Shown here one piece after another: positions 1-40,872 of a DNA stretch of 40,872 nucleotides. Position 1 is the first letter of the stretch; each line of letters opens with the position of its first letter. The DNA is taken from the NCBI GenBank assembly GCA_017462015.1, contig JAFTRX010000057.1, forward strand, positions 1-40,872, in the 5' to 3' direction. A model generated the notes under the pieces. The model was not told the origin of the DNA and did no database searches. It worked only from the letters and a program-made list of their open reading frames with translations. The position numbers were made by a program, and so were the translations under genes. Source of the stretch: Lentisphaeria bacterium (GTDB lineage: Bacteria > Verrucomicrobiota > Lentisphaeria > Victivallales > Victivallaceae).

Positions 1-126
1 ACTGCTCGGCTTCCTCCGCCCGCGCTGAATTTCTTCAGCGCGTCCGCCGGCTGTTGACCGGCGGTTCGCTACGTCCAGCCTGCGCGCTCGGCGGCAACCG
101 CCTCGCATCACTATTCCAAGACGAGG
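1..126 (-). repeat. Dispersed repeat family A, left copy
   Basis: A GC-rich 126-bp sequence that is a close inverted copy (about 90% by eye) of 40239-40366. Read on the minus strand it starts about 15 nt after the TAA stop of the gene ending at 142, so it would lie in that gene's 3' untranslated RNA. It contains two strong hairpins that are also present in the other copy: a 9-bp CGCGCTGAA/TTCAGCGCG stem capped by a GAAA tetraloop, and a CCGCCGG/CCGGCGG stem with a 7-nt loop. This resembles a REP/BIME-like multi-hairpin element. The window edge cuts its outer end. Confidence 0.8.
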
Positions 127-141
127 TTTTGCAACAGCCCC

Positions 142-666
142 TTATTTTTTCCGGCATTCCAATTTTTTCAGCATCTCCCGGAATCCCTGCCGTATCTCCG
201 GGACATCTCCCTCGGCCGCGGAGTTGCAGCACATCATCACAAAAAAGAAAAATCCAAGAAACACCACCGGAAGAAATATCAGATACCAGACGATGCACGA
301 TGCGGCAACGCCCCAAATCAACGCAAATATGCAAAACGCGTATGCAACTCCCCGCAACCGGCTGTCCGGTGCAATAGTGATATGCAATACGGTCACATCA
401 TCGGATATTTTCTCACACTGGATTGCCAATTCCCCCCGCATGGAATTCCGGTGACCGCAAACCGGACACAAACGGAACGGATCATCCGGATGGCGGGTAA
501 AAATCATCGTCCTGCCCATCAAAAAAGAAGCCTTGATGACCTTCCACGAAAGTTTCGACGAATCAGGACACTCCTTTATAAGAGCCTGTTTCAGCGCCTC
601 CTCCGAAAGAGTTGTCCTCTCGCTGTACTCTTCGTAAGGTTGGAAAAAACGGTCTATGATCTTCAT
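142..666 (-). CDS. Small membrane protein with zinc-ribbon-like motif, unknown function
   Basis: Unrecognised 174-residue protein. A CPVCGHRNS motif near residues 70-78 looks like one half of a zinc ribbon, with a single further Cys about 14 residues later. Two closely spaced hydrophobic helices follow (roughly residues 110-150), then a short charged tail ending LKKLECRKK. I place the start at the ATG at 666 because GGAGAG lies 7 nt upstream; a longer frame from a GTG at 726 would begin inside a strong hairpin and has no such site. It is transcribed away from mraZ. No function can be assigned. Confidence 0.6.
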   Translation of the reverse strand: MKIIDRFFQPYEEYSERTTLSEEALKQALIKECPDSSKLSWKVIKASFLMGRTMIFTRHPDDPFRLCPVCGHRNSMRGELAIQCEKISDDVTVLHITIAPDSRLRGVAYAFCIFALIWGVAASCIVWYLIFLPVVFLGFFFFVMMCCNSAAEGDVPEIRQGFREMLKKLECRKK

Positions 667-707
667 CTCACTCTCCAATAAAATTTCCTGAATAATATAC
701 TTCCCGT

Positions 708-746
708 CCTCCGGAATTGCAAACACTTCCGGAGGGCTTTTTTTTA
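708..746 (+). terminator. Rho-independent terminator pointing toward mraZ
   Basis: CCTCCGGAA (708-716) pairs perfectly with TTCCGGAGG (727-735) across a 10-nt loop and is followed by GC and a run of nine T. It would stop plus-strand transcription coming from the left and so insulate the mraZ promoter. No plus-strand gene is visible upstream in the window. Confidence 0.75.
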
Positions 747-817
747 TGCAATGAGAGCTTCATCCGGGCAAATCTGACTTTTTTTGAAAAAAAATGGAAA
801 AATTTGCATAAAAAAGG

Positions 818-879
818 TTGACTTTTTCGATTTTTTGGCTAAATTAGGTAGATGTAGGGTAAAATAGGTATAAATAGGA
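818..879 (+). promoter_or_regulatory. mraZ promoter with four TAGG boxes (probable MraZ operator)
   Basis: TTGACT (818-823), a 16-bp spacer and TAAATT (840-845) form a sigma70-type promoter. From 845 the motif TAGG recurs at 845, 855, 865 and 875, exactly 10 bp apart, so all boxes lie on one face of the helix over the -10 and the start site. MraZ proteins are known to bind direct repeats (TGGGN with 5-nt spacers in Escherichia coli) in front of their own operon; the TAGGN-N5 array here has the same geometry with one base changed. The last box overlaps the mraZ ribosome-binding site. Confidence 0.75.
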
Positions 880-889
880 GCAAACTATC

Positions 890-1384
890 TTGACTATGGC
901 AGGAAATCTTTTCCCCGCACTCTTTGTCGGGAACTATGACCATGCGCTCGATGCGCAGGGTCGTGTCTGCCTGCCCAGCGACTGGCGCGATAAAGATGGT
1001 GAGACCGAACTGATAATGATACCTGCCCGCAGTAACGCGTTGCTCCTGTTACCGATAGCTACATTTATGGAATTCTGCGGCAAGGCGGCTAAACTCGCCA
1101 TTGCCAACCCCAAAATACAGATGGCTCTGGCGTACCTGGGCTCCGAATCCCGCCGCTGCCGCTGTGACAAACAGGGACGAATAGCACTGGATAAGGAGAA
1201 ACTTGCCTCCATCGGTGTCGATCGCAAGCTGAAAATGATCGGTGCGATCACTCACATCCGTATCTGTTCGCCGGAAAACTGGCAGCATCCGGAAAATCCG
1301 GACGACTGCCTCAACGAAATCCAGCAGGTCTGCGAAAGCAATGACGATTTTGCCGGTCTTTTGAGAGGAGTTCTGGAAAAATGA
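890..1384 (+). CDS. mraZ: Transcriptional regulator MraZ
   Basis: A 164-residue MraZ, an AbrB-like double-barrel DNA-binding protein that autoregulates the division and cell-wall cluster. The first half contains the typical GNYDHALDAQGRVCLPSDWR segment (about residues 13-32), and the second barrel the paired DKQGRIALDKEKL segment (about residues 92-104). The start is either TTG at 890 or ATG at 896: AGGAG at 876-880 is 9 nt from the TTG but 15 nt from the ATG, so the TTG fits better. Its last codons overlap the rsmH start (ATGA), implying translational coupling. The TAGG repeats upstream are the expected autoregulatory site. Confidence 0.93.
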   Translation: MTMAGNLFPALFVGNYDHALDAQGRVCLPSDWRDKDGETELIMIPARSNALLLLPIATFMEFCGKAAKLAIANPKIQMALAYLGSESRRCRCDKQGRIALDKEKLASIGVDRKLKMIGAITHIRICSPENWQHPENPDDCLNEIQQVCESNDDFAGLLRGVLEK

Positions 1385-2331
1385 GTGAAAATCTCAATCA
1401 ATTTCATCACCTTCCCGTACTCTACCGGGAGGTTCTGGAACATCTCACCTTCGATCCGGCACGTCCGGCGCGGCTCATCGACGGTACTGTCGGCGGCGGC
1501 GGTCACAGCAGTAAACTCTTGGAAAAATATCCTAAACTGGAACTGCTCGGTATCGACCGGGACGATATGGCTCTCAACGCCGCCAGAGAACGGTTGAGTT
1601 TTGCCTCCTCCCGGGCGACCCTCGTCAGGGGCAACTATTCCGAACTTGCCGCCATCGCCGTTGAACACGGCTGGGACAGTGTAGACGGGATATTGCTGGA
1701 TATCGGCGTATCCTCACCGCAGCTGGATTGCGCAGAACGCGGATTTTCCTGGCGTCAGGATGGGCCGTTGGATATGCGCATGGATCGCCGCAGCTCTTTG
1801 ACTGCCGGCAGATGGCTGAACAAGGCTTCTCAGGAAGAACTGGAACATGCCTTCCGCAACTACGGTGAACTTCATCAGGCAAGAAAACTTGCTCTGGCAG
1901 TTATGGAACGCCGGGAAACTTCACCGTTTGCCCGAACCGCAGATCTGGTGGAGATCGCGGATAAAGTAATGGGACGGGCGCGCCCCGGAAAGTTGCCGCA
2001 TCCGACATTGCTTTTTCAGGCGGTGCGCATTGCGGTCAACGATGAATTACGCCAACTGGAAATCGGTTTGAGCGAATCGGTAAAACTGCTCAGTTCCGGA
2101 GGACGGATCGGAGTTATAAGTTTTCACTCGCTGGAAGACCGGATCGTGAAGAATTTCTTCCGGGAAGAGAGCACGGAGTGCATTTGTCCGCCGAAATTGC
2201 CGGTGTGCTGCTGCAATCATAAAGCATCTCTCACTCTGGTCACACGCAAAGCTTTGTGTGCAACTAAAGCGGAACTGGAAGAAAATCCCCGCGCCGCATG
2301 TGCTAAATTCCGCGTGGCGCAACATGTTTAA
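1381..2331 (+). CDS. rsmH: 16S rRNA (cytosine(1402)-N(4))-methyltransferase
   Basis: A 316-residue RsmH (MraW), the SAM-dependent enzyme that methylates N4 of C1402 in 16S rRNA. The SAM-binding loop DGTVGGGGHS lies at about residues 34-43, followed by LLGIDRDDMAL, ILLDIGVSSPQLD and the C-terminal GGRIGVISFHSLEDRIVKNFF signature. Length and order of motifs are normal for the family. The start overlaps the mraZ stop by 4 nt. Second gene of the cluster, as in most bacteria. Confidence 0.97.
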   Translation: MSENLNQFHHLPVLYREVLEHLTFDPARPARLIDGTVGGGGHSSKLLEKYPKLELLGIDRDDMALNAARERLSFASSRATLVRGNYSELAAIAVEHGWDSVDGILLDIGVSSPQLDCAERGFSWRQDGPLDMRMDRRSSLTAGRWLNKASQEELEHAFRNYGELHQARKLALAVMERRETSPFARTADLVEIADKVMGRARPGKLPHPTLLFQAVRIAVNDELRQLEIGLSESVKLLSSGGRIGVISFHSLEDRIVKNFFREESTECICPPKLPVCCCNHKASLTLVTRKALCATKAELEENPRAACAKFRVAQHV

Positions 2332-2373
2332 ATATTGATAAAACAAAAAATTTACAGATACAGGAGAAAAAAA

Positions 2374-2823
2374 ATGAAAGTTTACCCGGGAACATCAACA
2401 CGAAGCAGACGGAGCAAAAGCTCTGCCCCCTCCGGCAGAAGCAACAACACCTTTTTCGTCTATCTTACCACTTTGACCACCTTTGTGACGGTTATCGGGG
2501 TTTGCGGTCTTTTCTTCATGTTCTACATGTCGCTCATTCAGGAAAGCCGCAATATCGACCAGAAAATCGACAACGTAAAAAGCCAGATCGCCGATACCAA
2601 CCGCAGCATCAAAACGCTGGAAGATGAGTATGCCAAACTCTCCAATCTGACCCATATCAGCGCCAAGATCCGGCAATTCCGGCTGCCGCTGGTTGAAGCC
2701 GGTCATCACCAGATCCGCAACCGCGAGATGGAAATTCTGACTCCGCTTCAGGCGATGCAGGTCAGATTTCCGGAAAGCCGCCGGGGAAGTGTTGCCCGGA
2801 ACAACCATTTGCGGCGTTACTGA
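2374..2823 (+). CDS. ftsL: FtsL-like divisome protein
   Basis: A 149-residue bitopic membrane protein: a basic, Ser-rich cytoplasmic tail (about residues 1-28), one transmembrane helix (about 31-55) and a heptad-rich periplasmic coiled coil (about 57-90). This layout, and its place between rsmH and ftsI, are those of FtsL, which links FtsB and FtsQ to the septal synthase; the sequence itself is poorly conserved across phyla, so the call rests on layout and position. The ATG at 2374 is chosen because AGGAGA lies 8 nt upstream. It may also be annotated as a generic 'cell division protein'. Confidence 0.72.
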   Translation: MKVYPGTSTRSRRSKSSAPSGRSNNTFFVYLTTLTTFVTVIGVCGLFFMFYMSLIQESRNIDQKIDNVKSQIADTNRSIKTLEDEYAKLSNLTHISAKIRQFRLPLVEAGHHQIRNREMEILTPLQAMQVRFPESRRGSVARNNHLRRY

Positions 2824-2864
2824 AACTCTCTTTCTCCTGTTCTGTATAAAATCCGGGGGCGCTA

Positions 2865-4721
2865 ATGGCAATACTCTTCAACAAAGTGCGGTTACGCATA
2901 ATTGTTATCTCCTGTTTATGGATACCGATACTGGGGTGTTTCATCTGGCGCGCATATCACATTCAAATCCAGCGCAACAAAGAACTTAAAGCGAAAGCTA
3001 CGGCAAAATATTCCACCGAAGTCAAGCTCTCCGGCAAACGCGGTGAAATTTTTGATATCGACGGCAATCTTCTTGTTTCCAATCTGCCCAAAGTCACGAT
3101 TGCCGTATCTCCCTACGATTCCGTCCATGCCGCTTTTTTTCATTATGAAAAATCCAACAACAAAAAGAAGCGGGCTATGGCAGACGAACTGCGCGAGCAG
3201 AGACGCCGCAAACTGGCGGTGATATTTTCTCAAGTGTTCAACAAACCGGTAATGTACTATTACCAGGAGTTGAAGCCGATGACCACCACGGTAAAAAACG
3301 GCAAAACGGTCGTCATCAAACATCAATATCTGCTCCTTGACCGGGAGGCAGACCGGGAGTTGGCTGACCGGCTGAAAAAAATGCTCAAATCCTCGAAAAT
3401 CTCCACGGCGGCGTTCCGGTTCAAAAACATCTATGTCCGCAACCATCCCAAAGGTACGCTCGCCGCCGATCTGCTGGGCTACACCGACGTGGTCAACGAC
3501 CGGGAAGTTGCCAAAGGCGGATTGGAAAGTGCACTCAACACACGCATGAAAAGTACCGATGGCCGCCACGCCTACGAACGGGGCAGAAGGGGGCATATCC
3601 TCTCCTACGGCAAACAGGATTTTGATGCCGCCACCGACGGCAAGGATGTGTTTCTGACCATAAGGGAAAATATACAGGCAATTCTGGAAGAGGAATTGGA
3701 CAAATGTTTTGCCGAATGGAGACCGGACAACATTTACGCCGCTATTGCCGACCCGCGCACCGGCGATGTTCTGGCACTTGCCCAACGCCCGACCTGGAAC
3801 CCCTCCGACCGTACCACCTTTGTCAAAAATCAGACCGGAACCAGATTTGCCTCCGAAATCTACGAACCCGGTTCCGTATTCAAACCTTTCTTTGTCGGCA
3901 AAGCCCTTGACTGGGGCGTGGTCACGCCGGGAGAACGGGTCAACTGTGAACGCGGAACCTGGATATATGCCGGAAAAAAACTCAGCGATGTCGGCAGATA
4001 TGAAAATCTGACGATAGGTGAAGTTTTGAAAAAATCCAGTAATATCGGTTCAGCAAAAATCGGGTTGAAAATGGGTGAGCTGCGCCAGAACGAAGTGCGC
4101 CGTCTCTTCGGCTTCGGTCAGAAAACCGGACTTCCGTTTATCCGGGAAAGTAAAGGAAACATGCTCATCCTTCCCCGGGAAAAGGTTGCCGCCACCCGCG
4201 TTCCCATCGGTTATGGAACCAACGTCACCATGCTGCAGTTACTGCGGGGATATTGCGCCATAGCTACCGGCAAGCTGCCGAAACTCAACATCATCGACCG
4301 TTACCGCGATTCCGAAAGCGGCAGAGAATACCTCGTCCAGCGGGAAGAGCCGACACCGGTTTTTGAAAACAGTCAGGCACACCGGCAACTGGTGGAAATG
4401 CTGTGTACTGTCACCGCCAAAGACGGAACCGGCAAAAGAGCCGCCATCCCCGGATATGAAGTGGCGGGAAAAACCGGTACTGCACGCAAACACCTGCCCA
4501 AACTCGGATATAAAGGCAATAAAGCTTATTATACCAGTTTCGCCGGATTCGTTCCGGCAAAACGTCCGGAACTGGTCATGGTCATCACCGTGGACTATCC
4601 CCGCGGTCCGGGTGTCGGCGGCGGAACCGTTGCCGCACCGGTCTTCAAAAGGACGATGGAGCGGGTGTTGAAGGTGATGCTCGTCCCCCCGGATTTCCCG
4701 GAAGACATAAAAAAACCATAA
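2865..4721 (+). CDS. ftsI: Septal peptidoglycan transpeptidase FtsI (class B PBP)
   Basis: A 618-residue class B penicillin-binding protein that cross-links septal peptidoglycan together with FtsW. One N-terminal transmembrane anchor (about residues 9-31) precedes the dimerisation domain with the typical KRGEIFDIDGNLL segment. Transpeptidase motifs are complete: SVFK with nucleophile Ser337 and Lys340, SSN at 391-393, and KTG at 536-538. There is no PASTA domain. It starts 41 nt after ftsL. The usual next genes of this cluster (murE, murF, mraY, murD, ftsW) do not follow; a new promoter and a pseudopilin begin within 90 bp, and no obvious terminator separates them. Confidence 0.93.
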   Translation: MAILFNKVRLRIIVISCLWIPILGCFIWRAYHIQIQRNKELKAKATAKYSTEVKLSGKRGEIFDIDGNLLVSNLPKVTIAVSPYDSVHAAFFHYEKSNNKKKRAMADELREQRRRKLAVIFSQVFNKPVMYYYQELKPMTTTVKNGKTVVIKHQYLLLDREADRELADRLKKMLKSSKISTAAFRFKNIYVRNHPKGTLAADLLGYTDVVNDREVAKGGLESALNTRMKSTDGRHAYERGRRGHILSYGKQDFDAATDGKDVFLTIRENIQAILEEELDKCFAEWRPDNIYAAIADPRTGDVLALAQRPTWNPSDRTTFVKNQTGTRFASEIYEPGSVFKPFFVGKALDWGVVTPGERVNCERGTWIYAGKKLSDVGRYENLTIGEVLKKSSNIGSAKIGLKMGELRQNEVRRLFGFGQKTGLPFIRESKGNMLILPREKVAATRVPIGYGTNVTMLQLLRGYCAIATGKLPKLNIIDRYRDSESGREYLVQREEPTPVFENSQAHRQLVEMLCTVTAKDGTGKRAAIPGYEVAGKTGTARKHLPKLGYKGNKAYYTSFAGFVPAKRPELVMVITVDYPRGPGVGGGTVAAPVFKRTMERVLKVMLVPPDFPEDIKKP

Positions 4722-4737
4722 AAAAATTCGCAGAGAC

Positions 4738-4766
4738 TTGTATTTTTCCCGGAGATGTGGTATACT
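4738..4766 (+). promoter_or_regulatory. Promoter of the pseudopilin-DUF4838-GH operon
   Basis: TTGTAT (4738-4743), a 17-bp spacer and TATACT (4761-4766) form a good sigma70-type promoter between ftsI and the pseudopilin gene. Confidence 0.65.
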
Positions 4767-4807
4767 TTAAATGGTGAACTGTAAACCTATATCCGGGAGA
4801 AGAAATC

Positions 4808-5497
4808 ATGACTTCAAAAAAATCGGCATTCACGCTTATCGAATTATTGGTAGTTATAGCTATTATAGCTATTTTGGCAGCAATATTGCTGCCCGCTCTG
4901 CAGAGCGCCCGGGCGCGCGGTATCCAATCCAATTGTGCAAACAGTATCAATCAGATGGGAAAAATGACACTGCTTTATACCGCTGATTATGACGGTTGGA
5001 AACCTTACGGCACGGGCGATTTCGGTATCTGGTCGCTGCTGACTAAATATTTCAATCGCAAAAATGCCGCAAAGGCGTCTGCCGGTAAAACTCCGTATTA
5101 CGGCAGAGAACAGGTTCCGCATTACTGGTGTCCGGGACAGTACGACAACCCCCGCACCACCAAAGACACCACCCATGAAGTCTACTATGTTCCGCCGCGC
5201 GGCTTCAGTGATGCAAACTACAACTTTAAAGTTTCCCGTATCCGCAAGCCGGGACAGAAATATATGTATCTGGAAGGTTCTCACACCACTCAAAGTGTTG
5301 CAACACTGCGCTATGAAGATGTGCGCCACGCATTCCCGCATCCGGCAAACCGGGCGATGAATGTGGTTTTCTGGGATGGACACACCGAAAACCGTCCGTT
5401 CCAGTTCCCCTATTTCTCGGTCAAAGCCATTACCAATAACGATAAAAACGTCGAACGCAATCTGGTCAGCCCCCGCTGGTATGATGCGTTACTTTAA
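4808..5497 (+). CDS. Pseudopilin with type IV prepilin signal, WDGH C-terminus
   Basis: A 229-residue protein with a short basic leader (7 residues), then the prepilin methylation segment beginning at Phe8 with Glu at +5 and a long hydrophobic helix (about residues 8-31). The expected peptidase cut is Ala7|Phe8; Ala rather than Gly at -1 is unusual. The globular half carries [21 protein letters not shown] and ends in VVFWDGHTE, the 'H-X9-DG' type tail seen in pseudopilin-like proteins of Lentisphaerota and Planctomycetota. A GGGAGAAG ribosome-binding site precedes the ATG. It is followed after 18 bp by a DUF4838 gene, so it heads an operon of exported carbohydrate-active proteins. No type II secretion or pilus assembly genes are nearby. 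Confidence 0.85.
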
Positions 5498-5515
5498 ATT
5501 GCAGGAGATAAAAAA

Positions 5516-8116
5516 GTGAAAAAAATTTTTATTGTATTTGTTGCATTTTTTGCAGTATTTGCCCTTGCCGCAACCGGGAAACCGGTTGCAGTATTCGGTC
5601 ACCCGGGCGATGTAAAGTCCATAAGTACCGGTGTTCTGCAGCCGGCGAACATCGCGTTTGAAAAGCCGCAAAAATGGCTGACTCCGGCGGAAATGAGTAA
5701 GTATTCCGTGATATACTTCGGAGAAAGACGCCCCGCCGGAGCATTGTACTCTGCGGCACTGGAAAATTTTGTCAAAGATGGCGGTACCGTGATTTTCACC
5801 GGCAGTGCCGTTGTCAGTTTCACCGGCAAGACGCGGGATTTGAGCAAAGCGGCAAACTTCCTCGGTTTCAGTTATGCCGCCAACATGAACAAGGTCAAAG
5901 TTTCCGCTGTCGAATTCAACAACAGTGCCATTGCCAAAGAGTTGGGTTTCGCCGGAAAAAAGGAGATGTGGAACACCGGCTTCAACGTTGCCGCAACCGA
6001 AATAAAAGGCGCACAGGTCGTTGCCCTTATGTCGACAGCCCGGGGCAGCAAACCGGCGGCGATCACCGTCAACAAGGTCGGCAAAGGTGAAGTCTGGTGG
6101 GTGACACCCATATATTTCCGCTTTGTCAGCGTGCAGAAAAATACCGGATTTGCGGATGAAGAGGGGCGTTTCATCCTCACTGAAAGCGGAAAAAACATCG
6201 AAGCACTCAAACAGCTCTATCTGGCAATTTTCCGCCGCAACAAAAATATCAGGGAAAGCGCGCCCGTCAAAAGTACATGGGGCACCCTCCCCCTCGGCGG
6301 CAAAGGAACTCTTACCTATTCCGGAAAATTCAAAAACCATCCGGTGTTCAAAGATGCCGCGCCCGTGTTGAAAAATGCATTCAAATTGAGTGACAACGGT
6401 AATGCCGTCGCGCAAATCATCGTCACCGACCGTAAACTCCGCCCCCTCGGTGCTGAATTGAAGTATCATCTCGATGCCATTACCGGCGGAAAATTCGCCG
6501 TCAGCTCCAAACGGACACCGGGAAAACCGGCGCTGATCCTTGACAACTCCCAACCGTCCAACCGGGTCATTATCAAAACATCCAAAGATACCGTCACCTT
6601 CCAGGGCAACGTTTCCATGGCAGTCTACTACTATCTGGAAAAACTCGGCTGCCGTTATCTGTGGCCGGGTAAACTGGGAAAAATCATCCCCAAAAAACCA
6701 ACTCTGTTCACCCCGGAACTCAACTTTGATGCCGCTCCGCTTCTGGGCGTGCGGCGCATCCGTCACGGCGGTAAACTCGGGGAACGCGGCATGCTCGGTC
6801 TCAAGCGGTGCGGTATCACCGATTTCAAAGCGGTGACCAAAGCACGCAGTGCGGTCTATCTTGATGCCAAAGATAACGCCAATTTTTACGAATGGCACGG
6901 TATCGGAGGTTCGCTTCCGTACAGCTGGGGACACACATTCGGTTCTTATTACACCCGCTACGGCAAAACCAACCCCGACTTCTTTGCGCTTCAGCCGGAT
7001 GGCACCCGCAGCCAGGCAGCACACCCTGATCGCAGCCGCCTCTGCATGAGCAATGAAAAACTTATAAAAACGGTCGCCGCCAATTTGATTTCCGCATTTA
7101 AGAAGAAACCGAAAATGCAGGCTTTGTCCGTCTGTCTCAACGATGGCGGCAGAGCGCGCTTCTGCATGTGCAAAGATTGCCGCAAACTCGATCCGGAAAA
7201 CGCCGCGGTCAACAGATTGTCATTCAATATCAAAGGTATTCCGACTGCGGTGAAGTACGTTCATCTTACTGACCGCGTCATCCATTTCAGCAACCGCATC
7301 GCCGAAGAGGTCAACAAAGTCCTCCCCGGCAAAAAAGTAACGGTCTACGTTTACAGCTGTTACTCAGCCCCTCCGGTGAAGGTCAAGCCTTCGCCCTCGC
7401 TGGTTCTGCTTTCCACTGCGATGAACTACACTACCGATGATGCCCGGAACTCCGCTCTGAAGACCATCGCTTCCCTCGGAGAATTCGGCAATGAACTTTT
7501 GTGGCGCCCCAACGCCCTGCGCGGCTTCGGCAACATTCTCGCTCCGCAGAATTACGCCCGCCGCATGTTTGAAGACACTGAGCTTTTGAAAGCCAACAAT
7601 CTGCGCGGCACCGATTTCGACTGCAACGAACAGCACTGGAGCTGCAAAGGTCTCGTCTATTACGCCTTGAGCAAGGCGCTGTGGAACCCTGACCGCTTGA
7701 GCTACGATGCCATCGTTGATGATTACTGCAGAGCCGGTTTCGGGAAAGCGGCTCCCCATGTCAAAGAATATTACACAAAACTGGAAAAAATCTTCGATGA
7801 TGCCGCCTCGCGCAAAGTCGATTACTGCGAAGCACTCACAATGGAAAAGATCGGAGAACTTGATGCGCTGCTGAAGCAGGCGGATGCAGCCGCAGATAAC
7901 GCCGATGACAAAGCTCGCGTAAAGTTCCTCCAGCTGGGGCTGGATGCCGGACGTTTCGCCACCGGGCTGTACAATGCCAACAAAGCCCGTGACACCCAAA
8001 AGTACAAGGCGCTTCAAATTGAATACCGTAAATTCATCCAGAAAAATGCGATTGAATCTCCGTTGTCATTCAACCCCGGAAACATCGGTTTCCGTACCCG
8101 CTTCATATTCAGATGA
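5516..8116 (+). CDS. Exported DUF4838 protein with ThuA/GATase-like N-terminal domain
   Basis: An 866-residue exported protein. It starts at a GTG (5516) with AGGAG 8 nt upstream and has a Sec signal peptide (about residues 1-19). Residues about 22-210 look like a ThuA/class I glutamine-amidotransferase-like flavodoxin fold (YSVIYFGERRPAG, VKDGGTVIFTGSAVV, VGKGEVWWVTPIYFR). Residues about 295-385 resemble the N-terminal domain found ahead of alpha-glucuronidase-type barrels (AVYYYLEKLGCRYLWPG), and the remainder matches the DUF4838 architecture, a presumed TIM-barrel glycosidase region with CLNDGGRARFCMCKDCRKLDP at about residues 540-560. DUF4838 has no settled substrate as far as I know. It sits between the pseudopilin and the GH123-like gene. 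Confidence 0.75.
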   Translation: MKKIFIVFVAFFAVFALAATGKPVAVFGHPGDVKSISTGVLQPANIAFEKPQKWLTPAEMSKYSVIYFGERRPAGALYSAALENFVKDGGTVIFTGSAVVSFTGKTRDLSKAANFLGFSYAANMNKVKVSAVEFNNSAIAKELGFAGKKEMWNTGFNVAATEIKGAQVVALMSTARGSKPAAITVNKVGKGEVWWVTPIYFRFVSVQKNTGFADEEGRFILTESGKNIEALKQLYLAIFRRNKNIRESAPVKSTWGTLPLGGKGTLTYSGKFKNHPVFKDAAPVLKNAFKLSDNGNAVAQIIVTDRKLRPLGAELKYHLDAITGGKFAVSSKRTPGKPALILDNSQPSNRVIIKTSKDTVTFQGNVSMAVYYYLEKLGCRYLWPGKLGKIIPKKPTLFTPELNFDAAPLLGVRRIRHGGKLGERGMLGLKRCGITDFKAVTKARSAVYLDAKDNANFYEWHGIGGSLPYSWGHTFGSYYTRYGKTNPDFFALQPDGTRSQAAHPDRSRLCMSNEKLIKTVAANLISAFKKKPKMQALSVCLNDGGRARFCMCKDCRKLDPENAAVNRLSFNIKGIPTAVKYVHLTDRVIHFSNRIAEEVNKVLPGKKVTVYVYSCYSAPPVKVKPSPSLVLLSTAMNYTTDDARNSALKTIASLGEFGNELLWRPNALRGFGNILAPQNYARRMFEDTELLKANNLRGTDFDCNEQHWSCKGLVYYALSKALWNPDRLSYDAIVDDYCRAGFGKAAPHVKEYYTKLEKIFDDAASRKVDYCEALTMEKIGELDALLKQADAAADNADDKARVKFLQLGLDAGRFATGLYNANKARDTQKYKALQIEYRKFIQKNAIESPLSFNPGNIGFRTRFIFR

Positions 8117-8157
8117 TCACAAAATTGCCATAACTTATAAAAAGGAATAACAACAAG

Positions 8158-11100
8158 ATGAAAAAATCCCTTATCTTCGCCCTGTCGGCATGCCTGGGTT
8201 TGGTCGTTTCTGCCAAAGCCACGCTGACGGAATACAAAAACGGAGAGGTCCACTGCATCCAGGTGGAAAACCGCTTCTACAAAATCGTCATCACTCCGCA
8301 GATCGGCGGCAAAATACTCAAATTCTTCGACAAAATCAGCCAGACCGATCTGGTGCGCGTCTCCAAATTCCCGACCACACCGGGACAGCCTATCGGTCAC
8401 GTCGGCATGCTCGATGACCGCAGTGATTTTGTTATGGCAAACTTCACTCCGTCGATCAACACCGCCAACCCCGGACGGGTCAGTGTCACTTTGACCGCGA
8501 CCTCGCCCACGACCCGGGTCAAGATCCGCAAAAAAATCACCTTCTTTGACAACAGTCCGGTCATCAATGTCCGTTACCGTTACGAAAACCATTCCCAAAC
8601 CAATATCACCGGTTTTGCGCTCGGTATCCGCAATTTGTTCCACCCCTCCGGTGACGGTGTCAGCGCCGATGACCGTTACTACTTCCCCACTACTCACACC
8701 CTGCGCCGCATGTATGGCTACTCGCTCAAAGATGAATCCGGTGAAGCGATGCCGGATATGGCGGCAAAACTCGATACTCAGCTCGGCGCACCGTATCACG
8801 CCCTGCTCAACTTGAAAAAACGTTCCGGTATCGCCTTCAGCTTTGAAGATGATTACTACGCCGGATATCACATCTGGAAGGGCGGCATCAAGTATCCCAC
8901 CTACGAGTGGACTTACCGTTTCCTCCCCGCCGGTCACCGTCACGACACTGAATTCAACATCATTCAGGTCAACGATATGGGCAGTGTCGCCTTCGCTTCT
9001 CCGGAACTCCTCGCCGACGTCCAGTTGAAAAAGTCTCCCGAACGGAAAATCGACGTCAGTACCACTCTGAAATATCTCCGTCAGCCGCCCGCCAAGAGCA
9101 AACTTGTCATCAACTGCCGCGCTATCAACTGGAAGTGGGCCGCCAAAGACAAAACCTTCAACATCAAAGATATCGTTACGCTGAAAAACAGCAGCTACAA
9201 AACCGCATTCACCGTTCCTGCTGACGGACTTTATGTCATTGAACAGAAACTCATCCTCGGCCGCCGTGTGCTGGCGGAATGGCGCGAAGCGGTAACTTTC
9301 GGCAAATACTCCACTCTGCCCGTCTTCCAAATCAAATACCGCAAGACCACGGAAAGTGCCGCCATCGCCGGTTGGGAAGCTCCGCAGCCGCCGAAAATGC
9401 AGACAACTCCGGAGGACAAAGCCCGCGGTTTTGCCGTGTTCAACGAATTGAACAAAGATGGTTACACTCCGGCAAAGAAACTTTCCATCGTTCTGGGAAG
9501 CAATGAGTATGAAACTGTGGAACTGGTTGCCGCCTCGCTCGGTTACAACGGCAACATCCGGCTTTCTGTGGATAACCCGTCCAACTTCCCGGTGAACGCC
9601 CGCTTCCAGAAGGATTACACCCTCAAAGGCGGCGGTTCCCGTCCGATCGTCGTCCACATCCTTGACAAAAACAAAAATGTCGAACTGGAAGAATCCCAGT
9701 CTATATTCCTCACCGTCGGCGACCGTAACGGCATCAAACCCGGAACCTATGATTTCACCGTCAAAGTCACCGCCAGCGGCAACAAACAAGTTGCCGTTCC
9801 GGTCGAAGTCAAAGTCCTTGATGTCACCCTGCCCCACCGCAACGCGGTAAATCTGGAAGCGGAAGGTTATCCTATGCTCTTCCCGGGGGCCAAAGATTCA
9901 GTCGCCACCCTCAACGGCTGGTACAAAAATATGCGCGACCACGGCATCGACTTCTTCCAGTTTGTCGGCAGAATGCGCGGCAAACCGATAGCCATCAGTT
10001 ACCTTGACCACTTTATCGACAACGCCCTCCAGTCCGGCTTGATCATCTTCAAAGCGGCACGCTACGACATCAGCAAACCCTCCGACACCGAAAAAGCCAA
10101 CTGGGCACGTCTGGGCAAATACCTCCGCAGCAAAGGTTATCAGGACAAAGATATCTTCATCAAAATCCTCGATGAACAGCCCATTGAAAAATACAAGATG
10201 ATGGGCGAGACCGGAAAATGGCTGAAAGCCGCCGGATTCCGTCCCTTCAGTACCTTCAGCAACATGTTCTACAAAACCGAATCTCTGCGCCGCCTCAACG
10301 GTCACTTTGAGATGTTTCAGGGCGGTTACACCACCCGCGCCGACTACCTCGCCCGTTTGAAAGATGGTTTGCTCCGCCCGACTGACCTCTATTGCCACTA
10401 CACCGGCAGCGGCACGGTGACCAAGAGCTATGAACACATGCTCAGCTGGGGCTTGCAGACTGCGGCACTGGAGCACCCACTCTTCCACAACCACGAATAC
10501 ATGCGCGGCGGCAACCGGAAAATCAGTTCCAACATCGTCCGTATCGACGACGACAATCTGCCGGAAGATTCCCCCGCCTTTGAAGCGCTGCGCGATGGCA
10601 TGGAGGTCGCCAACTTTGCGGCACTGTACCGCCGCTACCTGAAACTGCTCCCCGCCGACAGCCCGAAAAAACTGCTCTTTGAGAGCCGTTACGCCCGTCT
10701 GTTCGGCAGAAAAGATTCAGTGTTCAAAATTCATCAAATCCCGGTTATGGGTGTCATCAACGACCGTCTGGTTCCGATGACCACCGCCCAGTACCGCGCC
10801 GGACGGGCAGAACTTCTTCTGCTGCTGGCAGACATGAAAGCTGAACTCGGCAACCGTACCCGGCTCTCCTCTCTGGTGTGGAACGATCTCACCATTGCCG
10901 CGCCGCACACCGGTTATAATATTACAGCTGTGACCGCAGATGAAAAAGCGGCGGCGGCGTACTTCAAGAGCCTTATTGACAGCACGGTAGACTGCGGCAA
11001 GCCGGGTAACGAGAGCGTTTCTGTCACCTTCAAGATCGCTCCGGTCGAAAACAAGAGCACTTACGCCATCACCAGAGATGGAACAAAAATCACGCTTACT

Positions 11101-11166
11101 GCCGCCGATCTCAAGAACTTGAAGCTGGCAGCATCCAACTGGTTCAATACTTTTGATGTAAAGTAA
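8158..11166 (+). CDS. Exported glycoside hydrolase-like protein (DUF4091/GH123-like)
   Basis: A 1002-residue exported protein with a Sec signal peptide (about residues 1-20). Residues about 25-300 look like a galactose-mutarotase-type beta sandwich (FYKIVITPQIGGKILKFFDK). A second beta-sandwich region (about 430-560) contains GSNEYETVELVA and PGTYDFTVKV, the entry domain of DUF4091/GH123 proteins. A probable TIM barrel (about 570-870) carries KILDEQPIEKY and ends in the hallmark EALRDGMEVANFAALYRR near residue 810. GH123 enzymes include beta-N-acetylgalactosaminidases; the substrate here is unknown. It lies 41 bp after the DUF4838 gene and is the last gene of the operon. Confidence 0.75.
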   Translation: MKKSLIFALSACLGLVVSAKATLTEYKNGEVHCIQVENRFYKIVITPQIGGKILKFFDKISQTDLVRVSKFPTTPGQPIGHVGMLDDRSDFVMANFTPSINTANPGRVSVTLTATSPTTRVKIRKKITFFDNSPVINVRYRYENHSQTNITGFALGIRNLFHPSGDGVSADDRYYFPTTHTLRRMYGYSLKDESGEAMPDMAAKLDTQLGAPYHALLNLKKRSGIAFSFEDDYYAGYHIWKGGIKYPTYEWTYRFLPAGHRHDTEFNIIQVNDMGSVAFASPELLADVQLKKSPERKIDVSTTLKYLRQPPAKSKLVINCRAINWKWAAKDKTFNIKDIVTLKNSSYKTAFTVPADGLYVIEQKLILGRRVLAEWREAVTFGKYSTLPVFQIKYRKTTESAAIAGWEAPQPPKMQTTPEDKARGFAVFNELNKDGYTPAKKLSIVLGSNEYETVELVAASLGYNGNIRLSVDNPSNFPVNARFQKDYTLKGGGSRPIVVHILDKNKNVELEESQSIFLTVGDRNGIKPGTYDFTVKVTASGNKQVAVPVEVKVLDVTLPHRNAVNLEAEGYPMLFPGAKDSVATLNGWYKNMRDHGIDFFQFVGRMRGKPIAISYLDHFIDNALQSGLIIFKAARYDISKPSDTEKANWARLGKYLRSKGYQDKDIFIKILDEQPIEKYKMMGETGKWLKAAGFRPFSTFSNMFYKTESLRRLNGHFEMFQGGYTTRADYLARLKDGLLRPTDLYCHYTGSGTVTKSYEHMLSWGLQTAALEHPLFHNHEYMRGGNRKISSNIVRIDDDNLPEDSPAFEALRDGMEVANFAALYRRYLKLLPADSPKKLLFESRYARLFGRKDSVFKIHQIPVMGVINDRLVPMTTAQYRAGRAELLLLLADMKAELGNRTRLSSLVWNDLTIAAPHTGYNITAVTADEKAAAAYFKSLIDSTVDCGKPGNESVSVTFKIAPVENKSTYAITRDGTKITLTAADLKNLKLAASNWFNTFDVK

Positions 11167-11174
11167 TTATTTAC

Positions 11175-11217
11175 CCTCCCCGGCACCTTGCCGGGGAGGA
11201 TAAATAATAAATTTTTT
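11175..11217 (+). terminator. Probable terminator of the pseudopilin-GH operon
   Basis: CCTCCCCGGCA (11175-11185) pairs perfectly with TGCCGGGGAGG (11189-11199) across a 3-nt loop, starting 8 nt after the stop codon. The T run (TTTTTT, 11212-11217) comes 12 nt late after an AT-rich stretch, so termination may not be of the strict intrinsic type. Confidence 0.6.
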
Positions 11218-11246
11218 CACGCAGCTATCCCATAAGAACAACCAAC

Positions 11247-11387
11247 GGCGGCGCCTCGCGGGCAATCTCGGGCGCAAATCGGCGGATTCAGCTTCAGTCG
11301 AGGACGGCAGTCCACTCCTTCAGCTTCACCTTGATTTACCCCCGACCTTGCTCCACGATCCATCCGCCGGTCGCGACAGACCATTTT
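11247..11387 (+). repeat. Dispersed repeat family B, copy 1 (full length)
   Basis: About 140 bp that matches the reverse complement of 26244-26390 at roughly 85% by eye, including GATTCAGCTTCAGTCGAGGAC and CACGATCCATCCGCCG. One end begins GGCGGCGCCTCG. It lies downstream of the GH123-like gene in a 450-bp spacer that otherwise holds small hairpins: GTTTTGC/GCAAAAC at 11431-11448 and TTCAATTTTCTTC/GAAGAAATTGAA at 11475-11503. No gene is seen in 11218-11557. Confidence 0.75.
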
Positions 11388-11557
11388 GAACGCAGTGTCA
11401 CTGGTTGCGCGGCGCATGGCGCACGCGCGTTTTGCTTGCGCAAAACAAAATCTGACAAAATCACTTTTTCAAGATTCAATTTTCTTCCGCTGAAGAAATT
11501 GAAAAACAAACTTTTTTCTGATTTTATGAGATATCTGTGATTTTTTCAGCAAACATC

Positions 11558-11585
11558 TTGACAAAATGATTTTTTGAGCTATATT
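11558..11585 (+). promoter_or_regulatory. Promoter of the aroF-pheA leader
   Basis: A consensus TTGACA (11558-11563), 16-bp spacer and TATATT (11580-11585) lie just upstream of the leader peptide. Confidence 0.75.
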
Positions 11586-11618
11586 AAATACAGATTGAAA
11601 AACAAAGGATTCAAAATC

Positions 11619-11699
11619 ATGTCTAAATTTTTCGGCAAGTTTTACGGCTTTAGCTTCTATTACTACTTTAGAGGCGGGGCTTGCCGTGCAATGATTTGA
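11619..11699 (+). CDS. Phe/Tyr-rich leader peptide of the aroF-pheA attenuator
   Basis: A 26-residue open frame, too short for ordinary gene calling, with AAAGGA 9 nt before its ATG. Ten of its residues are aromatic: six Phe and four Tyr, including the run FYYYF at residues 13-17 (11655-11669). It ends in TGA at 11697-11699, about 25 nt before a terminator hairpin and 100 nt before the DAHP synthase start. This is the arrangement of ribosome-stalling leader peptides such as PheL and TrpL: scarce charged tRNA-Phe or tRNA-Tyr would stall the ribosome at FYYYF. The peptide itself has no expected function. Confidence 0.87.
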   Translation: MSKFFGKFYGFSFYYYFRGGACRAMI

Positions 11700-11761
11700 A
11701 TACCATTTAAATTTTGGCAGCAAGCTCCGTAACGAAAATAAACGTTGCGGAGTTTTTTTTT
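11634..11761 (+). promoter_or_regulatory. Transcription attenuator of aroF-pheA
   Basis: All four classical segments can be paired by eye. Segment 1 GGCAAG (11634-11639) pairs with CTTGCC (11680-11685) as the 1:2 pause hairpin. Segment 2 GGGGCTTGC (11676-11684) pairs with segment 3 GCAAGCTCC (11720-11728) with one G-U, forming the antiterminator. Segments 3:4 form the terminator CTCCGTAACG (11725-11734) with CGTTGCGGAG (11743-11752), followed by nine T. The 2:3 helix occupies CTCC of the terminator stem, so the two are mutually exclusive. A ribosome stalled at FYYYF leaves segment 2 largely free; one at the TGA covers part of it, favouring termination. Confidence 0.85.
11725..11761 (+). terminator. 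Attenuator terminator upstream of aroF
   Basis: A 10-bp stem with one T-G pair, 8-nt loop AAAATAAA and a run of nine T, lying between the leader peptide and aroF rather than after a gene. Confidence 0.88.
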
Positions 11762-11799
11762 AAACAAATACTATAACTATAAAATACAGGTACGGAAAA

Positions 11800-12804
11800 A
11801 TGATCATCATTTTGAAAGACAACGTCGATCAGCGCCAACTTGACGCGCTGAAAAAGTGGGTGGAAAGTCAGAATGTCTGCGTCCACCAGAGTCAGGGAAC
11901 TCAATCCACCATCCTCGGACTGGTCGGAGATACCGTCCACATCGATATCGACATGATCAAACAGCTCGAAATCGTGGAAGATGTCCGCCGTATTCAGGAA
12001 CCGTTCAAAAGCGCCAACCGCAAATTTCATCCGCTTGATACTGTTATCGATGTCCGCAACCGCAAAATCGGCGACGGCAATCTCTGCATTATCGCCGGTC
12101 CCTGCTCTATCGAAAGTGAAGAGCAGATCATGACCGTCGCCGCCAGTGTCAAAAAATCCGGTGCTGCCATGCTGCGCGGCGGTGCATTCAAACCGCGCAC
12201 CTCCCCTTACAGCTTCCAGGGTATGCGCGATGAAGGTATCAAACTGCTCCTTCAGGCCGGTAAAGCCAACGACCTCCCGGTGGTCACGGAGATCATGGAC
12301 ATTTCCCAGCTCGATCTCTTTGCTGAAGTCGATGTCATTCAGGTCGGCGCCCGCAACATGCAGAACTTTGAACTGCTCAAGCAGCTCGGCCACAGCAAAC
12401 AGCCGATTCTGCTCAAACGCGGACTGTGCGCCACCTATCAGGAACTTTTGATGAGCGCGGAATATATCATGGCCAACGGCAATGACAATGTGATTTTGTG
12501 TGAGCGCGGTGTCCGTACCTTTGAAACCTACACCCGCAACACACTGGATATCGCAATGATCCCGGCTATGAAGGAGCTTTCCCATCTTCCCGTCATCATC
12601 GACCCCAGCCACGCCGCCGGCATGGCCCGTTTCGTGGCTCCGCTTTCGCGCGCCGCTGTTGCCGCCGGAACTGATGGCCTTATCATCGAAGTCCATAACG
12701 ATCCCGCCCGCGCCCGCTGTGACGGTCCGCAATCACTCACGATGGAGGCATTCGCCTCGCTGATGACTGAACTGGATTCACTTCACAAGTTGCTTCACAA
12801 ATAA
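11800..12804 (+). CDS. aroF: 3-deoxy-7-phosphoheptulonate (DAHP) synthase, type I-beta
   Basis: A 334-residue DAHP synthase that condenses phosphoenolpyruvate and erythrose 4-phosphate, the first step of the shikimate pathway. An N-terminal ferredoxin-like regulatory domain (about residues 1-70) identifies the I-beta subtype known from Thermotoga and Bacillus relatives, where this domain mediates feedback inhibition by aromatic amino acids. Barrel motifs: IIAGPCSIESEEQI, RGGAFKPRTSPYSFQG, KRGLCATYQELLMSAEYIM, ILCERGVRTFE and VIIDPSHAAG. AGG lies 9 nt upstream of the ATG. It is the first structural gene behind the attenuator and is followed after 25 bp by pheA. Confidence 0.95.
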   Translation: MIIILKDNVDQRQLDALKKWVESQNVCVHQSQGTQSTILGLVGDTVHIDIDMIKQLEIVEDVRRIQEPFKSANRKFHPLDTVIDVRNRKIGDGNLCIIAGPCSIESEEQIMTVAASVKKSGAAMLRGGAFKPRTSPYSFQGMRDEGIKLLLQAGKANDLPVVTEIMDISQLDLFAEVDVIQVGARNMQNFELLKQLGHSKQPILLKRGLCATYQELLMSAEYIMANGNDNVILCERGVRTFETYTRNTLDIAMIPAMKELSHLPVIIDPSHAAGMARFVAPLSRAAVAAGTDGLIIEVHNDPARARCDGPQSLTMEAFASLMTELDSLHKLLHK

Positions 12805-12829
12805 AATTTCATATAAGAGGATAATAAAA

Positions 12830-13969
12830 ATGAGTATCGAAGATTGCCGCAACACCATTGATAATATCGACAGTAAAATACTGGAACTTTTCCACCAGCG
12901 TATGGATGTCGTTACCGAAATTGCCCGGTTGAAAAAAGCAACCCACACCTCAGTTCTCAACCGCAAACGGGAACGCGAGATCCTCCACCGCGTCTTCAAC
13001 AACAGCAAAGACGGTCTGGGAAAATATTCTGTCAATTTGTTCACCACGCTGATGGAACTCTCCCGCGCTTACCAGCGGGAACAGAACTCCCCCGATCGCG
13101 GCATGCGCGATGAACTCGATGCCATTCGCAACCGTACCCCCGAAAAATTCCCGGAAAGCGCAGTCGTCGCCTGCATGGGAATGGAAGGAACTTACGGTCA
13201 AATCGCCTGCGACAAACTCTTCAAAGTCGCCGACATCATGTATTTCAAAAACTTCGCCGGTGTCTGCCGTGCGGTTGCTGACGGCTTGTGCGAATACGGT
13301 GTTTTGCCGGTAGACAACACCACCAGCGGAACGGTGGACGGCGTTTACGAACTCATGCAGTCCGGCAACTTCAACATTGTCCGCAGCATAAATTTGCAGA
13401 TTTCCAGCGTCCTCCTTGCCAAGCGCGGCACAAAACTTTCTGACATCAAGGAAATCTATTCCCATCCCCAGCCGTTCAAACAGTGTTCTGAATTCATCAA
13501 AACCCTCAAGGACGTGAAACTCACTTTCACTGAAAGCACCGCCACTGCCGCCGCCATGGTCGCCGACAGTGACCGCCGCGACATTGCCGCTATTGCTTCG
13601 CGCAACTGCCGTGACCTCTGCGATCTGGATATCATCTCCACCGACATCCAGAACAGCGATTACAACTACACCCGTTTTGTCTGTATCTCCAAAGAACCGA
13701 AAATCTTCCCCGGTGCCAGCAAGATCAGCCTCATCGCCGTTCTTGCCCACCAGCCCGGTGCGTTGAACTCGGTTCTGTCCAAATTTTCCGCCCTCGGTCT
13801 TAACATGACCAAGCTGGAAAGCCGTCCCATCCCCGGACGTAAGTTTGAATACATGTTCTACTTCGACTTCGATGCTTCCGTTGCCGATCCCGGAATCGCG
13901 GAACTCCTTGGCGAACTGCGCAACGAATCCGAAAAATTCATGTTCTTGGGAAATTATTCCGAACTTTGA
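12830..13969 (+). CDS. pheA: Bifunctional chorismate mutase / prephenate dehydratase (P-protein)
   Basis: A 379-residue P-protein making phenylpyruvate from chorismate for Phe synthesis. Residues about 1-85 are an AroQ-type chorismate mutase (IDNIDSKILELFHQRMDVV, KKATHTSVLNRKREREIL). Residues about 105-285 are prephenate dehydratase (MEGTYGQIACDKLF, GVLPVDNTTSGTVDGVYELM, and the TRF catalytic motif in DYNYTRFVCIS). Residues about 292-375 are an ACT domain with PGALNSVL and KLESRPIPGRKFEYMFYFDFD; the GAL and ESRP motifs are the Phe-binding sites, so allosteric inhibition by Phe is expected. Co-transcribed with aroF and therefore under the leader attenuator. Confidence 0.96.
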   Translation: MSIEDCRNTIDNIDSKILELFHQRMDVVTEIARLKKATHTSVLNRKREREILHRVFNNSKDGLGKYSVNLFTTLMELSRAYQREQNSPDRGMRDELDAIRNRTPEKFPESAVVACMGMEGTYGQIACDKLFKVADIMYFKNFAGVCRAVADGLCEYGVLPVDNTTSGTVDGVYELMQSGNFNIVRSINLQISSVLLAKRGTKLSDIKEIYSHPQPFKQCSEFIKTLKDVKLTFTESTATAAAMVADSDRRDIAAIASRNCRDLCDLDIISTDIQNSDYNYTRFVCISKEPKIFPGASKISLIAVLAHQPGALNSVLSKFSALGLNMTKLESRPIPGRKFEYMFYFDFDASVADPGIAELLGELRNESEKFMFLGNYSEL

Positions 13970-14007
13970 GACAACCCTTGCCCGCGAGGCACTGCCGACT
14001 TGAAAAA

Positions 14008-14048
14008 ACTCCATTACTGAATTATATTACAGTAATGGAGTTTTTTTT
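14008..14048 (+). terminator. Terminator of aroF-pheA
   Basis: ACTCCATTACTG (14008-14019) pairs perfectly with CAGTAATGGAGT (14030-14041) across a 10-nt AT loop and runs into a stretch of T. A second, diverged copy of its loop and right arm follows at 14057-14085. Confidence 0.9.
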
Positions 14049-14056
14049 ATTGCCGG

Positions 14057-14085
14057 ATTATATTACAGTTATGGAGGTTTTTTAT
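14057..14085 (+). repeat. Partial tandem copy of the terminator, supplying the next gene's RBS
   Basis: The 29-bp segment 14057-14085 repeats 14021-14049 with a 36-bp offset and few changes (ATTATATTACAGTTATGGAG against ATTATATTACAGTAATGGAG). In this copy the right arm reads ATGGAGG and serves as the ribosome-binding site for the ATG at 14084. Confidence 0.65.
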
Positions 14086-16336
14086 GAAGAAGATACTGTT
14101 TTTTGCCTGTATATTGTCCCTCATCGGCGGATGTGCTTCAAGTGAACGCGCCTTGCGCATGTCCGGTGGTATACTTGACTCCTATTCCGCCCCTAAGAGT
14201 TTCCGTACCCGTTCCGAAAAATTTCAGAAAATGGACAAAATGTCCATTCCACATCGCGCCAACAAGCCCGCAGTCGGCGGTATCAATGAAACTCTCGTCA
14301 ACATCTGGCCCTTCTATTTCCGCAGCAACAACTATTTTTCCGTGCTGTGGCCCATGATCGACTGGGACCCTTACGGCATGGCGGTCCGCCCCTTTTACAA
14401 TCAGGAAGGAGATGATTACTCCATCCTCTTCCCCCTTTCTGCCTGGAACGTCGCCGACAAATCCGGCTGGGTCGCCAATGTCCGCTGGACGGCAAACGGT
14501 TTCGGCTTCATTCCCCTTTCCTGGCAGCACCGGGATGAGAATAATTTCTGGTGCTATTACACCCCGTTTTTCATCATGAACCGCGATTATCACCAGCTCG
14601 GTTACGATGCCAAAAAGAACAAATTATTCACCCGTAACAGCAATTTTACCGAATTCATGCTCGCTTTCGGCGGCAGTGAACGCCATCTCGACACCAAAGA
14701 TTGGTCGCGCCTCTACTGGAACAACGCCCTCTCAAGCGATTATGTCAAGTACGATCTCTGGAAATCCGGCAGAAAACCGTTGAAAACCAAAGCTGAACTC
14801 ACTGCGCTCCGCAAAGAGATCGCCAAAACATTTGTTCCTTACGAAAGTACTTACGGGGGCTTTTTCCCCTTATTCTATTTGAGCCGCACCCCCTACAACC
14901 AAAGTTACTCCTGGAACCTCCTCGGTTTGCTCGCCACCGTCAACTCCTCCAAAAATCACGCAATTGCACACGTCGGCAGCGGCTGGCTGTACAGTTACGA
15001 ATTCAACCAATACCCCATAGACCAAGCAGTACGCAACGGTTCAAAATCGCATAAAAAGGCCTTTGTTCTGCCTCTCCTTTCCGGCAATGAGGAAACCATC
15101 CATGTCAAAGTCACCGATACCGTATCCAAACTGCGCGCCCTCTCCTACATGGCATATCGGGAAAAATTCGCCATTCAGCTGCCGAAAATCAATGCCGCGT
15201 TGAAAGAACTTGATTCCAGTGCCCAAGTTCCGGAATTTATCAACAACTCCACGCTGCTCCGGCTTTATGTCGATGATTTTATCGATGATTACTGCAAAAA
15301 GCACAAATTTGAATACTATTCCACCGGAAAATTCAACTCCCCCCTCTACACTTACTTCTGGTCCCCGGATAAAACCGGATGGTTCATCTTTGTCCTGCTC
15401 ACCGGAGCGGAAAATAATGCCAACGGCGACTGGAAGTGGTTCAGTCTGCCGCTCTTGAGCGGTGCGGCTCACAACAAGTCGGAAGATTACAAAATGATAT
15501 TTCCGCCATTTGTTTACTTCAACAAAACCCTCCGTTACGACACAGTGGGCAAATATATTCACGCCTCCGATGCCAAGTGGCCGGATAACGACTATTCCGT
15601 CGTCGGCAGTACCGACATCTACGCCGCCTGCGGACTCTTTTATCGCGGCAAAACCCGATTCCTCGTCGCCAGAAACGGACTCAATTACAAGACACTCAAC
15701 AAATTGACAGAGACCTTCCACCGTCTGCATCGCTGGAAAAAAGAACTTGATTGCGATGAGGCCCGATACAAAAAAGAGCTTTCCCTTGCCAACGCCATCA
15801 AGGACCGTAACAAAATCGAATATCTCGAAAAATTGCTCACCCTTGAAAAATTGAAACAACGCCGTTCTGCACTCGACAATGACCAACAGAAATTCAACAA
15901 ACTCATTGCCGATGCCAAAACCATGGGGAAACAGGTCAACTTCACCTTCTCTGTCTCCAACTGGGCGGATAAAAAGCAGTTGGATTCAGCCCTGCGTGAT
16001 CTTTACACCCGAACCACCGCCATCCGGGAAAAATCCGATATCGGCAACGGTCTCTTCTTCCGGCGCGAAAATTATTATAACGGCGATTGGCAATGGAAAC
16101 TTCTCCTCGGTCTCGCCGGCGGCGAAAAAGACGGCAAAAAAGAGTCCAGCCACGTTCTGCATTTCCTCTACCGCAACCGCACCGAAGGCGACCGGCAGGA
16201 AAAGCTGATCTTCCCCTTCATCTCCATTCAGAAAGACGGAAAAAACAGCAAAACCAGCTTCCTCGGCCGCATCTACCAGAAATCAGTCATCAACGGCAAA
16301 ACTTCCGGCTACATCCTCTTCATCCCCTTTGGATAA
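14084..16336 (+). CDS. Large orphan lipoprotein, unknown function
   Basis: An unrecognised 750-residue protein with a lipoprotein signal: a hydrophobic segment and lipobox LIGGC, with Cys17 as the predicted lipidated residue. The body is rich in aromatic beta-strand-like segments. Recurrent blocks of the type 'N/Y-x-G-D-W-x-W-x-x-L-x-L' occur (NANGDWKWFSLPLLSG, NGDWQWKLLLGLAGG), and a coiled-coil region (about residues 545-640) separates the last block from the rest. The C-terminus ends GYILFIPFG. These repeats suggest a surface-exposed beta-rich fold, but no family is recognised. It stands alone between the pheA terminator and the repeat-C hairpin. Confidence 0.65.
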   Translation: MKKILFFACILSLIGGCASSERALRMSGGILDSYSAPKSFRTRSEKFQKMDKMSIPHRANKPAVGGINETLVNIWPFYFRSNNYFSVLWPMIDWDPYGMAVRPFYNQEGDDYSILFPLSAWNVADKSGWVANVRWTANGFGFIPLSWQHRDENNFWCYYTPFFIMNRDYHQLGYDAKKNKLFTRNSNFTEFMLAFGGSERHLDTKDWSRLYWNNALSSDYVKYDLWKSGRKPLKTKAELTALRKEIAKTFVPYESTYGGFFPLFYLSRTPYNQSYSWNLLGLLATVNSSKNHAIAHVGSGWLYSYEFNQYPIDQAVRNGSKSHKKAFVLPLLSGNEETIHVKVTDTVSKLRALSYMAYREKFAIQLPKINAALKELDSSAQVPEFINNSTLLRLYVDDFIDDYCKKHKFEYYSTGKFNSPLYTYFWSPDKTGWFIFVLLTGAENNANGDWKWFSLPLLSGAAHNKSEDYKMIFPPFVYFNKTLRYDTVGKYIHASDAKWPDNDYSVVGSTDIYAACGLFYRGKTRFLVARNGLNYKTLNKLTETFHRLHRWKKELDCDEARYKKELSLANAIKDRNKIEYLEKLLTLEKLKQRRSALDNDQQKFNKLIADAKTMGKQVNFTFSVSNWADKKQLDSALRDLYTRTTAIREKSDIGNGLFFRRENYYNGDWQWKLLLGLAGGEKDGKKESSHVLHFLYRNRTEGDRQEKLIFPFISIQKDGKNSKTSFLGRIYQKSVINGKTSGYILFIPFG

Positions 16337-16465
16337 GGGAAATTGCTCAGGAGAAGGGAAAAACTTCTTTTCACGGGAAAAGTAGTTTTTCCCTTCTCCC
16401 GAACCCTCATCCCTTTTCAAGAAAAGCGAAGTATCTTGCCGCTCCGTTGTCGCGGCATAACTATA
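16337..16465 (+). repeat. Dispersed repeat family C, copy 1 (truncated)
   Basis: Begins directly after the stop codon of the lipoprotein gene. Its core is a 23-bp hairpin: 16350-16372 pairs with 16377-16399 (one mismatch) across loop ACGG. A second small hairpin CTTTTC/GAAAAG and the segment CCGCTCCGTTGTCGCGGC follow. The same order of elements occurs at 25905-26020. The two stems differ at four positions, and at each the partner base has changed to keep the pair. The copy ends where the convergent metallophosphoesterase gene ends. Confidence 0.75.
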
Positions 16466-16473
16466 CAGAGCGT

Positions 16474-17559
16474 TTACTTGAGCTGCTTTACCGCCGCCGG
16501 TTTTCCGGATTTGTCGGTATAAAATTCCGCAAAAACGCCATTATCGCCAACCTTGAGATACACGAATCCAGTAGCGTTGTCGTAAAGTTCATAGCTTTCG
16601 ATTTTCAACGATTTGAGAAACGCGATAGGATATTTGTGCAGCGGTTTCAACAGCCGCTTCGGCAGCACACGCTTCAACATGTCATCGAAGCTGCTGCAAC
16701 GCACTCCGAACGGTTTCCCGGTGTTCCAGGCAAAACCGATACTGCTCGCCACCATCTGCGTGATGCGTCCCTTGCCGTTGCTCACTTTGATCACCGACGG
16801 CACATGGGTGTGCGCGGAAAGGACGATGGAGTTATGTTCAAAAAGTATATCCGCAACTTTCCGGTAATACGGCAGCACCCAGCCGGGACTGGCGGTACAA
16901 CTCGCCAGAAGCGGCAAATGGGTGAGCAGAAAAACGTAGCGGTTTTTCGGATATTTCCGGAAAGTCTCTTTGAGAAATTTAATGGAATCATCCGGCTTCA
17001 CATAGCTGTCGTAGAAAATATACAGGTCTTCTCCATGACGGATGACATAATTGTTTTTGATTTCCCTTCCAAGCTCTTTGGATATGTGCGGAGTGAAAAC
17101 TTCCGCGTAAGTTTCATAATCTTTCAGTTTTTTCACCACCGTTTTAGGTCCGTAACACTGATTGTCATGGTTGCCCGGGACAGAGAGAAGTTTATGGTTG
17201 GGATAGTAGGCTTTCACGGTCTTAAAGGCATCATCCAGCATTTTTGCCCTCTGCTCTTTCAGCGCCAGATAACCCTGGATGAAATCTCCGAGCTGGGCAA
17301 CGAACGGCACATCTTTATCCAGCAGTTCAGCTGAAGCGGTAAAAAGTTCCGGCATCTCTTTTTTCCACATCTCATAGTATTTTTTGGAAAATTTGGTGCG
17401 GTACTTCATCCCCGGAATACCGTGATACTGCGGGCCTTCATAATGGATGTCCCCAAGCACCAGCACCCGGTACTCTTTATTTTCCTTTGAGCATTGCTCC
17501 GTAAAGCAGGAACAACCGGCAGCCAGCACGGCGGTCAGCAGGGCAAGAAATTTTTTCAT
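16474..17559 (-). CDS. Lipoprotein calcineurin-like metallophosphoesterase
   Basis: A 361-residue exported phosphoesterase. The signal peptide carries a lipobox LAAGC with Cys16 as the lipidation site. Metal-binding motifs of the calcineurin-like family are present in order: GDIH (Asp37, His39), AQLGDFIQG, VPGNHDNQ and LSAHTHVPS. Substrate is unknown; members include phosphodiesterases and purple acid phosphatase relatives. GGAGAT lies upstream of the ATG. It is transcribed toward the lipoprotein gene and ends just inside the repeat-C spacer. Confidence 0.85.
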   Translation of the reverse strand: MKKFLALLTAVLAAGCSCFTEQCSKENKEYRVLVLGDIHYEGPQYHGIPGMKYRTKFSKKYYEMWKKEMPELFTASAELLDKDVPFVAQLGDFIQGYLALKEQRAKMLDDAFKTVKAYYPNHKLLSVPGNHDNQCYGPKTVVKKLKDYETYAEVFTPHISKELGREIKNNYVIRHGEDLYIFYDSYVKPDDSIKFLKETFRKYPKNRYVFLLTHLPLLASCTASPGWVLPYYRKVADILFEHNSIVLSAHTHVPSVIKVSNGKGRITQMVASSIGFAWNTGKPFGVRCSSFDDMLKRVLPKRLLKPLHKYPIAFLKSLKIESYELYDNATGFVYLKVGDNGVFAEFYTDKSGKPAAVKQLK

Positions 17560-17689
17560 ACTCGTTATCTCCTTTAATTTTTTTATTGTCTCATTTTTTG
17601 TGAAACTTTTATGTTATAACTTGCAATATCCTCTTTTACTGTATTGGAATATACCTCAAAATGGGTAATTTGTCAAATAATAAAACGGT

Positions 17690-17830
17690 TTGATTGCAGT
17701 CGGCGGATGCATCCGTCTCCGCTGAAGCTCCGCCGTGACAAGGTGTGAAGATGCTTGTCGCGGCGAAGTGAAACGAAGCCGGAAGTCCGCTGATTTGCCA
17801 AGAGATTGCCCACAATGCGCCGCCGCGAGT
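17690..17830 (-). repeat. Dispersed repeat family B, copy 2 (divergent middle)
   Basis: In the spacer between two divergent genes. Its left end (GATTGCAGTCGGCGGATGCATC) and right end (TGATTTGCC...AGATTGCCCAC...GCGCCGCCGC) align with 26252-26390, but the middle 70 bp is different sequence. The rest of the 17560-17992 spacer holds only promoter elements; no gene is seen. Confidence 0.6.
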
Positions 17831-17930
17831 CACAAAAACTCCATCTATTATAATAGCACACATTCCCGGCTTTTCAAATTGGCAGAGGAAAAAAACTCTG
17901 AAGTGATCTCTCTTTTTCCTTGCTCTCCAC

Positions 17931-17958
17931 TTGCTATTGATTATTGGTATGCTATATT
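17931..17958 (+). promoter_or_regulatory. Promoter of the exported propeller-like protein
   Basis: TTGCTA (17931-17936), 16-bp spacer, TATATT (17953-17958). The layout TTGCTATTGA-N10-TGCTATATTAT is shared with the promoter at 21475-21502. Confidence 0.55.
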
Positions 17959-17992
17959 ATGCTGAACAAAGAAGTATACCATGGAGACCATT

Positions 17993-18958
17993 ATGAAATT
18001 TCTTGCACTATCATTCATTACCGCCGCACTGTTCAGCTATACGCTTTTCGCTTCTGAGAAACTTATAACTTTCACCGGAACCAATCCGGCAGGTCATGTG
18101 CAGGGACTTGCCAGTGACGGCAAAGTCATCTTCCGCGCCTTTGATTACGGTATCATCAAAAGCGATATGAACGGCAAATTTCTGAAAAAAGCCGATTGCA
18201 AAATGCTCCCCGGTAAAAGCTGGATGCACGCAGGTTCCCCCTGTCTGGCAGACGGAAAACTTTATGTTCCAGTGAATTTCGGCAGCTTCAACCGGAATTT
18301 GAACGGCAAACCATCGCTGAACTATATTCAGATTTTTGATTTGGAACTCAACTTCATAAGCAGTTTTCACGTTCCGGAGGTGGAACACGGCGCCGGATGC
18401 ATCACTTATGCCAATGGCAGATTCTTTGTTTCCGGCGGCAGAGCTTATCAGATGTCCGGCAACGCGGTCTTTGAGTACGACAAAAATTTCAAATTCATCC
18501 GCAAATACGATATTGATATCACCTCATACGTGGGAGTCCAGACCATCGCCTTTGACGGCAAATATTTCTGGCTCGGCTGTTTCGGCAACCGGAGCATGAG
18601 TTACAGACTCTCCAGAGAGTTCAAAGACATAACTTACTACGATTTCAAAAGTTCCTTCGGTCTCTCTCCCCTGCCCTCCGGAAAAATGCTGATCTGCTCA
18701 ACGATGGACAAAGATGAAGCCAAAATCATCTCTCCGGAAAAATATATCCTGAAAAAGAAGTATGTCGACATCGATGCCAACGGTATCGCCACCTTTGAAG
18801 GACAAGAATACATTGACCTCTCTGCGCTCGTCCGGGTCACCTCGAAACATCCTGACACCGTCTGGGTCTACCGCTGTTCAAGCAAGCTCAGCATGGAATG
18901 CTTTGCCGCCGTCAAGATGTACCTCCCGGCACGCCATGTCCTTAAAATCACGAAATAA
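17993..18958 (+). CDS. Exported beta-propeller-like protein
   Basis: A 321-residue protein with a Sec signal peptide (about residues 1-20). The body consists of repeated short beta motifs with DGK turns (LASDGKVIFRAFDYG, LADGKLYVPVN, TYANGRFFVSGG, AFDGKYFWLGC), spaced about 45-60 residues, as expected for a five- or six-bladed propeller. No enzymatic motif is evident. The start at 17993 is chosen over an in-frame ATG at 17981 because GGAG (17983-17986) then has correct spacing and the signal peptide starts cleanly. It is followed after 21 bp by a phosphatase gene, probably in one transcript. Confidence 0.65.
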   Translation: MKFLALSFITAALFSYTLFASEKLITFTGTNPAGHVQGLASDGKVIFRAFDYGIIKSDMNGKFLKKADCKMLPGKSWMHAGSPCLADGKLYVPVNFGSFNRNLNGKPSLNYIQIFDLELNFISSFHVPEVEHGAGCITYANGRFFVSGGRAYQMSGNAVFEYDKNFKFIRKYDIDITSYVGVQTIAFDGKYFWLGCFGNRSMSYRLSREFKDITYYDFKSSFGLSPLPSGKMLICSTMDKDEAKIISPEKYILKKKYVDIDANGIATFEGQEYIDLSALVRVTSKHPDTVWVYRCSSKLSMECFAAVKMYLPARHVLKITK

Positions 18959-18979
18959 GGGTCAAAGGGAAATTTCATA

Positions 18980-19642
18980 ATGAAGCACATGTTTGTCCTG
19001 CTGCTGACGGTATCAGCACTTTGCTGCTTTTGCGAACCGGTTCCCGCGCCTTCAACCGACAAAAAAGCAGAAGTTGTCAAACTGGTAAAGCCGGTAAATT
19101 TTCATCAGGTAACGTCGGAGATCTTCCGCTCCGGGCAACCGGAAACAGAAGAGCTGATCGCACTTGCCAAATCTCACAAATTGCGCAGTATTCTTAACTT
19201 ACGAAAGTTTCACAGTGACCGCCGCAAAGTTGCCGCCGCCAACGCGCAGCTTCCCGTACCGCTGAAACTTTATGAGATACCGCTGAACACCGGAAGTATA
19301 AATGAAGCTCATCTGCTCCGGATCCTGACCGTCATCCGCGATGCACCCAAGCCGCTGCTGATCCACTGCTGGCACGGCAGCGACCGTACCGGCTGTGCCG
19401 TTGCCGCATACCGCATCGTCTTTGAAAATCAGAGCGTGGAAGCAGCCGTTGCCGAATTGATGAAGCCGGAATACGGTCATCATAAAACTATCTACACCAA
19501 CATCCCTGCCCTGCTCCGCAGAGCCAACTGGGCGCAGATAAAAACAAAAATACTGGGCGCTTCTCTGAATGACTTGACGCGGAAAGCGGAACAGGGCGAC
19601 AAAACGGCAGTAAAAGTTTTGAATATCATCCGGAGCCGGTGA
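18980..19642 (+). CDS. Exported Cys-based protein phosphatase (DSP/PTP-like)
   Basis: A 220-residue protein with a signal peptide (about residues 1-18). The P-loop HCWHGSDRTG (His129 to Gly138, catalytic Cys130 and Arg136) is a complete tyrosine/dual-specificity phosphatase signature, preceded by EIFRSGQPE and LRSILNLRK typical of the small bacterial DSP-like family. Such exported enzymes can act on phosphoproteins, phosphoinositides or sugar phosphates; nothing here decides between them. AAAGGGA lies about 9 nt before the ATG. Second gene after the propeller-like protein. Confidence 0.8.
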   Translation: MKHMFVLLLTVSALCCFCEPVPAPSTDKKAEVVKLVKPVNFHQVTSEIFRSGQPETEELIALAKSHKLRSILNLRKFHSDRRKVAAANAQLPVPLKLYEIPLNTGSINEAHLLRILTVIRDAPKPLLIHCWHGSDRTGCAVAAYRIVFENQSVEAAVAELMKPEYGHHKTIYTNIPALLRRANWAQIKTKILGASLNDLTRKAEQGDKTAVKVLNIIRSR

Positions 19643-19650
19643 AGCCTCCG

Positions 19651-21315
19651 TCACTTTTTCCGGATGATTTTCACCTCATAAATATTGGGCATCGCGCCAT
19701 GCCGCGATGAATAAATTTCAAAGCCGTCTTCCGTTTTTTCATACGTCAGCGGACGGTGATCCAAATCGGCAGCCGGGATCGCCGGAAGAAAATCAAGATT
19801 TTCCGGCAGCTTCCCGTGCCGCTTGCGGTACTCCATGATTTCGGCGGAAAGCAGCACGATTTTCCGTTGGTCCGCGACCTGCGCCGTCTTGCGATAAAAT
19901 ACCCCGATCGCCGGAGTCAACATCCCGGACAAGAAATAAGAGTTACGTTTGATCTCATTCTCATCCACCTCTGCCCATTGGGCTTTTTCCTCTCCGGAAA
20001 GTTCCGGCGGCACCGAACACGCTTTGATGAAGTATTGCAGCGCAAAGCGGTAATCCCGCAGAAAATGTGTGTGCATAAAAAGCGGCATATATTTTTTGAC
20101 CGTCCCCAATCCGACATCCATCTGCGGCAATGATGCCGACATTTGCAGATGATCAACTGCACTTTTGAAACCGGCGGCTTCACATCCGAAGGAGTAACGC
20201 AGAAACTTTTCCCAATCGACCGGAGCACCGACCAATTCTTCAAGCTCTTTCTGCGGCAAACCACCTTCGCCCAGAATCACGGTCAATGCGTTCAGCCGGA
20301 TGTGTTCGATCGCAGCAGCCACCAGAAGAGATATGCTGAACTCACTTTGCAGTGCCCAGTTACGCAGTTTTATCATATCGGCATTGCATTTGCGTACCAG
20401 AACTTTGTCCCCGCTGTTGGCAATCGCTTTCATGGCGCGATGCCGTGCCGCTTCCCGGAACGCCCCGAGCTCCGGCATCAGGACACTCAACAACATACCA
20501 TCTTCCGGAATTTGATGCCCGACATGGGACTCCGGAAGCTGCAAAAATTCATCGACCGCCTGAACAAATGACGGATATTTTTTCTCATATTCACGCAATT
20601 TCGTCCGGGCGACACCGGAATTTTCAAACTCATACTCAAGATGAGAACTCTCCGGTCTGGCAGCAATCAGCGCTTTCAGCTCCCGGCTGTCACTGGGAAC
20701 ACCTTGCGCGTCCCGGCGCCAGAAATCATCAACTTCCACCGAGCGACCGATAAGTTGCGAAAGTTCGTTCCGGTAATGTTTCACATCGTACTGCAATTTG
20801 ACATTGTACCCAAAAAGAAAGAGATGTGATGCCAGCGCGATACCGAAGGGAACAGCAAATTTCCACGAAAATTTATTTTTATCATCGCAAAGTGCCAACG
20901 CCGCAAAACAGCAGCCCGTTCCCAGAAACAAACAGGAGATGATATTGAGATATTTGAAATAACTCAACAGAAAAAAAGCACTCCCCGCCAACGCAAACCC
21001 GACTCCGGAAAACTTTTTTCTAACGATCAGCACCGGAACCAGCAGCAATCCCAGCAGCGGCAGAAGCCAACTGCCGACAGCTCCGGCGATATTACCGATA
21101 GTTTTGTTTTTGAACGCACTCTGACAAATTTTACTGACTCCGATCATGCAGAGGATATAGCCATACGCATACGCCGGTATCGACAGTAAAAACAGGCAGA
21201 CAACAGCAGCAATGATTTTCCATACATCGGTAAAACCGCCGAAACAGGTGAACAAAGCAAACAATATGAGCGGCAATATTCCGGAAACCATACTCATCCA
21301 CGCCAGACCGAACAT
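19651..21315 (-). CDS. Multi-pass membrane protein with large C-terminal domain, unknown
   Basis: An unrecognised 554-residue protein. The first 185 residues form about five transmembrane helices. The remaining 370 residues are hydrophilic, mostly helical in character, and end in a short beta segment (LTYEKTEDGFEIYSSRHG). The ATG at 21315 has no strong ribosome-binding site, but a 26-codon basic frame (21399-21319) ends 3 nt before it, suggesting coupled translation. A promoter for this strand is seen at 21454-21426. It converges with the phosphatase gene, leaving 8 bp between stops. Confidence 0.6.
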   Translation of the reverse strand: MFGLAWMSMVSGILPLILFALFTCFGGFTDVWKIIAAVVCLFLLSIPAYAYGYILCMIGVSKICQSAFKNKTIGNIAGAVGSWLLPLLGLLLVPVLIVRKKFSGVGFALAGSAFFLLSYFKYLNIISCLFLGTGCCFAALALCDDKNKFSWKFAVPFGIALASHLFLFGYNVKLQYDVKHYRNELSQLIGRSVEVDDFWRRDAQGVPSDSRELKALIAARPESSHLEYEFENSGVARTKLREYEKKYPSFVQAVDEFLQLPESHVGHQIPEDGMLLSVLMPELGAFREAARHRAMKAIANSGDKVLVRKCNADMIKLRNWALQSEFSISLLVAAAIEHIRLNALTVILGEGGLPQKELEELVGAPVDWEKFLRYSFGCEAAGFKSAVDHLQMSASLPQMDVGLGTVKKYMPLFMHTHFLRDYRFALQYFIKACSVPPELSGEEKAQWAEVDENEIKRNSYFLSGMLTPAIGVFYRKTAQVADQRKIVLLSAEIMEYRKRHGKLPENLDFLPAIPAADLDHRPLTYEKTEDGFEIYSSRHGAMPNIYEVKIIRKK

Positions 21316-21318
21316 CGC

Positions 21319-21399
21319 TCATGTCCGGGGAGATTTGCGCATAAAGAGCCGGTGAAAGAATCTCTTCCGCCGGTAATTTTTCAAAACCTGTTCTTTCAT
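21319..21399 (-). CDS. Possible short basic upstream frame
   Basis: A 26-residue frame, rich in Lys and Arg (MKEQVLKNYRRKRFFHRLFM at its start), with GGGAAAG upstream. Its TGA lies 3 nt before the start of the large membrane-protein gene. It could be a coupling leader or chance; there is no homology evidence. Confidence 0.25.
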   Translation of the reverse strand: MKEQVLKNYRRKRFFHRLFMRKSPRT

Positions 21400-21425
21400 A
21401 AAACACTTTCCCTGTTGTGCTGTGT

Positions 21426-21454
21426 AATATACATCAAGCGTAAACCATTTACAA
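21426..21454 (-). promoter_or_regulatory. Promoter of the minus-strand membrane-protein gene
   Basis: On the minus strand TTGTAA (21454-21449), a 17-bp spacer and TATATT (21431-21426). The spacer contains the palindrome GTAAA-CCA-TTTAC. Confidence 0.5.
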
Positions 21455-21471
21455 GTGCAAATAAGTTACCG

Positions 21472-21502
21472 CGTTTGCTATTGACAGCAAACGTGCTATA
21501 TT
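21472..21502 (+). promoter_or_regulatory. Promoter with CGTTTGC-N8-GCAAACG operator-like palindrome
   Basis: CGTTTGC (21472-21478) and GCAAACG (21487-21493) are a perfect 22-bp inverted repeat lying over the -35 (TTGCTA, 21475-21480) and spacer of a promoter whose -10 is TATATT (21497-21502). This is the position expected of a repressor operator. Confidence 0.5.
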
Positions 21503-21531
21503 ATATTGATTTTATTCAGATAAGGATAGAT

Positions 21532-22377
21532 ATGAAAAAATTGACTTTTTTGGTGTTTGCCGTTGCCGCGTGTTCTCTTTTCGCCGGAAGCCGTCAGTTG
21601 ATGGTCGATCAGGAAAAACCGGAAATGTGGAAAGGTATGGTCGAATACAAGCCGGAATTTGCCCGGGGCAAAGGGCCGTGTTTCCTGCTTTTCGGCAAGT
21701 ATCCGACTCCGCTGATTTACAACAAATATCTGCCGGTATCCCCCGGCAAGACCTACGTTCTCAAAGCCTCGTTCCGCACGCTTGACCCCAAACTTCCAGC
21801 GAGCGCCTATCTCGGGCTGGAGCTTTATGACGGCAAAAAACGGATGATCTGCTTCCGCAACCTCCGCAACGCCGCCCGCAGCGAAAGTAAAGTCGTCTCC
21901 GCCAACAAGGGTGACAAGTTCCTGATCGTCAAAAAATTCCCCACCTGGAAAACGATCAAAGTCGCGGTCGTGGCATTCCATGCCAAAGCTGATTTCAGCG
22001 ACATTCCCAATTTTGACCTCTCTCCGCAGATGGCAAATATGGAACTTTCCGGTGAAGATAAAATCAAAATCAACTTGAAACGTCCGCTGAAAAAGAGTTA
22101 CCCCGCCGGAACTGATATCCGTCTGCACTCCCCGTGGGCGACCACCATGTATTTTCTCGGCTCCGGCTGGATGCCCGCCGGAGAGGGAAAGAGTTTTACT
22201 GCTGTTATCCGCGGATTTTCGGATAAACCGGAAACGCCCCGCGACAAGTTCTGGAAAACCACGAAGTACGTCCGTCCCTTTATCTGGTTCGGCAACTGGA
22301 GCAAACTCCCCAAGCCGGGAGCCAAACTTCTGGTAGACGGCTTTTCCTTTGAAGAGATCGACACCCCGGAAAAATGA
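21532..22377 (+). CDS. Exported beta-sandwich protein, unknown function
   Basis: A 281-residue protein with a Sec signal peptide (about residues 1-19, ending SLFAGS). The mature part has carbohydrate-binding-module-like features: VSPGKTYVLKASFRTLDP, a LELYDG turn, and a C-terminal KLLVDGFSFEEI strand, the usual ending of such jelly rolls. No catalytic motif is visible. AAGGAT precedes the ATG at 21532. It is a single-gene unit behind an operator-like palindrome and converges with the AraC regulator gene. Confidence 0.55.
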   Translation: MKKLTFLVFAVAACSLFAGSRQLMVDQEKPEMWKGMVEYKPEFARGKGPCFLLFGKYPTPLIYNKYLPVSPGKTYVLKASFRTLDPKLPASAYLGLELYDGKKRMICFRNLRNAARSESKVVSANKGDKFLIVKKFPTWKTIKVAVVAFHAKADFSDIPNFDLSPQMANMELSGEDKIKINLKRPLKKSYPAGTDIRLHSPWATTMYFLGSGWMPAGEGKSFTAVIRGFSDKPETPRDKFWKTTKYVRPFIWFGNWSKLPKPGAKLLVDGFSFEEIDTPEK

Positions 22378-22406
22378 CAGCTGTCCCGTAACAGACGGAA
22401 CTCTTG

Positions 22407-23192
22407 TCAACTTTCTGCCTGCAATGCATTTTTCTCCCGCCAGGAGTTGGGAGATTCACCGGTCTCTTTTTTGAAGGTTCGGGAAAAGTGTTCGTATTCC
22501 CGGAAACCGCACAATTCTGCGACCTCCGACAGCCGCAATTCCGCATCTGAAAAAGCCATAAGCTGTTTGGCATGATAAATCCTTTCCCCGGTCAGCATCC
22601 GGGAGAAACTCACTGCGGAATTTTCCTTCAACACATGGCACAGGCGCGACACCGAAATACACAGATGTCGGGCAGCATCCGCGGTTGAAATATTTTCCTG
22701 ATAGTGCTGTTCGATGAAATTCTGTATCCTCTGGAAATATGTATCCGTCACGTCTTTCCGGTTCAACGCGATATCATGGGCTTTTCTTTCCAGCCCGGCA
22801 GCAAACACCGGTAAAATCCGGGCAATCAAACGGATTTTCTCCTTTTCTCTGATATCCAGCAAACCGGCAAAAACTTTCACCACGCACCTGCCGTTGCGAT
22901 AAACCGGAGCTACCAATTCACAGCACTTGTTCCGGCAGTGAACGAAAAACACCTCCCGCTCCGGAGTTTTCGCGATACGGGAATTTAAAGCCTGCATACA
23001 GTGGCGCAGGCAATAAGATTTCTGCTCCATTCCGCACTTGTCCGGATGGGTTTTCCGGTGAGAAAAGCGTATCCGCTTTACCAGAGAATAATCCCCGGGA
23101 AAAAATGTATCATTGAAGTGATGTAAGCAGATCTTACATCCGGTCAACTCTTCAAATGCACTGATTTCAGGTTCCAGTGTCGAAACTTCCAT
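22407..23192 (-). CDS. AraC-family transcriptional regulator with Cys-rich sensor domain
   Basis: A 261-residue regulator. Residues about 1-150 form a PocR-like ligand-sensing domain with several Cys residues (CKICLHHF, DKCGMEQKSYCLRHC, HCRNKCCELVAPVYRNG), suggesting metal or redox sensing. Residues about 160-258 are an AraC-type double helix-turn-helix (IQNFIEQHYQENISTADAAR, SEVAELCGFREYEHFSRTFKKETG). The ATG at 23192 has AAGGAGG 9 nt upstream; an in-frame TTG at 23216 lacks one. Divergent from the ferredoxin/FAD-oxidoreductase pair, which it probably controls. Confidence 0.85.
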   Translation of the reverse strand: MEVSTLEPEISAFEELTGCKICLHHFNDTFFPGDYSLVKRIRFSHRKTHPDKCGMEQKSYCLRHCMQALNSRIAKTPEREVFFVHCRNKCCELVAPVYRNGRCVVKVFAGLLDIREKEKIRLIARILPVFAAGLERKAHDIALNRKDVTDTYFQRIQNFIEQHYQENISTADAARHLCISVSRLCHVLKENSAVSFSRMLTGERIYHAKQLMAFSDAELRLSEVAELCGFREYEHFSRTFKKETGESPNSWREKNALQAES

Positions 23193-23205
23193 GAGAAAAA
23201 ACCTC

Positions 23206-23238
23206 CTTTTCGACAATATACATCAACTTTTCGACAAT
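23206..23238. promoter_or_regulatory. 21-bp-spaced direct repeat, probable AraC-family operator
   Basis: CTTTTCGACAAT occurs at 23206-23217 and again, perfectly, at 23227-23238, an offset of 21 bp (two helical turns), the spacing of AraC half-sites. The first copy overlaps the regulator's own ribosome-binding site; the second ends 8 bp before the -35 of the divergent promoter. Confidence 0.65.
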
Positions 23239-23246
23239 TCAAGTCA

Positions 23247-23275
23247 TTTACTTTTTTATTCCGGCAAATTATATT
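23247..23275 (+). promoter_or_regulatory. Promoter of the ferredoxin/oxidoreductase operon
   Basis: A poor -35 (TTTACT, 23247-23252), 17-bp spacer and TATATT (23270-23275). The weak -35 next to the direct repeat suits activation by the divergent regulator. Confidence 0.5.
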
Positions 23276-23303
23276 ATACCAGCAAACAGGAAAGGAGCTT
23301 TTT

Positions 23304-23495
23304 ATGGGAAAGAAACGAGCTGTCGTCGCCGGATGCACCGGATGCGATACCTGCCGCTGGTTGTGCAACTTCAATGCGATCTCCTTTGACCACAACGGAG
23401 CCCACATCGATGCAAACAAATGCACCGGCTGCGGCAAATGTGCCGATAATTGTCAATCTTATGCCATCAACATCATAGAATTGGAGGAAAAATAA
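23304..23495 (+). CDS. 2[4Fe-4S] ferredoxin
   Basis: A 63-residue ferredoxin with two full cluster motifs: Cys11-x2-Cys14-x2-Cys17-x3-Cys21 (the fourth Cys precedes Asn rather than the usual Pro) and KCTGCGKCADNC near residues 39-50. Small electron carrier, presumably for the FAD oxidoreductase that starts 1 nt after its stop. AAAGGAG precedes the ATG, and GGAGG inside its last codons is the ribosome-binding site of the next gene, so the two are translationally linked. Confidence 0.9.
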   Translation: MGKKRAVVAGCTGCDTCRWLCNFNAISFDHNGAHIDANKCTGCGKCADNCQSYAINIIELEEK

Positions 23496-23496
23496 A

Positions 23497-24927
23497 ATGA
23501 GTTATCAAATCCTTGAAAACGGCAATATCCTTTCTGCTCCGCAGGAGATCCGGAACGCCGGTGAATACGATGTCATCGTTTGCGGCGGCGGTATGGCAGG
23601 TTTCAGTGCCGCTATCGCCGCTGCCCGCGGCGGAGCCAAAGTGCTGCTCATCGAAAAAGCTACTGCCCTCGGCGGTCTTGCCACCGTTGGACTGGTCCCC
23701 ATCCCGCTGGATACTCCCGCCGGTATCAGTCAGGAAATGCTGACCCGGTTGGAAGAACTTGACGGACACACCCGGCGCAATTCCAACCCCGAAACTCACA
23801 AACTCGTCCTCGACCGCATGGTCAAAGAAGCCGGTATCGATCTGCTGCTCGACACGATTATTGTCGATGCGGTCGTCAGCGGCGATCAGGTCAAGGCGGT
23901 GGTGATCGAAAGCAAAAGCGGCCGTCAGGTGATTTTCGGAAAACGTTTCATCGATTGCACCGGCGATGCGGATCTTGCCTTTTTTGCCGGTTGCGAGTGT
24001 ATGAGCGGCCGTCAGGAAGACGGCAAACATCAGGCGTGTTCTCTGGATTTCCGTCTGGGCGGTGTGGATTATGACGAATATCTTGCTTCGGAATTCAGAG
24101 TCAAAGATTCCAAGTGGATCAAACTTATCGAAGCTGCCCACCAGGATGGCCGGATGCCCATCATGTTTGAAAACCACCTCAACTGGAGCGTTTTCGTCCC
24201 GGGCCGTCCGAAACATTGCGGCAAAGATGAAATCTGCCTCTGCATTTCCCATTCCAGAAATTGCGATCCGTTGAGCAACAAGGATTTGACCCGCATGTAT
24301 CAGGAAGGACGCGAACAGGCTGATTTCTTTGCCAGATTCATCCGGGAAAACATCCCCGGCTTCCAGAATTCTTATCTGATCGACACCGCAAGTCTGCTGG
24401 GCGTCCGGGAAAGCCGCCGGGTCGTCGGCGAATATATCCTGAAAACCCTGGATTTCGCCCGCGGCAGCAAGTTTGACGATGCCATCACCAGCACCCACCA
24501 CCATTTTGACTTGCACAATCCCGACGGTGTCGGCAACATCAAATGGGCAAAAGAGATCATCGACGGCAAAGTTTGCTATGTTTCCTCCACCGGTCATCCC
24601 GGTTCACTCGAACCCCCGTGCGGCTACGAAAACATGACCGACGGCTGGGGAAGATACGGAGATGAACGCGTGTTCAAAAAAGATGCATCTGACATTCCCT
24701 ACCGTTCACTGCTCCCGGTAAAGATGGACAATCTGCTGGTGGCAGGAAGATGTCTTTCTTCCGAATTCATGGCGCAGGCGGCATCACGTCTGATCCTCTG
24801 CTGCGCCAACATGGGACAAGCTGCCGGTACCGCCGCCGTGCAATCTTTGAAAGATGGTGTTGTCCCCCGCAAAATCGACGTCAAAAAACTTCAGGCTCAA
24901 CTGAAAAAAGACCGCAGTGAAGTATAA
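23497..24927 (+). CDS. FAD-dependent oxidoreductase (FAD_oxidored family)
   Basis: A 476-residue flavoprotein without a signal peptide. The dinucleotide fold YDVIVCGGGMAGFSAAIAAA (Gly30, Gly32, Gly35) is followed by LIEKATALGGLATVGLV; FIDCTGDADLAFFAGCE is the second FAD-binding stretch and LLVAGRCLSSEFMAQAASR near the end closes the site. This family is abundant in polysaccharide-degrading Lentisphaerota, Verrucomicrobiota and Planctomycetota; its substrates are mostly unknown. Paired with a dedicated ferredoxin and an AraC regulator, which suggests an inducible catabolic oxidation. Ends at a clear terminator. Confidence 0.88.
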   Translation: MSYQILENGNILSAPQEIRNAGEYDVIVCGGGMAGFSAAIAAARGGAKVLLIEKATALGGLATVGLVPIPLDTPAGISQEMLTRLEELDGHTRRNSNPETHKLVLDRMVKEAGIDLLLDTIIVDAVVSGDQVKAVVIESKSGRQVIFGKRFIDCTGDADLAFFAGCECMSGRQEDGKHQACSLDFRLGGVDYDEYLASEFRVKDSKWIKLIEAAHQDGRMPIMFENHLNWSVFVPGRPKHCGKDEICLCISHSRNCDPLSNKDLTRMYQEGREQADFFARFIRENIPGFQNSYLIDTASLLGVRESRRVVGEYILKTLDFARGSKFDDAITSTHHHFDLHNPDGVGNIKWAKEIIDGKVCYVSSTGHPGSLEPPCGYENMTDGWGRYGDERVFKKDASDIPYRSLLPVKMDNLLVAGRCLSSEFMAQAASRLILCCANMGQAAGTAAVQSLKDGVVPRKIDVKKLQAQLKKDRSEV

Positions 24928-24957
24928 TAACACTGCTGTTGCCAGTCTGTAAACAGT

Positions 24958-24995
24958 ACCGGAATTGCCAGAAAAACGGCATTCCGGTATTTTTT
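24958..24995 (+). terminator. Terminator of the ferredoxin/oxidoreductase operon
   Basis: ACCGGAATTGCC (24958-24969) pairs with GGCATTCCGGT (24978-24988) with one bulge, followed by ATTTTTT. Confidence 0.85.
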
Positions 24996-24999
24996 CAGT

Positions 25000-25028
25000 T
25001 TGAATTTTGCTGAAACGGATGCTATATT
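25000..25028 (+). promoter_or_regulatory. Promoter of the SGNH esterase gene
   Basis: TTGAAT (25000-25005), 17-bp spacer, TATATT (25023-25028), directly after the preceding terminator. Confidence 0.55.
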
Positions 25029-25062
25029 GCCATATCATAAAAACGCAGAGGAGAATTTACTT

Positions 25063-25899
25063 ATGAACGAAACCGAATGGGAAAACTGCCGCCGGGATGA
25101 TGATAAACTGCTGGTGCTGCTGGCAGGTCAATCCAATATGGCTGGACGCGGTTATGCCGGTCCCGATGACCTGACCGCAATTCCGCGCCTGTTGATGATA
25201 CGCCCCGATTTCAAATGGCAGCCGGCGATCGAACCGGTCACCAAAGACCGCAAGTTCATCGGAACATTTCAATCCTCCGGAGAAAAAATCATCGGCAGCG
25301 ATCCGTTTGAAACCGTACTCCCCGAAGGCGATCAGAAAGTTGTCGGAGTCGGACTCGGACGCACCTTCGGCCGCCTCCTCGCCGAAGCTTTCCCCGGCAA
25401 AACCGTGGGCTTGATCCCCTGTGCCGTAGGCGGAACTTCCATCGCCGCATGGATGCCGGGCGGCGTTGATGACCATGATCCGGAAAATTTCCCCTATGAC
25501 AATGCCATAAAAAAGGCAAAAGAAGCCCAGAAAAGCGGCAAAATCATCGCTGTTCTCTGGCATCAGGGCGAGACGGATGCCAAACGGCAAACCACAGATT
25601 ACACCGAAAAACTGCGTGCAGTCGTACATAATTTCCGACAGGAACTGCACTTGGGTAATGATGTCCCTTTTATTGCCGGTGACATGGCTTCATTCTACAA
25701 TGAGGAAATCAACGCAAACATCAACATCGTTGATGATGCTCTGAAAACCCTTTCCCGCGAAGAACCTTCATTTTTCTATGTGCATACCAAAGATATGATG
25801 CATCGCGGCGATAATCTCCATTTCGATACCGATTCTCTACATAAACTTGGCGCCCGTTACTTTGAAGCATATCAACGCTTTGCCTCCCTCCTCCAATAA
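25063..25899 (+). CDS. SGNH/sialate O-acetylesterase-family carbohydrate esterase
   Basis: A 278-residue esterase of the SASA type. Block I is LLAGQSNMAGRG with nucleophile Ser24; PCAVGGTSIAAWMPGG provides the oxyanion Gly, LWHQGETDA is the conserved WxQGExD motif, and the C-terminal DSLH pair supplies Asp and His. There is no signal peptide, so it probably acts in the cytoplasm on imported acetylated sugars. The ATG at 25063 has GAGGAGA upstream; earlier in-frame starts lie inside the promoter. A monocistronic unit followed by repeat C. Confidence 0.87.
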   Translation: MNETEWENCRRDDDKLLVLLAGQSNMAGRGYAGPDDLTAIPRLLMIRPDFKWQPAIEPVTKDRKFIGTFQSSGEKIIGSDPFETVLPEGDQKVVGVGLGRTFGRLLAEAFPGKTVGLIPCAVGGTSIAAWMPGGVDDHDPENFPYDNAIKKAKEAQKSGKIIAVLWHQGETDAKRQTTDYTEKLRAVVHNFRQELHLGNDVPFIAGDMASFYNEEINANINIVDDALKTLSREEPSFFYVHTKDMMHRGDNLHFDTDSLHKLGARYFEAYQRFASLLQ

Positions 25900-25904
25900 G
25901 GAGA

Positions 25905-26153
25905 GATGGCATTCCGGGGAGGGGGAAAACCTCTTTTCACGAGAAAAGAGGTTTTCCCCCTCCCCGTACCCCTCCCCTTTTCGAGAAAAGCGAGTTATTT
26001 GGTCGCTCCGTTGTCGCGACAGCAGCACTTACGACTTATCACATCCTCACTCGTTACGTTCGGTACTTTTCGGGATGGTTAGAATATGTCCGAACAAATC
26101 GGAGATGGTTTGCATTTTGCAAACCAACACCTCTCCCTCCCCGGAATACCATC
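25905..26153. repeat. Dispersed repeat family C, copy 2 (249-bp MITE-like element)
   Basis: A 249-bp element bounded by 19-bp terminal inverted repeats: GATGGCATTCCGGGGAGGG (25905-25923) and CCCTCCCCGGAATACCATC (26135-26153), 18 of 19 matching. Inside is a perfect 24-bp hairpin (25915-25938 with 25943-25966, loop ACGA), a CTTTTC/GAAAAG hairpin, and GGTTTGCA-TTT-TGCAAACC (26107-26125). No transposase and no clear target duplication are seen. It begins 5 nt after the esterase stop codon and matches copy 1 at 16337-16465 over its left half. Confidence 0.8.
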
Positions 26154-26243
26154 AATTTCACCGTAACAACGCTATTTTTCTATAAAAAATTGTTAATGTC
26201 CCCAATTTTGTAAAACTGAATATTCTCTGGAAGAAACAAGAAT

Positions 26244-26390
26244 AAAAACAGTCGTTTGCAATCGGCGGATGGATCGTGCGGCAAGGTTGCGGGTAAATCA
26301 AAGTGAAGCTGAAGGAGTGGACTATTGTCCTCGACTGAAGCTGAATCTGCCGATTTGCCCGTAAGATTGCCCACGAGGCGCCGCCGCAGT
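26244..26390 (-). repeat. Dispersed repeat family B, copy 3 (full length)
   Basis: About 147 bp in inverse orientation to copy 1. It contains two direct GAAGCTGAA units and a small GGAC/GTCC hairpin, and its ends carry an imperfect inverted repeat (GCAATCGGCGGATGGATC against GCAAATCGGCAGATTCAGC on the other strand). Its first 43 bp (26244-26286) recur perfectly inverted at 28331-28373, on the far side of the heparinase gene. The spacer 25900-26508 holds this, repeat C and a promoter; no gene is seen. Confidence 0.75.
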
Positions 26391-26422
26391 TTAGATTCCT
26401 CACAAAAAATTTTATCGTTGCT

Positions 26423-26459
26423 GCTATTGACATTTTACAGAAGTTGTGTTAATTTATAG
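26423..26459 (+). promoter_or_regulatory. Heparinase promoter, duplicate of the one at 35871
   Basis: TTGACA (26427-26432), 16-bp spacer and TTAATT (26449-26454). The 37 bp from GCTATTGACATTTT through TTTATAG match 35871-35907 with only about four differences, and the half-palindrome AAGTT-N5-AATTT lies over the -10. Confidence 0.6.
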
Positions 26460-26508
26460 GGAATTAACGCCGTCTGCAACAGATAATATCAAAATCAATA
26501 TAAAAGAA

Positions 26509-28314
26509 ATGAAAAAGTCTGAACGTTATATTCATGACCGTTTGCCGCAGAATTTCTATGACCGGATAACCGAAGGAAATTACAACCGCAATCTTTATCC
26601 GGCGTTTGCTGACCGCGAAGCGTGGGCAAAGGCAGGCAAGAGCAAATTTGCCGCTGAAATCATTGCTGAAGCCGATCAAATCGCAGAAAATCAGGTTCCG
26701 CAGCTGTTGTATTCCAATTATGTACAATTCGCTGTCAACGGCAACCGCACTGAATACGAAACGCCCTATTTCCGTCGCCGCAAAGAGCTGGGATTTCTGG
26801 CAGCAGCGTTGTGCCTGACCGGAGATAAAGCAAAATATATGGCGCGCCTTCTCGATTATACGGTCGCTATTCTGGAAGAACGTTCCTGGTGCGTTCCGGC
26901 GCACGCCCGCTGGACATACAACTCCACTCTCCGCTGGCAGAACTGTGACCTGTTTGCCGCCGAAACTGCCGCCGTAATGGCACTGCTTTATCTGGTGCTG
27001 GGAGAAGAACTGGAAAAAGAGATTCCGGGAATATCCGGACTGATCCGGCAGAAATCTCTGGAACAGAGCATCTATTACGTCATGGATAAAAATATCGTTC
27101 ACTGGTGGGATGTTCATGAAAAACCTGCCAACTGGACAGTCTGGTGCAGCAGCAACTGCATCATCACCGGACTGATTCTGGAACCGAACGGCAAAAAACT
27201 TGCCGCTCAAATCCGGAGATTTCTCGCCAACACCTCGCGCTTCATCCATTATTATGCGGATGACGGTTATTGTGCCGAAGGCGCATCCTACTACATGAAA
27301 GCCAATTTGATGGTATTCCAAACCATATTCATGCTGAACAAAGCTCTTCCCGGTTCTATGGACAAAGTATTCAATGAACCCAAAATCAAAGCGATGGTGG
27401 AATTTCTTCCCAATGCCCGCATCAGCAGCGGAACCATCGTTTCATTTGGCGATTCCCAGCCGAAACTGCGGCCGTGTCAGGCGTTGCTGGCACCGGCAGG
27501 AAAATATTTTGATTCCAAACCGCTGCTGGAACTTGCGGCGCGAAATGAATACCAACTGGGAGCGTGCGGAGATTTTCTGGCGAGTCTGCTTGCTCTACTC
27601 TTTGACCGCCCCGAAGAGATGCCGGAGACGGATAAAAACTGCAAAGCTACAGTTATTTTTCCGGGGCGGCTGGCGATATTCCGCTCGGAAAAGCTCTCGC
27701 TTTCGCTTAAATCCGGACACAACAATGAATCTCACAACCACAACGATCTGGGACATTTTGAATTGTTCAGCGGGGAAATTCCGGTCGTTCTTGATGCAGG
27801 AACCGGAAGCTACGCCAAAATCAATTTTTCAGAACAGCGTTACACCTTGTGGTATACGCGCGGAACAGGACACAATGCGCCGGTATTCGGCAAGTATGAG
27901 CAAGTAAAAGGCGAAGAATATACTTCCAGTTTTACCGTACAGGATGACCGTATGATCCGCTGTGATCTTTCCCATGCCTATCCGGAAGAGGCGGGGGTAA
28001 AGTCGGCGGAACGTATCATTGAATACAGTGAAGATACGGTCACGGTCGAAGATTCTTTTGTGCTGGACAAAAAAAGAGTGACTGAAATAACGCTGTTGAC
28101 CGCGTGTACTCCGGAAGTTAAAGATGACGTGACCATTCAGTTGGGCGATGTCAGCTTGAGTTTGGAAGATTCTGTGCTGGTGAATGTGGAACAAATGCCG
28201 GATTTGAACCACAGCAGCGCCTCCAACAGTTCGATCTGGGGAGCTGCCGTTTTCGCACTGAAATTGCGGCTTCATGGCAATCACAGCAAAATGATCTTCA
28301 CGCGTCTCCGGTAA
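26509..28314 (+). CDS. Heparinase II/III-like polysaccharide lyase
   Basis: A 601-residue protein with the two-part layout of heparinase II/III-type lyases: an N-terminal (alpha/alpha) helical toroid (about residues 50-370, with NWTVWCSSNCIITGLIL and DDGYCAEGASYYMKANLMVF) and a C-terminal beta-sheet domain containing KSGHNNESHNHNDLGHFELF, which includes the conserved His/Asn of the family. No signal peptide, so probably cytoplasmic oligo-uronate lyase activity (PL12/15/17-like); substrate unknown. The start at 26509 is chosen because an upstream in-frame GTG lies inside the promoter; only a weak AAAAG precedes it. The gene is flanked by a perfect 43-bp inverted repeat. Confidence 0.82.
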   Translation: MKKSERYIHDRLPQNFYDRITEGNYNRNLYPAFADREAWAKAGKSKFAAEIIAEADQIAENQVPQLLYSNYVQFAVNGNRTEYETPYFRRRKELGFLAAALCLTGDKAKYMARLLDYTVAILEERSWCVPAHARWTYNSTLRWQNCDLFAAETAAVMALLYLVLGEELEKEIPGISGLIRQKSLEQSIYYVMDKNIVHWWDVHEKPANWTVWCSSNCIITGLILEPNGKKLAAQIRRFLANTSRFIHYYADDGYCAEGASYYMKANLMVFQTIFMLNKALPGSMDKVFNEPKIKAMVEFLPNARISSGTIVSFGDSQPKLRPCQALLAPAGKYFDSKPLLELAARNEYQLGACGDFLASLLALLFDRPEEMPETDKNCKATVIFPGRLAIFRSEKLSLSLKSGHNNESHNHNDLGHFELFSGEIPVVLDAGTGSYAKINFSEQRYTLWYTRGTGHNAPVFGKYEQVKGEEYTSSFTVQDDRMIRCDLSHAYPEEAGVKSAERIIEYSEDTVTVEDSFVLDKKRVTEITLLTACTPEVKDDVTIQLGDVSLSLEDSVLVNVEQMPDLNHSSASNSSIWGAAVFALKLRLHGNHSKMIFTRLR

Positions 28315-28319
28315 GACGG

Positions 28320-28337
28320 GGCAAGGTGTTCCTTGCC
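28320..28337. terminator. Hairpin between convergent genes
   Basis: GGCAAGG-TGTT-CCTTGCC starts 5 nt after the heparinase stop codon. There is no T run on either strand, so its role as a terminator for the convergent transcripts is uncertain. Confidence 0.4.
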
Positions 28338-28373
28338 GCACGATCCATCCGCCGATTGCAAACGACTGTTTTT
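28331..28373 (+). repeat. Dispersed repeat family B, copy 4 (43-bp end fragment)
   Basis: Perfect inverted copy of 26244-26286. It overlaps the stop codon (TAA, complement of 28372-28374) of the minus-strand membrane-protein gene, so its boundary coincides with the gene's end. Confidence 0.85.
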
Positions 28374-29004
28374 ACTTCCACGGGTAAAATTGTTCTAACT
28401 CACCATCGTTCCAGATGCGGTGCTGCATATTTCCGGCGTGGACACGCTCTCCATCCTCAAGCAATATAAAGGGTTCCCCGGTACTTTTTTTATTTTTTCC
28501 GTGATAACTTATCTTGTGTTTCAGTTTGCTTGTATCTATGCTGTCCGGGAAACAGCCGCCGTTGTTTCCGGCATAGTTCGCACACTCCATATAAATTTGT
28601 TTCAACTCATATTGACAACGCGCCCGGCGCCCGATCTCTCGCGGTCGGCACAAGCAGGGAAAAAGCAGTGCCAGCAGCAATAAGACCAAAAAAGCAAAGA
28701 ATACCCCCCGGCACCACGACTTCAGTTCCCGGCATAACCGGTGTGCAAACCAGGCAAAAAATGAAGCGATGACGAAACTTATGCCATAGGTATAGGGATC
28801 ATTCTGATGGGAGTGCAGTGCCAAAAATTCTTCAATTGGATAATAGAGTCTGTCCGGCAGAAAACTGCATTTCCTCCACCATTGTTCAAAGACTGAACTT
28901 GAAAAAACAAACCAGAACATCGCGGCAACGGTTCCGCAAAACAGTATTATCCCGGCTTGGAGTTTGGAAGATGATTTTTCATGTTCTGTATCGGGCATAT
29001 CCAC
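28372..29004 (-). CDS. Membrane protein with pilin-like C-terminal segment
   Basis: A 210-residue protein with about three transmembrane helices (about residues 17-38, 70-88 and 98-116). After the last helix comes RRARCQYELKQIYMECANYAGNNGGCFPDSI, which resembles the region just after the helix in the phylum's pseudopilins ('C-x-N-L-K-Q...Y...GxFP'). It may therefore be a pseudopilin-domain protein that lacks a cleavable leader. Function unknown. Starts 9 nt after the DUF3089 stop, so it is the last gene of a three-gene minus-strand operon. An alternative start is the ATG at 28998. Confidence 0.6.
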   Translation of the reverse strand: MDMPDTEHEKSSSKLQAGIILFCGTVAAMFWFVFSSSVFEQWWRKCSFLPDRLYYPIEEFLALHSHQNDPYTYGISFVIASFFAWFAHRLCRELKSWCRGVFFAFLVLLLLALLFPCLCRPREIGRRARCQYELKQIYMECANYAGNNGGCFPDSIDTSKLKHKISYHGKNKKSTGEPFILLEDGERVHAGNMQHRIWNDGELEQFYPWK

Positions 29005-29013
29005 TGCATCCTT

Positions 29014-29997
29014 TTACAAGCATCCGTTTTTCCGGAAGGCGGCGATGCGGACTTTGCCGTTGGCTCGCAGGTCGTAATAAAAAAAGTTCAAGTCAAACAT
29101 GTGATAAACTCCGGAACCTAAACTGCGGCTGTCGTATTTGCCGACTTCAGCAGTTTCAACGATAAGTCCACCGCTTGCCGGGTCGATTTTTGCTGAAACA
29201 AACCTCTTTTTATCGGTTGCTTTTCCGCTTTTAAAGTCAAAAAAGCGACTGCCTTTGTGTTCTGCTTTTTCTGCGATTTTACCATCTGTACGCCAGTTGA
29301 CCGGATTTATGCAATAAACGTTCTCTTTTCCGGTAAACGGCGACTTGACCTTGCCCGGAGCCTGTGAATTATAGTTGATGATAACTCCGGTGTCATCGGC
29401 TTTCTTTGCTGTTCGCAAATGCGGATAATTGGGAAATGTTTTCGGCATATTGGGATAGCCGATCAGATATGCCGCCACCAGCTGCGCTTTAACTTTGGGA
29501 TCCGCAAGCTCCGTTTTCATAACTTCCAGCAACGCGATCGCCCCCTGACTGAAGCCAAGAAGAATAAACGGACGCCCTTTATTGTGGTGCTTCATATAAT
29601 AACGGAACGCCGCCCGGACATCGTGTATTCCATGCCGGATATATTTCTGCTTTTCCACTGGCAGATTGATCTCTTTCAATGCCCTGCGGAACTCCGCCTG
29701 CCGGTAATAGGGGGCAAACACCCGGCTGTACGGGGAAAAAATTCCGCTGTGTTGAGCGGCGATCATCCGGGCTTTGGCTTGAATTGCCTTATTGCCGTGC
29801 CAAAGCATATACTCATTGTTTTTATCCGAATAAATTGTAGGCAACACATAAAAAAGGTCGACTTCACAATTTTCCCGGATTTTTTCTTCGCAAATCACCC
29901 AATTTCCGGGATAACTGTAATCAAGACTTTTCCACGCTGCGGCATTAAACGGCAACGACAGGCAAATCACACTTATAAGTAAAAGAAATTTTTTCAT
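29014..29997 (-). CDS. Exported DUF3089 alpha/beta-hydrolase
   Basis: A 327-residue exported protein with a Sec signal peptide (about residues 1-21). FYVLPTIYSDKN and the block RPFILLGFSQGAIALLEVM, with the nucleophile elbow GFSQG, match the DUF3089 family of alpha/beta-hydrolases. A C-terminal His (GVYHMFDLNFFY) may complete the triad. The substrate is unknown; lipase- or esterase-like activity is the family expectation. GAGGAGAT lies before its ATG, 18 nt after the stop of the giant RTX protein gene, so the two are co-transcribed. Confidence 0.8.
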   Translation of the reverse strand: MKKFLLLISVICLSLPFNAAAWKSLDYSYPGNWVICEEKIRENCEVDLFYVLPTIYSDKNNEYMLWHGNKAIQAKARMIAAQHSGIFSPYSRVFAPYYRQAEFRRALKEINLPVEKQKYIRHGIHDVRAAFRYYMKHHNKGRPFILLGFSQGAIALLEVMKTELADPKVKAQLVAAYLIGYPNMPKTFPNYPHLRTAKKADDTGVIINYNSQAPGKVKSPFTGKENVYCINPVNWRTDGKIAEKAEHKGSRFFDFKSGKATDKKRFVSAKIDPASGGLIVETAEVGKYDSRSLGSGVYHMFDLNFFYYDLRANGKVRIAAFRKNGCL

Positions 29998-30015
29998 TAT
30001 TATCTCCTCACGCAG

Positions 30016-33000
30016 TTATGCTAACATACCTTTATCCTCAAAAATCTTTTCACTTGCGGCACCGTTGAAGCATCCGTCAGGCAAAGATACATCGCTGCCG
30101 AACTTGAGAGTGACATTGGCAACGCCGCTTACAGTTACGCTGTTTTCACCGTCGGTGTAGGTCAGCGTTGAAGCATCCCAGTTATCTTCAGAACCGGATT
30201 CAAACCAAAGTGTAACTTCTCCGTCAGCAAGCTGTTCAACACTATCTTTACCCCAGTTTCCTCCAAAGCAGAAAACATCCGCTCCGCCGCCGCCGTGCAG
30301 ACGGTCGTTTCCGCTGCCGCCTGCGATCACATCATTGTCGATTCCACCGATAATACGGTCAGCTCCGGCATCGCCATAGAGGATGTTACTGCCGTTATTC
30401 GCCCAGATGGTATCTTTGCCATCTCCACCATAGATTGTGACTCCGTTTCCAATATAAGCGAATGTCGAACTGGTCATATCCACGACGTCATCGCCCATTC
30501 CGGCGCGGATCTCATCGATTTGAGCAATCCGGGCTTGTTGTTCAACGACCGTTCCCGGCAGTATCGTGTAAATGTCGTCAACAAACAGTGCATCGCCGTT
30601 GGTATCATCGGTCAAAACCAGCACATTGGCATCAGTTGAACCTTCAAACATGTCGGCAATTTTGTTTTTTCCAATAAGAGCAACTTGCTCATTGGTTCCG
30701 CTCCAGCCTTTGAGAACGCCCGCATGCTGGGCGGCATAACCTGCTTCCCATGTACCATTGGCATTGGCAAAAAAGATATCCGTGTTACCGTTCGCTTCAG
30801 AAATAAATTCTTGTACGGTAACGTTGCCGTCAGCGATGATTTGTTCAGTATTGGCAAAAACTCCGCCGGCAGCTTTCACCCGCCATTGCCAGACTCCTGC
30901 GGGCAAATCGAAAAAATCGACTTTTGTTGAAACCGTTTCCCAACTGAGGACATTGGCAAAATTATCCTGCGAATATTCCACAATATATCTTTCCACTCCG
31001 GGAACAGCATCCCAGCTTACGCCATCCGCACTGCCGGAAAGGTTATCCGGGAAAAACGCATTTGATACCTCAAAAAAGTAATTCACATCTTCTGCCGTTT
31101 GCTCACGCTGAATACCGATATATATTTCCCCGTTCACAAGGTTCGCATCAATGCACCACGCCCCATCGGACAATGCTTCTATTTCCAGCGCCTGTCCGAA
31201 GCGGTCGCAACAACTGATTTCCAGTACCCCATCTTTTACCGCCTGTGCCGTTTGTGCATCTACGGTCAACACGATTGCTGATTTCAGCTCACTTACAGTT
31301 TCAAGAGACAATTTAAAGAAATCCGAATCGTCTCCAATACCGACCCAGTTTTCAACTTTGGCGTCAAACGCGATACTGTCGTTCAAAGCTGCCAACTCCC
31401 AGCTGTCATCGCTGTTATCGATTTGAGGATAGAGATTTTTAAGCTCAACAGCACTCAACACATAATCTGTATTAAAGAGCCCATCGCCTTTGTCCACCGA
31501 ATCCACAACGACAAAATAATTACCGCTTTCAAGATAAATACCGTCAATAAACGCTTTGCCGTCTGCATCAAGCTGTTTTTCTTCAATAACAGTTCCATTT
31601 ACTTCGCAAATTTTCAGAACTGCATCAAAGGCATCGCCCTGCAATCTGACGGCGTAACGCTCATCATGTTTGATTTGAAGCAGATAAGAGTGTGCTTCAT
31701 TGCGGTAACCGATCCAGTCGCTGACAACTTCACCGTTGACGGTAAGGATGTCCCCGGTTTGAACATTGTCCTCAAACACATCAAAACTTAAATCAAAACA
31801 GTAGTCGGTATTGTATTCACCTTTGCCGTCATCAGGAGATGCCACTTGAACATAAAAATTGTTTTTGATTGACAATTTGTCGATGATAACGGTATCTGCA
31901 AAATATTCTCCGGCAGTGACAGTGAATGTTTCCACACAGTCAAATTCCCCATTGGTACTGTTTTGCACACAGATGAAAATTTCAACATCCGCCTCCAATA
32001 CAGTACCACTTTTGATTGCGAGCGAGAGCTCGCCGCCGTCAGCGGTCATATACTGATAAATGGCATCTTTATTACAGAAACCTACTTCGCCTTCAAGCTT
32101 TTCCACATAAACGCCCGAAACCAGAGGCATTTCCGCCGTATCATCCCCGATGGAAATGATTTCCCGATCTTTCTGCTCAACGGAAAAAACTTCTCCTGAC
32201 AGCTCAAGCGTTATATCAAAACCGGAAATACTGCTGTTTTCTGCCCGTGACCATTCCCAGAAATAATCTCCGTTATCCAGCAGGATCTCTGATACCGGAT
32301 TTTTCAGTATACCGTTGACGACAGTTAAAGTAAGAATATTATTTTCAAACTGCGTAAGAGTTGCGTTGCCGTTCTCTTCATCAGTTTTGACCAGATCGTT
32401 GCGGTAAAGGGTCAATGTTCCGGTAAAATTCTTCAAGTCAACGCCGTTCAGATTATAAATGCCGTCATTCAAAGCAAAGAGCTGACTGCGTGAAGAACTG
32501 CTCTCTCCGTCGATGCTGATCGTCTGCTCATCGTGGAACAATACGTCCACGTCCTCTTCTTTACTCCAGGAGCCAACAGCATTGCCACTACTATCGACGG
32601 CAATCACGCGATAAGCATATTTTCCGGGAGCGGCACTTAAAACATAAGAGGTGCTGAAAATATTATTTATATAAACACCGCTGCCATCCCAATCACCTTC
32701 CAAGGCGTAATGCAGGATGTAAGAATCAGCTCCCTCAACCGCCTGCCACGAGATAGTTTGCTTCTGACACTCCCCGGAATCCATCGCCGAAAATGTGATT
32801 TCGTCACTGTCATCGGCGTAAATTTCATCCTCGCAGGTATCGCCTTGCTTTTTGCAACCGTTTTCCTGAGTGACCGCCAACAGCAAACTTGAGGGATCGT
32901 CGCGCAGCTCATCGGTAACGGTGATTACCTGCTGAAAAGTGATGCTTGAATTGCCCTTGATTTCAAGTCCGCTTCCAGAAACAATGACTTCCGCAGTGTC

Positions 33001-35301
33001 TGCGGTGTTTCCAAAATAATCAACATCAGCATCAACGGAGTTATTGTTGGTATAATCCAATATCTCCCATTGGCACACCGCATTTTCCGCGCCGGTGTTC
33101 GTAATGGTGATATATGCTGTAACCGTATCGGTATTATCCGCATTGTAAGCCAATTCCCAGGAACACTCCAAGCTGGCATCCTGCCGGGCAAGAAAAACCT
33201 CAACTCCATTGCTCTCGCTCACGCTGCCGGCATTGGAACTTGCCGCAGAAATATAAAAACGGTATTGGCCATTATGCCGGAACTCTTCCGGAATTTCCCA
33301 GACAAACTCGCCGTTTTCACACTCTTCAAGATAAGCGATAACGCCGGAATAGGGATTCTCTCCGGGAGCAGTGGAAATTTCTTCCGCACAAAGGCGCACC
33401 ACGGTGGTATCATCATCCGCCCCGGTAAAGGCAGTGTAGCGGAACCGGATTGCCTCGTCCGTCTGTTCAACAACTTCCAGTTGAGTTACAAACTTTTCAT
33501 CCTGCAAGGCATCCAGGTAAATGCCGCCGGTGTTTTGGCTGTCGCCCAATATTTCAAGTGTCCAGTTTCCCTCCTCAGGAGTATCAAGCAGCAACTCATA
33601 GTAATTGTGGGTAAATGAGTGCACGGTCACAACATCTCCGGCATTTTCTGAAGTATATACCGTGATCGTGTCGCCATTGGTGTGCGTTAATTGCCAGTTA
33701 CTGTCCACAAGAGTATACTCTGCGGCAACCTGAATCCGGACAAGCCCGGAAACGCTGCACTGTTCGTCGATCTGCCAGCTTGCAGCTTCAATGACATCGT
33801 TGCTTGCCAGCAGCTGCGGAAGTTCATTTTCCACGACATCTCTGCTTTCGCAAACCAGCACGTCCTGAACATCTTCGAGCGCCGAAGCATCCCCGGCAGA
33901 GATGGAACGCATAAGCAAATCCGGATCAGACAACTGCGTATTGCTCAAATGGAACACCCAGGTTTTATTTACAGATATATTGAAACTGAAAAACACTTTG
34001 ATCTTACCCATGCCGGATACGGAAATGGTCAGGTCTTTCCGGTTGTACCGCGCCCCGGCAAGAGTATAGTCTTGGGAATTCAGCATGAGATCGACCCCGC
34101 CGCTTACAGAAACGCCGACAAACTTTCCAAAGTCAATGGTTATGGAACAGCTGAAATTACCATGAAGATTCCAACTGTCCTGCCGCTGATGATAGTCAAC
34201 AACAAGCGAACCGTTTATATAGTTGTTGCGAACAGTACCGGCTTTAAGTTCGGCATCAAAATTTCCGTTATCATAGGAAATCGAGGCTGAAACTGCGATA
34301 TTGCCCATGAACACCCCTTTCCCGGAGAGAGAATAATAATTATGCAAGGGGTTCATTTCGCCGCTGACGGTCAGTTCCAGCGGATGAAATTTGGACAAAT
34401 TGGGAAACAGCGCCTTTTTGACCACGCCGAGACCTTCCGGAATTTTGATTTCAGAACCGATCGCGATGCCGCCGCTGAAGCCGACCGCGATTTTGGGTTC
34501 CTGAAAACCTTTGAGGCTGAATCCCAGCTGGGTAAAATATATCTCTGAGCCGACAAGGATTTTGCTTTTTACAGAAAGTCCGATGGCATTGAGCTTTCCA
34601 TTGAGAATACCGATTTCTCCGGCGACGGTGAAGCGTTCACTTCCGGCAAGGCGTACTGAGCCTGCAACGGAAAAATTCATCGCCCCGGTAAAAGTATTGA
34701 CATTGGCGCTGACCGCAATGGCAAGTCCCAATGCGGCATTGTCGGCAAAATCAGCGATTCCAATCGCCTGAAACACCGTTTCGCAGGCAATGGTCTGCTG
34801 TGAGTTATCCCGGATGATATAAATTCCGCAGGTGTTTCTGGCATCATTGACCGGGTCATTATAAATTTGAGTATAAAAAGAGGGATGGATCTTCACCTCA
34901 TCAATTTTTTTCTGTTCAAGCTCTTCGCGTTCCTCTTCCGTTCTGCTCAAATGATCGACCAGAGTGACAATGCTTCCGGCGTTCACGGGAGATGACTCTC
35001 CAATCATGATACAGGAGGCATAGAAACGGTCAAAGAGAACAACTTGAGCATATCCCTGAAGAACGATAAGTTCCAGATCTTTATTGACTGCCGACTCATA
35101 CTCTTTCGTGGAAATGACACTTACGCGGGTGTTGTCAACAGTAACTGTGACAGGTCCAAAAGGAATACTGTCAATCCCGGCACTGAAACCGAGGGTGTAC
35201 TCGCCGGGGGTTTTGTCCTTGAATGAATCGTAAAATCTCTGCAAAGCATCCGGCAGAGAAGTTTCCCCGCCTGAAGCAGCTAATATATAATCCTGTTCCA
35301 T
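30016..35301 (-). CDS. Giant RTX/FN3-repeat surface or secreted protein
   Basis: A 1761-residue protein. The N-terminus has no signal peptide. Residues about 180-460 are Gly/Ser-rich beta strands (SVAGSVRLAGSERFTVAGEI). Fibronectin-III-like domains lie at about 835-915 and 1420-1480 (ISWQAVEGADSYILHY; VSWDAVPGVERYIVEYSQD). Between them are three pre-peptidase C-terminal-like repeats (about 1050-1170, 1190-1285, 1300-1415) sharing G-x-x-NTDYxxxL. At about 1620-1685 are RTX nonapeptides (GGDGKDTIW, GDAGADRII, GGIDNDVIA, GGSGNDRLH), which bind calcium. This fits type I secretion with the C-terminal end as signal, but no ABC/MFP/TolC genes are in the window. First gene of a minus-strand operon. 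Likely adhesin or matrix protein; no catalytic motif recognised. Confidence 0.85.
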   Translation of the reverse strand: MEQDYILAASGGETSLPDALQRFYDSFKDKTPGEYTLGFSAGIDSIPFGPVTVTVDNTRVSVISTKEYESAVNKDLELIVLQGYAQVVLFDRFYASCIMIGESSPVNAGSIVTLVDHLSRTEEEREELEQKKIDEVKIHPSFYTQIYNDPVNDARNTCGIYIIRDNSQQTIACETVFQAIGIADFADNAALGLAIAVSANVNTFTGAMNFSVAGSVRLAGSERFTVAGEIGILNGKLNAIGLSVKSKILVGSEIYFTQLGFSLKGFQEPKIAVGFSGGIAIGSEIKIPEGLGVVKKALFPNLSKFHPLELTVSGEMNPLHNYYSLSGKGVFMGNIAVSASISYDNGNFDAELKAGTVRNNYINGSLVVDYHQRQDSWNLHGNFSCSITIDFGKFVGVSVSGGVDLMLNSQDYTLAGARYNRKDLTISVSGMGKIKVFFSFNISVNKTWVFHLSNTQLSDPDLLMRSISAGDASALEDVQDVLVCESRDVVENELPQLLASNDVIEAASWQIDEQCSVSGLVRIQVAAEYTLVDSNWQLTHTNGDTITVYTSENAGDVVTVHSFTHNYYELLLDTPEEGNWTLEILGDSQNTGGIYLDALQDEKFVTQLEVVEQTDEAIRFRYTAFTGADDDTTVVRLCAEEISTAPGENPYSGVIAYLEECENGEFVWEIPEEFRHNGQYRFYISAASSNAGSVSESNGVEVFLARQDASLECSWELAYNADNTDTVTAYITITNTGAENAVCQWEILDYTNNNSVDADVDYFGNTADTAEVIVSGSGLEIKGNSSITFQQVITVTDELRDDPSSLLLAVTQENGCKKQGDTCEDEIYADDSDEITFSAMDSGECQKQTISWQAVEGADSYILHYALEGDWDGSGVYINNIFSTSYVLSAAPGKYAYRVIAVDSSGNAVGSWSKEEDVDVLFHDEQTISIDGESSSSRSQLFALNDGIYNLNGVDLKNFTGTLTLYRNDLVKTDEENGNATLTQFENNILTLTVVNGILKNPVSEILLDNGDYFWEWSRAENSSISGFDITLELSGEVFSVEQKDREIISIGDDTAEMPLVSGVYVEKLEGEVGFCNKDAIYQYMTADGGELSLAIKSGTVLEADVEIFICVQNSTNGEFDCVETFTVTAGEYFADTVIIDKLSIKNNFYVQVASPDDGKGEYNTDYCFDLSFDVFEDNVQTGDILTVNGEVVSDWIGYRNEAHSYLLQIKHDERYAVRLQGDAFDAVLKICEVNGTVIEEKQLDADGKAFIDGIYLESGNYFVVVDSVDKGDGLFNTDYVLSAVELKNLYPQIDNSDDSWELAALNDSIAFDAKVENWVGIGDDSDFFKLSLETVSELKSAIVLTVDAQTAQAVKDGVLEISCCDRFGQALEIEALSDGAWCIDANLVNGEIYIGIQREQTAEDVNYFFEVSNAFFPDNLSGSADGVSWDAVPGVERYIVEYSQDNFANVLSWETVSTKVDFFDLPAGVWQWRVKAAGGVFANTEQIIADGNVTVQEFISEANGNTDIFFANANGTWEAGYAAQHAGVLKGWSGTNEQVALIGKNKIADMFEGSTDANVLVLTDDTNGDALFVDDIYTILPGTVVEQQARIAQIDEIRAGMGDDVVDMTSSTFAYIGNGVTIYGGDGKDTIWANNGSNILYGDAGADRIIGGIDNDVIAGGSGNDRLHGGGGADVFCFGGNWGKDSVEQLADGEVTLWFESGSEDNWDASTLTYTDGENSVTVSGVANVTLKFGSDVSLPDGCFNGAASEKIFEDKGMLA

Positions 35302-35379
35302 TGAGAACCCTTCAACGTATCATTTAAATCCGCATTTCCCTGATCCGGATTTCCTTTTGTAAATCTGTAAAATCACCAT

Positions 35380-35408
35380 AATATACCATTAAAAAAATGG
35401 AAATGCAA
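35380..35408 (-). promoter_or_regulatory. Promoter of the RTX operon
   Basis: On the minus strand TTGCAT (35408-35403), a 17-bp spacer and TATATT (35385-35380). The spacer holds the small palindrome CCATT...AATGG. About 80 nt separate it from the start codon. Confidence 0.65.
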
Positions 35409-35870
35409 ACGGAAAAAACAGAAAAAACATTTTAATTACAGCCCACCGTTATCACGGAAGTAAAAGACACAAATAAGGAAGCAGCAAATTTTTGAGAAAT
35501 CCCCAAAACCTTTCCCGCAAAATCCCCAGAATAAGTGCTGAAATAGAAAACACCGGAGTAAAGAAAAAAATCACTGGCAGGCAATATTTTGCAAGAAATT
35601 ATTTTCCCGACTTGAAATTAATTTTTTCAAATTCACGAATAATTTCAAGTACCATCAAGCACATATCTAACACCGCCCCATTTTCAGGTCCTGAGATACG
35701 ACTACCGACCAAGGTAGCATCATTTTTAGAATTCCCCCTGCCGCATTTTCCTGTTCACACATAAAATTCGCAGCCTTCTATCCTTAACAGAACAAAAACA
35801 AACAACATCGGCATATTGTGCCAGTATAAATGACACGATTTCGACATAAATAACGTTTTTTATTATTACA
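35409..35870. other. AT-rich spacer with no convincing gene
   Basis: About 460 bp of AT-rich sequence between the RTX promoter and the pseudopilin promoter. It contains an 11-bp inverted repeat ACTTGAAATTA (35610-35620) / TAATTTCAAGT (35640-35650), the palindrome CCGTTATCACGG (35447-35458), and a possible gene remnant on the minus strand (35599-35754). No RNA gene is recognised. Confidence 0.5.
35599..35754 (-). pseudogene. Possible gene remnant
   Basis: On the minus strand a frame without a usable start codon runs about 50 residues to a TAA at 35601-35599. It reads like protein (KNDATLVGSRISGPENGAVL, then MCLMVLEIIREFEKINFKSG). The region is out of frame with everything around it and has no ribosome-binding site, so it may be the 3' remnant of a lost gene. 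No family is recognised and chance cannot be excluded. Confidence 0.22.
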
Positions 35871-35908
35871 GCTATTGACATTTTGCCGAAGTTGTGTTAA
35901 CTTATAGT
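35871..35908 (+). promoter_or_regulatory. Promoter of pseudopilin 2, with AAGTT-N5-AACTT palindrome
   Basis: TTGACA (35875-35880), 16-bp spacer and TTAACT (35897-35902). AAGTT (35889-35893) and AACTT (35899-35903) form an inverted repeat over the -10. Nearly the same 37 bp stand before the heparinase gene at 26423. Confidence 0.6.
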
Positions 35909-35944
35909 GTAATACCACCACCTACAACATGAAAGGAACGTATT

Positions 35945-36046
35945 ATGAAAAATCAACATTCCGGACAAATGGCAGTGAAGATGAGTATTTGTTCTTCTTG
36001 CGAAGAACAACGTCTGCAGACGTTGACCTTATCAAACTGCCGGTAA
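35945..36046 (+). CDS. Short upstream frame in the pseudopilin 2 leader
   Basis: A 33-codon frame beginning [20 protein letters not shown], with AAAGGA 8 nt before its ATG: the best ribosome-binding site in the leader. It is in a different frame from the pseudopilin. Inside it lie a perfect hairpin TTGTTCTTC-TTGC-GAAGAACAA (35989-36010) and the palindrome AACGTCTGCAGACGTT (36009-36024). It could be a regulatory upstream peptide or the original start of the pilin gene broken by a frameshift. Confidence 0.45.
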
Positions 36047-36132
36047 GCTCTGCAGTTTCATCACTGCGCTTTTTCCCGATCTGCAATCAACGCAAGCAGC
36101 AGAATACTCCGCTTTTTTCAAAAAGGAGTGCG

Positions 36133-36849
36133 GTGCAGAAGCTCTTTTCCAGTAAAAAAATTCTTTCCTTATCCCCTTCCCCCTTTACCCTTATCGAACT
36201 CCTCGTTGTAATTGCCATAATCGCCATATTGGCAGCGATGCTGCTGCCGGCTCTGCAAAGTGCCCGTGAACGCGGCAGGTCGGCAAGCTGTGTCAGTAAT
36301 CTTAAACAGTTCGGTGCCAGCTCTTTTACTTATGTGGACAGCTACGACTATTATCCTCCCTGGGCAGGCAGCAGCAGCAATGGTGTGACATACAACGGAT
36401 TCGGCACCTGGGGCGCATTGTTTGTAGATGTTTACAAAATGCCCAAAGATATATTGTATTGTCCATCTCTCAATGACAAAAACCAGTATGACAATTTCAG
36501 CGAAATCGGTTATGGGATGAACTGGCGCTATGTCAATGGTTCTGAGTGCTTTGGTGGTAAAAATTCGTACATCCCTGCCAAACATTCGGAAATCAGAAAA
36601 CCGGCAAACACCTATACCATAATGGATTCTACGGAAAAAAATATTATCAGCAATGGAACCAGCCGGGTATATGCCATTGCCTCCGGAAGTGGAATGTACG
36701 GCTCCCCGGATGCCTACCGGCATAATGGAAGGGTCAATGTCCTTTTCTGCGACGGACACGCGGAAAGTATAAATGTTGCAAACAAAAATGCCCCGTATCA
36801 AACCCTTGGAGAGGATAATGAGCGTTGGCACGGCGGACGTATCGATTAA
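36133..36849 (+). CDS. Pseudopilin 2 with type IV prepilin signal, CDGH C-terminus
   Basis: A 238-residue pseudopilin if started at the GTG at 36133, which has AAAGGAG 4 nt upstream and gives a normal leader of 17 residues ([16 protein letters not shown]) before Phe18 of [18 protein letters not shown]; Glu at +5 is present. The same frame stays open upstream to an ATG at 35929, which would give an abnormal leader of 85 residues. The globular half has [24 protein letters not shown] and ends [12 protein letters not shown], matching pseudopilin 1 in plan. It is followed after 13 bp by a secreted hydrolase-like gene. No pilus assembly genes are nearby. Confidence 0.8.
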
Positions 36850-36862
36850 GGAGAAAAAAACA

Positions 36863-38719
36863 ATGCATTACAAAAACATTTCCATATTGCTGCTGTTTAT
36901 AGGTTTATGCGCTAATGCAGCAATTCCCAATTCCCCGCGGGGACGGTTGAATAACTTTGTGGTGGAACAAGTCAGGCTGCAGCCGCAAGCAGTGCCCTCC
37001 TCCCCTGCCGGATGGACAAAATATCAAAGTGTTGATTTTGAAAAGCGCAACGACGGCTGGATATATCTTGCGCTCAAGCGGGGGGTCAACGGTAATGTCA
37101 GCCGGGGTGATGTCAGATTCTTTATTGACAATGATTACCCTGCCAATGAGATGATGCTTGCGGAATATAAAAATCTCCGGGAGGGAATGAAGTACCTCAA
37201 AAAAGGCAAACATACCCTTAACATCTGGGTATATGGCACTCCGGAAATAAAAGAAATTTCTCTGCGGGAGATACCCGCGATCATCTTCTATCAGGCATCC
37301 AGCCGGATCCCCGGCTTCAATAGACGCAGCAACCACTTCCATTCAGTAGACCAGCTTTTCCGGAATAATATCCTGCAACCATTCAATGTCATCGTCGATG
37401 AACCGGAACCGCCGTCAGCGTATGCCGATTTCCGTATCAAATGGAGAAGCACCGGCAGACAGTGGTTCGGACGGAAGGGGTTGGGAGATTTTCTCTCCGG
37501 ATATGGAAATAAGAATCTCTACCATTACTGGACGACTTTTTTGAAAAAGAATCAGGATTACGACGGCTTCACCTATGATGAACTTCATCCGGATAAGCCG
37601 AAAGAGATGGCATATCTGCGGGAAACTCTGAAAAAAATGATAAATGATGGAGTGCTTGACCGGCAGCAGGTTTATCTGTTTTATCCGGCATTTGCAGAGT
37701 GTGTCAATCATCAGAAACTCTTTGAATTTGTCAACAGCACTGAATCATTGCGCACCATCCCGGAGGTTTATCTGGCAGCCCGGGTGAAAGCCGGTAAAGA
37801 AGACGATTACTTCAGATCATCGCTTAAATCGCGCAAATTGCTGGAAGTTGCCAAATATCTTGCTCCGCATAAACAGATATGGTCATTCGGTATCGGTAAC
37901 GGCACAAGTTCATTCAATATGATTTCATCATCCGGAATATGTTTGAAAGCGTTTTTTGACCTGCAATTGAAATTTATGGCAAATGAACCGTACTTCAAGG
38001 ATTATTTCGGAGTGGCACCGTTCCTCATCAACCATCTGGATGAAGAGCATCTGCGGTGGATAGCGGCACTTTTCCGGCACTATCTGATCGAGGGCAATCG
38101 CGGCAGGATGTCGGATATGCCGCTGGAAACGTCGCTGATAAAAAATGCCGGTTTCAATGCCGGAGAAAAGCACTGGACATTCCAAAGAGCTGCCGAAAAC
38201 AGCATTGTATTGCTTGATTCCCAAAAACTGCCGTATGATAAAAAACTGTTTTATGCGACATCATTCCCGGAGACCAATGAATATTTTGACGGTAAAAAAT
38301 GGGTCTACTTCACCGGTAAATTTGCGGTGACAACCAGAAACCGGGAAAAACCGAATCTTATCAAGCAGAAAATCACCGGACTGGTGCCGGGACAGGTCTA
38401 TTCAGTAAAAGTCAATAATGCTGATTACAAAAATATCACGTCAGCAGATTTGATGTACACCGGGATCCGGGTCAAAGGGGCTCAAGTGCTGGAATCCGGC
38501 AATATTCAGCACCGCAACACGTTCCGGACAAAAAACAAAAAACATGTAAGTGTATTGCTTAACTACATGTTCCTGAAATTCCGGGCGACCGGAACCACCG
38601 CCGAATTGATCCTCTCCGACTGGGATTCAGATGAGTTCCCCGGCAAAGCCGGTCAGCAGATCATGTGGGATATGGTGATCGTTGAACCCTTCTTTACCGG
38701 AGATCAACCGGCAGAGTGA
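36863..38719 (+). CDS. Exported glycoside-hydrolase-like protein, family unassigned
   Basis: A 618-residue protein with a Sec signal peptide (about residues 1-20, LLLFIGLCANA). Residues about 190-440 look like a TIM barrel: YDGFTYDELHPDKP gives Asp/Glu residues placed like catalytic acids of glycosidases, then QQVYLFYPAFAECV, and HKQIWSFGIGNG. Residues about 450-615 form a C-terminal beta sandwich resembling a carbohydrate-binding module, ending IMWDMVIVEPFF. No known family is recognised with confidence. AAGGAG precedes the ATG at 36863, 13 nt after the pseudopilin stop, so the two are co-transcribed and coupled. Confidence 0.6.
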   Translation: MHYKNISILLLFIGLCANAAIPNSPRGRLNNFVVEQVRLQPQAVPSSPAGWTKYQSVDFEKRNDGWIYLALKRGVNGNVSRGDVRFFIDNDYPANEMMLAEYKNLREGMKYLKKGKHTLNIWVYGTPEIKEISLREIPAIIFYQASSRIPGFNRRSNHFHSVDQLFRNNILQPFNVIVDEPEPPSAYADFRIKWRSTGRQWFGRKGLGDFLSGYGNKNLYHYWTTFLKKNQDYDGFTYDELHPDKPKEMAYLRETLKKMINDGVLDRQQVYLFYPAFAECVNHQKLFEFVNSTESLRTIPEVYLAARVKAGKEDDYFRSSLKSRKLLEVAKYLAPHKQIWSFGIGNGTSSFNMISSSGICLKAFFDLQLKFMANEPYFKDYFGVAPFLINHLDEEHLRWIAALFRHYLIEGNRGRMSDMPLETSLIKNAGFNAGEKHWTFQRAAENSIVLLDSQKLPYDKKLFYATSFPETNEYFDGKKWVYFTGKFAVTTRNREKPNLIKQKITGLVPGQVYSVKVNNADYKNITSADLMYTGIRVKGAQVLESGNIQHRNTFRTKNKKHVSVLLNYMFLKFRATGTTAELILSDWDSDEFPGKAGQQIMWDMVIVEPFFTGDQPAE

Positions 38720-38813
38720 CCGGAAGATCCCGGTGAGCAAGTATTCACCTGCCAAATTCATTGGCCGCGGAGGACGGATCCCCGCGCCGCTGCAGAGTTT
38801 GAAGAATTGATAT

Positions 38814-38819
38814 TATAAT
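38814..38819 (+). promoter_or_regulatory. Possible -10 of the Ntn-hydrolase gene
   Basis: A perfect TATAAT lies 18 bp before the ATG, but no good -35 is found at 16-18 bp upstream. Confidence 0.35.
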
Positions 38820-38837
38820 TGTGGAAAGGGACGAAGG

Positions 38838-40238
38838 ATGAAACGTATTTCGATTTTACTGTTGGCTGTTGGATGTTTCAGTGTCTGGGCAAGGGATATC
38901 GACCTTGAACAGCATGTGAGCAAATATTGGGCAAAATATCACAATATGAAGATCGAAATCGGGGACGGCGACAAACGCTGGCCCGTCACTCCGGAGCTTA
39001 AAGCGGAACGGTTGCGCCACTTCCGGGCGATGGTGATGCGTTTTGCTCCCCATATCGTTGCCGAGTACAGCCGCATCGACAAGGTGTTCAAATGGAAAGA
39101 CGGAACCTTTCTCGGTATGGCGCGTTTTGGAGCGAAAGAGGTCGTCACCAAGCCGGATGCCCGTGCTGAATACCACGAATGTACCAGTTGGGCATCCATG
39201 CCGGATTTGAATGGCAGCAACACCATTTTTATCCATAAGAACCGGGATTCCAAGGCATCCTCATTGACGTTGCTGCGGCGCGCGGTTCCCGGCAAACACG
39301 CCTGGATCGGCAACGGCAGTCAGTATTCATTTCATCCCACGCAGGGGGTGAATGACCGGGGCGTTGTGGTCGTGATGAACAGTGGTGACCCGCAAGTTGA
39401 GATCGATAACAGCCAGTACGGAATGGGTACTTCCCTTATCGCGCGGATATTGCTGGAAGAGTGCGGAAGCGCAGAGGCGGCGGTTGAACTTTTGAAAAAA
39501 ATCATCATGGACAAAGCCTACACCCATGTGGAGTGCGGTTCGATCTGGTTTATCGGAGACAAAGATGGCGTGTTCGTGGTTGAACACAGCGCCAGAAAGT
39601 TTGTCGCCCGGAAAGTCGAAAAAGGATTTGTCATCCGTGCCAATGCTTTTCATTATCCTGAGTTGGTTTCGTCCAGTTTGCGCAATTTCAAGAGTTTGCT
39701 CGGACATTACCGCCGGGAATTTGCGGTGCGCGACTTCCTGATAAATCAGCAGTGGCGGAACAATGGAGTTATCACGCCCGGAGATTACGCCGCCGCTTCC
39801 CGGATCAACTCCTTCCCGGATAAGTCGGACAGTTATCCGACGTGCGGAAAGTCCACCGTCTCCAGTACCACCTTTGCCATTGACCGGGAGTTCCCGGAAG
39901 TGCTGACCACGGCGTACATGGTTTTCGGCCCGCCGCGCAGTGCGTGCTATTTGCCGGTTCCGCTGACCGTCCGGGATATTCCGGAAGATATATTGAACGG
40001 AAAATTCAGCAACCGTTCTCTGGCACTGCATAAGGATAAAAAGCCGCTGCTGCCGGAAAAAGAGCTTGCCGCGCTTGAAGCCCGCCTCCGGGAACGCCAT
40101 GCGCAAGCGGTCAATGCCGCAAGAAAATTGCTCCGCACTTCCAGAAAGCACACCGCTTATCAGGATGCGGCAAAGATCCTCAACGATGCCTTCCTTGCCA
40201 ACTGGCAGGATGTTGTTGCTGTGATCAAAGAGAAGTAA
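38838..40238 (+). CDS. Exported Ntn-hydrolase, C45 (acyl-transferase)-like
   Basis: A 466-residue exported protein with a signal peptide (about residues 1-18). ECTSWASMPDLNGSNTIFIHKNRDS has the Cys-Thr and NRD pattern of cysteine Ntn-hydrolases of the C45/AAT group, with Cys115 as likely nucleophile after autocleavage; GVNDRGVVVVMNSGD and SAEAAVELLKKI follow in the usual order. In the type enzyme the residue before the Cys is Gly; here it is Glu114, so self-processing is uncertain. Family members hydrolyse amide bonds of acylated amino acids, penicillin-type compounds or peptides. GGAAAGG precedes the ATG. The stop codon abuts repeat A. Confidence 0.72.
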   Translation: MKRISILLLAVGCFSVWARDIDLEQHVSKYWAKYHNMKIEIGDGDKRWPVTPELKAERLRHFRAMVMRFAPHIVAEYSRIDKVFKWKDGTFLGMARFGAKEVVTKPDARAEYHECTSWASMPDLNGSNTIFIHKNRDSKASSLTLLRRAVPGKHAWIGNGSQYSFHPTQGVNDRGVVVVMNSGDPQVEIDNSQYGMGTSLIARILLEECGSAEAAVELLKKIIMDKAYTHVECGSIWFIGDKDGVFVVEHSARKFVARKVEKGFVIRANAFHYPELVSSSLRNFKSLLGHYRREFAVRDFLINQQWRNNGVITPGDYAAASRINSFPDKSDSYPTCGKSTVSSTTFAIDREFPEVLTTAYMVFGPPRSACYLPVPLTVRDIPEDILNGKFSNRSLALHKDKKPLLPEKELAALEARLRERHAQAVNAARKLLRTSRKHTAYQDAAKILNDAFLANWQDVVAVIKEK

Positions 40239-40366
40239 CCTCGTCTTGGAATAGTGATGCGAGGCGGTTGAAGCCTTCGCGCGCGCTCCTGGACGAAGCG
40301 AACCGCCGGTCAACAGCCGGCGGACGCGCTGAAGAAATTCAGCGCGGGCGGAGGAAGCCGAGCATT
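40239..40366 (+). repeat. Dispersed repeat family A, right copy
   Basis: Inverted copy of 1-126. It begins at the base after the Ntn-hydrolase stop codon. Hairpins: CCGCCGG (40303-40309) with CCGGCGG (40317-40323), and CGCGCTGAA-GAAA-TTCAGCGCG (40325-40346). The central 25 bp are the least conserved between copies. Confidence 0.85.
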
Positions 40367-40375
40367 TAAGATATT

Positions 40376-40406
40376 ATGAGAGACACAAGAGGTCTCTCAT
40401 TTTTTT
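40376..40406 (+). terminator. Terminator before the IS110 element
   Basis: ATGAGAGAC (40376-40384) pairs perfectly with GTCTCTCAT (40392-40400) across a 7-nt loop and runs into seven T. It ends the Ntn-hydrolase transcript or shields the transposase from read-through. Confidence 0.85.
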
Positions 40407-40510
40407 GCGCCGAAAATAAAAAGTGGTTTGCCTCTTGATAAAAACGGATTTATGTTAATCCAAGAACAACGAAGTCGTGTAGTACGCTTCAAAAACCAGG
40501 AGGACAAACC
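40407..40510 (+). other. 5' non-coding segment of the IS110-like element
   Basis: About 100 bp between the terminator and the transposase start. IS110-group elements carry a structured 'bridge' RNA in the non-coding end upstream of the transposase; this is where it would lie, but no defining loops can be assigned by eye. AGGAGG at 40498-40503 is the transposase ribosome-binding site. Confidence 0.4.
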
Positions 40511-40872
40511 ATGAATAATGTATCACAGCAACAAGAAAAAATCTACTTCGGTTTAGATATTTCTCAAAAAACTATTGAAATTTTTGTTTTAAAAGGTGAA
40601 AAAGGTGTCTCTGTTGGCAAAATTTCAAACACCCAAAAAAGTTTGAATGAATTTTTTGATAAAGTACCTGTTCCGTCTGAATCAATAGTTGTTGCCCTTG
40701 AAACCGGCACGCACTCTGCTTGGATCAGCCGTTTACTTGAAGCTCGTGGATATGATGTTATTGTTGCGCACGCCCGGGATTTGGCGTTCATTTATAAAGG
40801 TGATAAAAAAAGTGATCGAATAGATGCTGAAAAATTAGCTCGAATGGCTCGAGCAGATAAAAAACTACTGCA
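40511..40872 (+). mobile_element. IS110-family transposase, 5' part (cut by window end)
   Basis: An open frame from the ATG at 40511 to the window edge, 120 residues. It shows the N-terminal RuvC-like DEDD domain of IS110 transposases (Piv family): Asp16 in YFGLDISQKT, Glu64 in VALETGTHSAW, and Asp102/Asp105 in KKSDRIDAEKLARMARAD. The C-terminal domain with the catalytic Ser lies outside the window, so intactness cannot be judged. It sits 145 bp after a REP-like repeat, a kind of target known for IS110/IS1111 elements. Confidence 0.92.

Follow-up and report, generated by a model that had tools for sequence, protein, structure and literature searches.

Upstream of an aroF-pheA gene pair in a Lentisphaeria bacterium lies a short open reading frame rich in phenylalanine and tyrosine codons, followed by a terminator-like hairpin. 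This raises the question whether the two genes are controlled by a ribosome that translates a leader peptide, and which of the two amino acids such a ribosome would sense. An earlier note on the window (the whole stretch of DNA that was analysed, 40,872 nucleotides) had proposed a complete ribosome-dependent attenuator at this position. Based on the reading frames and terminators of related genomes and on the covariation of mutually exclusive helices, the leader is very probably a classical ribosome-mediated transcription attenuator.

Parts of the leader and the genes behind it

All parts of the proposed element are collected in Table 1. The promoter, the 26-residue leader with six Phe and four Tyr, its FYYYF stretch and the terminator with nine T were found base by base as the earlier note had described them. 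The 1:2 hairpin was also recovered, comprising an outer helix which encloses the inner hairpin. The antiterminator exists as well, but instead of the claimed 9 bp it comprises 11 pairs (11674-11684 : 11720-11730), two of them G-U. Similarly, the four bases which it was said to take from the terminator stem (CTCC) form only the core of the overlap, since nine bases are shared with the terminator 5' arm as drawn here.

Table 1. Positions of the leader elements and of the two following genes in the window.
Feature	Positions	Strand	Basis
Sigma-70-type promoter, TTGACA-16 nt-TATATT	11558..11585	+	11/12 consensus matches; consensus only
Shine-Dalgarno AAGGA of the leader frame	11605..11609	+	read from sequence
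Leader peptide gene, 26 codons + stop (ATG 11619, stop 11697-11699), MSKFFGKFYGFSFYYYFRGGACRAMI	11619..11699	+	similar frames in relatives
Segment 1 (outer), CGGCAAG, pairs with CTTGCCG 11680-11686	11633..11639	+	fold and pair counts
Inner hairpin of the 1:2 structure over the FYYYF codons	11653..11675 (11653-11659 : 11669-11675)	+	fold and pair counts
Codons 13-17, Phe-Tyr-Tyr-Tyr-Phe	11655..11669	+	simulated stall at codons 13-15 frees segment 2
Segment 2	11674..11686 (11674-11684 for 2:3; 11680-11686 for 1:2)	+	folds and pair counts
Segment 3, antiterminator 3' arm, overlapping the terminator 5' arm	11720..11730	+	fold and pair counts
Intrinsic terminator (predicted)	11722..11761; arms 11722-11734 / 11743-11755; nine T 11753-11761	+	terminator scan
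aroF: type I-beta DAHP synthase with N-terminal ferredoxin-like domain	11800..12804	+	PRK08673, TIGR01361 over cut-off; PF18152 + PF00793
pheA: P-protein, chorismate mutase + prephenate dehydratase + C-terminal ACT	12830..13969	+	domain matches

The assignment of the genes to a type I-beta DAHP synthase and a P-protein was borne out by domain and family matches. The aroF product contains both the DAHP_synth_1 domain and the N-terminal ferredoxin-like domain which define the type I-beta enzyme, while the ACT match of the pheA product (23.2 bits) lies under Pfam's value of 27. Only 25 bases separate the two genes. Upstream of the promoter, about 40 bases at 11500-11540 belong to a dispersed repeat, for which 39 other copies with 74-98% identity were observed in the same genome (40 of 104 candidates scored), several of them about 100-370 bases from contig starts.

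Neither the promoter nor the terminator is strong evidence when taken alone, since the scan counts lie near the shuffled expectation, with 2 promoter-like sites compared to 1.1 in shuffles and 1 terminator-like site compared to 0.8. The predicted frame is rich in codons for the products of the operon (10 of 26 residues are F or Y), and the predicted terminator precedes the first structural gene. At least 10 F/Y in 25 residues would be expected with P = 5e-5 at the F+Y frequency of four window proteins, a value uncorrected for the number of short frames. The fold of the whole leader RNA (z = -4.0) and that of the stretch exposed by a stalled ribosome (z = -5.1) were each reached by 0 of 200 shuffles. 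On its own, the 1:2 region gives a weak signal (z = -1.9), with 9 of 200 shuffles folding equally well. Whether the leader exceeds chance is settled by the comparative data, namely the survey of frames and the covariation.

Conservation and covariation among relatives

A DAHP synthase search (E up to 1e-40) gave matches in 113 of 198 related genomes. Among the 145 matches listed, 90 were read in two sets (30 + 60), the remaining 55 being mostly below 50% identity or fragments, and 88 were counted, since L129 and L175 offered too little upstream DNA; L001 is a repeat of the window. From named contigs, the best 80 of at least 595 loci were taken, of which 72 were counted after leaving out six repeats of already-read contigs and two loci with less than 200 bases upstream (L054, L108). 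A leader was scored if the 320 bases upstream contained an ATG frame 12-60 codons long in which at least 6 of 12 residues were aromatic, with a terminator-like hairpin nearby; pheA was regarded as adjoining within 250 bases of aroF.

Frame and terminator were present in 23 of the 27 relatives in which aroF is followed by pheA (window included), so that the retention for which the earlier note had suggested to look was confirmed. Relatives without adjoining pheA carried both in 22 of 61 cases and the frame only in 6 more. For the named contigs, mostly from Clostridia, the corresponding numbers were 49 of 72 and 3 more. At control gene starts from the same loci and the window, both were found in 1 of 658 cases and the frame alone in 5 of 658; these starts are imperfect controls, many being preceded by coding DNA, and the single match sits inside the coding sequence of pheA. 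Since 23 of 27 aroF-pheA loci carry frame and terminator compared to 1 of 658 controls, the leader cannot be attributed to chance. Three of the four misses beside pheA (L017, L141, L162) showed a weaker or TTG-started aromatic frame with a terminator, while for L124 no leader was detected and nothing was found upstream. A second aroF clade without leader was observed in the genus (L122, L124, L138, L140, L148, L152, L155); among these seven, only the aroF of L124 is followed by pheA. Across the relatives, the sequence of the leader peptide diverges strongly, while its aromatic content is retained.

The pairing of the helices was followed in two alignments, one of 14 genus-level leaders (A1) and one of the 6 leaders closest to the window, window included (A2). 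The rows were hand-picked for alignability and the letter shuffles ignore kinship, which has to be kept in mind for the following counts. In A1, 90.5% of the cells were paired for 1:2, 94.0% for 2:3 and 91.6% for 3:4, compared to at most 59.2% in slid controls. Two-sided changes were observed at 3, 4 and 5 pairs, respectively. Such pair numbers were reached by shuffled letters in 1 of 500 cases for 2:3, in 15 of 500 for 3:4 and in 64 of 500 for 1:2, the last being not unusual. Counting the cells changed on both sides, shuffles were as good in 4 of 500 cases for 1:2, 1 of 500 for 2:3 and 0 of 500 for 3:4.

In A2, the 2:3 helix was paired in 97.0% and the 1:2 helix in 86.9% of the cells (slid controls at most 51.2%), each with 3 two-sided pairs. 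For 2:3, shuffles reached the number of pairs in 86 of 500 and the number of cells in 1 of 500 cases; for 1:2 the values were 153 of 500 and 4 of 500. The terminator was paired in 96.7% of the cells and showed no two-sided change among these six leaders. Covariation, for which the earlier note had suggested to test 2:3 and 3:4, thus holds for all three helices in the 14 leaders, and among the closest six for 1:2 and 2:3 but not for the terminator. A comparison of L009 with L011 showed one G-to-A / C-to-T change running through segments 1, 2 and 3, which fits the prediction of a three-way switch. An A-C mispair in the 1:2 helix of L010 at the same position counts against the model. Altogether, the antiterminator and the terminator exclude each other and are conserved with compensatory changes, and a 1:2 protector hairpin is present, although in the window it is weak on its own. 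These helices, together with the frames and terminators of the relatives, support the reading as a ribosome-dependent attenuator.

Ribosome position and sensed amino acid

In the full RNA, the combination of 1:2 and 3:4 was favoured over 2:3 (-48.0 compared to -39.3 kcal/mol), the former value originating from a run in which the inner 1:2 hairpin and 3:4 were constrained and the resulting fold included the outer 1:2 helix. Without segment 4, 2:3 was favoured (-33.5). Accordingly, the outcome would be set by the position of the ribosome at the time when segment 3 emerges. In a simulation which assumed that the ribosome covers 13 bases, counted from the first base of the A-site codon, upstream RNA occupied about 9 of the 13 bases of the terminator 5' arm as long as the A site was at codons 9-15. 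This number dropped to 6.0 at Y16, 2.9 at F17 and 0.2 at G19, and pairing came partly back with the ribosome near the stop codon (about 3 of 13). Since 9.4 of 13 arm bases were held without any ribosome, protection by the 1:2 hairpin requires that it folds first, while transcription is still under way. Both this value and the partial return of pairing count against the model.

The analysis was extended to 162 loci, of which 89 possess frame and terminator (41 class relatives and 48 named contigs). Among the class relatives, the duplex of segments 2 and 3 was better than shuffled segments at p < 0.05 in 25 of 41 cases (Fisher 4e-25); among the named contigs this held for 6 of 48 (Fisher 0.001). 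A whole-fold statistic, the share of the arm held by upstream RNA, reached the same level in only 3 of 41 class relatives (Fisher 0.009), where it hardly tells real from shuffled sequence, and in 10 of 48 named contigs (Fisher 1e-8). The distance between the last aromatic codon and the codon where the antiterminator is lost is at most two codons for 25 of the 41 class relatives; in the named set the largest class is +5 (9 of 48). Both are hand counts without shuffled control.

From this arrangement we infer the following course of events. RNA polymerase would start at the promoter, with a ribosome translating the 26-codon leader frame behind it. When the cell is short of charged tRNA-Phe, and possibly of tRNA-Tyr, the ribosome would stall at the FYYYF codons and disrupt the 1:2 hairpin, so that segment 2 is freed. 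Pairing of 2:3 would then precede the synthesis of segment 4, no terminator would form, and aroF and pheA would be transcribed together. With ample charged tRNAs, the ribosome would reach the stop codon and mask segment 2, or depart, whereupon 1:2 would re-form. In both cases segment 2 would be unavailable, 3:4 would pair and transcription would stop in the T run.

The earlier note had suggested that Tyr is sensed as well as Phe. In leaders before aroF-pheA, the aromatic cluster contained Phe in 26 of 26 cases, Tyr in 24 of 26 (best 12 residues) and Trp in 2 of 26; the values for leaders without adjoining pheA were 26, 27 and 5 of 27, both sets including some frames that fall short of the survey rule. 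The mean of F minus Y was +1.5 before aroF-pheA (n = 26) compared to -0.4 without pheA (n = 27), with p = 0.004 uncorrected for kinship. Sensing of Phe is likely, and sensing of Tyr is plausible as judged from the codons.

Another explanation would be that the same attenuator senses phenylalanine only and the Tyr codons are tolerated, to which we assign somewhat less than an even chance. The ubiquity of Phe and the greater Phe bias beside pheA would agree with this. A further parallel is the aroR-aroF attenuator of Corynebacterium glutamicum, reportedly described by Neshat et al. in 2014. According to a paper that cites this work, its leader holds Phe-Tyr-Phe and responds to Phe, while the operon is unaffected by the availability of Tyr (PMC11802643). 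On the other hand, the window possesses three consecutive Tyr codons at the position where stalling is predicted by the simulation to release segment 2, and Tyr occurs in 24 of the 26 clusters before aroF-pheA. In addition, PMC2659441 lists a proposal of Tyr-sensing attenuation at aroF, with reference to a 1980 E. coli paper.

Two further readings of the leader as a whole were set aside. The frame could encode a functional small hydrophobic peptide to whose gene the terminator belongs, and frame and terminator are indeed accompanied by a ribosome-binding site; this is highly improbable, as the peptide varies strongly in relatives while the aromatic content stays, the compensatory changes lie in helices that extend across both coding and non-coding sequence, and the peptide has no Pfam match. 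It is just as improbable that the terminator is governed by a leader which binds a metabolite or a tRNA, the frame being there by coincidence: T-boxes serve many such genes in Firmicutes (PMC1262725, PMC2965389), but neither the window nor any of 15 named loci gave an Rfam match at gathering score, and the aromatic codons are conserved across relatives. With E up to 10, 12 sub-threshold matches were obtained for 11540-11810, none of them an amino-acid leader or a T-box.

Known systems, further leaders and spread

The enterobacterial pheA attenuator uses alternative helices. Its leader pheL, which we take to be the Rfam family Phe_leader, gave no covariance-model match at gathering score in the window. 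Like the attenuator described here, the enterobacterial system places a Phe-rich leader and a terminator upstream of the P-protein gene (PMC11802643). Unlike it, the window belongs to another phylum, combines aroF with pheA and contains many Tyr codons. The statement of the earlier note that Phe attenuation is known mainly from enterobacterial pheA was too narrow, as attenuation before a DAHP synthase gene is also described for C. glutamicum aroR-aroF (PMC11802643; prediction in PMC4046766) and proposed for Acholeplasma aroF (PMC8632094).

C. glutamicum aroR-aroF shares with the window a Phe/Tyr leader peptide before a DAHP synthase gene and an increase of transcription upon stalling, which is proposed here. 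It is set apart by its origin from an actinobacterium, its Phe-Tyr-Phe sequence and the missing effect of Tyr, while the operon in the window adds a P-protein gene and a longer aromatic run (PMC11802643). The motif uORFC-13-1 resembles the window, by its description, in a uORF with Phe codon(s) and a terminator directly upstream of aroF, and attenuation has been proposed for it. In contrast to the leader of the window, its 24 described representatives all come from Acholeplasma or unassigned environmental sequence (PMC8632094). A Leu-rich leader in Staphylococcus is reportedly a later case of attenuation (PMC5794164). In agreement with the earlier note, no description of leader-peptide attenuation in Lentisphaerota was found in the literature searched, most subscription journals lying outside the search. 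The type of attenuator is classical; here it is conserved in Lentisphaerota, apparently as part of a wider set of aroF leaders.

Leaders of a similar kind were observed at other genes. In the same genome, trpE (L179 about 1210-1400, C104) is preceded by a Trp frame, MKTTLCKIIFLSKAWRWR, and two tandem terminator-like hairpins, and the same arrangement was found upstream of trpE in L187, L188, L189 and L191. In the genus, trpE was found in only 7 of the 34 genomes searched, and in 5 of these 7 a frame with at least two Trp precedes it (the other two were not judged). Three leuA loci passed the cut-off, and two of them, the reverse strand of L183 at about 1206-1410 and, in similar form, L194, show a 48-codon Leu/Ile-rich frame with terminator (the third was not judged). 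In the L183 leader, the in-frame GGCGGCAGA can pair by eye with TCTGCCGCC of the terminator arm. The upstream regions of L190, L192 and L193 were left out, since the longest frame in each locus is another gene. For hisG, no match was obtained in the same genome (G000, rated 92.8% complete), which together with the sparse trpE perhaps reflects a patchy amino-acid prototrophy. A search for an rRNA methyltransferase family in this genome yielded nothing of use.

A DAHP synthase tree of 154 rows was calculated by a quick method, with 49 of 151 inner branches open and some labels set by eye. In this tree, leader-bearing rows from Lentisphaerota and Bacillota are intermingled, together with one planctomycete row, while the leaderless copies of Lentisphaerota cluster in a small number of clades (32 rows and 8 changes, compared to a mean of 29.3 after shuffling). 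This pattern can be explained by an old association with losses or by co-transfer of the leader with the gene, since both would yield it. Frame and terminator also occur in named isolates, among them Yanshouia hominis, Aminicella lysinilytica, Angelakisella massiliensis and Emergencia sp., although the named contigs are mostly metagenome bins and their titles may be wrong. Clostridial leaders (e.g. L039, L050, L078, L107) showed a recurrent AAEYFYF-like peptide start and a GKA-type tail. A TGCTG segment which could base-pair with the arm of the terminator is often present as well. These leaders possibly represent a second architecture of the same switch.

The spread of aromatic leaders at aroF is unexpectedly wide, with similar frames in many Clostridia. 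We consider the chances about even that the aromatic attenuator is an old or mobile companion of one aroF subfamily in Lentisphaerota, Clostridia and Planctomycetota, with codons tuned to the operon (Phe-biased beside pheA, otherwise with more Tyr and sometimes Trp) and with losses in the leaderless clades, and that Lentisphaerota use such attenuators generally (aroF-pheA, trpE, leuA). Since the leaders are numerous and divergent, it can be asked which of Phe, Tyr and Trp each of them reads, and their composition could be compared with the enzymes of the operons to see whether the former tracks the latter.
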